Positions 1 through 64,000 are shown, numbered from the stretch's first letter. The stretch: DNA of 64,000 bases from Calditrichia bacterium (GCA_028284905.1 JANQQU010000062.1:62001-126000); one strand, 5' to 3'. Numbers and translations are program-made. Notes: a model not told the origin generated them from the letters alone.

Positions 1-3000
1 CTAACTCCGGTCGACTAGCGGATTAGCGGATGAGTTGCTAAAGCGGTCCAGCACATAATAAGCGCATGGTATAACCACCAGAGTTAGAAGGGTAGATGTC
101 ACCAGGCCACCGATAACCGCCAAAGCCATCGGCGCGCGCAGGGAGGCGCTTTCACCGAACCCGAATGTGAGCGGTAGCAGTGCGAGAATGGTCGTCAAAC
201 TGGTCATGACAATCGGGCGGATACGTTGTTGCCCAGCAGCAACGATCGCTTCCCGAAGCGGCGTTCCCTGCCATTTCAAGCGATTGATCGCATCGACGAG
301 AATAATGGAATCGTTTACAGCAATCCCCACCAACATGATGATCCCGATATAGGCCATGATATTCAACGGCAATCCCATAAAAAAGAAAATCAGAATGGCG
401 CCCACCGCTGCGAGCGGAATGGTGAGGATTATTGTAAAAGGGTGCACTAATGATTCAAACTGTGAGGCCAGCACCATATAAATGAGAATAATTGATAGCA
501 GCAACGCAAATTTAAGGCTATCGAATGAATCCCGTCGCTTTTCCTCTTCACCACCAATCTCGAAGCGATAGTTGGGGGGAAAAGGGATATCTGCCAGCGC
601 GCTACGGATCTCCTGAACTGTTTGATCCAATGGTTTTTTGCCTTTCAGCTGGATATTCACTTTTCCAATGCGCGTCTGGTTCTTACGATGTATTTCTTTC
701 GGTGCAATCATTTGTCTGATTACCGCGATGTCTTCCAGGCGAATCTCACCCATTGCAGTTTCCACAGGTAAATTGCCAATGTCGCGAACATTGGGAGGCG
801 GCACTTTTACGCTGATGTCGCGCAATTCGCCGCGGTCTTCCCAGTTGCCTGCTTCCCGTCCGTCGATCTGGTCTTTCAACTGAGCACTGACGTCGCTCAT
901 CGTCGCATCGAAGATGCCGGCCCGAATCCGGTCCACAAATACATTGATTTCCGGACGCCCTTCATCAAAGCTGCTTTCCCAGCTGAGAATATCCGAAACC
1001 ACGCCAAGTCGGGATGCAATGCTATCTGTCAGCGTTTGCAGCTGCAGCAAATCCTCACCCTTAACTTCGATTGTCAACGGCGCTTCTTCCGTGCCGAGTG
1101 TCGTTTGCAAGGCCGACTCATCCCGAATGAATTCCGCTTGTAAATCCGGGTGTCCTTCGAAGAGTGAGTTGAGCTGAGCGATAATTTCATCGATACTACG
1201 CTTGGGAGGCGATTTTAAAAAGAACAGCAGTGAAGCGGTGTTTTGTCCTTCATCTACACTGCCTTGTTCTTCCAGTAAACCAGTCGAGGGGCCGGATTGA
1301 ACATAGATGCTTTCCAGTTCATCGGCCAGCAACTCCTGAGACAATGTTTCAATTGCATGGATGGCGCGGTCGGTATGAGCGAGAGATGCACCTTCTTCCA
1401 GGCGAATATTTACCCGAAACTGGTTGCTCTCTGCCTTGGGAATAAACTCGCTACCGACGACTGGGATTAGCAGCCATCCGAGGACAACCAGCAATGCACC
1501 GGTGGCAAGAATGATCAAACGGCGATCCAGAATGCGGGTGAGGAATTTGCTGTAGCCATCAAAGTGAATTGCATTGCTGGTCTGCTGGTCCGTTTTCAGG
1601 AAGCGATGACTGAGCATCGGGATAAACAGGATAGCAACGCCTAGTGAAGACAACAGCGAAAAAGCAACGGTCCAGGCCTGCTCCTTGAAAAGCTCCCCAG
1701 CAGCGCCTTGCAGATAGACGATTGGCAGGAAAACAACGATTGTTGTTAGCGTAGAGGCAGTAATCGCACCAGCCACCTGGGCGGTACCATCAATCGCAGC
1801 GTCCTTTAGAGTAGCGCCGTTCTCCAGATGACGAAAGATGTTTTCCATGACAACAATCGCATTATCCACCAGCATGCCGGCGCCCAGCGCCAGTCCGCCA
1901 AGGGTCATAATGTTCAGTGTAAGATCATTGAAATACATCAGATTGAAAGTCGCAACAATCGAAATTGGTATGGCGATGCTCATGACAAAGGTGGCGCCGA
2001 TTCGACGCAGGAACACGTAAAGAACGATGATAGCGAGAATGATCCCCAGCAGGGCGGATTCCTCTACCTCATTAATCGCATTCTCAATAAACACCGCCTG
2101 GTTTTGAACAATTTTGAACTCATATCCCGGCAGCGCTTCTTTAATTTTCTCCAGAGATGTATTCAGGTTTTTAGCTGCCAGTACGGTATTGTACTTAGTG
2201 TCCTTATAGATTGCCAGTGCGACTGACCTGATGCCGTTGATCCTGACAATGTTGTCGGGCTCTTTATTGCGAAAGAAAATATCGGCAACATCCCGCAGGT
2301 AAATCGGCGCACTCTCCGCAGTTGCGGAGGCGTTTCCGGACATCCCGGGAGTTTCAGTCGAAGCTTGAGAGCGGCCGACGATAACATCCCCGATATCTTC
2401 CAGCGACTCAAACGCCCCAACGCTTTTAATGATGTAGCGAACCCCTTTTTCGTCCACGGAACCACCCGATGCACTGAGGTTAGCTGACTGTACCTGGGTG
2501 GCAATCGCGTTCAACGTTAGATTATGGGCCGCCAACTGGTATGGATCGGTTTCAATAACGACTTCTTTTTCTTCGATGCCGATCAACTCAATTGCCGCAA
2601 TGCCTTCCTGGCGGGTCAGCTCGTTGCGGATGTAGCCGGCGGCAACCTGCCGAAGCACGTCCATATCCTTGATCTGCGGATGGGAAAAGCCGATCAGGAT
2701 CATCGGGGTTGTATTGGGATCATGCTGGCTTAAATTTAACTCGTCCAGTTCGTTGTTCTGGTTGAAATTCGCCAATGCCTTTTGCAGATCAAGAAATGCT
2801 GCGTCCATGTCCGCATCCCAGCGATAGGAGACTGTAATCCGCGCACTACCAGCACGGGTCACCGAGGCAACCTGTAAAACGCCTTTTTGGCGAATCGACA
2901 ATGATTCAATCGACTTAACAAACTGTTTTTCAATCTCTTCCGGCGGCTTTTCACCAGCTTTGATTTCCACGAATATCCGCGGGTTGTTCAAATTCGGAAA

Positions 3001-3111
3001 AAGATCCATACCCAGCTTGTCAAAAGAAATATAGCCCAGCAGCAAGATGCCAAGCACCAGCATCAGCACGCTAATCGGATAATTGACCGAAAATTCGGTA
3101 AGTTTTCTCAT
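1..3111 (-). CDS. RND efflux transporter permease subunit (AcrB/HAE-like)
   Basis: Inner-membrane proton-driven pump of a tripartite efflux system, exporting hydrophobic or drug-like compounds through a membrane-fusion protein and a TolC channel. The 1036-aa length matches the family. A first membrane helix (about residues 10-32) is followed by a large periplasmic porter region, then a helix bundle with GMLVDNAIVVMEN at about 412-424; the Asp-Asn pair is where AcrB has its proton-relay Asp-Asp, and the motif fits HAE-type rather than metal-exporting CzcA-type pumps. A second periplasmic half and helix bundle (GIIMLVGIAVNDSIILVD) complete the internal duplication. The TAG stop lies at bases 1-3, so the gene is complete. 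The ATG directly abuts the TAA stop of the adaptor gene (TAAATG), indicating translational coupling. The substrate cannot be read from the sequence. Confidence 0.95.
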   Translation of the reverse strand: MRKLTEFSVNYPISVLMLVLGILLLGYISFDKLGMDLFPNLNNPRIFVEIKAGEKPPEEIEKQFVKSIESLSIRQKGVLQVASVTRAGSARITVSYRWDADMDAAFLDLQKALANFNQNNELDELNLSQHDPNTTPMILIGFSHPQIKDMDVLRQVAAGYIRNELTRQEGIAAIELIGIEEKEVVIETDPYQLAAHNLTLNAIATQVQSANLSASGGSVDEKGVRYIIKSVGAFESLEDIGDVIVGRSQASTETPGMSGNASATAESAPIYLRDVADIFFRNKEPDNIVRINGIRSVALAIYKDTKYNTVLAAKNLNTSLEKIKEALPGYEFKIVQNQAVFIENAINEVEESALLGIILAIIVLYVFLRRIGATFVMSIAIPISIVATFNLMYFNDLTLNIMTLGGLALGAGMLVDNAIVVMENIFRHLENGATLKDAAIDGTAQVAGAITASTLTTIVVFLPIVYLQGAAGELFKEQAWTVAFSLLSSLGVAILFIPMLSHRFLKTDQQTSNAIHFDGYSKFLTRILDRRLIILATGALLVVLGWLLIPVVGSEFIPKAESNQFRVNIRLEEGASLAHTDRAIHAIETLSQELLADELESIYVQSGPSTGLLEEQGSVDEGQNTASLLFFLKSPPKRSIDEIIAQLNSLFEGHPDLQAEFIRDESALQTTLGTEEAPLTIEVKGEDLLQLQTLTDSIASRLGVVSDILSWESSFDEGRPEINVFVDRIRAGIFDATMSDVSAQLKDQIDGREAGNWEDRGELRDISVKVPPPNVRDIGNLPVETAMGEIRLEDIAVIRQMIAPKEIHRKNQTRIGKVNIQLKGKKPLDQTVQEIRSALADIPFPPNYRFEIGGEEEKRRDSFDSLKFALLLSIILIYMVLASQFESLVHPFTIILTIPLAAVGAILIFFFMGLPLNIMAYIGIIMLVGIAVNDSIILVDAINRLKWQGTPLREAIVAAGQQRIRPIVMTSLTTILALLPLTFGFGESASLRAPMALAVIGGLVTSTLLTLVVIPCAYYVLDRFSNSSANPLVDRS

Positions 3112-4173
3112 TTATTTTACAACCTTGACTTTCGAGCGTTCACGCAGTGTTTCGTATCCCTTGACAATTAGTCTATCTCCGGTCTCCAGGCCGTCTAATA
3201 CCTCTACCCGACTGGCGTTTTCCAGGCCGATTTCCACAACACGCTCGAATGCGGCGCCTTTATCTACGACATAAACAATGTTGCCTCGCTGGCGGGAGAT
3301 GATGATTTCCTTGGGAATAATTACCACATCGCTTTTCTCGGAAACCACGGCATTGATTTTCACAAACATACCGGGACGAAAGAGATGCTCAGGATTGTCT
3401 ACTTCGACAAGCGCTTTAAAAGAACGGCTGGCCTTGTCGATTGCCGGAGAAACACGGGTGATGGCACCATTTAAAGTGTCTCCTTCCAGGCTGTAATGGC
3501 TAATTCTTACCGTTTGCCCGCTACGCACCCGGGTAATTTCCTTGGCCGGAAATTTGATCTCGGCGAACAGTCGGCTATAATTCATTACCTGGGCCAGCTG
3601 AGTGGCAGCAGGGACTCGGACGTTCGGGGTAAAGTAGGGGAGGTCGGTAATAATACCGGAGAATGGGGCAGTAATAGTCAGCTTACCCAGCTCCAGGCGC
3701 GCATTGTCGTAATTGTAACGAGAGTCGATATAACTGCTTTCCGCATTCTTCAATTCCCGCAAGGTTACGCCGCCTTTTTCATAAAGAGACTGCTGCTTTT
3801 CAAATTCCCGTTTGGAGATATCCAGGTTTAATTTTCTCGATTCAATACGGGTATTGTTTTCGAACTCCGGATTGTCGAGATAGATAATCGTTTGCCCTTT
3901 TGTAACAGCATCGCCAGGTGCGAAAGGCTTGCCTGTTTTTGGATTCTTAGCGAGACGATAGCGTCCTTCGATCTCGGAAGCGAGATCCGCTGCCTCAATA
4001 GCATCGACTGTACCGGAAGATGTAACAAACTCCTGAATGTCACCTTTTTTCACTTCAGCAACGCTAACCGGAATACTAATTTCAAGCTCGTTACTGCCAT
4101 CGTCTTCGTCACACGCCAAAATTAGCGCAATAAGTATGCAGAAGCATATTCTCCACTTCACATTAAGCTCCAT
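3112..4173 (-). CDS. RND efflux periplasmic adaptor (membrane fusion protein), lipoprotein
   Basis: Periplasmic adaptor that bridges the RND permease and the TolC channel. The 353-aa protein starts with a lipoprotein signal whose lipobox LILAC puts the lipidated cysteine at about residue 21. After it come a biotinyl-lipoyl-like half (APGDAVTKGQTIIYLDNPEF), an alpha-helical hairpin region, the returning lipoyl half (GKLTITAPFSGIITDL), a beta-barrel and a membrane-proximal domain ending in GLETGDRLIVKGYETL, the usual HlyD/AcrA order. It lies 33 bp after the TolC-type gene and directly precedes the permease without spacing, so all three subunits come from one operon. Family assignment is firm; the cargo is unknown. 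Confidence 0.93.
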   Translation of the reverse strand: MELNVKWRICFCILIALILACDEDDGSNELEISIPVSVAEVKKGDIQEFVTSSGTVDAIEAADLASEIEGRYRLAKNPKTGKPFAPGDAVTKGQTIIYLDNPEFENNTRIESRKLNLDISKREFEKQQSLYEKGGVTLRELKNAESSYIDSRYNYDNARLELGKLTITAPFSGIITDLPYFTPNVRVPAATQLAQVMNYSRLFAEIKFPAKEITRVRSGQTVRISHYSLEGDTLNGAITRVSPAIDKASRSFKALVEVDNPEHLFRPGMFVKINAVVSEKSDVVIIPKEIIISRQRGNIVYVVDKGAAFERVVEIGLENASRVEVLDGLETGDRLIVKGYETLRERSKVKVVK

Positions 4174-4206
4174 CGTTTTACAGGTTTTTATATACTATGT
4201 CCGCTT

Positions 4207-5664
4207 TTATTCGATGATTACTGCCTGGTTTCTTTCAAAATCCCACAATGCTTTGATTTTTAAATCCAGCAATGAAAGCTTGTAGTTGATCAATGCGTTT
4301 ACCAGGCCAATTTTTTTGTCCGACAACTGAATTTGAAATTGATTGAGTTCCCAACTAGTTAAATCGCCATTTTGATAACGCTCCAGATTGATATCATAAG
4401 TCGACTCCGCCAGTTTTACATTTTGCTTGGCGATCTCTATTTGCACCGCCTGGTTTTGCAGGCTGCGATAAGATTTTCGGATGCCAAGAACAATGCCGGT
4501 CTTCTCTTCGGCTAACGACAGCTTGCTTCGCTCCACAGAGATTTCCGATGAGCGTATCGTCGAATTTCGTTGCCCCCAGTCATAAAGCGGAATTTCAAGA
4601 GATAAGCTAACAGTCTGAGATTGGGTCGGATTGTCGTAAACCCGATTAAACTCCTCATCATTCCCGAATATGCCGTATTCGAGGGAGATATTCCCCTTGA
4701 ACTCATTTGTTGCGGTCGCCCGGGTTAAGTTCGCCTGGGCATTCAACAAGTCGATATTCCGCTGACGTAGTTCCATCCGGTTGTCTAGCCCTTTGCGAAT
4801 GGCATCCTGAAGATTAACAGCAATCGCCTCTTGAACAATATCTGCCGTAACAGTAATCTCATTCTCTAACGGCAAGCCAATCAGCTGTTTAAAGTCATCC
4901 AGTGTATTGGCAAGATTGACCTGATCGTTCTGTAGCTGGGAGCGGCTGGAGGTCAAATTCAGTTCAGCCTGAAACAGTTCTTCCCGGGCCAGCAGTCCGG
5001 CATCGACTTTGTTCGTGGTAATATCGAAGCTGGTTTTTGAGTTCTGAAATTCCTCTTCACTGATTTGCAGGCGCATTTTCTGCTGATACGCGCTGTAGAA
5101 CGCTTGCGTCACCCGCTGCTCCAGGCTAAGCAGCTGAAGCTGGTAGCTGATCTCTGAATTCTCCAAATCTAACTCCAGATCCTGAAGATTTAGCCGGGTT
5201 CGATTGTAGGTAAAAATGGGTTGATTGAAGGCCAGAAAGAGATTGTTCGTGAATGTCTCTGAACGAGTGCCCTGAAAGTCATTAAACGCATCCCGCCAGG
5301 TTAATCGATTGCTCAGCGACAGCGTACCATCGGTGGCAACAATTGGCTGACTAATCTGGAATGTGCCCGATGATTGCTTTGTCTCGCTGGTGCTGAAAGT
5401 TGAGAACAATGGGTTAAATTCCCGGGAGCGGTCAAACGAAAAGGGCGTTACGTTTAAGCGAAACTGAGATTTTAGAGATGCCCGTTGCGCATTTAAATTT
5501 TCCCGGCTTTGCTCCAGCGCCATAATTGTTCTCAGGATGTCCGGACTGTTCTCCCGGGCAATTGTCAGGGACTTATCCAGACTTAATGTTTCCTGACCAT
5601 GAATAAAGGTAAAAACTAAAAGGTTCAGTAGCATGAGAATGCTAGCTTTTTTCTGCCATCGCAT
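4207..5664 (-). CDS. TolC-family outer-membrane efflux channel
   Basis: Outer-membrane exit duct for the adjoining efflux genes. Two repeated OEP halves are visible: long heptad-rich helices (SLDKSLTIARENSPDILR near the N-terminus; VNLQDAIRKGLDNRMELRQR near the middle) separated by beta strands, the TolC plan. I chose the ATG at 5664 (485 aa), which gives MRWQKKASILMLLNLLVFTF as a signal peptide ending at HGQ and has GGGAG 9 nt upstream. A longer frame opens at 5718 and overlaps the preceding gene by 14 nt, but its extra 18 residues are polar and precede the signal peptide. It sits between an ABC exporter and an adaptor/RND pair, so it could serve both (inference). Confidence 0.92.
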   Translation of the reverse strand: MRWQKKASILMLLNLLVFTFIHGQETLSLDKSLTIARENSPDILRTIMALEQSRENLNAQRASLKSQFRLNVTPFSFDRSREFNPLFSTFSTSETKQSSGTFQISQPIVATDGTLSLSNRLTWRDAFNDFQGTRSETFTNNLFLAFNQPIFTYNRTRLNLQDLELDLENSEISYQLQLLSLEQRVTQAFYSAYQQKMRLQISEEEFQNSKTSFDITTNKVDAGLLAREELFQAELNLTSSRSQLQNDQVNLANTLDDFKQLIGLPLENEITVTADIVQEAIAVNLQDAIRKGLDNRMELRQRNIDLLNAQANLTRATATNEFKGNISLEYGIFGNDEEFNRVYDNPTQSQTVSLSLEIPLYDWGQRNSTIRSSEISVERSKLSLAEEKTGIVLGIRKSYRSLQNQAVQIEIAKQNVKLAESTYDINLERYQNGDLTSWELNQFQIQLSDKKIGLVNALINYKLSLLDLKIKALWDFERNQAVIIE

Positions 5665-5704
5665 CTGCATCTGCTCCCATATTGGCTGTTGAATTTCGCG
5701 TGAA

Positions 5705-8700
5705 TTATTGCCTGACAAAGCGAACGGCGTCCGCTATCATTAATTGTGCATCATCGTTGTCCACTAATTCGACTTTTGCTTCTCCGGCAGAAAAATAGAA
5801 AGTGCCGAGGTAGTTCCAGCCTTCCTCTGCGCTGTCGCTGCTGATATCGATGATTTCGTTACCGTCGTCATGATGGACATTGTATCGAAATTTTCCCCAC
5901 TCCCGATTGCGGGCCCAGCGGGGCATTATGCTGGCTTTGTCAACCACATAGATATATACATCATAGCTGCCTGCTTCCGGGATCTTCACCCGCCAGGTCG
6001 CCATCTTGTTTGCACCGCCGGTTTTAATGTATTGCGCAGAGTGAATATAGTCTCCATACAAGGATGCGTTTTTAATCATGGACCACTGATTTGGTGTATT
6101 CCAAAAGTTGAATCGGCGAAACTCCTGTTCATCCGGTTCCATTTCGCCAATCACCACTTCCTTCAGCCAACTGCTGTAAGGTGGGTTCTCCATTTCGAAA
6201 CCAGGATCAACATTGTCGACGACAATCTCTTCGCTGATATCCCGAAGCGATATCGGATAAACGGTTTCACTGGTGATTGCAGGACGGCGTTTGCGGGTCT
6301 CCGTTTTGAAAAAACGACGGGTGTGCGTCACTGGTAAATTGCCGGAGATCAAAGTGTTTATTTCAATAGACCTGGGCTCTTTATCGAGAATCAGCCCCAC
6401 TTCTTTTCCTTGTAAAGGCCCCATGTAAACTACTTTTTCCACTTCCGCTTTTTGACGGCCGCGTCCTCCACGCCGCCGCCCGCCACGGGAATCGCGGGTT
6501 TGAAATGCAACTTCAAAAACGCCGGACACGGTACTGTGATTTTCAACTTTCAACAAGACCTGGTATTTGTTACGATCCCGCACTTTAATCTTGTACATCT
6601 CGATGTCGAGAAACTTAAATCTTGGTAGCTCCTCGTTTGCATACCAGGTCTGCCAGGTGCTGCTATCCGGCGATTGAATATCTTGAATTTGTGGCGCTTC
6701 GATTGTTTCCAGTGGCTCTTTACCAATTAAAGCATCAAGAAAGTCCGCATTGATCGGCGTAAAGCGACTGTTTTCGACCAAAGTATATAATTGTTCTTCC
6801 AGGTTCTCGATGCCGTTTTTGTGCTTGATATATTTGAAAAAATATTCACCACGGCGGCGGATCATGTCGGATTTTAGCTCCTGAGTTGCCGGGGAAGCGA
6901 GCACCTCTTCCATAGAGCTTTTGCTGAGCAAACGACTGATTTCTTCCGTTGATGTTAGCATGCCGCGCCTCCACCAGGGAATCTCCGGCTCTTCGCGATT
7001 CCGGCGAAAAAGATAGCCTTCCAGGGCAGTATTCAGATATGGCCACTCCGGTGCATCAACAAAATTGGTGTATGTATAAAAATGCGGGAAGATGTTACAG
7101 TCCGGTTCATAACTGCTCTCTTCGGCAGAACGGCGAACATATCCGCGCTGTTGATCGGAGAAAGCTCCCAGCGCAAATTGTTTAAAGCGGCGAATTTGCT
7201 TGTCCTTTTCTGTCAGCGTTTGATTATTGCGGTTTTGCCGCCAGCGTTCCCGCCGGTCTATCATGTCAAAATTAGCATTGGCCAATAATCCACCGTTTTC
7301 CGGCAGATATACTTGCTCCGGTTGCACTCGCTCTGTGCCCACCCGCCAAATTCGTGGATAGGCATAAAACTGTGCCGGCACTTCAATTGCGGAAAAACGG
7401 TTGTAGGGATAGTCCGTCCCCATGTTTCGTTCAATATCTTCACGCACTTCCCGGATCAGCGTGCTCATTGTATCGGTGATCTCTTCGAAGTAAGGCAGAT
7501 AATAGTCATGGTTTTTTAAACGATAGAGGCTGTAGCTGATACTGTCAACAGTGGTAGATTCTCGAACATAATCGCCAATAGCTAACGATATGCGGGGGAG
7601 TGGATAGTCCGAGGTGAAGCGATACTTGTCATTTTCAAGCGTGTCAACTTTTCCCTGGGATACTGGTGTCAACTCCGGCCGTGTACTCACAGTTAGCTGA
7701 TAGTCGCTAAACATTACTCGGTGCTGTATCGGAAAGTCCGCACCTTCCGGCAATCCGGGACGCGGATACCAAAGCGCTTCCGGCGTAAGCAGGACAAAAT
7801 CGTCTTCTATCCAGGCATATTTCTTGGCAGATCTGTAAAGCCAGATCATGAAAATTCTTTCCAATGTGCTGTCCGGAATGTCGGTATAGCATGCGGCTTC
7901 ATCAATGCTGCCGCTGTACGAAAATTGTACGGAAACCGAATCTCCGGTTACCAGCGTCTCTGCTAACGGTATTGTCAGTAAATGATGCTCCCGTGAAAAA
8001 TCCGCTTGCTCACCATCAACTTGCACCTTCTCCATCGCCAGTCCCGGATTAAGGCTAAAGATTAAAGACTCTATCGGGGTGTTTCTTACGTTTGCTAATT
8101 GAACGGAGGCATCAACGCTAATTGTATTGCCCTGATGCGTTAAATCAATCTCGTAGTTCTGTGCATCGGCGACAGCTTTCCCGCTATGTAGCTTGTTTAA
8201 GGCGTTAAACTCCTGCCGTAGTTCAATATTGTTAGTATGGTGACTGAAATAATTGACAGCACCCCAGGTCGCAAGCAGCAAGGTTAGTGCTGCACCAAGC
8301 GGTGCACCATAATGTAATATAGTGGATTGCGGCAACCGTTTGAAGAAGCTTACCGAAAGCAAGATAAAAGCGATACCAAGCAACAAATAGATGGCACGTT
8401 GTTGGATGATCAGGTCCATATCCGGGATACCGACAAAATCCGAATAAACCATAGGGAGATAAAATGACAGAAAATCCGGCAGATAGAACCAACGATTGGT
8501 TATAAATACCATTGTACTGATCATATACCCAATCACCAAAAGCACTACGACAGCCTGCACCCGCACCAGTTGCATTAAAATAAAGGAAAGGCCGATCACA
8601 AAAACGATTGTCGGAATAACCATGGTGACGTATATGGTTATATAAGGTATAATATCAAATGGCAGTTTGCTAAAACCGGCATTGATTATAATCATAATCA

Positions 8701-9070
8701 ACAGGATAAACATATCCAGCAGAAAGAAAGTAAAGAAAATGCCGAGGGCTTTGCCGAGAAAGTAGGTCATGTTGCTCATTGAGCGAATATAAATCACTTC
8801 CAGGGTGTCAAACTTTTTATCCCGCTTAAAAATATCCGAAGCGACAATGGCAATGATGACTGATTGTGTCAGATTTACAAAAACCAGCGCATTGTACGGA
8901 ATAAACCCGGTAATGCTACGAATACTGTAGGGCACCGGCGAAACGGTACTGAACAACACCGAACTAAATATTGTGAGCCAAATAGTGCCCAGCCCGGCAA
9001 TGATTCGAAAAATCCAGCTACGCTGAATTTCTTTCATTTCAAATCTGGCAATGGTTAAAAGTGTTCTCAT
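5705..9070 (-). CDS. ABC transporter permease fused to an M1-peptidase-like region and a golvesin-type C-terminal domain
   Basis: A 1121-aa membrane protein. Residues 1 to about 270 hold six or more membrane helices of the ABC-2 permease type, beginning RTLLTIARFEMKEIQRSW. The next ~550 residues resemble the extracytoplasmic M1-aminopeptidase-like part known in some Bacteroidota ABC permeases: an N-terminal beta domain (PLPRISLAIGDY), then YPYNRFSAIEVPAQF, but no HEXXH zinc motif; where the active-site helix is expected the sequence reads EWPYLNTALEGYL, so this part is probably inactive. The last ~150 residues (ENPPYSSWLKEVVIGE to the end) contain GWNYLGTFYFSAGEAKVEL, matching golvesin-C/xanthan-lyase-like domains that bind surface polysaccharide or protein. 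It overlaps its ATPase gene by 4 nt (ATGA). Role inferred: export or envelope mechanics; substrate unknown. Confidence 0.85.
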   Translation of the reverse strand: MRTLLTIARFEMKEIQRSWIFRIIAGLGTIWLTIFSSVLFSTVSPVPYSIRSITGFIPYNALVFVNLTQSVIIAIVASDIFKRDKKFDTLEVIYIRSMSNMTYFLGKALGIFFTFFLLDMFILLIMIIINAGFSKLPFDIIPYITIYVTMVIPTIVFVIGLSFILMQLVRVQAVVVLLVIGYMISTMVFITNRWFYLPDFLSFYLPMVYSDFVGIPDMDLIIQQRAIYLLLGIAFILLSVSFFKRLPQSTILHYGAPLGAALTLLLATWGAVNYFSHHTNNIELRQEFNALNKLHSGKAVADAQNYEIDLTHQGNTISVDASVQLANVRNTPIESLIFSLNPGLAMEKVQVDGEQADFSREHHLLTIPLAETLVTGDSVSVQFSYSGSIDEAACYTDIPDSTLERIFMIWLYRSAKKYAWIEDDFVLLTPEALWYPRPGLPEGADFPIQHRVMFSDYQLTVSTRPELTPVSQGKVDTLENDKYRFTSDYPLPRISLAIGDYVRESTTVDSISYSLYRLKNHDYYLPYFEEITDTMSTLIREVREDIERNMGTDYPYNRFSAIEVPAQFYAYPRIWRVGTERVQPEQVYLPENGGLLANANFDMIDRRERWRQNRNNQTLTEKDKQIRRFKQFALGAFSDQQRGYVRRSAEESSYEPDCNIFPHFYTYTNFVDAPEWPYLNTALEGYLFRRNREEPEIPWWRRGMLTSTEEISRLLSKSSMEEVLASPATQELKSDMIRRRGEYFFKYIKHKNGIENLEEQLYTLVENSRFTPINADFLDALIGKEPLETIEAPQIQDIQSPDSSTWQTWYANEELPRFKFLDIEMYKIKVRDRNKYQVLLKVENHSTVSGVFEVAFQTRDSRGGRRRGGRGRQKAEVEKVVYMGPLQGKEVGLILDKEPRSIEINTLISGNLPVTHTRRFFKTETRKRRPAITSETVYPISLRDISEEIVVDNVDPGFEMENPPYSSWLKEVVIGEMEPDEQEFRRFNFWNTPNQWSMIKNASLYGDYIHSAQYIKTGGANKMATWRVKIPEAGSYDVYIYVVDKASIMPRWARNREWGKFRYNVHHDDGNEIIDISSDSAEEGWNYLGTFYFSAGEAKVELVDNDDAQLMIADAVRFVRQ

Positions 9071-9948
9071 TGTCCTGTCTTGTGCTCCATAAAATAGACG
9101 TATGCGTGTTCCAGGTGAGGAGGAATCATGTGCTCCTGGTATATGCCGTCATCATCAGCGACAAATTCTACCTGCCAGCCGTGCGAGGCCGGGATGGTCG
9201 AAATAATCGGATATTGCTCTTTAATTATCGCCAGCTCGTCATCCAATACTTCTTTCTGAAAAGTATGCCCGTCAGCGATACGAATAAATTCGTCCGGCGG
9301 TCCATGGAAAGCCAGGTTGCCTTCAACCAGCAGGGCCATGTCGTTACAAGTGCTGGAAATGTCCCCGACGATATGAGTGGAGAGGATAATGATGCGATCC
9401 TCCCGGCCCATGTCCGTCAGAATATTGCGGAAACGAATACGTTCTTCCGGATCGAGGCCGGTTGTTGGTTCATCGACGATCAGCAGCTTCGGGTCACCAA
9501 TGAGAGCTTGTGCGATGCCGAGGCGGCGTTTCATACCACCGGAGAGTTTCTTCGCCAATCGGTCCCGCACATCAAAGAGCCCAACCTTTTCGAGCATCTC
9601 ATCCACTTTGCTGTTCCGTTCGCTTTTATTGAAGAGGCCTGCCAGGCGGGCACTGTAATCAAGGAATTCCCAGGTTTTAATTTTCGGAAAGGTGCTAAAC
9701 CCCTGGGGCAAATATCCGGTAATTGCGCGAATTTTTCCGCGGTGCTTTGCTAAGTCATAACCATCAATTGAGACTGTGCCATCGGTAGGGGACATCAGGG
9801 TAACCAAAATACGCATAAGGGTAGTTTTGCCAGCACCGTTTGGTCCCAGCAAACCAAATAAGCCATTGCCAATTGTTAAATTGACATTGTTTAACGCAAA
9901 TTTTTTCTTGTTATAAACTTTGCTAAGCGAATTAATCTGAATTTCCAT
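9067..9948 (-). CDS. ABC transporter ATP-binding protein
   Basis: Cytoplasmic ATPase driving the adjacent ABC permease. In 293 aa it shows the complete nucleotide-binding domain: Walker A GPNGAGKTT at 35-43, signature LSGGM at 135-139, Walker B LLIVDE at 155-160 followed by PTTGLDP, and an H-loop in LSTHIVGD. The sequence resembles the CcmA/NatA/DRA class that pairs with ABC-2 permeases. The C-terminal ~70 residues form a regulatory tail rather than a second ATPase domain. Its TGA overlaps the permease start as ATGA. It is the first gene of the minus-strand run that continues into the TolC/adaptor/RND genes, and the 283-bp region upstream separates it from the divergent etf genes. Confidence 0.93.
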   Translation of the reverse strand: MEIQINSLSKVYNKKKFALNNVNLTIGNGLFGLLGPNGAGKTTLMRILVTLMSPTDGTVSIDGYDLAKHRGKIRAITGYLPQGFSTFPKIKTWEFLDYSARLAGLFNKSERNSKVDEMLEKVGLFDVRDRLAKKLSGGMKRRLGIAQALIGDPKLLIVDEPTTGLDPEERIRFRNILTDMGREDRIIILSTHIVGDISSTCNDMALLVEGNLAFHGPPDEFIRIADGHTFQKEVLDDELAIIKEQYPIISTIPASHGWQVEFVADDDGIYQEHMIPPHLEHAYVYFMEHKTGQ

Positions 9949-10231
9949 CTACCACCATAAAACATTTTTACGCGCTCTAAAAAATTGCCACAAAGTTTTA
10001 GACAAGGCAATCCCTAATTAATTGCATAAGACTCCAGTTCCGGAAAAATGTTGCGATAAGATTTCAAGAAATTTTGGGGCCGTCCAAAAAAATACAAATC
10101 TATTGCAATCCAGACAAGAATTACTATTTTTGAATCCATTCCTAGTGCGTGAAAAAAATTACAAGTAACGCCCGAATAATTAGCGAAAACATTTTAATGA
10201 TATAAATAAATTATAAACAAGGAGATCCGCT

Positions 10232-10981
10232 GTGAATATAGCTGTTTGTATCAAACAAACGCCGGATACCACAACCCGTGTCAAGGTTGGGGATAGCGGC
10301 AAAAATATCGCTGAAGACGGCGTAAACTGGATCATCAATCCGTATGACGAATTTGCCATCGAAGAAGCATTGCAATTGGCTGAGAAACATGGGGGAGAGG
10401 TGACGATTGTTTCTTTAGGACCGGCAAGTATCGAGAAGACTATTCGGGAAGCATTAGCGATGGGCGCTCATAAAGCGATTCGTATTAATGCCGAAACTTC
10501 GACCCATGATCCGCTGGTTGTTTCCAAGGCGCTCGTTAGTGTGTTAAAAGACGGTGGCTATGACCTGATTTTTATGGGACGCCAGGCCATTGATGACGAT
10601 CAGGGACAGATGCCCTCGCTGGTTGCACAGGCGATGAATCTGCCCTGCGTTACTGTTGTCGTGGAGTTGAATATCGAAGGCGGAAAAGGCACTGCCCGTA
10701 GAGAATTGGAGTCTGGCTACGAAAACGTTTCCTTTAGCTTGCCTGCAGTTGTTGGGGCAAATCGACACCTTAATGAGCCGCGCTATCGTTCCTTAAAGGG
10801 GATTATGCAGGCAAAGAAAAAGAAGATCGAAGTTGTAGAGGCAACCCTCGATGCACCACAAATGGTTGTTGAAAGTGTAAGTTTACCACCGGCAAAACAG
10901 GCTGGAAAGATTTTTACTAATGGCGCCGCAGACGCATCAGAAGTTGTTCGTTTATTGCGGGAAGAGGCCAAAGTCATCTAA
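10232..10981 (+). CDS. etfB: Electron transfer flavoprotein, beta subunit
   Basis: Small subunit of the ETF heterodimer, which carries electrons from flavin dehydrogenases (for example acyl-CoA dehydrogenases) toward the quinone pool. The 249-aa length is typical. Seen: N-terminal CIKQTPDTT; the AMP/flavin-binding stretch GRQAIDDDQGQ; and the EtfB signature ARRELESGYENVSFSLPAVV followed by LNEPRYRSLKGIMQAKKK. Translation begins with GTG at 10232, preceded by AAGGAG at 10219-10224. etfA follows after 25 bp with its own RBS. No acyl-CoA dehydrogenase or ETF:quinone oxidoreductase gene lies in the window, so the electron donor cannot be named. Confidence 0.95.
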   Translation: MNIAVCIKQTPDTTTRVKVGDSGKNIAEDGVNWIINPYDEFAIEEALQLAEKHGGEVTIVSLGPASIEKTIREALAMGAHKAIRINAETSTHDPLVVSKALVSVLKDGGYDLIFMGRQAIDDDQGQMPSLVAQAMNLPCVTVVVELNIEGGKGTARRELESGYENVSFSLPAVVGANRHLNEPRYRSLKGIMQAKKKKIEVVEATLDAPQMVVESVSLPPAKQAGKIFTNGAADASEVVRLLREEAKVI

Positions 10982-11006
10982 GGAAAAATAGAAAAGGAGA
11001 TAGATT

Positions 11007-11978
11007 ATGGCTACGATTCTTGTTGTGGCAGAAGTACAGGATGGCAGCTGGCGCCCGGCGAACAACGATGTTTTAACCGCTGCGCAAAAGCTTGCTGGAG
11101 ACACCGGCCATACCGTCAATGCCTTGCTGATTGGCAATGGATTGGATGGCTTTGCCGAAGAAGCTGCCAGGTATGGCGCTGAAAAAGTAATAATGGTTTC
11201 CGATGAAAAATTGAACAAGTTCAGCCCGGATGTATATGCCGCGGCTGTTGCCGGAGCCGTGCGTGAATCCGCTGCTGCTGTGGTGCTGATGGGCGCTACT
11301 TTTACAGGTAAAGACGTAATGTCCCGCGTCTCACAAATTCTCGATTGTGGCTTAGCGCAGGATGCCCTCAGCTATCGCATGGATGGTGATCGCATTCTTT
11401 TCACCCGTCCGATGTATGCTGGTAAATTGCTCGCTGAAGTGAGCGTTAGCTCTAGCCCGGTGTTGGCTACTTTTCGTCCCAAATCTTTTAAGCCGGAAGA
11501 GAAACCTGTCGCCGTTGCCACGGAAAGCCTTTCGTTGGATCTGCCGGCACCGCTCTCCGTCGTGGAAAGCATCGACGCCAGTGGCGGAGATAAGCTTGAT
11601 GTTACCGAAGCGGACATTATCGTTAGTGGAGGCCGTGGCTTACGCGGTCCGGAAAACTGGGGAATTCTTGAGGAGCTAGCAGATGTTCTAAATGCTGCAA
11701 CCGGTTGTTCCCGCCCTGTTTCTGACGAAGGGTGGCGGCCGCATGAAGAGCATCTCGGCCAGACCGGCAAAACCGTTTCCCCGGAATTGTATATTGCCTG
11801 TGGTATTTCCGGTGCAATTCAACACTTGGCCGGTATTTCTTCCTCGAAATTTATTCTGGCAATCAACAAAGATGAGGAAGCACCGATTTTTAAAGCTGCT
11901 GACTATGGCATCGTCGGAGATCTTTTCGAAGTACTGCCAGCGTTGACAGAAGAAATCAAAAAACTGAAATCATCATAA
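11007..11978 (+). CDS. etfA: Electron transfer flavoprotein, alpha subunit
   Basis: Large, FAD-binding subunit of ETF. The 323-aa protein has the N-terminal alpha/beta domain shared with EtfB and a C-terminal FAD domain: VSGGRGLRGPENWGILEELA, then CSRPVSDEGW, GQTGKTVSPELYIACGISG and FILAINKDEEAPIFKAADYG, all hallmark EtfA elements that hold the FAD. AAGGAG upstream of ATG 11007 gives a clear start. It is the last gene of a two-gene operon closed by the hairpin at 12006-12033. Confidence 0.96.
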   Translation: MATILVVAEVQDGSWRPANNDVLTAAQKLAGDTGHTVNALLIGNGLDGFAEEAARYGAEKVIMVSDEKLNKFSPDVYAAAVAGAVRESAAAVVLMGATFTGKDVMSRVSQILDCGLAQDALSYRMDGDRILFTRPMYAGKLLAEVSVSSSPVLATFRPKSFKPEEKPVAVATESLSLDLPAPLSVVESIDASGGDKLDVTEADIIVSGGRGLRGPENWGILEELADVLNAATGCSRPVSDEGWRPHEEHLGQTGKTVSPELYIACGISGAIQHLAGISSSKFILAINKDEEAPIFKAADYGIVGDLFEVLPALTEEIKKLKSS

Positions 11979-12005
11979 TCGATTGATTATCAGGCAGGGA
12001 ACCTG

Positions 12006-12033
12006 AAGCCCCGTCATTCGACGGGGCTTTTTT
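12006..12033 (+). terminator. Rho-independent terminator of etfBA
   Basis: A perfect 10-bp stem (AAGCCCCGTC / GACGGGGCTT) with a 4-nt loop ATTC, followed by a T run, starting 27 bp after the etfA stop. The opposing gene ends at 12044, so the hairpin also separates convergent transcription units. Confidence 0.9.
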
Positions 12034-12043
12034 ATTGTCGGAA

Positions 12044-12562
12044 CTATATTGGCGTGGAAAAGTGCTGCTTCAGGCGTTGCAGCAGGTAGTAGCTAAATCC
12101 GCCAGTAATGCTACCGGTAATAAGCGCTGTCAGTAGTAAATAGGGGAGAAGATACCATAGAACCGGGTTCCCAAAAAGCCAGTAAACAGCCAAAATCAGT
12201 TGGGCGATATTGTGCGTCAGCGCCCCGGCAATGCTCACCGTTAATAATCCTACCGACCGCAGTTGAAACAAAACAATCATAACTAATGTAGCTGAGAGCC
12301 CTCCTGAAAAAGAGAGAAAAAAGCCCGGGGAAAAAAGCATGCCGGTAAAAAAGGCGCCGATAAATATTCTGAATACTGCCACTGTTAATGCCGCCCGCCA
12401 GCCCAACCAGTACAGGGCGATCAGCGTTGCAATATTCGCCAGCCCAAATTTCAACCAGGGGATTGGCCGGGGAATATAAGTCTCAAAGATGAAAAGCAGG
12501 AGGCCGACAACAATAAGTCCGGCAATCCTCGCTTCGCGCAACTCAGCCGGTGATAATTTCAA
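12044..12562 (-). CDS. Gx-type / heptaprenyl diphosphate synthase component I-like membrane protein
   Basis: An integral membrane protein of 172 aa with about five hydrophobic segments. The stretch IPRPIPWLKFGLANIATLIA and the following RAALTVAVFRIFIGAF match the Gx transporter / Hpre_diP_synt_I family (PF07456), an ECF-like membrane family that in many bacteria sits beside a NusG-II-domain protein. The exact role is not established; a substrate-binding membrane component is the usual guess. Its start overlaps the 3' end of the NusG-II gene by 20 nt, so the two are co-translated. The gene ends 11 bp from the etf terminator. Confidence 0.82.
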   Translation of the reverse strand: MKLSPAELREARIAGLIVVGLLLFIFETYIPRPIPWLKFGLANIATLIALYWLGWRAALTVAVFRIFIGAFFTGMLFSPGFFLSFSGGLSATLVMIVLFQLRSVGLLTVSIAGALTHNIAQLILAVYWLFGNPVLWYLLPYLLLTALITGSITGGFSYYLLQRLKQHFSTPI

Positions 12563-12935
12563 TAGTCTGATCTTTTTTTCTGGTTTTCGGAATGTATATC
12601 AGGATTTTTAGCGGAACGCAGATAATCATGTCGCCGCTGCGCTTCGCAAAACCGGTTTTCACACAAATCTTTTGCGGGCAATAATTTTCAATCATTCGAA
12701 CCTGCCTATTTTCAATTCTCAGAACAACTGACTTCCTAAACTCTGTTAATTGAAAATCTTTATCCTCTCTTAAATCGATACGATACTTTTCCGTGCCCGC
12801 AATTTCCACAATTGCTTCCTGGGTTTCTTCACTGTCTAATGTGTCGAAAAAATCTCCCTGGATGCATACGGCAAGAATGATACCCCAAAAGAGCAGATCT
12901 CCCCACGCCAACAGTTTTATCTGTTTTTTTATCAT
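12543..12935 (-). CDS. NusG domain II-containing protein (membrane-anchored)
   Basis: A 130-aa protein with one N-terminal membrane segment (LLFWGIILAVCIQG) and then a NusG-II-like beta domain (PF07009-type) with the typical VRMIENYCPQKICVKTG and a second GDMIICVPLKILIYI. The paired cysteines in YCPQKIC are conserved in this small family. It shares no transcription function with NusG itself; the family is usually encoded next to Gx-type membrane proteins, as here, with a 20-nt overlap. Function unknown; an extracytoplasmic, possibly redox or metal-related accessory is inference. Confidence 0.8.
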   Translation of the reverse strand: MIKKQIKLLAWGDLLFWGIILAVCIQGDFFDTLDSEETQEAIVEIAGTEKYRIDLREDKDFQLTEFRKSVVLRIENRQVRMIENYCPQKICVKTGFAKRSGDMIICVPLKILIYIPKTRKKDQTIEIITG

Positions 12936-13417
12936 AGCGCCTTTATCATTAAAAGAATATCATCACAATTTAGATGCAGATGATGGCAGAATCAAGATGA
13001 TGCCAAATCTAAAGTGGCAGTTCGTTGTGTTGCTTGTTCGAGCGCATATATTCGTCAGACAACTTCCAAAACGTGAAACAACAAATTCTTTCGTCACCTC
13101 GAAAATGTAACTTTAGAAAAAAAAGTGTGTAAATATTGGTTATGTCAAAAAAAAAGCGTTTATTAATAGTCAATCAGAATTCTCACTAACAGTTTGTTAT
13201 TTCTAGGACTATCTACAAAATGGCTTTGAATCGAACAACCTCTGAACGATTTCAGTTTCCCTATTGTCAGTAATAGACTTCTTGTAAGCCCCCTACCTAT
13301 TTCTGTTGAGCTTATTAAACCTGCAGAATGTCGGTGGGGATTCTAGTAATTTATTCCAGGGATGAGAAGCGTATTAATTCTTTTAATTAACATGAACCAT
13401 TCAATTGAGGAGGCATA
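12936..13417. other. Intergenic region without a recognisable gene
   Basis: This 482-bp AT-rich stretch separates the divergent NusG-II and TonB-receptor genes. I see no RNA gene, no long inverted repeat and no open frame with a ribosome binding site. It must contain the promoter of the receptor gene, but no convincing -35/-10 pair stands out. Confidence 0.5.
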
Positions 13418-16213
13418 ATGAATAACTATGCTACTAAGTTATTTCGAGCCAGTTTGTTACTCGCCAGCATTTTCCTGCTAAGTGCATCACCGCTTTTTGC
13501 ACAGGCAACCGGAAAACTGATTGGTAAAGTAACCGACAGCAGAAGCGGTAGTCCGCTGATTGGCGCAAATGTATATTTGCTCGGTACTATTTACGGTGCT
13601 GCGACAGACATCGACGGGATCTACAAGATCGATGTTCCAGCGGGTACATACGAACTTCGTGTGAATTACGTGTCTTATAAGACTTCTACCATCGAAGTTA
13701 AAGTAGAAGCGGGGAAAACCGTTACTCAGGATTTCGCAATGAGTCAGGACTATATCGGTGGCAATGAAGTTGTCGTTCTTGGTACCCGTCGTTCCGGCCG
13801 CACAGTTGTTGAATCTCCGGTGCCGATTGATGTGATTGGCGAAGAAGAGATTCGTTCAACAGGTCTTAGCCAAACCACACAAATTTTGCAGCAGCTGATT
13901 CCTTCCTATAACGCGCCGCAACCTTCGATTACTGATGGTTCCGACCACATGCGTCCGGCTACGCTGCGCGGTTTAGGTCCGGACCAGGTGCTTATCCTGG
14001 TTAATGGCAAGCGACGCCACACCAGTGCACTCGTACACGTAAATGGTTCTGTAGGTAGAGGTTCTACCGGTGCCGACCTGAACGCAATCCCATCTTCCGC
14101 AATTGAGAGAATCGAAGTGCTTCGTGATGGCGCAGCAGCTCAGTATGGCTCAGACGCGATCTCAGGTGTGATTAACATTGTTCTCAAAGAAAAGCCTGGC
14201 TTGGATGTGTCTGTAAATTATTCCCAGTATGCCAGTAGCGTTACCCGTGGCTATTCTGCCGATGAAGGCTTGCGTGACGGGGAAAACAATGACAACTACT
14301 CCTGGTCTGAAACTGGCGGCATTGGTGCTGAAGAAGATGTTTCTCACAGTGATGGCCAGGCAGTCGACTTACACCTCGGCTATGGTGTGCCGGTTGGCAA
14401 GGGAAGTTTTTATGCTTCTGGCCAGTTCCGTACACGGGATAGAGCAAACCGTGCCGGTCTGGATCCGCGCCAGCAGTATATTGATGGCAGTGAAGATCCC
14501 CGTGAAGCTGGCTTTGACCGCCTGAACCATCGTTATGGCAATGGCGAATTCGACAATGTAAGCTTATTTATTAATGGCGCTGTTCCTATTGGTGAATCCA
14601 GCGCTCAATTCTACGCCTTTGGTGGCTACAACTATCGCAATGGTGCGACTGGCTGTTTTTATCGCCGTTCTCTGGACAACAGAACCGTGCGGGCAATTCA
14701 CCCCGATGGTTTTCTGCCCTTGCTGGACAATACGCTTAAAGACCTGTCCGCATCTGCCGGCGTTAAAGGCTCCATGGGTGAATGGGCTTATGATTTAAGT
14801 GCTGTATATGGGACCAACTCTTTTAACTTTGGTGTAGACAACACTAACAACGCTTCTTTTGGTACCACTATCGATCAAACTACTTTCGATGCAGGTACGC
14901 TGAAATTCCGTCAGATGACAACAAACTTTGATCTGTTCCGTGGCGTAGATATCGGTACTGCTTCCCCGTTGAACGTCGCTATTGGTGCGGAATTCCGAGC
15001 AGACAATTATCAGATTGAGCCGGGTGAACCCACCTCTTACCAGAATGGTGGCGAGCCGGTACTGGATGGACCGAATGCGGGTTCTGCAGCGCCTGTCGGT
15101 TCTTCCTGCTTCCCGGGCTTTGGTCCAGCAAACGAAACCGATACTTCCAGAACCAACTTTGGTGTTTATGTTGACCTGGAAAACAATTTGACCCCGGCAC
15201 TCCTCCTGGGTGTTGCGGCGCGTTTCGAGAATTACAGTGATTTTGGTTCTACGAGCACATTTAAGGTGGCCAGTCGTGTATCTGTATCTCCGGAGTTTGC
15301 ACTTCGTGGCGCGTTCTCTACCGGCTTCCGTGCACCCTCTTTGGCGCAAACCAACTATTCCGCGATTGCAACCAATTTTATCGACGGTGTTCCGTTTGAA
15401 GTTGGTACTTTCCCGGTTCACAATCCTGTAGCAAGAGCGCTTGGTGCAGAAGACCTGGAAGCGGAAACTTCTGTAAACATCAGTGCTGGTGCTTCTGTTT
15501 CCGTAAACAATTTCTCCCTGACCGCAGATGTCTATCAAATCGACATCAACGACAGAATCGTATTTACCGAAAACTTTACTGGTGGCGGTATCCCGGATTT
15601 TCTCGCTACCCAGGGCATCAATGCAAATGGTGGCCGTTTCTTTACCAATGCTGTTGAAACCAGAACACAAGGCCTGGATATTACCGGCCGCCTTGGTATC
15701 CCGCTGGAAAACGGCTCTGTTCGTTTTACACTCGCTGCAAACTTCAATGATACCGAAATCACCAACAAAGATGAAATTGAAACGCCGGCACTGCTGCAGG
15801 AATTTACCAGCACTGCGCTCTTCGGCCGTACCGAAATTGGCCGTTTTGAAGTTGGCCAGCCGGACAGCAAAATCAACTTTACTGTAAACTACGACGTCAG
15901 TGTTTGGCGCTTCATGCTTCGCGTTCAGCGTTATGGTGAAGTTACTGATCTCAATTCCGGCGCTCCGGATCCGGATACAGGCATCAATAATCGTGACGAA
16001 ACTTTTAGTGCTAAAGTAATTAGCGATCTGGAAGTTGGCCGTAAGCTCGCTGATGGCGTCAACCTGGCGATTGGTGCGAACAACTTGCTGGATACATACC
16101 CGGACAAGCAGTTGAAAGTAAACAGCTTCAACGGTATCTTCCCGTATGACGGTCTTTCTCCGTTCGGTTTCTTCGGCAGAAGTGTTTATGCACGCCTAGG
16201 TGTTAGCTTATAA
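13418..16213 (+). CDS. TonB-dependent outer-membrane receptor with carboxypeptidase-regulatory-like domain
   Basis: Outer-membrane active-uptake channel of 931 aa. A signal peptide ends at about residue 28 (ASPLFAQA). Residues ~30-115 form a carboxypeptidase-regulatory-like beta domain (GKVTDSRSGSPLIGANVYL). The plug follows (~130-250) with LRGLGPDQVLILVNGKRRHT and IERIEVLRDGAAAQYGSDAI, and then the 22-strand barrel, ending in SVYARLGVSL. The start at 13418 is preceded by GGAGG. The plug is of the type common in large FCB receptors; the ligand cannot be told. It forms its own unit, closed by the hairpin at 16248-16290. Confidence 0.93.
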   Translation: MNNYATKLFRASLLLASIFLLSASPLFAQATGKLIGKVTDSRSGSPLIGANVYLLGTIYGAATDIDGIYKIDVPAGTYELRVNYVSYKTSTIEVKVEAGKTVTQDFAMSQDYIGGNEVVVLGTRRSGRTVVESPVPIDVIGEEEIRSTGLSQTTQILQQLIPSYNAPQPSITDGSDHMRPATLRGLGPDQVLILVNGKRRHTSALVHVNGSVGRGSTGADLNAIPSSAIERIEVLRDGAAAQYGSDAISGVINIVLKEKPGLDVSVNYSQYASSVTRGYSADEGLRDGENNDNYSWSETGGIGAEEDVSHSDGQAVDLHLGYGVPVGKGSFYASGQFRTRDRANRAGLDPRQQYIDGSEDPREAGFDRLNHRYGNGEFDNVSLFINGAVPIGESSAQFYAFGGYNYRNGATGCFYRRSLDNRTVRAIHPDGFLPLLDNTLKDLSASAGVKGSMGEWAYDLSAVYGTNSFNFGVDNTNNASFGTTIDQTTFDAGTLKFRQMTTNFDLFRGVDIGTASPLNVAIGAEFRADNYQIEPGEPTSYQNGGEPVLDGPNAGSAAPVGSSCFPGFGPANETDTSRTNFGVYVDLENNLTPALLLGVAARFENYSDFGSTSTFKVASRVSVSPEFALRGAFSTGFRAPSLAQTNYSAIATNFIDGVPFEVGTFPVHNPVARALGAEDLEAETSVNISAGASVSVNNFSLTADVYQIDINDRIVFTENFTGGGIPDFLATQGINANGGRFFTNAVETRTQGLDITGRLGIPLENGSVRFTLAANFNDTEITNKDEIETPALLQEFTSTALFGRTEIGRFEVGQPDSKINFTVNYDVSVWRFMLRVQRYGEVTDLNSGAPDPDTGINNRDETFSAKVISDLEVGRKLADGVNLAIGANNLLDTYPDKQLKVNSFNGIFPYDGLSPFGFFGRSVYARLGVSL

Positions 16214-16247
16214 TACTTGTTTTATTGCCTGAATATTGTTAATAATC

Positions 16248-16290
16248 AGAACTCAACTCTTTTAATATTTCGGAGTTGAGTTCTTTTTTT
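16248..16290 (+). terminator. Rho-independent terminator of the TonB receptor gene
   Basis: A perfect 12-bp stem AGAACTCAACTC / GAGTTGAGTTCT (16248-16259 and 16273-16284) with a 13-nt loop, followed by a run of T. It lies 35 bp after the receptor stop and before the gamma-glutamyltransferase gene, separating the two units. Confidence 0.9.
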
Positions 16291-16336
16291 ATAAGCAATA
16301 CCGGATAATCACAATTTCGAATTGATGGGAGACTTC

Positions 16337-18037
16337 ATGAAAAAGTTTTTTCCTGCCCAGGCGGTTATTTTCCTAATCACATTTTTCATTCTTAGCCAGA
16401 CGGCATTCTCGCAGAAATGGCCCGAGTATGGCGAAAAAGGCATGGTTGTATCCACAAACGATATCGCATCTGCGGTTGGTATGGAGATTCTCCAAAAAGG
16501 CGGCAACGCGATTGATGCCACAGTTGCAACAGGCTTGGCTTTGGCAGTCGTCAATCCTGGTGCCGGCAACATTGGCGGAGGTGGCTTTATGGTGATACGC
16601 CTGGCCGATGGCACTGCTACGACTATTGACTATCGGGAAAAAGCGCCGAAAGCCGCGCACGAACGTATGTTTCTGGATGAAAACGGCAAGCTTGTCCGTA
16701 ATTTGAATCATGATGGTTATCTCTCCGTTGGTGTGCCCGGTACAGTTGCCGGATTTGTTAAAGCGCTGGAAAAATATGGCACCATGTCTTTGCAAGAAGT
16801 TATTGCCCCGGCGATCAAGTTAGCAGAAGATGGATTCCCGCTTTCTTATCGACTTAGCCAGGAGTTTAAACGTCTGGAAAAACATTTCAAGAAATACCCC
16901 GGTTCGGAAAAACAGTTTTTTAAGTCTGATGGTAGCTATTATGAACCTGGCGACAATTGGGCACAAAAAGATTTAGCCAGTACCTTAAAGCGAATTCAGA
17001 AAGATGGACGGGATGGTTTCTACGCGGGAAAAACTGCTAAGATATTTGAAAAAGAGATGAAAGCAAATGGCGGCATGATTACCCGGGAAGATCTTGCAGC
17101 TTACCAGGCTGTTGAGCGCAAGCCAATCGTTAACGATTATCGCGGTTACACTATTATCTCCATGCCGCCCCCCAGCTCTGGGGGCATCACACTTTCCCTG
17201 ATGCTCAACATCCTGGAAGGTTATGACCTGACCGCTATGGGCCATAATTCCGCAGACTACATCCACACTGTTGCAGAAGCAATGCGTCGCGGATTTGCCA
17301 GCCGGGCCCACCATTTAGGGGATCCTGATTTTAATCCGGATATGCCGGTGGCAAAGTTGACTTCCCAGGCATTTGCGGATCAATTACGCCAGACATTAAA
17401 TCCGGATAGCGTTTCGGTGAGCGACTCGGCAGCATTCGAAGAAGCTTATGAGTCCGAAGAGACCACGCACTATTCTGTTGTGGATGCACAGGGAAATGCG
17501 GTATCGAACACCTTTACCCTGGAATATTATTATGGTTCCCGAATCGTGTTGGATGGCGCTGGATTTCTGCTAAACAATGAAATGGGTGACTTTAACCCCT
17601 GGCCCGGTAAAACCACTTCCCGCGGGTTAATCGGTACACCTCCCAATCTGGTTCGTCCGGAAAAACGAATGCTGTCCTCTATGACGCCGACAATTCTTGT
17701 AAAAGATGATAAAACGAAAATGGTTATTGGCAGCCCGGGAGGCCGCACGATTATCAACACCGTTTTGCAGTGCATTCTCAATGTTGTGGATTTCGAAATG
17801 AACGTCTTTGAAGCTGTTAACGCTCCACGTTTTCACCATCAATGGTTGCCGGACATTATCACTATCGAGAAGTGGGGAACAACCAACGACTCCATTGAAG
17901 AGCTGAAAGCAAAAGGCCACGCTATCCGGGAACGTCGCACGATAGGCCGGGCGATGGGGATAATGATTTTAGATGATGGCTTTCGTGCAGGCGCTTCCGA
18001 TCCACGCAGTCCTGATGGTGGCGCACGCGGCTACTAA
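16337..18037 (+). CDS. ggt: Gamma-glutamyltransferase (gamma-glutamyltranspeptidase)
   Basis: Periplasmic N-terminal-nucleophile hydrolase that cleaves gamma-glutamyl bonds (glutathione and related peptides) and transfers the glutamyl group. The precursor is predicted to cut itself before Thr376 in TTHYSVVDAQGNAVSNTF, which matches the catalytic-threonine motif of the family. Further family marks: NAIDATVATGLALAVVNPGAGNIGGGGF near the N-terminus, PPPSSGG, and GSPGGRTIIN. A signal peptide (MKKFFPAQAVIFLITFF to FSQ) fits the ATG at 16337, which has GGGAG 5 nt upstream; an upstream TTG at 16322 and ATG at 16325 are less likely. 566 aa, normal for the family. Confidence 0.95.
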   Translation: MKKFFPAQAVIFLITFFILSQTAFSQKWPEYGEKGMVVSTNDIASAVGMEILQKGGNAIDATVATGLALAVVNPGAGNIGGGGFMVIRLADGTATTIDYREKAPKAAHERMFLDENGKLVRNLNHDGYLSVGVPGTVAGFVKALEKYGTMSLQEVIAPAIKLAEDGFPLSYRLSQEFKRLEKHFKKYPGSEKQFFKSDGSYYEPGDNWAQKDLASTLKRIQKDGRDGFYAGKTAKIFEKEMKANGGMITREDLAAYQAVERKPIVNDYRGYTIISMPPPSSGGITLSLMLNILEGYDLTAMGHNSADYIHTVAEAMRRGFASRAHHLGDPDFNPDMPVAKLTSQAFADQLRQTLNPDSVSVSDSAAFEEAYESEETTHYSVVDAQGNAVSNTFTLEYYYGSRIVLDGAGFLLNNEMGDFNPWPGKTTSRGLIGTPPNLVRPEKRMLSSMTPTILVKDDKTKMVIGSPGGRTIINTVLQCILNVVDFEMNVFEAVNAPRFHHQWLPDIITIEKWGTTNDSIEELKAKGHAIRERRTIGRAMGIMILDDGFRAGASDPRSPDGGARGY

Positions 18038-18051
18038 GCTTTGTTACAGTA

Positions 18052-18091
18052 GGTCCTTGCCTGACTGTGTCCGCAAGTGTAAGCAAGGACC
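18052..18091 (+). other. Stem-loop after ggt
   Basis: Perfect 9-bp stem GGTCCTTGC / GCAAGGACC with a 22-nt loop, 14 bp after the ggt stop. There is no T run, so it is either a weak terminator or an mRNA 3' stabilising hairpin. Confidence 0.4.
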
Positions 18092-18226
18092 ATGCCTTCG
18101 CGATTAATCAAATTCTCAAATCAGGGGATATGGCAAACATCACAAGAATTCCAAATTACTTGCTCATTTTATGAAGAATAAAAGGGATTTCAGTATTAGT
18201 ATCCGCAAGTGAGAAGGAAGAGAGAT

Positions 18227-18784
18227 ATGATTTGCCCAAAATGCAAAACGACACTCGATGACACTAGCATCGTTTGTATGAATTGTAAAGCATTTGTTCT
18301 CCCCGAAATACCCCGGGCTGAGGAACCGGTAGAGCCGAAACCTTCGGAAAGTCGTGAGACGGATGTTTTCGGGAATTTAGTAAACTTTGTAAAATCCGAT
18401 CAAGGTGATCAAAGTTCAGTAACAAATGAAGCTTCTGACACACCACTGGGATTTACCGGAAATGGAAAGAATAATGTACACGACGCTGACGTAGAGTTCC
18501 ATCCGATAGAGGTATCGCAAAAAGAAGAACCCCGGCGTACGCGTATGAAAAGATTCGGTAGTGATGAGGCTGAGACGGCTACGGTCGCTGAATTCGAGGA
18601 TCTTTCTTTTTCTGAAGAGGGTGGGGGATACCGGGTAGAATCATCCGGTGAAACGCAAGCATCTCCCCAGCACCAACCCCAGATAACCGTACAACCCAAA
18701 AAGAAATGGCCGATGCTAGTTATTGCGGCCGGTATCTTTATTAGCCTGGCGGTTGCCGGGTATTTTTACATGACGGGCCTGTAA
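18227..18784 (+). CDS. Tail-anchored zinc-ribbon protein
   Basis: A 185-aa protein not assignable to a named family. The N-terminus is a small zinc ribbon: MICPKCKTTLDD then IVCMNCKAFVLPE, giving CxxC-x14-CxxC. A long acidic, low-complexity, probably disordered linker (~30-155) follows. It ends with one hydrophobic helix (WPMLVIAAGIFISLAVAGYF, about 159-178), preceded by KKK and followed by a few residues, so the zinc ribbon should face the cytoplasm (tail anchor). I prefer ATG 18227, which has AAGGAAG 7 nt upstream, over a GTG at 18209. Such proteins often organise membrane complexes; that is a guess. Confidence 0.7.
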   Translation: MICPKCKTTLDDTSIVCMNCKAFVLPEIPRAEEPVEPKPSESRETDVFGNLVNFVKSDQGDQSSVTNEASDTPLGFTGNGKNNVHDADVEFHPIEVSQKEEPRRTRMKRFGSDEAETATVAEFEDLSFSEEGGGYRVESSGETQASPQHQPQITVQPKKKWPMLVIAAGIFISLAVAGYFYMTGL

Positions 18785-18802
18785 AATTCCGTCACCCGTT
18801 TT

Positions 18803-18840
18803 AAAATAAAAAAGCAGCCTATGGGCTGCTTTTTTATTTT
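18803..18840. terminator. Bidirectional Rho-independent terminator
   Basis: Stem AGCAGCC / GGCTGCT with a 4-nt loop, extended by A-rich and T-rich flanks that pair with each other. The symmetry gives a T run in both directions, so it can end both the zinc-ribbon gene (plus) and the STAS gene (minus), which converge here. Confidence 0.85.
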
Positions 18841-18864
18841 AAAATCTTATTCAGAAACTAAATG

Positions 18865-19170
18865 TTATTTTTCTATCGGGAAAAAAGTATCCAGTTTAAT
18901 GTCCAGAAACAACTCCAGCAATTCAGGATCGATACCTTTAACTCTCATCTTTCTTTCCTGCGAAGTTAAATTCCGGTAAAATATAACAAACTTTCCAATG
19001 GCAGCAGACGTCATAAAAGGGACATGAGTTAAATCAAAAATGATCTCTTTTGATGTGCCATCCAGAATCGTTTGCAGGTCCGGCACTAAGTCTTCAGCTT
19101 CTGCATTTTCTACCACACCAATAATTTTTACGTGCGTTTCATCGCCTTTGTTTTCAATAGTAAGCTGCAT
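18865..19170 (-). CDS. STAS-domain protein (anti-sigma factor antagonist type)
   Basis: A single STAS domain of 101 aa, close to the SpoIIAA/RsbV length. The core reads EIIFDLTHVPFMTSAAIGKF; the Ser in TSAAIG (about residue 59) is at the position that partner kinases phosphorylate in this family. Known relatives bind an anti-sigma kinase and release a sigma factor or control signalling complexes. No anti-sigma kinase or phosphatase gene lies nearby, so the partner is encoded elsewhere. It is a single-gene unit; the start at 19170 has GAGGG upstream. Confidence 0.85.
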   Translation of the reverse strand: MQLTIENKGDETHVKIIGVVENAEAEDLVPDLQTILDGTSKEIIFDLTHVPFMTSAAIGKFVIFYRNLTSQERKMRVKGIDPELLELFLDIKLDTFFPIEK

Positions 19171-19306
19171 AATTTTCCCTCAAAATAAGCTGTTTTCCAA
19201 CAATGATGTTTACTGTAATGAATATATTCTCTTATTAATAATAAAACAAGTATTTATCGGTGCTATTTAGAAGCAGTAAGTATCTTCCCGATCGAATTTT
19301 TTACAG

Positions 19307-20389
19307 CTATCCATTACTCTTTTCAAAATGCTTCATGAATTCAACTAATTTCTCAACGCCAGCTGTTGGCATTGCATTGTAAATTGAAGCACGGATGCCG
19401 CCTACAGATCTATGCCCCTTAAGGCCGCTTAACCCATTCTCCAGAGCGCTGGCAATAAAAGCCTTCTCTAAATCTTCGCTAGGCAGGCGCCAGGTAACAT
19501 TCATGAGCGAACGACATTCCTCTTCCGCATGGGGCCGGAAAAAATCACTGCTGTCCAGCAAGTTATACAACAACGCAGCCTTGTTGCGATTAGTCTGTTC
19601 AACAGCATCAATGCCGCCCTGGGCTTTGATCCAATTCATCACTTTACCGATCACGTATATGCCGAAAGTGTTCGGAGTGTTGTAGGCAGAATTCTTCGCT
19701 GCAAACGTACTATAGTTGAAAATCGTCGGTATGTTTTTCGGGCTTCTCTCCAGAAGATCTTTGCGAATCACGACAATAACCACCCCGGATGGACCCGCAT
19801 TCTTTTGAGCGCCGGCATAGACAATGCCAAACTTGTTGGGATCAAAGCGCTTGCAGTAAAAATCCGAAGACATATCTACTGCCAACGGCACATTGCCGGT
19901 ATCAGGGAAATCCTGCCATTGGGTGCCAAAGATAGTATTGTTAGAAGTTATATGGAGATAGGAAGCATCATCACCGATGGTATAATTACCCGGTATGTAA
20001 GAATGGTTTTTGTCCTTGGAGGATGCAATCACCCGGCAAGGCTGTCCCAGTTGTTCTGCTTCTTTGATCGCTTTCTCGGACCACGCGCCAGTATTGATGT
20101 ATTCCCCGGTTTTGCCGGATTCCCCGAGGTTTAGTGGAACAGCGGCGAACTGTCCGGTGGCGCCACCCTGCAGGAACAATGTCTGATAATTGGCAGAAAA
20201 GCCCATCACTTCCCGAACGAGCGCTTCAGCTTCGACCAATACGGCATCAAAGCCTTTTGATCGGTGACTCATTTCCATCAAGGACATTCCTTCACCACGA
20301 AAATCCAGAAATTCAGCCTGGATTTCTTCCAGCACCGACAGTGGCATTGTTGCCGGACCCGCACTAAAATTTACAATTCGATGAGCCAT
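19307..20389 (-). CDS. serC: Phosphoserine aminotransferase
   Basis: PLP-dependent cytoplasmic enzyme that turns 3-phosphohydroxypyruvate plus glutamate into 3-phosphoserine in serine synthesis (and can act in vitamin B6 synthesis). The 360-aa length is standard. Seen: FSAGPATMPLSVLEE at the N-terminus, FLQGGATGQFAAVP, DMSSDFYCKRFD, and the PLP lysine in YAGAQKNAGPSGV. The C-terminus has HRSVGGIRASIYNAMP, typical of SerC. GGAGGTG lies just upstream of ATG 20389. serA and serB are not adjacent. Confidence 0.96.
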   Translation of the reverse strand: MAHRIVNFSAGPATMPLSVLEEIQAEFLDFRGEGMSLMEMSHRSKGFDAVLVEAEALVREVMGFSANYQTLFLQGGATGQFAAVPLNLGESGKTGEYINTGAWSEKAIKEAEQLGQPCRVIASSKDKNHSYIPGNYTIGDDASYLHITSNNTIFGTQWQDFPDTGNVPLAVDMSSDFYCKRFDPNKFGIVYAGAQKNAGPSGVVIVVIRKDLLERSPKNIPTIFNYSTFAAKNSAYNTPNTFGIYVIGKVMNWIKAQGGIDAVEQTNRNKAALLYNLLDSSDFFRPHAEEECRSLMNVTWRLPSEDLEKAFIASALENGLSGLKGHRSVGGIRASIYNAMPTAGVEKLVEFMKHFEKSNG

Positions 20390-20484
20390 AATTCACCTCC
20401 ATTTTCCAGACGATTTTAGTTAGATTTATTTCATTACAGCTTCAATTAAGGCAATCTTTTTTCAAGATAAAAGTGCTTTTACAT

Positions 20485-21060
20485 TTATTCATTTCCACCG
20501 GGCTGCCATAGCGTTTCAGCGATTCCTGCATGCATAGCAGCATAACGACTTGCAACAAAAAACCAGTCGCTCAAGCGGTTCAAATAGATCATTTCTGTGC
20601 CATCCAGTGCCTCTGCCGCTTCCAAACGGACGAGTAATCTTTCCGCACGACGACAAACTGTTCTGGCGACATGTAAATATGCTGACGCCATTCCACCACC
20701 AGGCAAAATAAAGGATTTTAGCATCGGAAGATCGTTGTTCATTTCGTCTATTTCAGCTTCAAGCGTTTCGATGTCTTTGGAGGTAATAACGGGGGTGTTC
20801 TCTCTTCTGTCTTCAGGCAGCACAGCTAATTGAGAGCCCAGATCAAATAATTCGTTCTGGATGCGCAGAATTGGAGCACGCAATTTCCCGGGATCATCTT
20901 CCCGAAGAAGTTCTGCAGCAATACCCAACCAGGCATTTAGCTCGTCAACCGTACCATAACTCTCTATTCGTAAATCGGCTTTACTGATCGCTTGCCCGCC
21001 GGCCAGACGGGTCATTCCTTTATCACCAGTTTTTGTATATACTTTAGTTATTCGCACCAT
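20485..21060 (-). CDS. Cob(I)alamin adenosyltransferase, PduO type
   Basis: Converts cob(I)alamin and ATP to adenosylcobalamin. The N-terminal signature TKTGDKGMTRLAGGQ (about residues 7-21) binds ATP, and ESYGTVDELNAWLG, AHVARTVCRRAER-type residues (here ASAYLHVARTVCRRAERLLV) and LNRLSDWFFVASRYA complete the family pattern. I chose ATG 21060 (191 aa), with GGAGA 8 nt upstream; a longer frame from 21090 adds ten residues without support. It implies adenosylcobalamin-dependent enzymes elsewhere in the genome. It lies 95 bp upstream of serC on the same strand, so co-transcription is possible. Confidence 0.93.
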   Translation of the reverse strand: MVRITKVYTKTGDKGMTRLAGGQAISKADLRIESYGTVDELNAWLGIAAELLREDDPGKLRAPILRIQNELFDLGSQLAVLPEDRRENTPVITSKDIETLEAEIDEMNNDLPMLKSFILPGGGMASAYLHVARTVCRRAERLLVRLEAAEALDGTEMIYLNRLSDWFFVASRYAAMHAGIAETLWQPGGNE

Positions 21061-21326
21061 TAGAATTTCTCCATTCCATTGCAACACCATTTTTCATTTC
21101 TTAAATTTATATTATCTGTAACAGAGATTTTTTATATAATTTAAAAGCCTTTAACAAGTAGATGTTTTTATAAACACTTAACTAGTATGAAAAGCAACTT
21201 GTTCTGAAAAAAGGTAAAAAAAAATTTAAAATGATTGATTTTCTGATTTAAGGATTTTAAAATTTGCGCTGTTTTACTGGATGCTGTTTAGAAAAAACTA
21301 ATAACATAAAACAATCAGGAGGCAAC

Positions 21327-21695
21327 ATGATTAAGGTAAGTCCCAGAACCAAGAAGACCAGTTTCCAGGTTTCTTATCCGGAAGCTAACAGTATTACAAT
21401 TGTAGGCGATTTTAACGGTTGGAGTGGCGATGCAACTCCGATGAAGAAGAACAGAAGTGGCGTTTGGAAAGCTGATCTCGTTCTGGAAGCTGGTGATTAC
21501 CAGTTCCGCTATCTGGTAAACAACGACCAGTGGATGAATGATGAAGAAGCGCCTTCCGTGCCGAATTCCTTCGGTACCGAGAACAATGTTCTTCGTGTAG
21601 AATTTCCTGCTCCGAAGAAAAAAACGACTGCTAAGAAAACGACTGCTAAGAAAACGACAACTCGTAAGACAGCAGCAAAGAAAAGCAGTAAGTAA
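21327..21695 (+). CDS. CBM48/AMPK-beta-like glycogen-binding protein with histone-H1-like tail
   Basis: A small 122-aa protein. Residues ~8-92 form an early-set/isoamylase-N-like domain: VSYPEANSITIVGDFNGWSG, then GVWKADLVLEAGDYQFRYLV and W-x-N-D-E-E; this is the carbohydrate-binding fold of AMPK-beta and glycogen enzymes. The last ~26 residues are a basic repeat of KKTTAKKTT type, like bacterial histone-H1 or HU tails that bind nucleic acid or other polyanions. There is no signal peptide, so it is cytoplasmic. ATG 21327 has AGGAGG 6 nt upstream; a longer frame from 21264 has no RBS. No catalytic domain is attached. The combination is unusual; see findings. Confidence 0.8.
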   Translation: MIKVSPRTKKTSFQVSYPEANSITIVGDFNGWSGDATPMKKNRSGVWKADLVLEAGDYQFRYLVNNDQWMNDEEAPSVPNSFGTENNVLRVEFPAPKKKTTAKKTTAKKTTTRKTAAKKSSK

Positions 21696-21720
21696 TCTTC
21701 TGTTTTTGAAGAATTCTTTT

Positions 21721-21755
21721 ATAAAAAACGACGCTTTCGTGGCGTCGTTTTTTAT
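21721..21755 (+). terminator. Rho-independent terminator
   Basis: Perfect 14-bp stem ATAAAAAACGACGC / GCGTCGTTTTTTAT with a 7-nt loop TTTCGTG, 25 bp after the CBM48-like gene. The T run is inside the 3' arm. Confidence 0.9.
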
Positions 21756-21788
21756 TGTAGAGAAGACTGAAAAAAAATAATTTTTCTG

Positions 21789-21819
21789 TTGACTGCGCCA
21801 GTTTTCTAATGCATATTAT
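21789..21819 (+). promoter_or_regulatory. Candidate sigma-70 promoter of tRNA-Asn
   Basis: TTGACT at 21789-21794 and TATTAT at 21814-21819 with a 19-bp spacer (or CATATT with 17 bp), 30 bp upstream of the tRNA. The match to the -35/-10 consensus is good; the spacer is long. Confidence 0.5.
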
Positions 21820-21849
21820 GCGCCGTCAATGTAACGACGCACATAATTT

Positions 21850-21921
21850 TCCGGAGTAGCTCAGCGGTAGAGCGGGTGGCTGTTAACCACTAGGTCGGGG
21901 GTTCAAATCCCTCCTCCGGAG
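21850..21921 (+). tRNA. tRNA-Asn (GTT anticodon)
   Basis: A full cloverleaf: acceptor TCCGGAG / CTCCGGA, D-arm GCTC-AGCGGTA-GAGC, anticodon stem GGTGG / CCACT around the loop CTGTTAA with anticodon GTT, and a T-arm with TTCAAAT. The discriminator base is G. The 3' CCA is not encoded and must be added after transcription. Confidence 0.95.
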
Positions 21922-21979
21922 CAAAACAAGAAAGCCATCAAACAATTTTAAATAAATGTTTGATGGCTTTCTTGTTTTG
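21922..21979. terminator. Perfect 23-bp hairpin directly after tRNA-Asn
   Basis: CAAAACAAGAAAGCCATCAAACA at 21922-21944 (given as positions; 23 bp) is fully complementary to 21957-21979, with a 12-nt AT loop. It starts at the base after the tRNA discriminator and ends 50 bp before the stop of the opposing PLD gene. T-rich and A-rich ends suit a terminator in both directions. The length and perfection exceed a normal tRNA terminator. Confidence 0.75.
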
Positions 21980-22029
21980 TTTAGGAAACACTCACGCAAC
22001 AAAAATCTCAAAAGATTTGCCCTGCCCCT

Positions 22030-24591
22030 TCAAGTTTGTTTTAATTTTTCCACTATTTGTCTTAAATTCGCCTTCTTACGCTTGACGATTTCTAAGTTGT
22101 ATAAATATCTATGTGACTTTACTTGAGTTTTTTTTCTACGACTATGAAGGAACAACTTCACATTCGTGTTCTCTTCAATAAAAGCTTTTTCCAGAACTTT
22201 TCCCCATCCCAGATTGGAACTCCAGACATAATCTCCGACGTTGTGCTCTTCGTGAAGCTGAAGTTGATGGATTTCTTCACCATGGCTTTCTAAGAACCCT
22301 TCTATTTCGTCGAGTGTTCGTGCTAAAACTGGCGCCTGCTGCAAGATTGCTTTTCGGGCATTAATGTCTAGGAAGCTGTTGATAAGCCGATTAAGCTTCC
22401 CTGTTTCTATACTAGAACGTAAATCCAAGTTGTAGAATATCTCTCTAACGGCAATGGCTTTGTCGATCATATTAAATGGGCTAGACCATTTAATATGATT
22501 TAAATGTGTTAACAGAACCACCCACAGGGTACCACTGCCGATTGTTGATTGAAACAGCATTGTCTTCCCTTTGTCAGCGAACTTTCGCCTAAGGAGCTTG
22601 ATAATACCTTGAGTGTCATCATCAAATTCAACCAAAAACAAAAGGTCGGAAAGTTTTATCATCCATTTTAAGCAGACTTCATCTTCTAACCAGTTATGCT
22701 TCTTCCCCAAAACTGATACCGCAATAGGGTAGCTTAATGCCTCTTTAAATTGATTGACACTACACTTTGACAAGAACTCCAATTTGGAAAATTGATCAAA
22801 GTAATCCTCCATTTTCTTTATCAGTCGATTAAGCATTTTGGGTTTTAATGACAAGCCGTCATTCAATGTTCTCAGATTATTAGTTCTTGAATTATCTGGC
22901 AAAATTTCAACAGAAAGAACGTCTGATTTTACATCCGAATCAGAATCCAGTTCTTGTTCAAGTGCCGAGCTTCGGTCCTGCACATTGAACAGTGCTTTTA
23001 TGACACCCTCTATAGAGAGAAAATCTTGTGTGGATGATGCGACAGAATGGGGTAATTCGTTCTTAGTAAATTCTCTTAGGGATTTAATCAAGTGATCAGG
23101 ATCCACCGATGAAATATTTTGAAGGTTTTTGTTTAATGATCTATGTTGAACAGAATAGATTGGATCTGCATATTCTTTTGCATTGTTAAAAATAGTCGTA
23201 CTAATTAAAATGAGATCATCTACTATTTGATTTAATTCGGAACTACTCTGAATATTCCTAAGTCCATCGAATACCATGAAGTTTTTTTGAATACGGGAGT
23301 TCTTTTCTAATTCATCAATGGAGTTCATCCACTGCCAATTGCTGAATTGAGGTCGCTCATTATCTACTTGCAATTTTACTCTAACTAAATTAACTCTTTC
23401 ATTTTGCCAATCATTAGGTAATATCCCCTCAAATATATCACTAAATTCAGCTGATCTTTCTAATGGGATTTCCGAATTACCGAGCGACATAACTAAATTG
23501 GAATTACTCGGGAGAACAGTTGAAGTTTTAACCTCTACCTTTCCTAAAGAATTGTATAAATCTACATTCTCAATATAAAATGGCCAACTAGCCTTTCTCT
23601 CGTTCTGAGAAACTGCCATTCCCCAACCATCTATCTCCGAAGCCATTTTAGTTGCCTTTGCAAATTTTGAAAATAAGATATCAAAATCTTTTGTCTCAGG
23701 TTTGTCATAAACCAAAGCAGCCTCGATATTTCCACCTTTTTCGGGTGGAACAAGCCAGGCCATTCTTGAACAGTTGGGAGACCCCATCACCGCGCCGTTC
23801 CCCTCTTTCCCAGAGAACCAATAGAGTTTGGCGTGTTGCAAGGGTGGATATTTCACAGGAACGACTAGGAGTTTTAGGGGTAAGTCGTTTAGCTTCTCTG
23901 GTTTTAGAGACGCATGCGAAGGATCAACGTAAATAACACAGTCACTTATTCCAAATTTATAGTAACACCATTCTACGAAAGCAGCGGTTTCATCAGTGAA
24001 ACCAGTTAAAATCTTTAAGGACTTAAATTTACGGTTTTTCCACCGTCGAGCTAATTGAATGGCCAGCGAACCTTTTTTTTCTGAGGATAAAAGCAGGGAT
24101 TGTTGGGAAGTTGTTGAAGCTGGAGCTGGTTGACTAGGCTTGATTGAGGGCAATACTTTCTTTACCAACGGATGATTGCAAAAAGAATTTACCCAACAAA
24201 CAATTTCGAGAACAAAATCATCTCTTGTGTGCATTATGCCTGATGAAGCAAGCTCATAATTAACCGCCCATCCAGAATAGGTTAAATTACCTGACCCTAT
24301 CCACACTGCCGCTCCTTTTTGTCCAGTTCGAAGAATAAGTTTTGGATGGAAGAGGCCATTTGTTTGCGCTGGAATTAATAAGTATTCCCGTCCAAGATGT
24401 TGCAATGCCTCTCTGGATCTTGCAACTGATTCAACAAGGCGGGTACGATCACCAACAACAACGACCTTCCGCGTGCCGCCAATCTTTAATGCCCGCCAAA
24501 CCACTCTTTCAAAAAATATTGGATCAAAAGAGTAAGTCAAAAAAATGGTGTTTTCATATCCTGGTTGGCTACAAAACTCTCGAGGGTTCAT
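22030..24591 (-). CDS. Phospholipase D-like (double HKD) protein, candidate nuclease of an accessory two-gene module
   Basis: An 853-aa cytoplasmic protein with two PLD half-sites: H82-P-K84 followed by GSGN at 99-102, and H253-A-K255 followed by GSPN at 270-273. PLD-fold enzymes join two such half-sites in one active site and cleave phosphodiesters; those with GS-x-N motifs are often nucleases in restriction or defence genes. The N-terminus (TIFLTYSFDPIFFERVVWRAL) is the entry strand-helix of the PLD fold. About 450 residues of helical sequence without a family I recognise follow, then near 790 a small beta domain (VGDYVWSSNLGWGKVLE) resembling the Tudor/SH3-like C-terminal domain of UvrD/PcrA helicases. 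The ATG lies 2 nt after the partner's TAG, and its AAGGAG sits inside the partner's last codons. Codon choice looks AT-richer than flanking genes. Function inferred. Confidence 0.8.
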   Translation of the reverse strand: MNPREFCSQPGYENTIFLTYSFDPIFFERVVWRALKIGGTRKVVVVGDRTRLVESVARSREALQHLGREYLLIPAQTNGLFHPKLILRTGQKGAAVWIGSGNLTYSGWAVNYELASSGIMHTRDDFVLEIVCWVNSFCNHPLVKKVLPSIKPSQPAPASTTSQQSLLLSSEKKGSLAIQLARRWKNRKFKSLKILTGFTDETAAFVEWCYYKFGISDCVIYVDPSHASLKPEKLNDLPLKLLVVPVKYPPLQHAKLYWFSGKEGNGAVMGSPNCSRMAWLVPPEKGGNIEAALVYDKPETKDFDILFSKFAKATKMASEIDGWGMAVSQNERKASWPFYIENVDLYNSLGKVEVKTSTVLPSNSNLVMSLGNSEIPLERSAEFSDIFEGILPNDWQNERVNLVRVKLQVDNERPQFSNWQWMNSIDELEKNSRIQKNFMVFDGLRNIQSSSELNQIVDDLILISTTIFNNAKEYADPIYSVQHRSLNKNLQNISSVDPDHLIKSLREFTKNELPHSVASSTQDFLSIEGVIKALFNVQDRSSALEQELDSDSDVKSDVLSVEILPDNSRTNNLRTLNDGLSLKPKMLNRLIKKMEDYFDQFSKLEFLSKCSVNQFKEALSYPIAVSVLGKKHNWLEDEVCLKWMIKLSDLLFLVEFDDDTQGIIKLLRRKFADKGKTMLFQSTIGSGTLWVVLLTHLNHIKWSSPFNMIDKAIAVREIFYNLDLRSSIETGKLNRLINSFLDINARKAILQQAPVLARTLDEIEGFLESHGEEIHQLQLHEEHNVGDYVWSSNLGWGKVLEKAFIEENTNVKLFLHSRRKKTQVKSHRYLYNLEIVKRKKANLRQIVEKLKQT

Positions 24592-24593
24592 CT

Positions 24594-26207
24594 CTACTCC
24601 TTGAAGCCATATCGGTTTAACACTCCATATGCGCCCTTGAGGATTGTTTCACCGTCAGTTGTTATACCATGTTCATTAATAAGTTTTAACTGTATCATCC
24701 ACCCCAGGGCTTGTTTTAGACGTGAAGCGCTTTGACCAGGTTGAAAGTCTTGTAGGTACTGCAGCATATTTCCATCCCGGTATAATAGAGAAACATTTTT
24801 TCGTGGATCAGTTGCCAAGCGGGACCATGCGATACGGATATGCTGTTCAACACTTCTCTGTAGCAATGAGATTGTTAACTCAGGTAAAAGAGGGTTTTTA
24901 TTACGCCATTCTTCAATTGCAGGTTTAATCACTTCAGATATTCCCAGACGCGCTAGACCTTTGTACTGAATCATGCTCGACCATTGAGAAAGAGAGACTT
25001 TTTCAATAATCACACGGTGCTCTACAACTAACCAAACAACCGGAAGTAATGCGATTGCATCGAAAGAATTCGACATTATATTTTCAGACAACTTCACCCC
25101 CAAAAAATCATTATCCCAACGGCAAAGTCCCTCTCTTTCTAAAGGAGTATTAGTTATATTTGTTAAGCGCTTCTCTAGCTCATTGAAACGCAAGTCAGCC
25201 CAGCTTTCATCGTTCCGAATCAAGCCGATTTTCTTTAAAGGTGCTGAAATGTCTTCTTCGTCCCTCAATATTGCAGCGAATAGAGCTCCTTCTTCTATCG
25301 GGTGGTTTTGAGAAAGGCTTTCAAGATAATCTAAAACAACCTTCATCGCAGCCTCATGAGTAATGGATAAAAGATCACGTATTGTATAAATTAACCATCC
25401 ATTTAAAATTGGATTCAGTAATGGGTTTATATCGGGTTTGGGGTGAGTCGCCAAAAGAAACAAGTCTTTTTCTGAGGGGATGTTCCTGTTGTTAAGAGCC
25501 AATTCCAATATGAGTGCATAAGTTGCGATTCGGTTTAATTCCCACCTCTTCTCCAGCATGAGCAAATCTTCTGGAATGACAGCCTTAATGAGCAATTCCC
25601 GTTCTGTGTCTGGAATGCGATCAATTTTTAGTAAGTTACCAAATTCGGCGAGACTTTCACGGCTAATTGAACTGATTTTGGGCTTCTGGCGTAATTCCGT
25701 AAAGAATTGGCAATCTCCAACTAACTCTTTTATGCAATTAACAAGAGGAAGCCCTCTTTCTTCAGTAATTGTAGGAACCAGGTTCCCGTTTGAAACTGTA
25801 ATTCCCATCTGGTCAGAAGGATTTGTATAGACAGAATAAGCAATAGCTGATTTGACTAATTTCTCTAAGGGCAGCAACTCTTGTGGAGAATCTATCAGTT
25901 CCTCGGCCCGAGTACTACCAATCATTCCCATGGTTGATGAATCAACTAAAAGGTTGCCAATAACTAGCGCAGCCTCGATTCGTGCTGCAAAATTCTTTAG
26001 TTCAGAAAGTCGGTCAGGAAGTTGTTGTTGAGCATATTCATGAATTATCCAGGACCGAATGGAGAGATAGCGAATTGTGGGGGATATTGTGGTAATACCA
26101 TTTAACAAAATATTGCCAATGTACTGAACTGGTAGGCGGAGTCCTAATAGATCAAGCCCATCGGTTTGTTTGTTTTCCATAGCTGCCCATTGAGGAGTTG
26201 ATATCAT
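24594..26207 (-). CDS. Uncharacterised 537-aa partner of the PLD-like protein
   Basis: I do not recognise a named family. The protein has no signal peptide or clear membrane segment and looks mostly alpha-helical. A striking N-terminal block, DGLDLLGLRLPVQYIGN then GITTISPTIRYLSIRSWIIH (about residues 16-54), looks like a conserved core. The last ~70 residues (RLKQALGWMIQLKLINEHG, then GAYGVLNRYGF) could form a winged helix. Start ATG 26207 has AAAGGAAA 9 nt upstream. It is the first gene of the module and its 3' end carries the RBS of the PLD gene, so the two proteins are made together and probably act together, for example as sensor/specificity subunit and nuclease (inference). Confidence 0.65.
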   Translation of the reverse strand: MISTPQWAAMENKQTDGLDLLGLRLPVQYIGNILLNGITTISPTIRYLSIRSWIIHEYAQQQLPDRLSELKNFAARIEAALVIGNLLVDSSTMGMIGSTRAEELIDSPQELLPLEKLVKSAIAYSVYTNPSDQMGITVSNGNLVPTITEERGLPLVNCIKELVGDCQFFTELRQKPKISSISRESLAEFGNLLKIDRIPDTERELLIKAVIPEDLLMLEKRWELNRIATYALILELALNNRNIPSEKDLFLLATHPKPDINPLLNPILNGWLIYTIRDLLSITHEAAMKVVLDYLESLSQNHPIEEGALFAAILRDEEDISAPLKKIGLIRNDESWADLRFNELEKRLTNITNTPLEREGLCRWDNDFLGVKLSENIMSNSFDAIALLPVVWLVVEHRVIIEKVSLSQWSSMIQYKGLARLGISEVIKPAIEEWRNKNPLLPELTISLLQRSVEQHIRIAWSRLATDPRKNVSLLYRDGNMLQYLQDFQPGQSASRLKQALGWMIQLKLINEHGITTDGETILKGAYGVLNRYGFKE

Positions 26208-26302
26208 ACGTTTATTTCCTTTCCAGTTCTAAAAACTGTCTGAAAAATATCAAAACACCAAAGTAGCCCAGATATATTAAAGATAATTCCGACTACACCG
26301 CT

Positions 26303-26330
26303 GTAGATATCTGACCGCAGCGTAGATATC
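26303..26330. promoter_or_regulatory. Direct repeat upstream of the PLD module, candidate operator
   Basis: GTAGATATC occurs at 26303-26311 and again at 26322-26330, a period of 19 bp, with a CCGC/GCGG-type flank shared in part. The first copy is inside the palindrome AGATATCT. It lies about 100 bp upstream of the module's first start codon. Spacing of nearly two helical turns suits a dimeric regulator. Confidence 0.45.
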
Positions 26331-26431
26331 GCAAAGATTGAGTTGGTTTATATTAAATTTACGAGGAAATCCTCAAGCTAGTCAACAATAAACAATCTTT
26401 CGTCAAGATATTTCGTTGATCTAGCTGACGG

Positions 26432-26472
26432 AACAACAAAGGCCTCGCAATCTTTGCGAGGCCTTTGTTGTT
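26432..26472. terminator. Perfect 19-bp hairpin between the PLD module and the T9SS-cargo gene
   Basis: AACAACAAAGGCCTCGCAA (26432-26450) is perfectly complementary to 26454-26472, with a 3-nt loop TCT. It lies 24 bp after the stop of the minus-strand gene ending at 26496, where it can serve as terminator, and upstream of the PLD module's regulatory region. Confidence 0.8.
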
Positions 26473-26495
26473 TATTTCAAGCTATGAATCCAAAA

Positions 26496-27020
26496 TCATT
26501 TCACTAGGAGCATCTTACGGGTTTCAACAAACTTATCCGCCTGGATGCGATAGAAATACAAACCGGTCGGCAAGCCGCGGGCTTCAAATTTGATTTCATA
26601 CTGCCCGGCTTGCATTTGTTCATTCACCAGGGTAGCCACCATTCGCCCGAGCACGTCGTAGATCCGCAGTTGAACCTTCACCGCTTTCGGTAATGCAAAT
26701 ACAATGGTTGTGCTGGGATTAAAAGGGTTGGGATAATTCTGCCGTAGTTCAAAATCTTCTGGGATGATAAAAGTGTCATCCAGGCCAGTCAGTAGGATTT
26801 CAGAGATTTGATACCAGAACCCACCACCCATTACAATTGAAGAATCGCCGGGACTACCATTAAAAGCCTGTCCGAAAGTGCCACGCATGGATTTAACAGA
26901 ATCGCCGGTCTGCACTGCTGCATTCGCAAAAACACTGTTGCTGATTTTCATCTGGGCGGAGATAGGAATACTAATCAGGCAGATAAAGCACAACATCCAA
27001 AATGTTCGTATGTAAGTCAT
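26496..27020 (-). CDS. Secreted protein with T9SS type-A sorting domain
   Basis: A 174-aa exported protein. A signal peptide (LCFICLISIPISAQ) is followed by ~60 residues with GTFGQAFNG and GGGFWYQ, a short pattern frequent in FCB-group T9SS cargo, and then by the C-terminal sorting domain starting FELRQNYPNPFNPSTTI and ending GLYFYRIQADKFVETRKMLLVK. That domain targets the protein through the type IX secretion pore and anchors it to the surface. GGAAGGA precedes the ATG. The gene follows the S74-domain gene after 81 bp on the same strand and is probably co-expressed with it. The protein is nearly all sorting domain, so its own function is obscure. Confidence 0.85.
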   Translation of the reverse strand: MTYIRTFWMLCFICLISIPISAQMKISNSVFANAAVQTGDSVKSMRGTFGQAFNGSPGDSSIVMGGGFWYQISEILLTGLDDTFIIPEDFELRQNYPNPFNPSTTIVFALPKAVKVQLRIYDVLGRMVATLVNEQMQAGQYEIKFEARGLPTGLYFYRIQADKFVETRKMLLVK

Positions 27021-27101
27021 TTTAAATCCTTCCTTTTTTAGTTTGCTCCGGATATCCGGGCGCCACTGGCTTTTCGAAAGTTCATCGTTTCGAAATTGCG
27101 C

Positions 27102-29717
27102 CTACTTGTTTTCCACCTGCTGTAGCCGTTCCTCAAGCGTTTTAACCTTCGTTTCCAATTCCTGTATGGCCTTGATCAATACCGGCACCAATGATGAATA
27201 ATAAATGCCCAGGTTCTCTACCTCGTAGCGGGTGGCCTGGGACTCATCTTCCTCGGAAACTTTGTAGTCATGCGTATTGACAACCTCAGGTAGCACCTGC
27301 AGAACTTCCTGGGCAATCAGTCCCAGTTTGGTATCCTGATCGAAGCCTTCACGCCAGCGAAAACTCACCGGACGAAGCTGTTTAATAGCTTCTAGGCCAT
27401 AGCCTAAATTCTCAATATTACTCTTTAATCGTTCATCGGAGGTGTTGATGGTGCCGTTGGTGGCGTAAATATCATCATAGCGAAAAGTGGCGGTGCCGAT
27501 GTCATAAAGATTATTAGAATCAGGCCGTATATCACCACGTCCCGCAATTTCGTTGGTGCCCCCGTCTTCAAAATATTCCACGCTTTGAAAGCGAACGCGT
27601 CCGTTGACGTGCAGACGGTCTAGAGGCACTAGGGTGCCAATGCCAACATTCCCATTCTTTAGCACCGTCACTGCATTGGCGCGGGCGGTGTTGCTGGTGC
27701 CAATACCGATTTCAAAAATTGGATCATTGATAAGCCAGCCAGTGGCACTGCCTCCCCCAAAATTATAACGCCCCACCGCCATCGAAGCGTAGGATTGTGC
27801 GCGCACGTTAGTCCCAAGCGCCACAGAGAAAATCCCCTGAGCCTCGGCGACAAAACCGGCGGCGAATGAATAGTTTTGTTCGGCCTCGCTACTGTATCCC
27901 AGAGCGGTTGATCCTAAAGCCAGGGCATCGGTATTGTAGCCCATTGCTGTAGAATATTGTCCGTAGGCATTCGTGAAATACCCCGAAGCGAAGGCGTAGA
28001 AGTTGCTGGCTTCGGTAGCTCGGCCCATTGCGGTGGCGCCGTAACCCTGGGCACGAGTGTTATAGCCCGAAGCAAAGGAATAGAGACCAATACTGTCGGA
28101 ATTCCAATAGGTGCTGCTTGCGCCGGTAGAAAGCGAGCCGACTCTGAAAGCATGCTTATGGGGGAGAAACATAAGCTTGTCGCCGGCGCCGAGGGTGTCG
28201 GCGCCGAAGAGCACTCTCCTTGTATCACCGACATGAAAGGCGACCTTAGGAGAGATGCCCACACCAATGCCCACCTGGCCATCGCCGGTAATCGTCATAA
28301 CATCGCCACTGGTACCATTCCAAAAATTGAGGCGATCGTTTTGATTGTTGCTGGCAATATAAGCAGCAATTGACCAGTAATTTCCGGTGTTATTGTTTTG
28401 CATGCGCAACCGGGCATAATCATTGCCGTTTTCATGCAATAGGATTTGCGGATCACTCAGATTGCCGTTGGAAAACACTTCCAGGCTGCCATCGGGGCTA
28501 CTGGTGCCGATGCCAACATCGCCGCTATTGTAATAGACATTTGTACCACTGGTAAACCAGGGACTAAATCCGGCATTGTCTGTGGCAGGCGCCCAGGTGC
28601 TACCATTCCACTTCAGCACTTGGTCGGTCGTTGGTGTTGTTGTGGCAACACTATTCCCCTGAATAGCAGTAACGACTGGGTCCGGATAGTTACCATCCAA
28701 ATCACCCCCGGCGGGACCATCCGGTGGTAGGGTAACCCCCGGCGCAATTTTGTTTTGGGTGACCGCCTCATCGGATATATGGTTAGTGACAATTGCTGAG
28801 TCGGCAATTTTCGTGCTAACTACGGCGCTGTCCGCCAACTGCAATGAATCGATGCCGCCGGGCGTAATATCAATATCGACTGTCGGGCCGTTGGGATTGG
28901 CAATTGTCAACGTATTATCATTGTTTTGAATGCCCTGCACGCCAACACCTCCGCCGGCACCGGCATTAATGATCACGCTATCACCATTGGTGGATATAGT
29001 TGCGCCACCGGCTGCCGTTAATATAACCTCATCGCGAAGGCCATTGACGCTGGTAACCACGGTATTGTCGGCAATCTTTTCAGCGGATATACCACCGTCC
29101 GCCACTGAAATAGTGACATCGCCGGTCTCCCCGCCGCCGGCCAGTCCATCTGCCGCCAGCACGCCGGTAATGTCTCCGGTGCCGACACCAACTGCTGCGA
29201 TAGTCAGTGCATTGCCACTTTCGGTAATCGCAATATTGGCACCGGCGATCAGTTCTACCGCTTCGGTTTTGCCATTAATGCTGCGTACTACCGTGCTATT
29301 GGAAATCTTGGCCGAGGTAATTGCGCTGTCTATAACTGTCCGGGCGTTTAAGCTGTATGCCCCAGCCGTCAGCTCGATGCGCGGTGAAAGTTCCGGATCA
29401 TTGCCGACTGTAATGCCCAGCCAGTAGGGCTGAGCAAAGTCCGCCGTCATGGGGATGACGCTTCCGAGAACGACATTGACAATACCGCTCTCCAATAGAA
29501 CCGATTGGCTTTCCTGCCAAACCACGTTCCCGTTGTCTTCGGCGTCATAGAGCGTAAAAATCATGTTGTAGTTGCCGTCGGCTACTGGAGTGCCATCATT
29601 ATTGGTTAGTAAACCCTGGTAACTCATTTTTTGCGGCATCTGAGCAATTAGAACGAGCGGTGAGGCAATCAATAAAAGTGCCCAGAAAATTATTAAGCTT
29701 GATAGCCGATGTCCCAT
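27102..29717 (-). CDS. Secreted fibre-like protein with YadA-like head repeats and S74 (endosialidase chaperone) domain
   Basis: An 871-aa exported protein. Signal peptide to about residue 25 (LIASPLVLIAQ). The N-terminal part (QGLLTNNDGTPVADGNYNMI) is the beta domain common in FCB surface fibres. Residues ~540-670 carry YadA/Hia-like head repeats of about 14 residues (A-x-G-x-x-T-x-A-x-G), which form trimeric left-handed rolls. At the C-terminus is an S74 intramolecular chaperone: SDERLKSNI with Ser760 and Lys765 at the spacing of the known Ser-Lys cleavage dyad, QEVLQVLPEV, and a final coiled coil (TKVKTLEERLQQVE). Cleavage before Ser760 would release ~112 residues after trimer assembly. 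Phage tail spikes use the same domain, but no phage genes are near. Confidence 0.85.
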   Translation of the reverse strand: MGHRLSSLIIFWALLLIASPLVLIAQMPQKMSYQGLLTNNDGTPVADGNYNMIFTLYDAEDNGNVVWQESQSVLLESGIVNVVLGSVIPMTADFAQPYWLGITVGNDPELSPRIELTAGAYSLNARTVIDSAITSAKISNSTVVRSINGKTEAVELIAGANIAITESGNALTIAAVGVGTGDITGVLAADGLAGGGETGDVTISVADGGISAEKIADNTVVTSVNGLRDEVILTAAGGATISTNGDSVIINAGAGGGVGVQGIQNNDNTLTIANPNGPTVDIDITPGGIDSLQLADSAVVSTKIADSAIVTNHISDEAVTQNKIAPGVTLPPDGPAGGDLDGNYPDPVVTAIQGNSVATTTPTTDQVLKWNGSTWAPATDNAGFSPWFTSGTNVYYNSGDVGIGTSSPDGSLEVFSNGNLSDPQILLHENGNDYARLRMQNNNTGNYWSIAAYIASNNQNDRLNFWNGTSGDVMTITGDGQVGIGVGISPKVAFHVGDTRRVLFGADTLGAGDKLMFLPHKHAFRVGSLSTGASSTYWNSDSIGLYSFASGYNTRAQGYGATAMGRATEASNFYAFASGYFTNAYGQYSTAMGYNTDALALGSTALGYSSEAEQNYSFAAGFVAEAQGIFSVALGTNVRAQSYASMAVGRYNFGGGSATGWLINDPIFEIGIGTSNTARANAVTVLKNGNVGIGTLVPLDRLHVNGRVRFQSVEYFEDGGTNEIAGRGDIRPDSNNLYDIGTATFRYDDIYATNGTINTSDERLKSNIENLGYGLEAIKQLRPVSFRWREGFDQDTKLGLIAQEVLQVLPEVVNTHDYKVSEEDESQATRYEVENLGIYYSSLVPVLIKAIQELETKVKTLEERLQQVENK

Positions 29718-30529
29718 AAATGGTCTCCTTCAGTCATAAATTGAGAATCTTATGTTGTTCGGTAATGGGTTTAATGGTTTAATAAAATAATGTAATGTTG
29801 GCTCTTCTCTGCAAACACATATGATGCGATAGGTACGGCTGAATTATTAAAAGTCCAAAGAGCTCGGGCTTGTATCGTTTTAAAATGGGGTGTCAGGATT
29901 GAGATTTCTTTAATGTGTCATTATGCATATTTATCAAAGCTCATCTGGTTAATGATGTTTTGTGGCTTTCGGTAAGGCCACTTGCTTTAATTCAGCAGGG
30001 TGAAACACCTTAAATTTCACGTCAGTCCCTTTCAAAGTAATAAAAAAAAACCTAATTATGGAAATTTTCTCTGCCAAATGAGATGAAAAAAATCAACCTA
30101 GGTTAAATTTTGTGCGGGACTAAATATTGTATATTTTTTCACTTGCAAAATTGCATGTGAACTCACTTCCGTTAGTCCGACAATTAGGTTCAAGTCCCCA
30201 ACCGGTAACCACTTTAAAAAAAAGCAAAATGAAATATTGATATCTATCGCTTCTTTTTAGCATCAAATACCCTAAATACTTATTGTTCCGATCCTTATCA
30301 ACCTTACGAATATTGATTCTCGCATACTGAGTTGCTTGTCTGAAAAGAAATAGATTCGGGGCAGTTTAGCAAAAAAACAAAGAATACTTTGCCTGACAAT
30401 TGTATTTTGTTTATATGACTATATTACAATACACAATCGAAACATTTAGATTCTCCTTAATTCGATTTATTATCGCCGGGCATGCAGCACCAACTGATAG
30501 ATAAATGCATTAATGAAATTGGATTCAGA
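29718..30529. other. Long intergenic region without a recognisable gene
   Basis: About 810 bp of AT-rich sequence between divergent genes. No open frame here has both an RBS and a plausible protein. A near-perfect 10-bp stem with a 2-nt loop (TCACTTGCAA / TTGCATGTGA, one mismatch) lies at 30139-30160. No tRNA or other structured RNA could be supported. Promoters of both flanking genes should be here. Confidence 0.5.
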
Positions 30530-31804
30530 ATGAAAAACATAGCTTACTACTTATGGCGTTTTCCTGTGTTAAGCGAAACATTTATCCAAAGAGAACTTTC
30601 GGCACTTCAAGAAATGTCTTCATTCTCCGTAAGAGTAATAGCGGATAGACCAGATGCACTTGCCGGCAATGACCCTCAGCTTCAGAAGTTCTCGAAAAAC
30701 ACACACTATTTGCTTCCGGCCAATAAAGCATTGCTTCTGAGACGTGTCGCCGAATACTTTTGCTTAAGACCATGGGCGATCCTCAAATTATTTATTATGC
30801 TGCGTACTCATCGCTATCAATCGACAAAGTCGCTCCGGGAAGATATTCGGATTTTTCTCAAGACAATATATTTAGCTGGGGAACTAAAAGATCGGGATAT
30901 CGACCATCTGCATGCGCCCTGGGCAGACGTTAATTCCTTCGTAGGAATGCTGGCGGCCCGTTTAAACAAAATCACTTTTTCACTGCAGGCGAGAGCGCAC
31001 GAACTTCATCGCCATAGTTCTGCATTTGCTTTGAAAGAGAAGTTTACTGCCGCAAAATTTGTTATAACGAACACCAAATACAACATTCGCCACGTAAAGA
31101 ACTGTTTGCAGGAAAAAGAGTGGAAGAAAATAAATCAAATTTATAATGGCGTTCCGCTGGAAACTTTTCGATCACTCGCTAATAGTTTTCAGGCCATACA
31201 AGAAGAGGCGCCTCTCCAACAACTGCCTGATTCAGTCTTTCGTATCCTGGTAGTTGGACGGCTTATTGAACAAAAAGGACATCATCACATCCTTAACGCT
31301 TGCCGAAAGTTGGCTGACAATGGATTTCAGATTCAGTGTGATATTATCGGTGGTCCGGAATTGCCTTTGTACGAAGATTATTACAAGAACCTGCTACACC
31401 AGCATAAATATCTGGAGCTGGACAACATTGTAAATTTCCATGGCGCACTTTCTTTTCAGAAGGTGATGGAAGCATATGGCAAGAGCGACCTTTTTGTGCT
31501 GCCTTGCGTATTGGCCGATGACGGTAGTCGGGACATAATACCCAATGCGGTCATTGAAGCGATGGCAATGAAGCTGCCGGTGATTTCGACTACGGTGACT
31601 GGTGTGCCGGAGATTGTCGATCACGGGATTAATGGTTTGTTGGTGCCGCCGGCCGATGTGGATGGTCTGGTGAAGGCAATTAGCCAGCTGATCAAAAATG
31701 CGAATTTAAGACAACAGTTCGGTGAGGCAGCGAGAAAAAAAGTCGAGAAGCGTTTCAATATCCAAAATAACATCAAAAGCTACGTGGAAGTATTTGGTCA
31801 GTAG
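30530..31804 (+). CDS. Glycosyltransferase family 4 protein
   Basis: A GT-B-fold enzyme that transfers a sugar from a nucleotide donor, probably to a surface glycan or lipid. The N-terminal acceptor domain begins MKNIAYYLWRFPVLSETFIQ, the usual opening of colanic-acid-type GT4 enzymes. The donor domain has FRILVVGRLIEQKGHHHILN, and near the C-terminus PNAVIEAMAMKLPVISTTVTGVPE with the E-x7-E nucleotide-sugar motif. I use the internal ATG at 30530 (424 aa), because the 16 residues before it do not belong to the fold; a start at 30482 is possible. It is a lone glycosyltransferase, convergent with the phosphopantetheinyl transferase gene. Confidence 0.88.
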   Translation: MKNIAYYLWRFPVLSETFIQRELSALQEMSSFSVRVIADRPDALAGNDPQLQKFSKNTHYLLPANKALLLRRVAEYFCLRPWAILKLFIMLRTHRYQSTKSLREDIRIFLKTIYLAGELKDRDIDHLHAPWADVNSFVGMLAARLNKITFSLQARAHELHRHSSAFALKEKFTAAKFVITNTKYNIRHVKNCLQEKEWKKINQIYNGVPLETFRSLANSFQAIQEEAPLQQLPDSVFRILVVGRLIEQKGHHHILNACRKLADNGFQIQCDIIGGPELPLYEDYYKNLLHQHKYLELDNIVNFHGALSFQKVMEAYGKSDLFVLPCVLADDGSRDIIPNAVIEAMAMKLPVISTTVTGVPEIVDHGINGLLVPPADVDGLVKAISQLIKNANLRQQFGEAARKKVEKRFNIQNNIKSYVEVFGQ

Positions 31805-31825
31805 CGGCAGTGCTATCCGGCCAGG

Positions 31826-32527
31826 TTATTCACTATCTCCAAGGCCAAAAGTATAAACTCGTGCTTTACTTTCAGCCACTGCTACAGCGCCTTTATAGCC
31901 ATCGACTGTCTTGAATTCTTTTAGCATTACTTCTTCCTGAATTTCTTCACACTTCGCAGGTATCCAATCAGCAGAACAAATCTCCGCCGTCGGCAATTGT
32001 ATTGTTTGTGGATCACGCGAAAAACCCTCACCCGTTAGTTTGATGAATGCCTCTTTGCATGTCCAGAATTTATAGAATAATTCAATGCGCTTATCAGGTG
32101 AAGAGTCAAATAGTAACGATAGTTCAGAATCATTGTATACTTTTTCCGCTACGGACTTCATATTGTCCATCGGGCGACACCATTCAATATCAATCCCAAC
32201 TTCATGTATAGAAACTGCTAACGCCGCTAGCTCATGTGAGTGAGAAAGATTGAACTTTAATCCGGAAGCGACATCTGCCAGTGTTGGTTTGCCATGCGCC
32301 CCATATTCAAATGAAATGTTTTCAGGAGGCAGACCCAAATAATTGCCTAAAATTTGCCGTAATCGCCCCCTGCCGATGATGAATTTGCGGCGATCTTTTT
32401 CAAAAACAAATTTAGCAGCCCGCTGTTGCTCATCCGTTGAAAGCAAAGCAGCTAACTGTTGCCCTAAAGCTTCGCTGCAATGGAGCGGGAAAGAATAGAT
32501 GTGAACGTCGGTGGCTTTTAAATTCAT
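31826..32527 (-). CDS. 4'-phosphopantetheinyl transferase, Sfp/AcpT superfamily
   Basis: Transfers phosphopantetheine from CoA to the serine of a carrier protein. The 233 aa match the Sfp-type double-fold enzymes. The magnesium-binding VGIDIEW (about residues 113-119) and FWTCKEAFIKLTGEG (about 155-170, with the catalytic KEA) are intact, as is FNLSHS. Sfp-type enzymes serve NRPS/PKS pathways or replace AcpS. No NRPS, PKS or carrier protein gene lies in the window. It follows the sulfotransferase gene by 34 bp on the same strand, so the two are probably co-transcribed. Confidence 0.9.
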   Translation of the reverse strand: MNLKATDVHIYSFPLHCSEALGQQLAALLSTDEQQRAAKFVFEKDRRKFIIGRGRLRQILGNYLGLPPENISFEYGAHGKPTLADVASGLKFNLSHSHELAALAVSIHEVGIDIEWCRPMDNMKSVAEKVYNDSELSLLFDSSPDKRIELFYKFWTCKEAFIKLTGEGFSRDPQTIQLPTAEICSADWIPAKCEEIQEEVMLKEFKTVDGYKGAVAVAESKARVYTFGLGDSE

Positions 32528-32561
32528 AATTCCAGGACTTTTTTAGCTAATGAGCAGATAC

Positions 32562-33545
32562 TTAGCGATTGTTTTCCGAAAAATATCGGTGGTAATCCGT
32601 ACCTTGAAAGGCAGCCTCTAAGCGGTCATAATTTTCAATGATATCCGGTAGTGTCCGTTTTTCCTGCTGTTTATGGCGGCTGCTAAGTTTCTCCGGATCC
32701 AGCCCAAGGAACAATTGGGTTTCCTTTAGGCTTTCCTCAAAATTATCGAGTAAATCCTCGTAGGCCAGAGTGATGCATCTTTCTTTGTCGATGAGCTGGT
32801 TAAACTTCCGTTTTTCCGCTGCAGACTTTTCAAAAAAATCACTGCATTCCTGTTTTGATAGAACCACTTTTTCAGATGTTTGCCGATTCCCCCAGGTGCT
32901 CAACCCGCTGGCAATTTTAAATGAACATAACACTCTTAATGCATTGCGTCTTGTTAAATGAATAAAATAGACATCACTCCGAAAAAGTAGATTATCTAAC
33001 TCTTTTGTGGTGAAATTTAATACATCGCTATAGAAAAGTTTGAAGCCCACCGCTTTTATGTTCTCGGGAAATCCGCGATAGATATACCGCTTCAGGAAGT
33101 CGGCCGGATGCTGATACCGCCAGGCCAATAACCGTGGAGACACTTGCCCTTCAGGATGGCCATAAATTCGATTAAAGTTAAACACTTCTCCCATACAAAC
33201 GGCCTGACTATGGCTGTGGAGTAGGCCCTTCAGCCAGCTGGAACCAGTTCTCGGAGAACATAAAATTACAAATTTACGGTAGTCCCTGTTCTCGCCTTTC
33301 TTCCATGTATTTAGCTTTGTGCTTTCCTTTTCAATACTTTGGTCAGATGGTGGGAAATTGTTGTAGAAACGATACTTTGCCCGTAGTAATAATTGATTTT
33401 TAGATAGATTCAGGATATCCGGCTCCAGTAAATGGTTTTCTAAAAGATATGCATTGCATTTACTACTATGATGTAACGCATCACAGCTTGATGTGCAGTT
33501 TTCTAAAACAATAAGAGGGGAGTTGTGGGCTAATAGAAAGGCCAA
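32562..33545 (-). CDS. Sulfotransferase-family protein, start uncertain
   Basis: PAPS-dependent sulfotransferase-like protein. The PAPS 5'-phosphosulfate loop SPRTGSSWLKGLLHSH is clear (about residues 93-108 of the longest frame), and IHLTRRNALRVLCSF contains the 3'-phosphate-binding arginine/serine region. No ATG occurs in frame before the loop; the first in-frame ATG would delete it. The frame is open back to a TTG at 33545, giving 327 aa, but the first ~60 residues resemble no family element. A TTG or GTG start, or loss of the original 5' end, are the options. It precedes the phosphopantetheinyl transferase by 34 bp. The acceptor is unknown. Confidence 0.72.
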   Translation of the reverse strand: MAFLLAHNSPLIVLENCTSSCDALHHSSKCNAYLLENHLLEPDILNLSKNQLLLRAKYRFYNNFPPSDQSIEKESTKLNTWKKGENRDYRKFVILCSPRTGSSWLKGLLHSHSQAVCMGEVFNFNRIYGHPEGQVSPRLLAWRYQHPADFLKRYIYRGFPENIKAVGFKLFYSDVLNFTTKELDNLLFRSDVYFIHLTRRNALRVLCSFKIASGLSTWGNRQTSEKVVLSKQECSDFFEKSAAEKRKFNQLIDKERCITLAYEDLLDNFEESLKETQLFLGLDPEKLSSRHKQQEKRTLPDIIENYDRLEAAFQGTDYHRYFSENNR

Positions 33546-33551
33546 GAAGTT

Positions 33552-33580
33552 AATGCCCGAAAGGATTTCCGGGCATTTTT
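33552..33580. terminator. Hairpin between the small membrane protein and the sulfotransferase
   Basis: Perfect 8-bp stem AATGCCCG / CGGGCATT with a 10-nt loop. On the plus strand it is followed by TTTTT, but the gene it would end (33613-34008) is on the minus strand, where the T run is poor. It may be a leaky terminator allowing read-through into the sulfotransferase gene. Confidence 0.5.
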
Positions 33581-33612
33581 AAAATTGAAGGAAAAACATG
33601 GGTCAATGTCGA

Positions 33613-34008
33613 TTATTTTTTTACAAACCAACCGGCAACAGCACCAAGAATAACCCAGCCAATCAGGGAAATAGCACCCCAGCACCAGGCGAGATAATAT
33701 GGAAAGCCAGAAATAGTTAATGGGCTAATAAACATTGGGAAATAACTAATCAATCCCATCCAGAAGCCGAAAGTAGCCCCGCCTTTTGGGCCAGCACCCC
33801 AGGCTTTACGGGTTTTGATAAAAAGCATCGCAGCGAATACAGCAGTCAGAACAAACACCAGCAAAAACCATAATGGGTTTCCATCCTGACGAAAGAGTGA
33901 ATACTTGAGATAGGTATTTCCCATTACCATCCCATGCATGACAAAATTGTACAGCCAAAGAATAAAGCCACCGCCCACACCGATAGTTAAGATCTTATTC
34001 CAGTTCAT
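33613..34008 (-). CDS. Small integral membrane protein of unknown function
   Basis: A 131-aa protein with four hydrophobic segments: ILTIGVGGGFILWLYNFVM, WFLLVFVLTAVFAAMLFI, FGFWMGLISYFPMFISP and a C-terminal AISLIGWVILGAVAGWFV. Histidine and glycine in the first helix and GGATFGFWMGL between helices 2 and 3 look conserved, as in small DUF-type membrane families, but I cannot name one. ATG 34008 has GGAGG 7 nt upstream; a longer frame to 34077 has no RBS. It appears to be a single-gene unit. Confidence 0.7.
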   Translation of the reverse strand: MNWNKILTIGVGGGFILWLYNFVMHGMVMGNTYLKYSLFRQDGNPLWFLLVFVLTAVFAAMLFIKTRKAWGAGPKGGATFGFWMGLISYFPMFISPLTISGFPYYLAWCWGAISLIGWVILGAVAGWFVKK

Positions 34009-34284
34009 AATATACCTCCAATGAAAAAGTGAAATACTTGCCTGCGGCAATAGTGCCCTTGAATTTATGAATGACAAAAGGTATGGATTTTTAACTAATA
34101 ATCAAAAAAGGCTAACCCTAAATTTCTGACAAGGGATAAAATTTTGGTCTGGAGCAAGGGTTTGATTGTATGAAACGCTTTCATTGCAAAAGCGACATTT
34201 GCTTATTTCACCCCAATAGGGAATTGAATAGATTACTGACAATGTATATCTTTAACCGCTATCAATAGACAAGAAGAGGGCGCT

Positions 34285-35712
34285 ATGAGAAATTACCAGC
34301 TAAATATCTGCAAATTGTTTTTCCTTTTATGCATCTTTGTTTCTTCTGTGCATGCGAAGGAAGCCGGAACAACTTTTGGATATGTCGACAATAACGGAGT
34401 GAAACTGCACTATGCGACGATGGGGGAGGGGCCACTCGTTCTTATGTTACATGGTTTTCCGGATTATTGGTATACCTGGCGAGAACAGATGGCTGTTTTA
34501 TCAAAAAACTTTCAAGTAGTCGCGATGGATTTACGTGGATACAACAAGAGCGACAAACCTGCCGGCGTGGAAAATTATGCCATGCGCCATCTTATTGGGG
34601 ATGTTGCAACAGCTATCCAGCATTTCCCTCAGAAAAAAGCAATATTGGTTGGGCACGATTGGGGCGGTGCTATTGCCTGGCAAGTAGCGATGTGGCGTCC
34701 AAATCTTGTCGAAAAACTTGTTGTGTTAAGCACGCCCCATCCGCTGGGGCTTTTTCGGGAGATCAACAATAATCCGGATCAGCAAAAGAACAGTCAATAT
34801 GCCCGGGATTTCCAGGCTGAGGATGCGCATAAGAATTTGTCTGCAGAAGAATTAGCTGAGTGGGTGAAAGATGATGACGCAAGAGAAAAGTACATAGAGG
34901 CCTTTAAACGATCTGATTTTGAGGCAATGTTGAATTACTACAAAGCAAGTTTTCCGCGGCAAAGCAGTAATTCCAATGCAACAGCCTCAGCCGCCCCTCC
35001 AAGGCGTGTTAAAAGTCCAACGCTAGCTATCTTTGGCTTGGAAGATAAAGCCTTGTTGCCGTCTGGTTGGAATAGCACCTGGGATTGGATCGATGCAGAC
35101 TTGACCCTGGTTTCTGTTCCGAAAGCGGGCCATTTTGTTCAGCAAGATGCTGCTGATTTTGTTAGTCAAACTATCGCAGGATGGCTGGAGAACAAAGATG
35201 CTGTTGTGCAATCCGAAAACACTGCAAGATCTCCTTCAGGACTAAACCCAAAGGCACCGCCAGAGACGGCCCAGTTAGCACCACTGGTAGGCACCTGGGA
35301 GGCTGAGCGTTACATTCGGCAGCGAGACGGCAGCTGGTCTTCCCCGGTAAAAGCGGTTTGGCAATGGTACTATATTCTTGATGGACATGCGATTCAGGAC
35401 GATTGGATGTTGCTTGATGACAGCACTGGCGGGCTACAGACGATCGGTACGAACCTGAGAATTTACAATCCAACTAAAAAACATTGGGAAATGACCTGGA
35501 TTGACAAAAGTGCCCGTAGTGTATTGTTCTTCAATGCGACGGAAGTGGATGGTAGATTGATAATGAATGGGAAAAATGCAAAAGAGCAGCAAGTGCGAAA
35601 TACATTCAGCAATATTAGCAGGGAACGCTTCCTGTGGCAGCAGGAGTGGACGATGGATGGTGGAAACAGCTGGTTCGTTGTCGTGAAAATAGAATGCCGG
35701 AGACGGAGTTGA
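34285..35712 (+). CDS. Secreted alpha/beta hydrolase (epoxide-hydrolase-like) with C-terminal DUF1579-like domain
   Basis: A 475-aa exported protein. After a signal peptide (FFLLCIFVSSVHAKEA, to about residue 25) comes an alpha/beta-hydrolase domain (~30-305). HGFPDYWYTW at 56-65 supplies the oxyanion region, Asp125 in VGHDWGGAIAW is the nucleophile as in epoxide hydrolases and dehalogenases, and the His in KAGHFVQQD completes the triad. The C-terminal ~155 residues (LVGTWEAERYIRQRDGSW and on) look like a DUF1579/lipocalin-like domain. Fusion of the two is uncommon. GAAGAGGG lies upstream of ATG 34285. The substrate is unknown; periplasmic detoxification of epoxides or halides is possible. 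Confidence 0.83.
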   Translation: MRNYQLNICKLFFLLCIFVSSVHAKEAGTTFGYVDNNGVKLHYATMGEGPLVLMLHGFPDYWYTWREQMAVLSKNFQVVAMDLRGYNKSDKPAGVENYAMRHLIGDVATAIQHFPQKKAILVGHDWGGAIAWQVAMWRPNLVEKLVVLSTPHPLGLFREINNNPDQQKNSQYARDFQAEDAHKNLSAEELAEWVKDDDAREKYIEAFKRSDFEAMLNYYKASFPRQSSNSNATASAAPPRRVKSPTLAIFGLEDKALLPSGWNSTWDWIDADLTLVSVPKAGHFVQQDAADFVSQTIAGWLENKDAVVQSENTARSPSGLNPKAPPETAQLAPLVGTWEAERYIRQRDGSWSSPVKAVWQWYYILDGHAIQDDWMLLDDSTGGLQTIGTNLRIYNPTKKHWEMTWIDKSARSVLFFNATEVDGRLIMNGKNAKEQQVRNTFSNISRERFLWQQEWTMDGGNSWFVVVKIECRRRS

Positions 35713-35728
35713 TTTATCCGGCATTTTT
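35693..35728. terminator. Terminator overlapping the hydrolase stop codon
   Basis: AATGCCGG (35693-35700) pairs with CCGGCATT (35718-35725), followed by T5. The 5' arm lies within the last codons of the hydrolase gene, and the T run touches the stop of the convergent repeat-protein gene, so the two genes end only 14 bp apart. Confidence 0.7.
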
Positions 35729-38700
35729 ATTCGATCAGTAACATTCTTTTCGTTGCAGTAAAATTGGCTGAAGATATTCGGTAAAAATATATACCACTGG
35801 CAGCTCGCTGGCCATTGTCGCTGTCGCCATGCCATTCTACAGCGTGAAAGCCGGCCGTATAACTTTGTTCATTCAAAAGCGTCGCAATTTTTTGACCAAG
35901 TACATTGTAAATAACCAGTGATACTTTCGCTGAATTCGGTAAAGCAAAACGTATTGTTGTCCGGGGATTAAACGGATTCGGAAAATTCTGTAACAGACGA
36001 AATGTTTCCGGCAACAAATCCCATTCCTGCATACGCTGATTGATATAGTCGCTATTACCAACTAATATCCGGAATTTTCGCGCCTGTGCTGTACCGTTGC
36101 TGAGAAATTCGTATTCAGACACTTTGTCTAACGAAATTGTTGTTTGCAGCAATTGGTCCACAAGAACAACTTCAAAATCAGCTTCCGGCAAAACACCCGT
36201 TTCCGAGAACGATAGTTTGACATCTCCCGCACTGCCAGATTGCACCTCAAAATCCCAATGGCTGCCCTCGCTGGGTGAAGGCTGAAAATCATGCGTGTAT
36301 TTTTGAGCAACAGTTTGCCAGTCCGGATGTGGAAAATAAACGGATAAAAATTCGCCAATGACTGGTGGCTCGGGATAATCCAGTGAATCCAGGCCGGCAG
36401 ACGCAATAGGGGAGAAGCCAAGTTTATTGAAATCATCTATGGCCACACCACTTTTTGCAGTGATTGCCATCTCCCAGTCTGTTGCGTTGCTACTGAGCGC
36501 TTTCGCTAACTCTGGCGAACTGCTAATAACGGCCGGATGGGCATCGAGGAAAAGTTGATCAACCTCCTGGGAATTGTTAAAAATTGCATATCCCTCAAAC
36601 GGGAGAATTTCTCCTCCCGAGGGGTCTGGCTGCAACTGCGTCCAGCTGCCCGCATAGTCGAGCAATTGAACGGCAGCGCCACTTCCTAAACGAGCACTTT
36701 CGATATCTACCGGAAAATTATATGGATTTGAGATAAAGTTCCATCCGGAATTCAAAGGAATGCTATAAGGCGCTGCAGTAGAGTTTGTCACACCCGGTCC
36801 GGTATCAAGAACGCGCCCACCACCTTTTACAAGCAGCCAATAAGCTTTGCCAGGTAAAATTTGCACCTCAGCTTCACTAAACTCCTGATAGCTTTGATTG
36901 ACCAATAGTTGGTAAAATCGCCAGTTAAAAGGATCATATTCTCCGAGGTCATCTACTAAAACGGAGCGGGCAGTTTTTGTATCCAAATCTAGTGGCACAG
37001 AGAATAATCGATAGGCAGACTCTGTTTCTCCGGATGTTTGTGCATCAGCTCTTTGAATACCGTTTCCGGCAATTCTTACCCGGGCAGAAAACGGCTGCTG
37101 ATCTCCATTCTCCGGTAAAATCGTTGTGCGCCCACTATTGTTTCTGGCTGAAAAATAATATTCTAGCCCACGATCAGTAACGGCCAATGCTAAAAGATTC
37201 AGGGAGTAGTCTCCGTTGCCGACGGATTCCATCGGAGAAGAAAAGAAGTTCAGATCGCCGGCGCGCCGAAAGAAAACGGTTACTTCCTCGAGACCAATTG
37301 GATCTTCAGCATTTGCGGTAATTTGAACGTCTGCATTGACGTTGACAATGTCCAGTGGTTCGTGGGATATTATCGGCGCTGTCTGGGTAGACTGCACGAT
37401 TAGTGTCTGCTGGCCCCCGGTAGAAGTAACCAAGACATTACCCTGAATCGCCCCTAATGGCAAACCGGAACGATCGATCGTTACTGATATTGTCTCCCGG
37501 TCTTCATCTAGCACTGCACCTGCTTCCTGGTTGAAGCTGATCCAGCTCTCGCCGCTGCTGATTTGCCAGGCAAAATTTCCGCTCCCGCCCAGATTGCCAA
37601 TAGTTAGCGGTAACGTATCCAGGCTGTCGCCAAAATCCAGACCTTCGACCGAGAGGAACAATCCGGCGATGTCGATGAATGCCGGAATCATGTCGTTGCC
37701 GGCATTTGTTGCCAGTTGCACCGAAGCGGTATATTGACCGGGGGGTAATTCGTTGCGATTAGCCTCTAAATTTGCAGTGGAATTTCCGCCCGGCGGGGTG
37801 TTTCCAGAAAGTGGTAAGCCCGTTAACCAGGCGGTGTTCATATTATCGATACTGAGTGACCAGGATAATGTGTCATTACCATCATTATGGATGACCAACT
37901 CGACTGAATTGTTCAATGTGTCACTACCAAAACTGACTGTGTCTTGTGCAAAATAACGCCCCTCAATACCCATCGTAACGGAGACAAAATTATCAAATCC
38001 GGCAGCATCTACCAGTAGTTCTTCGGAATAAGCACCGGCGGGCAGTCCAGTGCGATCAACGTTTACAATGACGAGAGCGGAATCAAGGTTGTCGTTAAAT
38101 AGGCCACTTTCCGGGAAGACGCTGATCCAGGATTGATTACGAGTGACTGACCAGGGCACATCTCCACCACCAGTATTCCGAATGACAAACGAACTTGTGG
38201 TGTTTGTTGTGCCAAAATCAAGTGCCTGCGGTGTGACCGCCACGCCGGCAACATCTACCAGCACCGCAATGGTAGTATCGCCACCAAATGAAGTGATGTT
38301 GATTGCCCCACTGTAAGTACCGGGTGTTTGCAGTTGGTCCCGATCAACAACTACCTGAAATATCGTGTTCTGTTGATCGCTGTTTAAAATGATCCATGGC
38401 TGATTTGCGCCAGCATTGCTGTTCAAATCGCCGGCGCCATTGTTAAAGAGGCTAAATGCCAACGTGTCTTCCGAGTTGCCAAAATTCAACAAGTTTGTTG
38501 TCGTTCCAAGCTGGGCAATCTGGACACTTGCCTGAATGGTTGTTGATGTCTGAGTACCATTGGAGGCCAGCTGGATTTGCCCGAAATGGGTGCCGGGTGG
38601 CAAAGTATCCCGTGCGATTGATAGTTGTAGAGACTGTGTTTCGCCAGCATCAACGGAGCCGCTCAACATTTCCAAATTCAGCCACGGCGTAATTTCTGAA

Positions 38701-41177
38701 ACTCCCCAGCCAAGCATGCCAGTGCCAAGGTTGGCAATCTCCAACGTGGCAGCATTATTGCCTGGATCACTGTTAAAACTAAAATTATCTGAGTTCAAAG
38801 AGATTTCCGGCATTTCTACTAAAACAGCCACCTGGCGAATTGAACCGCTAAGGTTAACATCAATCGTTGCCAGATTGTTTCCACTGCTTAACGCGGATCG
38901 ATTAATCGCTACTTGCACCTGTGAGCTGCTCATTGATGGTGTATTGCCAAAGCCAGGAATGAGCGTTACCCAGGAGCTATCTGCAGAGGCGCTCCAGTTC
39001 AGTACAGAGGGGCTTTCGTTGATAATGTCAAATATTTCGGCACTAGAGATGCTGCCAAAGTCCAATGTGTCCGTACTGATTGCGAACTCTGCAATTTCAA
39101 CGCTGACCGGTATTTGCCACTGATTATTGCCGTCACTGAACGTCAGCACGTCCGTATACTGACCGAAATCCAATGCATCTGTAGTAATATCAATATTTAT
39201 CGTAACGCTGTCTGCACTGGGTAATGTTCCGGACTGCGGAGCAACGCCAGTTATCCAGCCCTGGCTACCCTGGCTGATTGTCCAACTAATCGGCGTTGTA
39301 CCATTGTTTTCTACCAGCAACGATTTTGTAAGGATGACGGGATTAATACCAAAGTCCAACGATTCCGGCCGGATAGATATGTCCCCGACGGTCATTGTTG
39401 CAATAATTGTTTCATCTCCGCCATTGGAACTTACAAAAATATTGCCCTGGTAATTCATCCCTGGAGCAACAAGAGAACGGTCAACCACAACTTGTACCGT
39501 GCTGGTATTGCCGGCCGTTGTATTACCGGAAGCAGGTAGGAATTCCGTTATCCAGGTTTGGTCATCGCTGACTGTCCATTCAAGATTGCCGGATCCATCG
39601 TTGGCAACAATCATTTCAAGTGTATCGGCAACATTGCCAAAATTCAACGGATTGGGAGTAACATTAAGAATCGGCTGCTCGACCGTCATAGGCACCGAAA
39701 TGACATTGTTCAGTGCATTAGAAAAAACAGTTAAATTGCCATTGGATGCGCCGGCAATCAGGCTGCGATCTATTAGGATGGTCGACTGCCCAGTAAAGCC
39801 ATTAGGCGTCGTACCACTGTTTGGGCTGATTGCAACTACCCAGGGGGTTTCTGTTGAAAGGTTCCAGGTGATGTCCCCGGTGCCGGCGGGAGTGTTCTCA
39901 ATCGTAAGCTGTAAGGCATCGAGGTTTTCTCCAAAATCCAGTGACGCAGGGCTAAAAGTCAACTCCGGCACCTGAACATTTACCGTTATGCTGGCATTGC
40001 CGCCATTGGACTGTATTTCGATTGTGCCAGTGGTATCGCCGGGTTGATCGATCATGTTTCGTAATAATGAGACTTCAACCAGGTCCGTTTCTGTAGAACC
40101 GTTTTCCGGCGTAACCTGCACCCAGGCAGGTGCGGAAACAACTTCCCAGCTTAGTACGCCGGCGCCGGAGGGGCTATTACTGATTGTGAAACTGAGCTCA
40201 TTTTCAGTGCTGCCAAAATCCAACTCAGTTGATGATACAACTAACATGGGAACTGGCACCTCAATAGTTACGCTTGCATTACCGGCACTACCAGCATCAA
40301 TATTTAGCAACCCGGTGTTTAGTCCTGCATTCAAGCCGCTTCGGTCAACAAAGACCTGTATTGTGTCCGGTACTGCTTGAACGTTACCGCTGGTTGCAGA
40401 AGTTGTTATCCAACTGTCACTACTCCCGGATGTCCAATTAAGTGATCCCCCTCCACTGTTTATTATCACTAAATCTGCATTTGTAATTGATGTGTCACTA
40501 CTAAAGTCAATTGTTGTTGGCGTAACAATTAAACTAGCAACGGCAATGTCTACATTGATGATATTTGTTTCACCGCCTACGACTACGGTTATCTGCTGAT
40601 TGTAACTTCCCGGTACCAAACCACTGCCATCTACACTTACGGTTATTTCCTGGTTCGCACCGGCAGCCACATTGCCACTGGTCGGTAGAACACTAAGCCA
40701 TGATGTATCTGTTGTAGCACTCCAACTCAATGGAATATTACCGCCATTACTAATCGAAAAAAACTGGTCGTTTAAATCTGCATTAAATAGGAGTGGTGAT
40801 AAGTTTACACTGCCGGGGACGCCTATGTTTACTGGTAACAGCGAGCTTTGCCCATCGGCAATTACCCGAACAGTATCCGAATGCGCACCAGCAGCCAGGC
40901 CTGCCCGATTTATTGTAACAGTGATAGTTGCTACGCCGGCACTATCCAGACTTCCAGAGGAAGGTTCAACAGTTACCCAAGCGGGTTGATTATCAACGGT
41001 CCACAGCAAAGTTTTACTAGCGAGGTTGCTTAGGGTGGCACTCTGGACTGTAACCGTTGAATTGCTCCCAAAATCCAATGTAGAAGGTGCAAAACTGATG
41101 TTTTGTCCGAAAAGCAAGCTGGAGCCAAGGAGGATAAATATAACGATTTTATAAATCAGGCGATTGAAAGGTGTCAT
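35727..41177 (-). CDS. Giant secreted Ig/BACON-like repeat protein with T9SS sorting domain
   Basis: A 1816-aa surface protein. Signal peptide MTPFNRLIYKIVIFILLGSS to FGQ. Residues ~25-1190 hold about thirteen beta-sandwich repeats of ~90 aa, each with a LDFG-type opening, a W-x-x-S/T-x-x-x-x-W-I/V core, S-G-x-T-P/A and R-S-x-L-x-x-G; this is the BACON/Ig-like pattern used in adhesion or carbohydrate binding. A fibronectin-like domain follows (EEVTVFFRRAGDLNFFSS), then a domain with FSVPLDLDTKTARSVL and GWNFISNPYNFP seen in FCB surface proteins. The C-terminus FRLLQNFPNPFNPRTTI ... FYRISSANFTATKRMLLIE is a type-A sorting domain. It lies 41 bp after the TPR gene and reads in the same direction as the STAND and TIR genes. 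Confidence 0.88.
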   Translation of the reverse strand: MTPFNRLIYKIVIFILLGSSLLFGQNISFAPSTLDFGSNSTVTVQSATLSNLASKTLLWTVDNQPAWVTVEPSSGSLDSAGVATITVTINRAGLAAGAHSDTVRVIADGQSSLLPVNIGVPGSVNLSPLLFNADLNDQFFSISNGGNIPLSWSATTDTSWLSVLPTSGNVAAGANQEITVSVDGSGLVPGSYNQQITVVVGGETNIINVDIAVASLIVTPTTIDFSSDTSITNADLVIINSGGGSLNWTSGSSDSWITTSATSGNVQAVPDTIQVFVDRSGLNAGLNTGLLNIDAGSAGNASVTIEVPVPMLVVSSTELDFGSTENELSFTISNSPSGAGVLSWEVVSAPAWVQVTPENGSTETDLVEVSLLRNMIDQPGDTTGTIEIQSNGGNASITVNVQVPELTFSPASLDFGENLDALQLTIENTPAGTGDITWNLSTETPWVVAISPNSGTTPNGFTGQSTILIDRSLIAGASNGNLTVFSNALNNVISVPMTVEQPILNVTPNPLNFGNVADTLEMIVANDGSGNLEWTVSDDQTWITEFLPASGNTTAGNTSTVQVVVDRSLVAPGMNYQGNIFVSSNGGDETIIATMTVGDISIRPESLDFGINPVILTKSLLVENNGTTPISWTISQGSQGWITGVAPQSGTLPSADSVTINIDITTDALDFGQYTDVLTFSDGNNQWQIPVSVEIAEFAISTDTLDFGSISSAEIFDIINESPSVLNWSASADSSWVTLIPGFGNTPSMSSSQVQVAINRSALSSGNNLATIDVNLSGSIRQVAVLVEMPEISLNSDNFSFNSDPGNNAATLEIANLGTGMLGWGVSEITPWLNLEMLSGSVDAGETQSLQLSIARDTLPPGTHFGQIQLASNGTQTSTTIQASVQIAQLGTTTNLLNFGNSEDTLAFSLFNNGAGDLNSNAGANQPWIILNSDQQNTIFQVVVDRDQLQTPGTYSGAINITSFGGDTTIAVLVDVAGVAVTPQALDFGTTNTTSSFVIRNTGGGDVPWSVTRNQSWISVFPESGLFNDNLDSALVIVNVDRTGLPAGAYSEELLVDAAGFDNFVSVTMGIEGRYFAQDTVSFGSDTLNNSVELVIHNDGNDTLSWSLSIDNMNTAWLTGLPLSGNTPPGGNSTANLEANRNELPPGQYTASVQLATNAGNDMIPAFIDIAGLFLSVEGLDFGDSLDTLPLTIGNLGGSGNFAWQISSGESWISFNQEAGAVLDEDRETISVTIDRSGLPLGAIQGNVLVTSTGGQQTLIVQSTQTAPIISHEPLDIVNVNADVQITANAEDPIGLEEVTVFFRRAGDLNFFSSPMESVGNGDYSLNLLALAVTDRGLEYYFSARNNSGRTTILPENGDQQPFSARVRIAGNGIQRADAQTSGETESAYRLFSVPLDLDTKTARSVLVDDLGEYDPFNWRFYQLLVNQSYQEFSEAEVQILPGKAYWLLVKGGGRVLDTGPGVTNSTAAPYSIPLNSGWNFISNPYNFPVDIESARLGSGAAVQLLDYAGSWTQLQPDPSGGEILPFEGYAIFNNSQEVDQLFLDAHPAVISSSPELAKALSSNATDWEMAITAKSGVAIDDFNKLGFSPIASAGLDSLDYPEPPVIGEFLSVYFPHPDWQTVAQKYTHDFQPSPSEGSHWDFEVQSGSAGDVKLSFSETGVLPEADFEVVLVDQLLQTTISLDKVSEYEFLSNGTAQARKFRILVGNSDYINQRMQEWDLLPETFRLLQNFPNPFNPRTTIRFALPNSAKVSLVIYNVLGQKIATLLNEQSYTAGFHAVEWHGDSDNGQRAASGIYFYRISSANFTATKRMLLIE

Positions 41178-41218
41178 ATTGTTTTCATTCTTATAACGAC
41201 GTCATCGAAAAAATCAAA

Positions 41219-41755
41219 TTAGGGAAGCACCGGCGGACCAGGTAATGGTTCCGGTCCGACAGGTCCATCGGAACCTCCGGAGACAAGACTGGCAACCAAT
41301 ATCGCTGCAACACCTGCTGCCCCGGCGGCTATCGGCCAAAAATATCTTTTTCGGGTAATGCGAAATTTAGAACGATGTTTGTTGACATAAACCTGAAACA
41401 CTTCCGGATCTTCTTCCGGATTGATGCGGTAGAATGGAGAATTCCTCAACATATCCCGAACAGCTTCTTCTGCCTTGTCGGGATAATCCCAGGCGATGTA
41501 GGTGAATGCAAGAAGGCGATAAAAATCCGTGCGCTGCAGCCGGGAAAGTTGAGAGTCCTCTTCTTCCAGGCAATTCATCAGAAGTCTTTCAGCACGCGGG
41601 AAATTACCCTGCTCATAAGCATCCTGTGCTTCGAAAAAATTGATTTGACAGGTAATTGAGTCCGGAAGCGCTTCTTGTGCAAAGAGCTGTTTATTGCCCC
41701 AGATGCAAAGGAAGAGTATTATGAGGAAAGTATAAGTAAATCTAAGCCAATCCAT
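41219..41755 (-). CDS. Exported TPR-like protein with C-terminal membrane helix
   Basis: A 178-aa protein of no named family. N-terminal signal peptide or anchor (FTYTFLIILFLCIWGNKQLFAQ). Residues ~35-115 look like two to three TPR helices: FFEAQDAYEQGNFPRAERLL and FYRLLAFTYIAWDYPDKAEEAV. The stretch YRINPEEDPEVFQVYVNKHR is a pattern I have seen at the end of such TPR units. A hydrophobic segment (WPIAAGAAGVAAILVASLV, about 139-157) follows a basic patch, and the tail is Gly/Pro-rich. AAAGG lies 6 nt before the ATG. It sits 30 bp after the STAND gene and 41 bp before the giant repeat protein, so it belongs to the same run. Role unknown; an adaptor between membrane and surface proteins is a guess. 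Confidence 0.7.
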   Translation of the reverse strand: MDWLRFTYTFLIILFLCIWGNKQLFAQEALPDSITCQINFFEAQDAYEQGNFPRAERLLMNCLEEEDSQLSRLQRTDFYRLLAFTYIAWDYPDKAEEAVRDMLRNSPFYRINPEEDPEVFQVYVNKHRSKFRITRKRYFWPIAAGAAGVAAILVASLVSGGSDGPVGPEPLPGPPVLP

Positions 41756-41785
41756 ATCACGCCTTTCAATCCTGCCTGGCAGGTG

Positions 41786-44700
41786 CTAGCGATTTTGATT
41801 TTGATTCGAAGTTGTGTCTGCTCGATCTTTCAGAGAGTTATCCAGGAATTCTTCCCCGACATATTTGCGCCAGTCAGTAGAATCCAGTTCTTCTCCAACG
41901 ATCCCTTTCGTTTTATCCGAAAGCACTTCCAGGCTGGAAATCCAACTCAGCAATTGGCGATCTGCGCCACCGGAGATAAGATGGTTGCCATCCGGACTAA
42001 AGGCAACACTCCAGACCCAATCAGAGTGTTCGTTCAGCAATATCGAAAAAGGATCTTTGTTGTCTGCATTCTCATGGAAAATCAAGTTGAGTTCCCAAAG
42101 GCGAATGCTTTTGTCGAATCCGCATGAGGCAAGCGTTGTACCATCCGGGCTAAAGGCCAGATCTGTGATGGCGCTGGTGTGTCCGGCAAGGCGCGGGGGA
42201 AGTGCTTTCAATGTAACTTTACCACCGCTGCTTTTATTTACTTCCCAAAGAACGATTCGATGATCCCAGCCACCGGATGCCAGTAAGTGACTGCCATTGG
42301 CGTTCAACTGAGGACTGAATGCGATGCTGCGAACACCTGCCGGTAAATCGTTGTCAGCCATTTTATGTTTTTTTCTGATCGCAGCGTCAATAGCTGGCGG
42401 CGTGCCGCGAGTAAAAAAGCGGTCATCGGATACATCCCATATTCGGATGAGTGAATCGGTATCTGCGGCGGCGGCTAATAAATCACCAGCATTATTAAAT
42501 GAAACCGCATTGATGCGTGTCAAAGTACCCGCGACAGCCTCCTTGTTTGTGTTCTCATAGCGGGAGTCCACTAAAAGATGGCTGATTTGCGGATTGTTCG
42601 CGATGTCCGGATAAATCAAAAGGCGATCCGCACCACCAACAACTAGCTTCTTGCCGTTGGGACTCAGTGCAACACACCAGATCGCTGAGGGCTTACCTGA
42701 AGACGAATTTTCGCCGATGATTTCCCGACTGTTCTCTTCGAGGATCTTTTGGATTTCTTCAGGTGTTTTTTGCGTTTGGAAATAAAAGGACTTTCCACCT
42801 TTTACATATCTTTGCTGGACCGCATTGTCCTCGGACATCTGTTCACTGAGTATTTGATCCAGGGCGCCCTGCATCATCACCCTGCCGTCTTCACCAACGG
42901 AAATCAGCGCGTCGCCAGTGCTGTTGAATACAAGGGCGCGCACAGCGCTGTTTTTGTGATTGCGAATGTTGGCCAGTAATATCGGGCGTTGCTCATCATT
43001 GCGCAGATCCCATAGCCGAATGATACCGTCTCCACTGGCAGAAGCAGACATTTTCCCATCCGGACTATAAGCAACATCCCGCACCCAGTCGCGATGATTA
43101 ACGCTGCCGGTTACCGGTCCACCGGCGCTGGGCAGGGAGTCAAAATCTTCGGTGTGGCTATTCAACGAGCTCCTTAACGATTCATAAATCTGGTCATTGA
43201 ATTCTTTGTCTTCATCAGGAATGAGCGTGTTGAAGTTGTAGGCCCATAAAGCGAGCTTTGCGCCTGTTTCCGGCTGCCCATATCGTTGCAAACTGAGGGA
43301 GCGACTGACAAGGGAGGTGGACACACGCTCCAGGCGTAAACGCTTGGCCAATTCGATGTTTTTCTCCAATGCCTCTCGCTGCCTTTTTAGCTCTTCTTGT
43401 TGCTCGCGAAGGGCATCGAGGTTTTTTCTAAGGTCATTCTGACTTTTTCCGAGTGCTTTTTCACTGCGTTCTAATTCATCCTGACTAAGTGCCAGTTCTT
43501 CCTGGTTAGCCGCAATTTGCACATATAGACTGTCAAGGATTTTGTAGGCTTGTTTTAGGTCTAATTGACTTTTTTTAAGATCTTTCTGGCTGACTTTTAA
43601 ATCTGCTTCCCGCTTTAACACATCTGCTTCGGCGTCCCTCGCTACATCCCAAAAGTAAAGCCCATAAATACCGAAAATTGCTGTCAAAAGCGCCAGAATG
43701 AGTAATATCAATGCCAGCCTGCGCTGCTTTTTGGCAGAATTTTGCTGTTCACGGGCTTTTTCCCATTCGGCGTCAGCGGCCTGTCGTTGTGCCTCGGCTT
43801 TCTCTTTTTCTGCGGCGGCCAATTGGCGAGCCTGTGCCAGCTCTCTTTCTTGCGCCTCTTTTTCTGCGGCAATAATTGCCAGGTGGCGGTCGCTGCTACG
43901 ATTGAGAAAAGACATTACAATATCAAAGAGTTCCTCATCGCCACAGATGATTCTCCCACGATCGTTTCGTTTCAGCTTGCCCGCATCAGCAAGAGCCTTT
44001 TTAGCGCCTTCCAACAATTTTACATCAATCATTTCAGATGCATGATAGCGCGCCGCCCATATAACGGAAGGCTGCTTTTCCTTGCGCCATTTCAAAGCGA
44101 TATTTAATTCAGGATCCTGCCAAAGGCTTCCTTCACCAAGGGCTTCGCGCATGGCACCTTCCATGATCTGCATATAGCGACGGCCATCCACAGCCTCTTC
44201 CTGTAGCCAGCCACGCAGTTCGTCCCACTGACGAATCAGGCTTTCATGGGAAATGTCTATAATAGTATCTTTCGTCGGTGGATGTGCGGTGACGATCAGG
44301 AAAGAGCGGCGGTCGCTGCGAAAAAGCTCAATAATCTCCAGCACTTTTTCCATGCTGGTGTTGCAAGCGGTCATAATTTCGCCAATTGTTGCCGGGCGGC
44401 GAATGCCACGATTGCTATTGTCCAATTCTGTCAGTGTTTGAAAAAGACGCTTGGTAACCCACTTGTCTTCATCGCTCATGCCAATCATTGCTTCGTTTGC
44501 ATGCTGAGAGAGAGCGTTGGAGAGTTTCCCGGCGGCGATATACGCCTTCATGTCGATCGGGGTAGCAGGATCCTTGTGAAACTCCCAGGTGCGCATCAGT
44601 GTGTGTTGCAGTACCGGCAGCTGATCATCCGTCTCTCCAAGATCATTCAAAAGGCGGCTGACCAGATGAGGGTCGATTTTACGGCGGAACAATCTAACCG

Positions 44701-45385
44701 GTCCTTCAATTACCTCACGGCGTTGTTGGCGGGTCAAACGCGGTACCAGATGCTGGCTGAAGTTTAATGCTTCCGGCAGGCCATGAAAAGCAGCACAATC
44801 GCCGATAAAATCTGAGCGCATGGTAATGACAACATATACCGGCCACACTTCCTGTTCTACCAGGCGCAATAAAATGTCTACAAATAATTCCGCTTCGAAA
44901 GACTCTCTTGCCTGTGCCTGGGAACGAAAGCGAAAAATCTCTTCAAATTGATCGACCAGCAGCAGAAAGTTTGCGCCGGATTTCTTTAATGTTGGCACAA
45001 TTGCTTCCAGGATCGCTTGTTTTCCTTTGCTGCGCAAGTTTTCAACCAATGCCTCAATTGCTTCAGCAGTCGGTTCCTGCTCGGGAGAAATGGAATGGAG
45101 GATGCAACGGGCAAGGCGGGTTAGCGGCTCCTCCCCGGGCTTCATGATCCCCATAAACCACTGGTCGCGCTTTTCAACTAAAAAGCCACCTTTTAGCGTT
45201 GGGATGAGGCCGGCGCGAATCAACGAAGATTTTCCTGAGCCGGAACTGCCTACTACTGCAAGGAAACGAGACTCATGCAGCTTTTTCAGCAGAGAGACCA
45301 TTTGTGCGGATTGGCCAAAAAAGAGGAGGCTCTCGTGGCTTTCATACGGGCGCAAGCCTACGAAAGGATTGGAAGGCATCTGCAT
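41786..45385 (-). CDS. Transmembrane STAND NTPase (nSTAND1 type) with coiled coil and seven-blade WD40 propeller
   Basis: A 1199-aa signalling NTPase. It starts NPFVGLRPYESHESLLFFGQ, the usual entry of nSTAND1 proteins, followed by Walker A GSSGSGKSS (46-54) and Walker B FLLLVDQFEEIF; winged-helix and helical parts extend to ~500. A basic patch (KKQRR) precedes one strong hydrophobic helix (LALILLILALLTAIFGIYGLYF), then a ~120-residue coiled coil of repeated K-x-S-Q-x-D/E-L heptads, and seven WD40 repeats, for example WVRDVAYSPDG...IRLWDL and AITDLAFSPDG...IRLWEL. Start ATG 45385 lies 1 nt after the TIR gene stop, with GGGAGG 8 nt upstream inside the TIR gene; a frame to 45457 is open but unsupported. 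STAND proteins oligomerise on a trigger and activate effectors; the TIR protein is the obvious partner. Confidence 0.9.
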   Translation of the reverse strand: MQMPSNPFVGLRPYESHESLLFFGQSAQMVSLLKKLHESRFLAVVGSSGSGKSSLIRAGLIPTLKGGFLVEKRDQWFMGIMKPGEEPLTRLARCILHSISPEQEPTAEAIEALVENLRSKGKQAILEAIVPTLKKSGANFLLLVDQFEEIFRFRSQAQARESFEAELFVDILLRLVEQEVWPVYVVITMRSDFIGDCAAFHGLPEALNFSQHLVPRLTRQQRREVIEGPVRLFRRKIDPHLVSRLLNDLGETDDQLPVLQHTLMRTWEFHKDPATPIDMKAYIAAGKLSNALSQHANEAMIGMSDEDKWVTKRLFQTLTELDNSNRGIRRPATIGEIMTACNTSMEKVLEIIELFRSDRRSFLIVTAHPPTKDTIIDISHESLIRQWDELRGWLQEEAVDGRRYMQIMEGAMREALGEGSLWQDPELNIALKWRKEKQPSVIWAARYHASEMIDVKLLEGAKKALADAGKLKRNDRGRIICGDEELFDIVMSFLNRSSDRHLAIIAAEKEAQERELAQARQLAAAEKEKAEAQRQAADAEWEKAREQQNSAKKQRRLALILLILALLTAIFGIYGLYFWDVARDAEADVLKREADLKVSQKDLKKSQLDLKQAYKILDSLYVQIAANQEELALSQDELERSEKALGKSQNDLRKNLDALREQQEELKRQREALEKNIELAKRLRLERVSTSLVSRSLSLQRYGQPETGAKLALWAYNFNTLIPDEDKEFNDQIYESLRSSLNSHTEDFDSLPSAGGPVTGSVNHRDWVRDVAYSPDGKMSASASGDGIIRLWDLRNDEQRPILLANIRNHKNSAVRALVFNSTGDALISVGEDGRVMMQGALDQILSEQMSEDNAVQQRYVKGGKSFYFQTQKTPEEIQKILEENSREIIGENSSSGKPSAIWCVALSPNGKKLVVGGADRLLIYPDIANNPQISHLLVDSRYENTNKEAVAGTLTRINAVSFNNAGDLLAAAADTDSLIRIWDVSDDRFFTRGTPPAIDAAIRKKHKMADNDLPAGVRSIAFSPQLNANGSHLLASGGWDHRIVLWEVNKSSGGKVTLKALPPRLAGHTSAITDLAFSPDGTTLASCGFDKSIRLWELNLIFHENADNKDPFSILLNEHSDWVWSVAFSPDGNHLISGGADRQLLSWISSLEVLSDKTKGIVGEELDSTDWRKYVGEEFLDNSLKDRADTTSNQNQNR

Positions 45386-45386
45386 A

Positions 45387-46919
45387 TCAGGCGCCTCCCA
45401 GTAGCGGGGCAAAAGTATCGGGGTTAAACCCTTTGGTATTGTCCAGCAAGCGCACATTCAGAAATGGCGCAACAAAGGAGATGTCCGGTTTTTCCGGAGG
45501 CGCCAGGTAGATAGCACATTCTTCCAGTTCCAGATTCTTACTCACGACCGTCTTGATGATGTGCTCCAGGCGTTTGCTTACCCAATCTTTGCTCACCTGC
45601 CCGAAGAAGATGATCGGTATGCCCGCCTTCTCAAGCGTTTTCGACAAAGTCTTTTCGAAGATAGACATGGTGTTTTCCGGATTGTCATCCTGGTAAACCA
45701 CAAATGGCGTAATCTGCTTCTCCATCAAAAACTGGTTCAGCTCCAGGGTGTGCAGCTGATCCTTAACATGGGTATCCAGCAACACCGCTTGAATTTTACC
45801 ATTACCATCCGCTTCCGTTGGCGGTTGCTGTAACATATCGATTTGTTCGATAATATTTCGGGAAAGCGCCGTTGGGGAACTGCGTACGAAGGAGTAATTG
45901 CCTTCAGCTTCCGACTGATCTTCCAATCGGGCAAGGAAATCACGATGTTGTTCGTTGTCGACGGAAGGAATATCCAGGCCTTTGGGAATCCAGATATATT
46001 GATTCTGGCAATTCTTTAAGCTGAATTCGACTTGCAGCTGCTGATGGGTTTGCCCATTTTTACCGCCCATTACCGGCATTCCCGGTAGCTGATCCAGTAA
46101 ATGAACCGCCAGAAAAGAATCTTTTAGATCTCTTTTCAGCTTATCTTCATATTTATCGCTGCCCGGCAAGATCGGGCCGGAGATCTCATAGCCTTTTTCT
46201 TTAAGCTCTGTTACCAGTCTTTGCTGATCATTCCAGAGTGTATCGGCGACAATCCCCATGTAAAGCTTAACGCCAGCGCCTTTTTGGTCAGGTGCGGCTG
46301 TGTCGGTGGGGAGCACCTCTTCAGCTGTTTCCGCTGCATCGCCTGAAGCCTTCTCTTTATAACCAGTCAGAATGCCATGTATGAATTTCACCAGATCTTT
46401 CATCTGATCATTAAACAGATCGCTGCCCGGTTCCGTCGGTTCGCCAAATTCATCACTGCCTTTTTCCGCGTCGTGAAAGGGGTATCCGCTGGTACGGCCG
46501 AGTTTGTCGTTCCATTCGCGATGGGAAATTTTATTAAGCAGACAGTTAATGATGCGGTAGCGGCTGTCAATGGTAAGTCCCTGCGGTTCCTTGCCGGCTT
46601 TGTCGTAGAACCAATCAATTTCATCCTGACAATAGCGGGAGTTCATGTGGCCGACAGAGTTGAGACAAATAAAAATGGCAGAGTCGTTGATCGCGTTTTG
46701 AATCTTCTCATCAAAAAGTTCGCCGCGCTCCATGTCTTCATCATCCCGCCAGATATCGACGAGATTCGCGCGCCCGAATCGTTTCGCCAGTCGCACTTCC
46801 AAATGTTCATGAAAACGGGTGACCCAGCCCTTCTCCTGAGAAGCCGTCAGGTTGTCGACATGAGCATAACTGATAAAGATGTCATGCTTGAAGCCAGGTA
46901 CAAACGCTTTTCCGCTCAT
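45387..46919 (-). CDS. TIR-domain protein with further TIR-like lobes
   Basis: A 510-aa cytoplasmic protein with three lobes. Lobe 1 (~10-190) is a TIR domain: KHDIFISYAHVDN, IWRDDEDMERGELFDEKI, and SRYCQDEIDWF, where Glu100 is placed like the catalytic glutamate of NAD-cleaving TIRs. Lobe 2 (~216-345; VKLYMGIVADTLWNDQQRLVTEL, FLAVHLLD, YIWIP) matches the divergent TIR/DUF4062-like domain often fused to nSTAND1 proteins. Lobe 3 (~375-500; IQAVLLDTHVKDQ, PFVVYQDDN, GIPIIFFGQVS) looks like a third alpha/beta fold of the same kind. I chose ATG 46919 because the upstream 39 residues of the open frame lack domain character; the RBS there is weak. The downstream STAND gene is translationally coupled. 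NADase or adaptor activity is inferred. Confidence 0.85.
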   Translation of the reverse strand: MSGKAFVPGFKHDIFISYAHVDNLTASQEKGWVTRFHEHLEVRLAKRFGRANLVDIWRDDEDMERGELFDEKIQNAINDSAIFICLNSVGHMNSRYCQDEIDWFYDKAGKEPQGLTIDSRYRIINCLLNKISHREWNDKLGRTSGYPFHDAEKGSDEFGEPTEPGSDLFNDQMKDLVKFIHGILTGYKEKASGDAAETAEEVLPTDTAAPDQKGAGVKLYMGIVADTLWNDQQRLVTELKEKGYEISGPILPGSDKYEDKLKRDLKDSFLAVHLLDQLPGMPVMGGKNGQTHQQLQVEFSLKNCQNQYIWIPKGLDIPSVDNEQHRDFLARLEDQSEAEGNYSFVRSSPTALSRNIIEQIDMLQQPPTEADGNGKIQAVLLDTHVKDQLHTLELNQFLMEKQITPFVVYQDDNPENTMSIFEKTLSKTLEKAGIPIIFFGQVSKDWVSKRLEHIIKTVVSKNLELEECAIYLAPPEKPDISFVAPFLNVRLLDNTKGFNPDTFAPLLGGA

Positions 46920-47095
46920 TACCACTCGGGTGTTATCAAATTCGGTTAGGATTAGACTGGCATAAAAATAGAGAGAATTAAATAAATTACCAATCTTTCG
47001 GAATTTAGCTAATGGAGAATGAAAAAACAACAGCATTCAACCGATCATTTAAATAAAGGAATAAGCAAATTTACATTGATTTGCATCACAGAAAT

Positions 47096-47123
47096 TTGAT
47101 TGTTAAAATGATTGTAGTATATT
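47096..47123 (+). promoter_or_regulatory. Candidate sigma-70 promoter of the patatin operon
   Basis: TTGATT at 47096-47101 and TATATT at 47118-47123 with a 16-bp spacer, about 60 bp before the patatin start. It lies in the 263-bp region shared with the divergent TIR gene, so both arms could be controlled together. Confidence 0.4.
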
Positions 47124-47182
47124 GGCTGCGAAAAAAAAATCGCACAAGAAAATCATCTTCATGAAATGGCTTGAGAGGTATA

Positions 47183-48358
47183 ATGGCGTATACTGTTAAA
47201 AGCCTGGAAGCACACCTGGACGCGACACAATCCCCGAAAAGAATTCTCACTCTTGATGGGGGAGGGGTGCGCGGTATGTTGACTTTATCCTACCTGAAAA
47301 AAATTGAGGACATTTTACGGGAACGTCATGGCGGCGATGAGAATTTTCGTCTCAGTGATTATTTCGATTTAATCGCCGGTACTTCCACCGGGGCAATTAT
47401 TGCCAGTACCTTGGCAATGGGTAATTCCGTCTCATTTATTCAGGAGAAATATCGGGAATTGGCATCAAATGTTTTCAAATCGCACTGGAGTCGACTGGGC
47501 ATCTTTCGCGCCCGCTACGATTCAAAGGCATTGGAAGCCGCCCTGAAAGACCTCTCTGTTCTTGGGCCAGATACAACCATGGGAAGCCCGGCTTTAAAAA
47601 CCGGTTTGTTAATTATCGTGAAGCGGATGGACACCAATAGCACCTGGACGCTGAACAACAACCCGAAAGGAAAGTATTTTAATCGTCGGCCCGGTGGCAC
47701 ATCGATCCCCAATGCAGATTTCCCCCTTTGGCGGGTGGTTCGCTCCAGCACTGCTGCGCCATTCTACTTCAAACCGGAATCATTCACGGTTGCAACTTCG
47801 AAAGAATTTAAGCCGGTTGCCGGCGACTTTGTTGATGGTGGCGTCAGCACTGCCAACAATCCGGCATTAAAAGCCTTTCAGCTTGTCACTATGAAAGGAT
47901 ATAATTTGAATTGGCCGACCGGCGCTAAAAAGATGCTGCTCGTTTCTGTCGGCACTGGCCATCGCTCAAAAGGTGAACGCATCTCCGGTTTTTATATGAA
48001 AAACACGCTAAAGGCGCTGATTTCCATTATGGCAGACTGCAATGAACTGGTGGAAACGCAAATGCAGTGGTATGCACAATCCGACACATATAATAGAATA
48101 GATCGGGAAATGGGCACGCTGGAAAATGATTTTATCGCCGGAAAACCTTTGCTAACTTACCAGCGCTATAATACGTTCCTGGAAGAAAAGTGGTTTAAAG
48201 AAGCGCTGGACTGCAACGATTATTCCGATGAAACATTGGCAGACCTTACGGATATGGCCAATCCGAAAAACCTGGAAATGCTTGCCAGGGTTGGCGAAAT
48301 TGCCGGTGAAAAGCAGATTGCATCAGCACATTTCCCGAAAGTGTTTGATTTAAAATAA
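47183..48358 (+). CDS. Patatin-like phospholipase
   Basis: A 391-aa acyl hydrolase that removes fatty acids from membrane lipids. All family elements are seen: the oxyanion loop DGGGVRG at 25-31, the nucleophile elbow GTSTG at 66-70 (Ser68), and the catalytic Asp218 in FVDGGVSTANNPA. There is no signal peptide, so it acts from the cytoplasm. Cytosolic patatins are known effectors of anti-phage systems (for example with CBASS cyclases) and are common in STAND-linked conflict loci. ATG 47183 follows GAGAGG; a TTG at 47171 is less likely. It is divergent from the TIR gene and first of four plus-strand genes. Confidence 0.93.
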   Translation: MAYTVKSLEAHLDATQSPKRILTLDGGGVRGMLTLSYLKKIEDILRERHGGDENFRLSDYFDLIAGTSTGAIIASTLAMGNSVSFIQEKYRELASNVFKSHWSRLGIFRARYDSKALEAALKDLSVLGPDTTMGSPALKTGLLIIVKRMDTNSTWTLNNNPKGKYFNRRPGGTSIPNADFPLWRVVRSSTAAPFYFKPESFTVATSKEFKPVAGDFVDGGVSTANNPALKAFQLVTMKGYNLNWPTGAKKMLLVSVGTGHRSKGERISGFYMKNTLKALISIMADCNELVETQMQWYAQSDTYNRIDREMGTLENDFIAGKPLLTYQRYNTFLEEKWFKEALDCNDYSDETLADLTDMANPKNLEMLARVGEIAGEKQIASAHFPKVFDLK

Positions 48359-48410
48359 GCCGGGCAGTAAGAGGTTTTAAAGGATTACGTCTAAAAACAG
48401 GAATATAGTT

Positions 48411-49364
48411 ATGGCATCCGAACAACAACCTTCGCAAGCAAAACATAATCCCGCATTAGCATTCACCTGGGGGAAATACCGGGAGTTTTCCGCAACCGCC
48501 CGCAAACGCAAGGACGAAATTACCAGCTGGCGATTTCGCGTTTTAATGCTCGGCGTTGGCGGTGCGATTTCCGGCGTTTTTAGCCAGACCCTCCTGGATA
48601 TTTTTCCCGATGATCCATCAATGGGAATGCCTTCGAAAGTCTTAGGAATTATTAGTGCCCTGGCGTTGGCACTCGCTACTTATTTCGGAAAGGAACTGGT
48701 TAATCCGGATAAGGAAAAGGAACAGATCCGGGCACGTTCCATTGCCGAATCGCTGAAATCGGAATGCTATCAGTTTGTCTCCGGTGCCGTACCATACAAT
48801 GGGGACGATCGCGACGAACAGTTGCTGGAAAAGACCGAGGGGCTTTTGGAGCAAACCGCAGACCTGCGCAGTGAGAATCTTTCCGAAGCGGATCGTTTGA
48901 AAAGAATCCTTAACGACAACATGGATATTGATACCTATATTAAAGAACGGGTAGAGGACCAAATCAGTTATTACTTCAGCAAATCAGATGAATATGTAAA
49001 AAAGATGGACGGCATTCGAAATTTTAGTTTGTTTCTGGGCATTATCGCCGTTGTCGCTGGTGCACTAAGCGTCGTTATTCCGTTCAATACCGCTGCCTGG
49101 GTTGCGGTTATCAGTACGATTACTTCATCGATTGCAGCCTATGCTTACGCCAATCGTTATCAGTACTTGCTGGTCAGCTACCAGTCCGCCGGCAAACGGC
49201 TGGAAGCACTCAAGTACCGCTGGGAGATTCTTACCAGTAAAAATCCAACAGTGGAAAACATTAATGAGTTCATTCAGAAGTGTGAACGAACATTGTCGCT
49301 GGAAAACAGTGCCTGGATGTCTGAACTATCTTCGCAGATGCCGATCGATGATTACAGCGACTGA
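48411..49364 (+). CDS. Four-TM DUF4231/SLATT-like membrane protein
   Basis: A 317-aa protein with two membrane hairpins: helices at about 43-63 and 76-93, a ~105-residue cytosolic helical region, and helices at about 204-224 and 227-247. The second hairpin, ending SSIAAYAYANRYQYLLVSYQSAGKRLEALKYRW, matches DUF4231, a relative of the SLATT families. SLATT proteins are predicted pore-forming effectors next to nucleotide- or STAND-dependent defence genes. It follows the patatin gene by 52 bp with the same direction. Pore formation is inferred from the family, not shown here. Confidence 0.82.
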   Translation: MASEQQPSQAKHNPALAFTWGKYREFSATARKRKDEITSWRFRVLMLGVGGAISGVFSQTLLDIFPDDPSMGMPSKVLGIISALALALATYFGKELVNPDKEKEQIRARSIAESLKSECYQFVSGAVPYNGDDRDEQLLEKTEGLLEQTADLRSENLSEADRLKRILNDNMDIDTYIKERVEDQISYYFSKSDEYVKKMDGIRNFSLFLGIIAVVAGALSVVIPFNTAAWVAVISTITSSIAAYAYANRYQYLLVSYQSAGKRLEALKYRWEILTSKNPTVENINEFIQKCERTLSLENSAWMSELSSQMPIDDYSD

Positions 49365-49455
49365 CCCAGATCACAACCCGATAATTTAGATTGATTCATA
49401 TTAAAACGCTTTATATCTTGCCAAACCTTTACTACACATCAATCTGGAGGCAACT

Positions 49456-50511
49456 ATGAAATACTCTTTACGGACTTTGCTTGTCCTACTCTTTACCACT
49501 CTGCTGCTTAACGGGCAGGATCAGGCTGTATTAATTCCTACACCGGTTACTGAATCGCCACTTAAATACGAAGACTCTTCTGACCTCTTCGGGAAATCCT
49601 ATCGCTGGTTCCTGGAAGGCAATGTTGTAGAAGGCACCAATTTATTAAGAGAAGTAATCAGTAATGCAGGGTATCAATTAGATCCCAATAAATACTATGT
49701 TGTTGTTGCTAATTTTACGGATAATTTCAGTCCGATTGGAATGCTGCATGGCGAGGATGATTTCCTGAATACAAGATTATACGGACTCGGCGCTGACGAT
49801 CTCTATTTTATTATGGTAACCCGCCGGGAAAGTCCGCAGACGTATGTATCTACATTTGCGACTGCAAAGGCCTCTCCTTCGATGGAGAATTTATTACCAT
49901 TCCTCAGTTTATTTATCCCGATTATTCCACCGACATCGATTGCATCCGCAAACAATGACACCTGGGTTGATGTTCGGAAATTCACCATTCCGGAGCCTTT
50001 CCGAAAAAACAGCGACCTGTCTTTCCTCGTCAAGAAGGATTTGGGCGATGATCACGTGCTTGCCCAGGCAGTGTTTGACAACACTTCCCGCGAACGCTGG
50101 ACCTATGGTATTGCCACGGCAATTACCAGTGCAAACGATGTCAACCTAATTATCGGTAGCGATGGGAGCATTATTGTTGAGCCAAAACCGGATCTCGATC
50201 TTGCCAATTTCGCGATTGTAAACTACCACTTTTCTGCCATCGATACCAAGTCCAAGCGTTTTCAGGATTCTTTTCATCTGCTGGCTGGTATTCGTTTGAC
50301 TGACTTCATTGAGCCGGTCGCTGGCATCGGTGCAGGATTCGACCTTGGCGCGATTAACCTCGGCCTGTTCGCCGGCTACAGCGTTGAAGTTGCCAATGAA
50401 CTGGAAGATGGTTTTGCTGTTGGTGATGTTCTTACAGATCCGGAAGTAGATCCATTCAAAACGACATTGCGCGGTAAACTGCGTTTTGGTTTGCATGTCA
50501 GCTTTCCGTAA
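49456..50511 (+). CDS. Exported protein of unknown function in the effector operon
   Basis: A 351-aa protein I do not recognise. A signal peptide (SLRTLLVLLFTTLLLNGQ) is followed by a segment with FLEGNVVEGTNLLREVIS (TPR-like) and an alpha/beta region (KYYVVVANFTDNF, DDLYFIMVTRR). Alternating strands such as DLANFAIVNYHFSAID, FHLLAGIRLTDFIEPVAG and LRGKLRFGLHVSFP suggest that the C-terminal third is a beta-barrel-like or membrane-associated beta structure ending at the outer membrane. GGAGG lies 7 nt before the ATG. It sits between two cytosolic/inner-membrane effector-type genes (gaps 91 and 63 bp), so it may not share their role. Confidence 0.65.
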   Translation: MKYSLRTLLVLLFTTLLLNGQDQAVLIPTPVTESPLKYEDSSDLFGKSYRWFLEGNVVEGTNLLREVISNAGYQLDPNKYYVVVANFTDNFSPIGMLHGEDDFLNTRLYGLGADDLYFIMVTRRESPQTYVSTFATAKASPSMENLLPFLSLFIPIIPPTSIASANNDTWVDVRKFTIPEPFRKNSDLSFLVKKDLGDDHVLAQAVFDNTSRERWTYGIATAITSANDVNLIIGSDGSIIVEPKPDLDLANFAIVNYHFSAIDTKSKRFQDSFHLLAGIRLTDFIEPVAGIGAGFDLGAINLGLFAGYSVEVANELEDGFAVGDVLTDPEVDPFKTTLRGKLRFGLHVSFP

Positions 50512-50574
50512 TGGAGCGCAAAACCAACGGTTTTTCATCATATAATTGATAACATTTATCAATAAGGAGAATAC

Positions 50575-51582
50575 ATGGCTACACAGCTTAAGGATGTCAG
50601 GAAGTTACTTGCTGAAGCGAAAAAGGAGTTGTTGGGTAAATCGAATGTCAACGCGGTTGGTGTTGGTTATAAAACAACGGCAGGCAAAAAGACCGACGAC
50701 CTTTGTATCGTATGTTCCGTAGAAGTGAAGAAAAGTAAGGAATCCCTGCCGGGCAGAGATTTGATTCCGAAAACTATCCAGGGCGTACCAACGGATGTTA
50801 ACCCGATTGGTGTGCTTCGTGCGCTGGAAGATCCGACCGGCAGATTTCGCCCTGCACCGGGCGGGGTAAGCTGCGGGCACTTCAACATAACCGCTGGCAC
50901 ATTAGGCTGTTGGGTAAAGAAGAATGACAAACTTTACATTCTCTCCAATAATCATGTTATCGCCAATAGCAACAATGCGAACATTGGCGACAACATTCTG
51001 CAGCCGGGCCCCTATGATGGCGGCAATAATCCCGCGGATAAAATTGCTGTGCTTAGCGAGTATGTGCCGATCCAGTTTGAAGGTGTCGGCGGCGCAGATC
51101 CTTGTGGTGTTGCCGGTGCAGTTGCCAGTGTTTTAAACTGGCTGGCTGGTCTTTTCGGCAGCAGCACCCGTCTACATGCCCGCAGAGATATTGAAGCGGA
51201 AAACCTGGTTGATGCCGCCATTGCCGAGCCGGTTGACCCCAATGACATTTTGAACGAAATCCTTGAAATTGGTGCGATTAATGGCATCACGGAAGGGGAG
51301 TTGGGCATGTCGCTGCAAAAAAGCGGTCGTACTACCGGTTTTACGACGGGCAGCATTCAGCAGATCGACGTCACTGCTCAGGTAAACTATGGCTCCAATC
51401 AAATCGCAACATTTGTTGATCAGTTGATGGCTGGCGCAATGAGCCAGGGTGGCGATAGCGGCTCTGCCGTTTTGAACGATCAAAGTCAAATGGTCGGTTT
51501 GCTCTTTGCTGGCAGTCCTACCTCAACGATTATCAACCGCGTACAAAATGTATTCTCAACATTGCAAATCACCCTCCCGTAA
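50575..51582 (+). CDS. Cytosolic trypsin-like serine protease (S1, NAL1-like)
   Basis: A 335-aa protease without signal peptide. The catalytic triad is visible: His127 in LSNNHVIANSN, Asp213 in ENLVDAAIAEP, Ser295 in GGDSGSAVL. The N-terminal ~85 residues (NVNAVGVGYKTTAGKKTDDL) form the small domain typical of bacterial NAL1-like proteases. A hydrophobic insert (VAGAVASVLNWLAGLFG, about 179-195) lies between His and Asp and could touch the membrane. Trypsin-like domains are common effectors in STAND/EAD conflict systems. AAGGAG precedes the ATG. It is the last gene before the terminator at 51602-51640. Confidence 0.88.
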   Translation: MATQLKDVRKLLAEAKKELLGKSNVNAVGVGYKTTAGKKTDDLCIVCSVEVKKSKESLPGRDLIPKTIQGVPTDVNPIGVLRALEDPTGRFRPAPGGVSCGHFNITAGTLGCWVKKNDKLYILSNNHVIANSNNANIGDNILQPGPYDGGNNPADKIAVLSEYVPIQFEGVGGADPCGVAGAVASVLNWLAGLFGSSTRLHARRDIEAENLVDAAIAEPVDPNDILNEILEIGAINGITEGELGMSLQKSGRTTGFTTGSIQQIDVTAQVNYGSNQIATFVDQLMAGAMSQGGDSGSAVLNDQSQMVGLLFAGSPTSTIINRVQNVFSTLQITLP

Positions 51583-51601
51583 TATCGGAGACTTCATCTT
51601 T

Positions 51602-51640
51602 AAAAGGTCCGTATTCGAACCCAGAATACGGACCTTTTTT
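51602..51640 (+). terminator. Rho-independent terminator of the patatin-DUF4231-protease operon
   Basis: Perfect 15-bp stem AAAAGGTCCGTATTC / GAATACGGACCTTTT with a 7-nt loop, then further T, 19 bp after the protease stop. It is the only strong terminator on this strand between 47183 and 51640, supporting a single four-gene transcript. Confidence 0.92.
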
Positions 51641-51957
51641 GCTTTTCAATGTTTGGCGAGGATACTGTATCTTTTGCAGTTTATCCAATGGAGCACTTTA
51701 GCAAAAATTTATGTGCAGAATTTTTCATTGAATGTAATCATCTGGCGAAGTATATTGAATACCTGAACAATTTTCAATGCGCGTCGTAGAAGATTTTGTA
51801 GAGACTGCGATTTTGACAATAATTTTTTCCCTTGATAATAAAACAGCCTGTATTGATATTCATCCGCATTTATTAATCAATTCTTAATTTTGTTGTTAAT
51901 GCTTTAAATTTTTCCGGTTTAATATTGGAAATAGCCAACATAAAAGAAGGCCTGACA
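51641..51957. other. Intergenic region without a recognisable gene
   Basis: An AT-rich spacer of about 320 bp between the protease terminator and the next secreted-protein gene. No RNA gene or repeat is evident; it should contain the promoter of the downstream gene. Confidence 0.5.
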
Positions 51958-54099
51958 ATGTCTAATCGCTTTTTGTTTTTCTTTCTTCTTTGTCTTTCCT
52001 TTTCACTACTAGCTCAAGCCAAACGTTCTGCACCATTAAACAAATCACTTGTTGATGACAGCGACAATTTTACGACTGTTGGGAATATCGGTATTACAGT
52101 CACGAATTATGGTGTTATCGGTGATGGTTTCGTAGAGCAAGCCCCGATTGATCAACCATCGACGGAATTTCCAAAAGGATCCGGAATTGAACATATATTT
52201 GACGGTGGCCTTTGGGTTGGCGCCGAAACCCCACGGGGAATCCGGGTAACTACGGGTGCTTTCAATTCATCACGCATTGGTAGTGCCGGCTCCAACAACT
52301 TTGAATTTACCAACACAGACCGCCTTACAGATCTCGTTCTGGAAAGATCTTCATTCGCAGACAACCGTTTCTATTCCCCGGAAGCGATCAGTCATCAGGA
52401 TTTTGTTGTAGAATTTTCAGACACTAATATTTTTGTTCCTGGTTCTCCAATCCCCATCCCCAATCACTCGCCCCTGGGAATTGCCGTTCATTTGGAAACA
52501 TATGCCTGGAATTTTCCCTTTGCGGATGCTTTTGTCATATTCAATTACAGCATTACGAATGTCGGATATAATCAAAATAGCGACACCCTAAAAAACGTAT
52601 ATGTCGGACTGTGGGCAGATATGGTTGTTCGCAACACCAATCTTCTCCCGCCGAGAGTGGGTGGCCCTTTTTACGCAGATGTTGGTGTTGGGTTTGTTGA
52701 TCATCCCGATACCGGCCAATTGGTTTATGCCTACGAGCCCGATGATGGTGGCAATTACACCAGCACAAACAGCTATGTTTCCCTCAATTTTCTTGGTGCG
52801 GAAGCACAGCCCGGCGATTTAAACTATCAACCGGAAATTACCTACAACTGGTGGCTGTTTAGTGGAGGAAATGCTGACTGGGAACAAGCCCCAATTGATG
52901 AGGCCAGTCGTTACCAGCGGATGCAGGAGGCTATCAGCCCGACCGATTTCATAGATTTACGCAACAGTCTTCCTGGTAATCATATGAGTCTTATCTCTAC
53001 CGGGCCATTCGAACGAATCGATCCCGGGCAGACCGTCAATGTCGTATTCGCGATTGTCTGCGCACCTAAGGCGGGGAATCGCCCCTCACGCCTTGACGAT
53101 GGCCTTTCCCGGCAGAAACTCTATGAGAATGTATCCTGGGCGCAGCGTGCCTATTATGGCGAAGACAGCAACCGCAATGGTGTGCTGGATTTTCTCGGCA
53201 CGGATTCCACAGAGGATGTTATTCCCAATGGCGTCTTGGATCGTTACATCCTGCCAACTCCTCCCGCAGCGCCGAGATTTAAAGCGATTCCGGGAGACCG
53301 GAAAGTAACCTTGATGTGGGATCAAACTGCGGAAGAATCGATCGACCTGATTTCCAAGCAAAAAGATTTTGAAGGATACCGGATTTACCGTTCATTTGTG
53401 GGTGGAGATTTAAGCGAGCGGGGCATCTTTGAAGACATGCAACTGGTTCGCGAATTTGATGCAATTGACGATCTCTTCTACGATACCGGCCTCGAGGAGA
53501 TCACTATGCCTTCCCCGGTACGGGAAATTACCACCGATCCAGTCACCGGCCTGAAAGACACCATCGACTATACCTACAAACTTGAAATCAACAATTTACA
53601 TAATGGCTGGCAATATGCCTTTTCCGTCTCTGCGTTTGATAGCGGCGATGTTGAACTGAATCTGATAAGCCTGGAAAGCAGTCGCTTGCAGAATGTTGCC
53701 GTTGTTAGTCCCGGCACACCGGCGAGAAGCGCACAATCCGATCTCAAGATTGGCGTCTATCCCAATCCTTACCGGGTTGGTGCACTTTGGGATGGCGGCT
53801 TTGAGCGGCAAAGGAAATTGCATTTTTACAATTTACCCGCCAAGTGTGAAGTGAGAATCTATACGCTTGCCGGCGATCTTGTGGATAGTTTTATCCACGA
53901 AGGCGAAACCTACCAGGGAGAAGGGATCGAATGGTTCCAGAAGTTTTCTGAAGGGAACACCGTCTTCCCCGGTGGCGAACATGCCTGGGATTTAGTAACC
54001 AGTCAGGATCAGGCCATCGCCAGTGGTCTTTATCTCTTTACTGTAAAGGATCTGGAAACCAGTGAAGTTCACAAAGGGAAATTTGTTATCATTAAATAA
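51958..54099 (+). CDS. Large secreted surface protein with C-terminal FlgD/T9SS-like domain
   Basis: A 713-aa exported protein. Signal peptide FLFFFLLCLSFSLLAQA. The N-terminal half has GNIGITVTNYGVIGDG and GGLWVGAET, a pattern of FCB surface proteins of unknown role. A fibronectin-III-like module follows (PAAPRFKAIPGDRKVTLMWD, then DFEGYRIYRS). The C-terminal domain, KIGVYPNPYRVGALWDGG ... GLYLFTVKDLETSEVHKGKFVIIK, resembles FlgD-Ig/sorting domains. ATG 51958 has GAAGG 7 nt upstream; an in-frame ATG at 51925 adds 11 polar residues before the signal peptide and is rejected. The next secreted protein follows after 67 bp. Confidence 0.82.
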   Translation: MSNRFLFFFLLCLSFSLLAQAKRSAPLNKSLVDDSDNFTTVGNIGITVTNYGVIGDGFVEQAPIDQPSTEFPKGSGIEHIFDGGLWVGAETPRGIRVTTGAFNSSRIGSAGSNNFEFTNTDRLTDLVLERSSFADNRFYSPEAISHQDFVVEFSDTNIFVPGSPIPIPNHSPLGIAVHLETYAWNFPFADAFVIFNYSITNVGYNQNSDTLKNVYVGLWADMVVRNTNLLPPRVGGPFYADVGVGFVDHPDTGQLVYAYEPDDGGNYTSTNSYVSLNFLGAEAQPGDLNYQPEITYNWWLFSGGNADWEQAPIDEASRYQRMQEAISPTDFIDLRNSLPGNHMSLISTGPFERIDPGQTVNVVFAIVCAPKAGNRPSRLDDGLSRQKLYENVSWAQRAYYGEDSNRNGVLDFLGTDSTEDVIPNGVLDRYILPTPPAAPRFKAIPGDRKVTLMWDQTAEESIDLISKQKDFEGYRIYRSFVGGDLSERGIFEDMQLVREFDAIDDLFYDTGLEEITMPSPVREITTDPVTGLKDTIDYTYKLEINNLHNGWQYAFSVSAFDSGDVELNLISLESSRLQNVAVVSPGTPARSAQSDLKIGVYPNPYRVGALWDGGFERQRKLHFYNLPAKCEVRIYTLAGDLVDSFIHEGETYQGEGIEWFQKFSEGNTVFPGGEHAWDLVTSQDQAIASGLYLFTVKDLETSEVHKGKFVIIK

Positions 54100-54166
54100 C
54101 ATATAGCGATGATTGTTTTTGCATCAACAAATAATTCACCCAATACTTTTTAACCAAGGAGCAATT

Positions 54167-56191
54167 ATGAGAAGAAAGTTTACGACGCTTTTAATGTCAT
54201 TGTTGGCAGTGCTGGTTCTCATTTCCAGCAACGCGATGGCTCAGTATCCGGAAATAAGTATTTATGATTTACAGTATGTCGCAGATCCTGTCAGCGATGA
54301 TCTTTCGCCTTTCCTCAATGACACCGTATCGGTTACCGGTTTGGTAATGAATGGACCGCGGGACCTCTGGATTGGTGCTCGCTGGGCATTATACATTGTG
54401 GATCCGGACAGCTTCCCGAATCCCTGGAGTGGCTTTTTTGTGTTGCAAAATGACACTTTTGCAGTGAACACAAATTTTGGTTTTATCGAGCCGGGTATGG
54501 TCGTAAAATTTACCGGAACAGTAAGTGAGTTCGGCAATTTTAGCCAGGTGGGGCAGTTGACTGACCCATTGACCCCGGTTGAAATTTTATCCGTTGGCAA
54601 TCCCCTTCCGGATCCATTGGTGCTAACTGCCCAGGATCTTGATGGCCGTGCAAATGGCGAGCAGTGGGAAAGTATGTTCGTTAGAATTAATGGCGCTTCG
54701 ATTGTTAACAATAACATTGCCGGAAACTGGGCATCCTTTACAGACGCTTCTGGTAGCACAGGTTATCTGGCTGAATATTTTAACTGGTGGCGCGATCGTC
54801 TGCAGGCAGGCTCTATTTCCTGGCCGGTAAATGGCTCCGATCTTGATCTATGGGGCTTTGTCCGCGATGAGAGTGGTACTCCGGGACAAGTTTACTCCGT
54901 GAATCCTCGTGATGACATGGACCTGGATGTTGCCGACTGTATTCCTCCGACAATTTCCAGCACTCAACGTTTACCAGGCGTGCCGACATCGGCGGATGCT
55001 GTATCTGTTTCCGCGACAATCATAGACAACGCCAACACTATCTCTGCAGCAATTCTTCATTATAGCGTGGACGAAGGTCCGTTTATGCAATTGAACATGA
55101 CGACTTCCGACAGCGTTTATTCTGCATCGATTCCGGCTCAGGCTGACGGTGCCACGGTAAGATATTTTTACACCACAGAAAACAGTTGCGGTAGCAGTAG
55201 CGGCAGCCCTGGTGATACCACCCGCGCCAGTGGCCAGGTATTCCTCTACACCGTTCGTGATAATGGTCTCATTATTAGCGACATTCAGGACACTCGCGGA
55301 TATGCGGTTGATATTTCTCCATATGATAGTTATGTAGTTACCGTTCGTGGCGTCGTCATGACAGACTCTACTGACGAAATAGGCGATTACTGGATTCAGG
55401 ATGCCGCTGCACCTTGGTCCGGCATCTGGGTCAATGATGATACTTTTACGCATGTCAAAGGTGATGAGATTGAAGTCACCGGTACTGTAGATGAAGATTT
55501 TGGTGTTACCCGTATCGAAAGCGTCACCTCCAGTGTTGTAGTTAATGCTGGCGTGGGCGAATTTGCCCCGATAGATGTTACGACCGGCACTGTAACCACT
55601 GGCGGCGTGGGTGCAGAATCCTATGAAAGTGTACTGGTTCGCATTCCAAGTGCAGAAGTAACCGGTGAATTTCCCGATGGTTTTCCCGGATTTGGTGAGT
55701 TTGTCGTTAATGACGGCACTGGAGACCTTCGTCTTGACGATTTCTTTGATGCTTATCCGGGTCAGGGAGCAGATACAACATATGCTCTCGGAGAATTTTA
55801 TGACTTGACCGGCTTTGGATATTTTAGCTTTGGTAATTACAAAATAATCCCACGTGACACACTTGACGTGATTCCGGTTGATGTTAGCATTGATGAAGAT
55901 CTCGCTGTGCCGACCGAATTCGAGCTTGAGCAGAACTATCCGAATCCGTTCAACCCAAGCACCGACATTCGTTACAGCATTGCAAAGGCCGGTATCTACA
56001 GCCTGGAAATTTACAATGTTCTCGGTCAACGGATTGCCACGCTGGTGAGCAAGCAGCATGCTATTGGTACTCACCAGATCAACTGGGCTGGTTTCGACAG
56101 TAATGGTGCCCAGGTAGGCTCTGGCATTTATTTCTATCGTTTAAGCGGCGAAGGCGTTGCCCAAACCCGTAAAATGATTCTCCTGAAATAA
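54167..56191 (+). CDS. Secreted OB-fold-type protein with T9SS type-A sorting domain
   Basis: A 674-aa exported protein. Signal peptide to AMAQ (about residue 26). Two similar blocks (~30-250 and ~360-570) contain VSVTGLVMNGPRD and VTVRGVVMTDSTDEIGDYWIQDA, with FVLQNDT or WVNDDTF and V-K-F/I-T/E-G-T-V, an OB-fold pattern of nucleic-acid- or sugar-binding exported proteins (DUF5689/YhcR-like). A chitobiase-like Ig unit lies between (PPTISSTQRLPGVPTSADAV). The end, FELEQNYPNPFNPSTDI to QTRKMILLK, is the sorting domain. ATG 54167 has AAGGAG 5 nt upstream. The hairpin at 56209-56244 ends the unit. Confidence 0.83.
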   Translation: MRRKFTTLLMSLLAVLVLISSNAMAQYPEISIYDLQYVADPVSDDLSPFLNDTVSVTGLVMNGPRDLWIGARWALYIVDPDSFPNPWSGFFVLQNDTFAVNTNFGFIEPGMVVKFTGTVSEFGNFSQVGQLTDPLTPVEILSVGNPLPDPLVLTAQDLDGRANGEQWESMFVRINGASIVNNNIAGNWASFTDASGSTGYLAEYFNWWRDRLQAGSISWPVNGSDLDLWGFVRDESGTPGQVYSVNPRDDMDLDVADCIPPTISSTQRLPGVPTSADAVSVSATIIDNANTISAAILHYSVDEGPFMQLNMTTSDSVYSASIPAQADGATVRYFYTTENSCGSSSGSPGDTTRASGQVFLYTVRDNGLIISDIQDTRGYAVDISPYDSYVVTVRGVVMTDSTDEIGDYWIQDAAAPWSGIWVNDDTFTHVKGDEIEVTGTVDEDFGVTRIESVTSSVVVNAGVGEFAPIDVTTGTVTTGGVGAESYESVLVRIPSAEVTGEFPDGFPGFGEFVVNDGTGDLRLDDFFDAYPGQGADTTYALGEFYDLTGFGYFSFGNYKIIPRDTLDVIPVDVSIDEDLAVPTEFELEQNYPNPFNPSTDIRYSIAKAGIYSLEIYNVLGQRIATLVSKQHAIGTHQINWAGFDSNGAQVGSGIYFYRLSGEGVAQTRKMILLK

Positions 56192-56208
56192 TACGTTTTA
56201 AATCTTTC

Positions 56209-56244
56209 GTTGGGATAGTCTAAATTGACTATCCCAACTTTTTT
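56209..56244 (+). terminator. Rho-independent terminator
   Basis: Perfect 12-bp stem GTTGGGATAGTC / GACTATCCCAAC with a 6-nt loop and T6, 17 bp after the stop of the OB-fold protein gene. It separates that pair of genes from the lipoprotein/TonB/PorV unit. Confidence 0.93.
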
Positions 56245-56307
56245 CTGAAACAACGCTGGCCAGATTTTGGTGCAGCGAACATGATCTGACAATCAAAGCG
56301 GTTTTCG

Positions 56308-57714
56308 ATGAAAAAAACTTTACGATCATTTGCAATCATTGGCAGTGTGTTTATTATGACAATTCTCTTGTCGCAATGTGATGAGAAATTAACCGGCACG
56401 CTCAACCAAAACATTCCACCGGAAACATCTGTTTTTCTGCAAAGCAGTGATACGCTGAATCCGACCCAAAGTGTACAAACCATTTTTTGGGATGGCACAG
56501 ACCCGGATGGCTTTGTTACCGGATTCTGGTATACATTTGCCGTCAATCCCACGGAAGCCGATTGGGTCTGGACAACCGAACGTAATGGCGTTTTTCCACT
56601 GGTACTGAATGGTGTTGATACGGTTTATCAATTTACTGTGAAAGCAGTAGATAATATGGAAGCGGAGGATCCAACACCGGCCTCTCAACTCTTTCCGATT
56701 GTTAACAGCTTGCCGACGATCAGCTGGACCACCGGTAGTACCATCCCGGATTCTATCTTTACCGTTGCCAGTTTTTCCTGGAGCGCGGATGATCCGGACG
56801 GGGTAGAAACAATCGCAAATTTTGAGTATGCCATTGATGACACCAGCAATTGGGTGTTGATTGATGGGGATAAGCGCTCGCTAACTTTATTGGAAACAGA
56901 TGGCATCACCGCTGGTGATCATGCGTTCTTTATCCGCGCAGTCGACATTGCCGGTGCGAGAAGCGAGACAATCCGGATGCCGGAAAACCCCAACAATTTT
57001 TTCAACGTACAGGTGCCAGCCGGCCGCTACCTGCTGATTGATGATTACAATGTAGAAAGTAGCGCATCAGGCTTTCCCGATGCCTATTACCGGGCATTGA
57101 TGGATAGTTTGCTGGGCGCAAATGGTGAAGCATATTCTTACTGGAACATCGAAGAACAATTTCCCGCATCTCTGGTACAATTTACCGAATCCTTAAAATT
57201 ATTCGAACGCGTGGTTTGGTATACGGACCTGGTTAGCGGTGTCGATCCCCGATTTATCGCCGCCCAAATAGCCATTCCGGAATTTCGCGGACAAGGCGGG
57301 AAAATCATCTACACCGTTCAGTTCAACACCGGCTTTAGTGACCAGGGAAACCCCTTGGCGTTTTCACCGATCGATTCACTCGGGGAAAGGTTTAATGTTG
57401 TCCCCAATGGCAGTGTATATTATCCCGATCCTGATTTTCAGAATGTCTTTCCCGGATTGGTGCTGCCGGAACTGTCGGTCTCCAGTTTTATTGTTGGCCT
57501 AATCGGGCTGGTGCCGAAAGCCAATTCTGTACCGATGTATCGGTATGATGTCAGTAATACGACCGACGATCCACAGTTTATCGTTGTTGGTAGAAACGAC
57601 AATACCAATGAATATGATTTTGTTTTTTCTGGCACCCCAATGCATTTTCTACGGGGGAACAACAATCTGAACGAGGTATTTGAGACGATTCTCGTCGATA
57701 TTTTTGGCCTGTGA
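56308..57714 (+). CDS. Lipoprotein with fibronectin-like domains
   Basis: A 468-aa lipoprotein; the signal ends in the lipobox LLSQC (Cys24). Two fibronectin-III-like units are visible, QTIFWDGTDPDGFVTGFWY and FSWSADDPDGVETIANFEYA, which share the W-x-G/A-x-D-P-D-G pattern. The C-terminal half (YLLIDDYNVESSASGFPDAY ... VVWYTDLVSG) resembles an alpha/beta domain of unknown role found in FCB surface proteins. It opens the transcription unit that continues with a TonB receptor 40 bp later, so it may help in substrate capture at the surface (inference). Confidence 0.75.
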   Translation: MKKTLRSFAIIGSVFIMTILLSQCDEKLTGTLNQNIPPETSVFLQSSDTLNPTQSVQTIFWDGTDPDGFVTGFWYTFAVNPTEADWVWTTERNGVFPLVLNGVDTVYQFTVKAVDNMEAEDPTPASQLFPIVNSLPTISWTTGSTIPDSIFTVASFSWSADDPDGVETIANFEYAIDDTSNWVLIDGDKRSLTLLETDGITAGDHAFFIRAVDIAGARSETIRMPENPNNFFNVQVPAGRYLLIDDYNVESSASGFPDAYYRALMDSLLGANGEAYSYWNIEEQFPASLVQFTESLKLFERVVWYTDLVSGVDPRFIAAQIAIPEFRGQGGKIIYTVQFNTGFSDQGNPLAFSPIDSLGERFNVVPNGSVYYPDPDFQNVFPGLVLPELSVSSFIVGLIGLVPKANSVPMYRYDVSNTTDDPQFIVVGRNDNTNEYDFVFSGTPMHFLRGNNNLNEVFETILVDIFGL

Positions 57715-57754
57715 TAGCCATTCAAGTTTAATTAACCGGTTTTAAGGTATAATT

Positions 57755-60586
57755 ATGAAATATATTAATACCCTGTTAGTTTCCATGCTTCTCCTCTCCG
57801 GCGTCGTTTTCTCGCAGGATAGCGGTACAATTCGGGGAATTGTAAAGGACAAAGCAAACGGTGATGTTCTTATCGGTGTAAATGTTAGCGTCAAAGGTAC
57901 TTATTTGGGGGGATCTACAGACGTTGACGGCGTTTTTCTCATTACCGATGTCAAGCCCGGAGAGTATGCGCTGGAGCTGTCTTATATTGGCTACAAGGTT
58001 ATCCAGCAAACCGGTGTCCGGGTGACTGCCGGGGAAACTATAACACTCAATTTTGAGATGGTGGGAACTGCCCTCGCCCTGGGGCAGGAAGTTGAAGTCA
58101 TTGGGCGCAAACCCCTGTTGGACCTGGAAGAAACCAGCACAGTTCGTAACCTTACCAGCGATGACATCTCGAAAAGGATTGTAAACGACGCGATGGATTT
58201 GGTGACGCAGCAAGTCGGTGTTGTTGAGCAGGACAACGAAATCCATATTCGTGGCGGCCGCTCCTATGAATCCCAATATCTCCTCGATGGCATCTCTGTA
58301 CAGGATCCGCTTTCCGGTGCTGGATTCGGCTTGAACATTAGCGCGAATGCCATTGAAGAATTTGAAGTAATCACGGGTGGATTCAAGGCAGAGTTCGGGC
58401 AGGCGACTTCCGGTATCGTGCGTGTAAAGACGAAAACAGGCAACGATAAATACGAAGGATATATTTCCACCAAATCCGACCATTTTGGTGTTTTTCGCGA
58501 TGAAAACTTTAGTTTTAATTCCGATCAGTATGAAATGAATTTTAGCGGTCCGGAACCAATTACCAACTCGCTTTTTAAAGGCATTGGCCTGGATTTGCCG
58601 GGGAAGATATATTTTTTCGTCAATCTCTACAGTCATATTTCAGATGATTATACCGGAGCGACCTCACCGCAGTTGATCTCATCAATTTCACCACGTGTGA
58701 GTCTTTTTGGATCGAACCTGTTTAACGAAACATCTTTTGCCCCGCGGCAAAACAACAACTGGTCCGCTCTCGCCAAGCTAACCTGGAAGATGACCCCAAC
58801 AAACACGATTACCTATTCCTACAATCGTTCGTTATCAGTTAACCAAAACACCCAGTTGCTCCAGACCAACCTGGAATTTGTTGAACCGAATCCCGGATTT
58901 CCTTACGATTTTTCCCAAAACCTGGAGAACTTTAACACTTATACTCACAACAATGAACAGAATGCCCTTACCTGGCTAAAAACACTTAACAAAACGACCT
59001 TCTTTGAAATCACCCTCAGTCGCTTCTTTACACACCTGCGCAGCGATTGGGAAGGCCGCAACTGGAATGAATATTTGCCGCCGGTCGACGTCTCTCGCTT
59101 GCCGGTAGATTATTTCTTTCCGGATTCACAAACGGTGCGGGTGATTCCCGGAGATGGTTTTTACGATTATGGTAATGCGTTTATCTGGCATGATCACCAC
59201 GTTACCGCCTATACGGCGAAAGGGGACCTCACCACCCGTATTGGTGACATCCACACGGTAAAAGGCGGTGTACAAGCATCATTTAAGGAAATGCAGCTGA
59301 TCGATATTGCAGATCCCTGGATCGGTAATTTTGGATCCAGTCAGGATATTTATAAAGTGCATCCGGCTGATGGTGCGTTTTACTTACAGGACGACATCCG
59401 CTTCAACGGCTTTTTTGTGAATGCCGGTATGCGTCTGGACTGGTGGGCACCGGGTCAATTTGCGGATGCAGCAGTAGAGGACACCTCATCGATTTTAACC
59501 AGTGGTATGCGGCAAAATTATTATGACACCAGTTACGGCATTTTCGGTCGGAGGGTGAAGGCTCGCCTGATGCCGCGCCTCGGTGTTTCCTTTCCGATAT
59601 CAAACAATCAGATGCTTTATTTCAACTATGGACATTTTTCCAAGCTTCCCAAGCCGCAGTTTGTATATGCAAAGCTCTCTCCACAGAGTTCCAAATCTGC
59701 ATTTCAAAAATTTGGTAATCCCAGCCTCAATCCGGAAACCAGCGTTAAATATGAGCTGGGCGTCCGTCATAAGTTTACTGAGAATGACGTCGTAAGTGTC
59801 ACGGCTTTCTATAAGGACATTTTTGATTACGTGCAGACAATTACCATTCCGGATCTGCCACGTATTGGTCGTGGCGTTACCTATGCAAATCTCGATTATG
59901 CTCGTTCCCGTGGGGTAGAAATGGAATACAAAACCCGTATTGGCCGCTATCTGTTCGGTAATGTTTCCGGTAGTTGGTCTATTACCACTACAAAATCTTC
60001 CAGCTCGGATATCGCTTTTCTCGTTGAGGATCGCCAGTTAGAAGAGCCGCCAATCAAGGAAGTGTGGGCCCGCTGGGATCGTCCCTGGCAAGTATCGGCA
60101 AACCTCGCACTGCGGATTCCGCGCGGGGACAATCCAAATCTCTTTGGCTTAAAATTGTTTAGCGACTGGAATCTGAACCTGCGCTTTTTTGCTCAGGCCG
60201 GCAAACGCTATACTCCCCAGGAAGTCTTTGGCTTTGATCCTGATGGCAGACCGTTGTATGGAAATGTTCAGGACCAGGCTGATGAATTCAGTGAAGTTGC
60301 AAGCAGCTGGCGCTGGGTAGACTTAAACTTTACCAAGAATATCAACCTTTTTAACATGAAGTATGGCTTATATCTGGAGATCAAGAATCTCTTCAGTCAT
60401 GAAAATTCTCAAATTATTAATCCGGTTACCGGCACTGCCTACGAGTTTGGCGATGCGGTACCCAGTGGATGGAATGATCCGATTTTCCCGGATCGATTCT
60501 TCCCGATTTCTTCACCATTTCCGTTGAATCCTGCCCGTTATCGCGCTCCGCGTAATATTCGTTTCGGGCTCTCGGTTGAATTTTAA
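57755..60586 (+). CDS. TonB-dependent receptor with carboxypeptidase-regulatory-like domain
   Basis: A 943-aa outer-membrane protein. Signal peptide MKYINTLLVSMLLLSGVVFS. The N-terminal beta domain reads GIVKDKANGDVLIGVNVSVK; the plug contains IHIRGGRSYESQYLLDGISV and IEEFEVITGGFKAEFGQATS; the remainder alternates long strands up to RAPRNIRFGLSVEF. The plug form (LDGI, GGF-x-A-E-FGQA) differs from the receptor at 13418 and is the OmpA-related/SusC-like type common in FCB bacteria. It is followed after 14 bp by a PorV-family gene and then a beta-propeller lipoprotein, so the three may form one surface complex. Substrate unknown. Confidence 0.92.
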   Translation: MKYINTLLVSMLLLSGVVFSQDSGTIRGIVKDKANGDVLIGVNVSVKGTYLGGSTDVDGVFLITDVKPGEYALELSYIGYKVIQQTGVRVTAGETITLNFEMVGTALALGQEVEVIGRKPLLDLEETSTVRNLTSDDISKRIVNDAMDLVTQQVGVVEQDNEIHIRGGRSYESQYLLDGISVQDPLSGAGFGLNISANAIEEFEVITGGFKAEFGQATSGIVRVKTKTGNDKYEGYISTKSDHFGVFRDENFSFNSDQYEMNFSGPEPITNSLFKGIGLDLPGKIYFFVNLYSHISDDYTGATSPQLISSISPRVSLFGSNLFNETSFAPRQNNNWSALAKLTWKMTPTNTITYSYNRSLSVNQNTQLLQTNLEFVEPNPGFPYDFSQNLENFNTYTHNNEQNALTWLKTLNKTTFFEITLSRFFTHLRSDWEGRNWNEYLPPVDVSRLPVDYFFPDSQTVRVIPGDGFYDYGNAFIWHDHHVTAYTAKGDLTTRIGDIHTVKGGVQASFKEMQLIDIADPWIGNFGSSQDIYKVHPADGAFYLQDDIRFNGFFVNAGMRLDWWAPGQFADAAVEDTSSILTSGMRQNYYDTSYGIFGRRVKARLMPRLGVSFPISNNQMLYFNYGHFSKLPKPQFVYAKLSPQSSKSAFQKFGNPSLNPETSVKYELGVRHKFTENDVVSVTAFYKDIFDYVQTITIPDLPRIGRGVTYANLDYARSRGVEMEYKTRIGRYLFGNVSGSWSITTTKSSSSDIAFLVEDRQLEEPPIKEVWARWDRPWQVSANLALRIPRGDNPNLFGLKLFSDWNLNLRFFAQAGKRYTPQEVFGFDPDGRPLYGNVQDQADEFSEVASSWRWVDLNFTKNINLFNMKYGLYLEIKNLFSHENSQIINPVTGTAYEFGDAVPSGWNDPIFPDRFFPISSPFPLNPARYRAPRNIRFGLSVEF

Positions 60587-60600
60587 GATAAGGTTCTGAA

Positions 60601-61590
60601 ATGAGAAATAAGCTATCAATCGCTTTTATATTACTGCTGATGTCCCATTTCGCCTATGGGCAATTGTTCCCGGATTTGGGTGGTCAGCGGGTTGGCACAT
60701 CTGCCGCACAGTTTTTGAAAATTGGAATGGGCGCTCGTGGCATCGGCATGGGAGAGTCCTTCATTGCTGTGGTAGATGATGCAGAGGCACTTTACTGGAA
60801 CCCGGCCGGATTGACCCAATTCGATCGCCCGGCAGTATTCTTTTCCCATAATGAATGGCTCATCGACACTGCCTTGGAATTCGCCGGCGCTGTATTTCAT
60901 TCCGGAGCGAACAGCTTCGGTGCTTCGATCACTTATCTGCATACTGAAGACATGGTGGAAACCACCGAGCTTCAGCCGTTTGGTACCGGACGTATGTTTG
61001 GCTTCAGCGATTTCCTTTTTGGCGTCAGTTATGCGCGTCAAATGACCAATCAATTCAGTTTTGGTATTACAACCAAGTTTATGCAGGAAACCCTGGCAGA
61101 AATAACTATGCGAACGGTTTTGTTTGATCTTGGCACATTCTATGACACCGGCTGGCAGTCTATTCGATTTGCTGTTGTTGTATCCAATTTTGGCCGGGAT
61201 ATGAAGCCATCCGGTAGCTTTAGTTATGAGGATTTTTCCAATGAATCGGTAACGGTTGATGAGTTTCAATCTTTTGCACCGCCGATCATGTTTCGCATTG
61301 GGGTGGCGGCAGAAGTTGTCGAGACGGAGAATCACGCGATTACATCTTCAGTGCAGCTGAATCATCCGAACGATAATGCCGAGAACGTCAACCTTGGTCT
61401 TGAATACCGCTGGCAGGATATGATTGCCTTCCGGGCAGGTTTCAAAACGGCACAGGTTGAAGAGAGTTATTCACTCGGGTTTGGGCTTAATGTGCCGATC
61501 ACTATGGCAGATTTTCGCCTGGATTATGCTTTTACCGACTTTGGCCGACTGGGCACCGTCAATCGCTTTGGAATCCAGTTGCAATTCTAA
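60601..61590 (+). CDS. PorV/PorQ-family outer-membrane protein
   Basis: A 329-aa beta-barrel protein. Signal peptide to AYGQ. The N-terminal block SAAQFLKIGMGARGIGMGES, then DDAEALYWNPAGLT, is the signature of the PorV/UPF0164 family; further strands follow to FGIQLQF. PorV is the shuttle protein of type IX secretion in Bacteroidota; in related phyla many paralogues occur next to TonB receptors, and their role is less clear. Here it lies 14 bp after a receptor and 31 bp before a lipoprotein. Its presence agrees with the T9SS cargo seen in the window. Confidence 0.88.
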   Translation: MRNKLSIAFILLLMSHFAYGQLFPDLGGQRVGTSAAQFLKIGMGARGIGMGESFIAVVDDAEALYWNPAGLTQFDRPAVFFSHNEWLIDTALEFAGAVFHSGANSFGASITYLHTEDMVETTELQPFGTGRMFGFSDFLFGVSYARQMTNQFSFGITTKFMQETLAEITMRTVLFDLGTFYDTGWQSIRFAVVVSNFGRDMKPSGSFSYEDFSNESVTVDEFQSFAPPIMFRIGVAAEVVETENHAITSSVQLNHPNDNAENVNLGLEYRWQDMIAFRAGFKTAQVEESYSLGFGLNVPITMADFRLDYAFTDFGRLGTVNRFGIQLQF

Positions 61591-61621
61591 ATAGACAATT
61601 TAACTGATTGTGGTAGGTTCA

Positions 61622-62758
61622 ATGAAATATTTGAAACAAACTTCTATTTTTTTCGCGATGCTGCTGATGATCATCATCTTACTGGCCAGTTGCAGTAATA
61701 ACAAGACACCTTTACCGGTCATTCCTTCTGCGGAGGAGCAATTCCCCAGCTTGGATGACGCGGAATATGTTTTGTATGTACAACCGCTGGATGCCAATCG
61801 CGGATACGACTTCAATCAACCCGCGGACATTTTTTATGGCGCAGACAATCTTATTTATGTTGCAGATACCGGCAACAATCGCATCGTCATGATGGACATC
61901 GGTGGGCAAATCCAGGGCATTTCCGGTTTTATCCCGCACCCTGAGGCGATTACCCAAAACGACAGTTTGCAGCTATTAATTGTCAACAAAACCAACGTTG
62001 TCTACAAAATCGATCTGTTTGCCCACAATCATCAAATCGACATTGCACCAATCGACACAGTCTTTGAGCAAGGCAGTGAGCCAAATCGGCAATTTACCGG
62101 TATTACAGTTTACAATCGCTTTGATTATTATGTCACCGTGGTCGATGTTGCGGATTCCAGCTCAAACTTTATAGAATTCAGTTTTATTTATGACTTCAAT
62201 GCGAACAACACCTTAAAAGGACCGCTGCCGCTGTTTGTTAATGGCACCGGGCTTTTTTCTGCCATCGTGCCGACCAGTATTGTTTCAATTCGGGAAAGAT
62301 GGCTGGATATTTCAGCATCTCAGGAAGTTTCTCCGGCATTTCTGTTCACACAAACCGGACGGACCAGCTTGCTTAACAATAGCTTTAAGGTGCAGACAAC
62401 AACGACACAAATCATTGAAGGGGACGAAGTGATCGTTCCGAACACTGCCTACATCAACACCGACATATATGATCCGGCGCTGTATGTGAATCCAGAGGAT
62501 TTGGCGCTGGATCGCAATGGATTTATTTTTGTCGTTGATGCCGGCGGCCCGAATTCCCCGCCTGCATTTTATCGCTTTTCTTCTACTTCCGGCAACATGC
62601 TACAGTCGTTTATCGGGGATGGCAGCAATGGTGACAATATCACCTTTAACAATCCGAAAGGGATTGCCGTTTTGCCTGCAACGGAAGACCAGGTTGTCTA
62701 CATCGCGGACACCGGCAATGATCGTATTGTCATCTTTTCATTATCGACGGAATTGTAA
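61622..62758 (+). CDS. NHL/beta-propeller repeat lipoprotein
   Basis: A 378-aa lipoprotein; the signal ends in LLASC (Cys25). NHL-type propeller repeats are visible: FNQPADIFYGADNLIYVADTGNNRIVMMD at the start and FNNPKGIAVLPATE followed by YIADTGNDRIVIFS at the end (given in parts), with VNPEDLALDRNGFIFVVDAG between; the centre is more divergent. NHL propellers bind proteins or peptides. I use ATG 61622; a GTG at 61610 adds four residues. It is the last gene of the surface unit and ends at the hairpin at 62797. Confidence 0.83.
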   Translation: MKYLKQTSIFFAMLLMIIILLASCSNNKTPLPVIPSAEEQFPSLDDAEYVLYVQPLDANRGYDFNQPADIFYGADNLIYVADTGNNRIVMMDIGGQIQGISGFIPHPEAITQNDSLQLLIVNKTNVVYKIDLFAHNHQIDIAPIDTVFEQGSEPNRQFTGITVYNRFDYYVTVVDVADSSSNFIEFSFIYDFNANNTLKGPLPLFVNGTGLFSAIVPTSIVSIRERWLDISASQEVSPAFLFTQTGRTSLLNNSFKVQTTTTQIIEGDEVIVPNTAYINTDIYDPALYVNPEDLALDRNGFIFVVDAGGPNSPPAFYRFSSTSGNMLQSFIGDGSNGDNITFNNPKGIAVLPATEDQVVYIADTGNDRIVIFSLSTEL

Positions 62759-62779
62759 ATCCACTTCTTCGGCAGGACA

Positions 62780-63787
62780 TTATTGCTTCAACATATAAAG
62801 CTCCCACAACTCGCGGGAGCTTTGTTTTAGCATCGGAGATATGGCCAACAGGCCGGTAAATCCCAGACTTTTCTCTAAATACTTCAATTCTTCAAATTTA
62901 TCTTCCAATTCATCATCAATCACTACAGGCAGTCCCGCCTGGCGGCAAAGCAGCAATCCTTTTGCCTGGCAGGAGAGTTCCAGGTTGATTCGGATTAAGC
63001 AAAGCATATCAGCCACTTTTTCTCCGGGGAAATGTGTTTTAAGCGAGAGCAGATACTCGCCCGCACGAGTGCCCTGGAATTGCCCGCTTTCAATTGAATC
63101 AATCATCTCAATATCCGTATCAAGGTTGATATTCATCCAATCCTGATAGTTCTTCTCGCTCTGATAGAAAACGATAGTAATCAAAAGCGGGAGGAGAATG
63201 CATTGCCCCAATGTCATCACTTCTGGTGAAAAAAGGAAATGATTAAAGAATGAGTGAATGACGATCGCAATGAATAATCCCGGGAGAAAAACCCAATATG
63301 CATTTTCGCCAAACCGGCCCAGCAGATTCATCGAAATGATTGCAAAGATGGCGATCGTTCCGCCATGCATCACAGCTGTTCCCAGACCGCGAATCAACCA
63401 GATTAAGAGGTTTGTCGTTTCCAGCGCCTGTAAATAGTAGATGTTCTCAACCAATGCAAACCCAGCACCAGCGGCAAACCCGTAGATGGCACCATCGATC
63501 ATAAAACCGACCTTGTTGCTGCGGATCAGGTAAATGACAAAGCCAGCCTTTAATGCTTCTTCGATTGCTGGTGCAAGGTATCGGGAGAAAAAATGACGAG
63601 AAAATTCAAACTCGGAGAAAAGCCAGGTGTTAATACCCAAAGCGGCGATCGCCACCGCACCACCGACGGCGATCGTCAACAACACGTTACGCAGCTTTAC
63701 CAACTTGAAACTGTCGAGCAAGATTAAACCGATCAGGAACAGAATTACCGGCAACAAGCTTAGCGCAAACTTCAGAATTTCGGTCAT
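62780..63787 (-). CDS. PrsW-family intramembrane metalloprotease
   Basis: A 335-aa membrane protein with about eight helices in its first ~230 residues. Family motifs are present: LAPAIEEALKAGFVIYLI (the EE pair), GAGFALVENIYYL, GTAVMHGGTIAIFAI, and VIHSFFNHFLF, which supply the Glu/His residues of this protease/CAAX-like superfamily. A cytosolic helical tail of ~110 residues follows the membrane part. PrsW cuts anti-sigma factors in Bacillus; here no anti-sigma gene is adjacent, so the target is unknown. The gene is complete: ATG 63787, TAA-type stop at 62780. Confidence 0.85.
   Translation of the reverse strand: MTEILKFALSLLPVILFLIGLILLDSFKLVKLRNVLLTIAVGGAVAIAALGINTWLFSEFEFSRHFFSRYLAPAIEEALKAGFVIYLIRSNKVGFMIDGAIYGFAAGAGFALVENIYYLQALETTNLLIWLIRGLGTAVMHGGTIAIFAIISMNLLGRFGENAYWVFLPGLFIAIVIHSFFNHFLFSPEVMTLGQCILLPLLITIVFYQSEKNYQDWMNINLDTDIEMIDSIESGQFQGTRAGEYLLSLKTHFPGEKVADMLCLIRINLELSCQAKGLLLCRQAGLPVVIDDELEDKFEELKYLEKSLGFTGLLAISPMLKQSSRELWELYMLKQ
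62797..62828 (+). terminator. Terminator of the surface operon, lying inside the prsW 3' end
   Basis: Stem AAAGCTCCC / GGGAGCTTT with a 9-nt loop, then TGTTTT. It starts 38 bp after the lipoprotein stop and lies within the last codons of the convergent PrsW gene, so one sequence codes and terminates. Confidence 0.75.
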
Positions 63788-63819
63788 GCTTTAAAATAAA
63801 CAACCTTTTAAGGATTTCC

Positions 63820-64000
63820 CTACAAAATTTTAAGGGAGATCATAAATTCATCACCGGGCCGATAGTCTTTTTCTACTGCGATAGCATATCCGAGAGAGAA
63901 TGTCGCATTCAAGGCAGAAAAGAACATTAAGCGAAAGTCCAGCTGTCCGCCGAGGCTAGCGAAGTTGCGTCGCCGGTCGCTATTGTGAATATCCGTAGCG
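63820..64000 (-). CDS. C-terminal end of an outer-membrane beta-barrel protein (partial)
   Basis: The last 59 codons of a gene that continues beyond the window, read on the minus strand with its TAG at 63820-63822. The peptide shows amphipathic strands, RRNFASLGGQLDFRLMFFS, ATFSLGYAIAVEK and a final DEFMISLKIL, typical of the end of a surface-antigen or TolB/PD40-associated outer-membrane barrel. The 5' part is missing, so the family cannot be fixed. It lies 32 bp upstream of the PrsW gene on the same strand, so the two may be co-transcribed. Confidence 0.6.
   Translation of the reverse strand, partial: ATDIHNSDRRRNFASLGGQLDFRLMFFSALNATFSLGYAIAVEKDYRPGDEFMISLKIL

Follow-up and report, generated by a model that had tools for sequence, protein, structure and literature searches.

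The gene pair and its boundaries

The window analysed here, a stretch of DNA of 64,000 nt, contains two adjacent genes on the minus strand, a partner gene encoding 537 aa (24594-26207), which is transcribed first, and a gene encoding a PLD-superfamily protein of 853 aa (22030-24591), which is second in transcription; both were defined by ORF calling. The junction sequence (...CTTCAAGGAGTAGAGATGAAC) comprises the stop codon TAG, a 2-nt gap and ATG, and the AAGGAG of the PLD gene sits within the final codons of the partner gene. Strand, lengths and junction are as the first-pass annotation of this DNA had described them. Its statement that the pair is AT-richer than the flanking genes was also borne out, as the GC contents of the PLD gene and the partner gene are 38.6% and 40.8%, respectively, compared with 46.9 +/- 2.3% (minimum 41.5%) for 31 other genes measured in the window, and both lie below every one of the latter.

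A tRNA-Asn(GTT) gene was called at 21850-21922 on the plus strand. Between it and the 3' end of the pair there is an inverted repeat with 33-nt arms at 21915-21986 (arms 21915-21947 and 21954-21986), which is probably a bidirectional terminator after tRNA-Asn. This hairpin had been placed 50 bp from the start of the pair; it actually lies about 43 nt past its 3' end. Upstream of the pair, a repeat search revealed a perfect hairpin with 19-nt arms at 26432-26472, which probably terminates transcription of the gene at 26496-27020. Since the two hairpins flank the pair, we consider it to be bounded as one transcription unit. The gene at 26496-27020 encodes a small T9SS-like sorted protein and adjoins a gene (27102-29717) for a secreted protein of 871 aa that has YadA head repeats and ends in a Peptidase_S74 chaperone domain.

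The neighbours of the pair in the window are ordinary, namely serC, genes for cobalamin adenosyltransferase-like, CBM48-like and secreted proteins, and that for the S74/YadA-like protein (several assigned by eye), and no defence genes were found beside this copy. One relative from the same family (G031) is syntenic for serC-cobA-CBM48-tRNA-Asn and then carries dehydrogenase and aldolase genes; in another relative of the family (G034) tRNA-Asn is missing. Thus, the pair occupies a variable position. An integrated element with an att site at tRNA-Asn was considered and rejected, because the 3' end of the tRNA is not repeated and no integrase lies beside the pair.

Architecture of the PLD protein and its partner

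The PLD protein gave a PLDc_2 match above the cut-off in Pfam. As the first-pass annotation had reported, it carries two complete HxK...GS-x-N half-sites, H82xK84...GS-x-N102...E113 and H253xK255...GS-x-N273...E290, and the H, K, N and E of both are invariant in all 23 family members aligned. The predicted catalytic residues His82 in the first HxK and His253 in the second, identified from the alignment, are encoded by the minus-strand codons at 24346-24348 and 23833-23835, respectively (coordinates computed from the ORF). Among the 23 members, the residue five positions after HxK is never Asp at the first site (hydrophobic or T) and is unconserved at the second (E/D/S/Q/L), and the protein does not fall into the classical HKD subtype of the PLD superfamily, whose HxKxxxxD pattern includes this Asp. 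The earlier label "double-HKD" is therefore right as to the two HxK half-sites but not as to the classical Asp, which is absent as in TDP1-type enzymes; judged from these residues, an HxK...N, TDP1-type double site is the better label.

The AlphaFold2 model of the PLD protein (mean pLDDT 70.6) comprises the HxK...GSxN...E module at about 12-310, a beta-sandwich at 340-424, a low-confidence linker at 478-580, a helical domain at 584-778 and, at about 788-825, a small beta domain at the C-terminus. The C-terminus had been taken for a UvrD-like Tudor type. The small beta domain is indeed modelled there, with a G-W motif kept in the window's own clade, but no UvrD or Tudor match was obtained in Pfam at E<=1. 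The best Foldseek match of the model was TDP1 (E 1e-5), followed by polyphosphate kinase and BfiI, and in Pfam Tyr-DNA_phospho matches two family members and RE_NgoFVII (its N-terminal domain) one. At the level of the model, the resemblance to TDP1 and polyphosphate kinase would also fit enzymes other than endonucleases.

For the partner protein, the Pfam search gave no family, DUF6361 included. Its AlphaFold2 model is all-helical (pLDDT 72), and a fold search with this model returned no meaningful match and no relative in the PDB. The C-terminus combines a helix-strands-helix arrangement with the pattern 'RL..A..FL.DL.L....GLT..G', from which we suggest that it could be a winged helix. We propose that the partner is a sensor/specificity or regulatory subunit, which may sense or bind DNA.

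Co-occurrence, distribution and neighbourhood

At all 25 loci that could be tested, that of the window included, the PLD gene is immediately preceded by the partner gene. These loci came from a plasmid set searched by tblastn, a genome scan, viral-contig copies, a Burkholderiales sample and Bacteroidota; two entries (L011 and L016) represent a single prophage and one (L019) is cut off. The genes overlap by 4 nt in most loci and by 8-13 nt in a few, and are separated by the 2-nt gap in the window. The tblastn search detected the pair on plasmids of Cupriavidus, Roseomonas, Sphingopyxis, Polaromonas, Roseovarius, Myroides and Undibacterium. The genome scan, seeded with the PLD protein alone, yielded 12 loci, and the partner was adjacent upstream in all 11 that had upstream sequence; the seed alignment of the closer set was the productive one, and the version including a divergent Roseomonas row matched nothing. 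When 300 Burkholderiales genomes were sampled, the profiles of the partner and of the PLD protein matched an identical set of five genomes, each time at a shared position, with one extra, unrelated PLD match that was weak and 47 residues long; since two of the five (G044 and G045) were known beforehand, three are independent. The pairwise distances of the partner and the PLD protein correlate with a Mantel r of 0.993. The pairing is thus kept in other genomes, as expected from the proposal that the two genes form one system.

The hosts of the pair include Pseudomonadota and Bacteroidota, and copies lie on plasmids and in a prophage. In the window's phylum it was present in one of 40 genomes and absent from the other 39, and in the other groups sampled it was present in about 1-2% of the genomes. 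A housekeeping pair was rejected on this distribution. The two outcomes named in advance as refuting the proposal, genes that do not co-occur in other genomes and a match to a known metabolic or repair family with housekeeping distribution, did not arise. On the sequence evidence of patchiness in the phylum, low GC and location on plasmids and in a prophage, the pair is horizontally spread. A phage-borne anti-defence gene was also considered and rejected, with 0 matches in 50,697 phage records; searches of NCBIfam and PHROGs gave no matches.

A neighbourhood survey for defence islands, suggested by the first-pass annotation, showed that defence-type genes, namely restriction, McrBC, Qat, Schlafen, AbiEii or YhcG genes, lie near the pair at no fewer than 12 of the 24 loci outside the window; some of the contigs are too short for a decision. 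A Qat system, AbiEii, Schlafen AlbA and YhcG are among the neighbours. One locus has McrBC, two C5 methylases and a Vsr-like nuclease (AAA and methylases by Pfam, McrC and Vsr by eye), and a type III-like Mod/Res pair lies near one copy (by eye). Three copies are within type I R-M operons: in Myroides the pair lies between hsdS and hsdR (L007:6343-10460), at L012:8397-12550 it directly follows HsdM-HsdS, and at L023:8382-12610 it follows HsdR-YhcG-HsdS-like genes (partly by eye). Two further copies (L006 and L042) adjoin such an operon. The placement inside type I R-M operons may reflect a functional link, and these five loci would fit a pair that serves as accessory subunits of type I R-M systems; most copies, that of the window included, are nevertheless without a type I R-M gene nearby, and we regard this explanation as very improbable.

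Other surroundings were also observed. In Janthinobacterium (L014:1-17016), Tn7-like TniQ/TnsD genes stand on one side of the pair, and on its other side a DUF262-like gene precedes a glmS-like gene (partly by eye); in this setting the pair resembles cargo of Tn7 at glmS. In the Corticibacter populi prophage (L016:3954-15506, the same as L011) the pair is accompanied by a methylase-like gene of 867 aa (by eye), phage lysis-type genes and a XerD-like recombinase. Upstream of a Bacteroidota pair (L063:106-4896) there is an ORF of about 1597 aa whose start resembles DUF4011-type helicases (by eye).

TDP1 as the best fold match would also suit a DNA-repair or end-processing module that removes proteins from DNA ends in the manner of TDP1 and has no part in defence. 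The absence of the HKD aspartate, as in TDP1, and the Tyr-DNA_phospho matches of two members agree with this. However, the very patchy occurrence of the pair, on plasmids, in a prophage, in R-M operons and in defence islands, is not that of a housekeeping function, and a repair role appears improbable. From the genomic context we infer an anti-phage function.

Relation to Azaca and other known systems

Azaca consists of ZacA (DUF6361), ZacB (PLD) and ZacC (helicase), as two papers that cite Millman et al. 2022 for it list the system (PMC10952713, PMC12926258). For comparison, we recovered true Azaca loci from Cronobacter, Halomarina, Bradyrhizobium and Shinella. The PADLOC ZacB profile matched all 21 pair PLD proteins searched, and the ZacA profile matched 6 of 20 partners, the window partner with E 0.0024. 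By hhalign, the PLD family aligned with ZacB at E 3.5e-18 over about 275 columns and the partner family, whose length differs from that of ZacA, with ZacA at E 1.5e-6 over about 110 columns; the crossed controls gave 0.67 and 0.69. SauUSI is the sole sequence match of solved structure for the pair PLD family, and likewise for ZacB. The earlier statement that neither protein matches a system that can be named did not stand, as the two are remote homologues of ZacB and ZacA and lie in the same order. On the Bradyrhizobium (L048:916-13140) and Shinella (L049:836-13144) plasmids, co-oriented genes for a PD-(D/E)XK nuclease and a UvrD-like helicase directly precede Azaca.

The pair shares with Azaca a ZacA-like gene followed by a ZacB-like gene, in the order of the recovered loci, as well as the gene coupling, the double HxK...GSxN...E module and the plasmid and defence context. 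In contrast, it is without the ZacC helicase, its partners are about 540 aa long versus about 400 aa and its PLD proteins about 850 aa versus about 610 aa. The ZacB match is confined to the first ~310 of 853 PLD residues and the ZacA match to ~110 N-terminal residues of the 537 of the partner, and the extra ~130 aa (partner) and ~240 aa (PLD protein) go with C-terminal halves that are unmatched. A ZacC profile built from the recovered Azaca loci, which scores above 1600 bits at those loci, detected no ZacC at any of the 25 pair loci; the window genome has a generic 19-bit helicase match only, on another contig. In a tree of the nuclease half, Azaca ZacB and 23 pair PLD proteins formed two separate clades with 100/100 support.

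The matches of both proteins to ZacA and ZacB in the same order could be read as an ordinary Azaca whose ZacC was lost or is encoded elsewhere, and a Bacteroidota MAG (G048) does hold both the pair (L020) and a true Azaca (L045), on separate contigs. This reading was already weakened by the tree; with the differences in length, the unmatched C-terminal halves and the ZacC result it becomes quite doubtful. We concluded from the separate clades and the absence of ZacC at pair loci that the pair is a separate lineage and not a decayed Azaca, and since ZacC was not found it is not classed as Azaca. In our judgement, the pair is likely to be a defence-type cassette of two genes that spread by horizontal transfer and is related to Azaca but has no helicase. 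This agrees with the self-contained module of a predicted nuclease and a partner proposed from the first reading, as the two genes are strictly co-occurring, mobile and next to other defence genes.

The products of the cassette are most likely a DNA nuclease and its sensor or specificity subunit. The partner and the PLD protein would form a complex in which the partner senses or binds nucleic acid that invades the cell and keeps the nuclease in check until it is triggered. The PLD protein would be the effector, with DNA as the presumed substrate. Its two HxK...GSxN...E half-sites would come together, as in TDP1 and BfiI, to form a single active site that needs no metal and breaks a DNA phosphodiester bond via a covalent phosphohistidine, and its beta-sandwich, helical and C-terminal beta domains may hold the partner and DNA. 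Since there is no helicase, the pair would act, without translocation of its own, on DNA that it encounters or that is presented by another system, for example a neighbouring type I R-M enzyme.

It is conceivable, though not likely, that the cassette works by abortive infection; the partner would then inhibit, in the manner of an antitoxin, a PLD protein that acts as a toxic nuclease or RNase once freed on infection. The close coupling of the two genes, with that of the partner in first place, is also seen in many toxin-antitoxin pairs, and it and the AbiEii and Schlafen genes near some copies are consistent with this idea, whereas both proteins are large and multi-domain and have their counterparts in Azaca and not in toxin-antitoxin systems. 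A somewhat more speculative idea is that of an undescribed two-component defence system, a motor-free TDP1-type nuclease with its own trigger and chemistry, which perhaps attacks protein-capped or otherwise unusual ends of phage or plasmid DNA once the ZacA-like partner has recognised them; in that case Azaca would be the derived form, with a helicase gained. To our knowledge, no mechanism has been established for Azaca. A natural version consisting of a ZacA-like and a ZacB-like protein across phyla would suggest that the core function resides in these two and that the helicase can be dispensed with, and the division of labour between sensor, nuclease and motor becomes directly testable with two proteins.

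Comparison with other systems gave partial likenesses. Of the two-gene system models in the PADLOC library searched, none is matched by the pair family. The PDC-M27B profile of PADLOC matches 19 of 21 PLD proteins, but in the window protein the match is an active-site stretch of about 40 residues, and 0 partners match any PDC-M27 model. The BREX and YprA papers do not describe the pair, and in the openly readable literature no report was found of DUF6361 in phage work, of a two-gene PLD nuclease system or of TDP1 in an anti-phage context. DISARM shares the PLD domain, and 11 of 21 pair PLD proteins gave weak matches to the DrmC profile. However, DrmC is a small PLD protein alongside the DrmA helicase, DrmB (DUF1998) and a methylase, and none of these three lies beside the pair in the window or consistently at the other loci. 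BfiI, NgoAVII-CglI and SauUSI have the PLD nuclease fold in common with the pair, but theirs has one HxK per chain and forms dimers, with B3 or SRA target domains. SauUSI and NgoAVII additionally carry an SF2 helicase (PMC7913695). The closest likeness in fold is to TDP1, which has the same two-domain PLD fold and two HxK...N half-sites without the Asp, whereas the homology in sequence is limited to the weak Pfam matches in two members. TDP1 is the tyrosyl-DNA phosphodiesterase, a eukaryotic repair enzyme with different extra domains.
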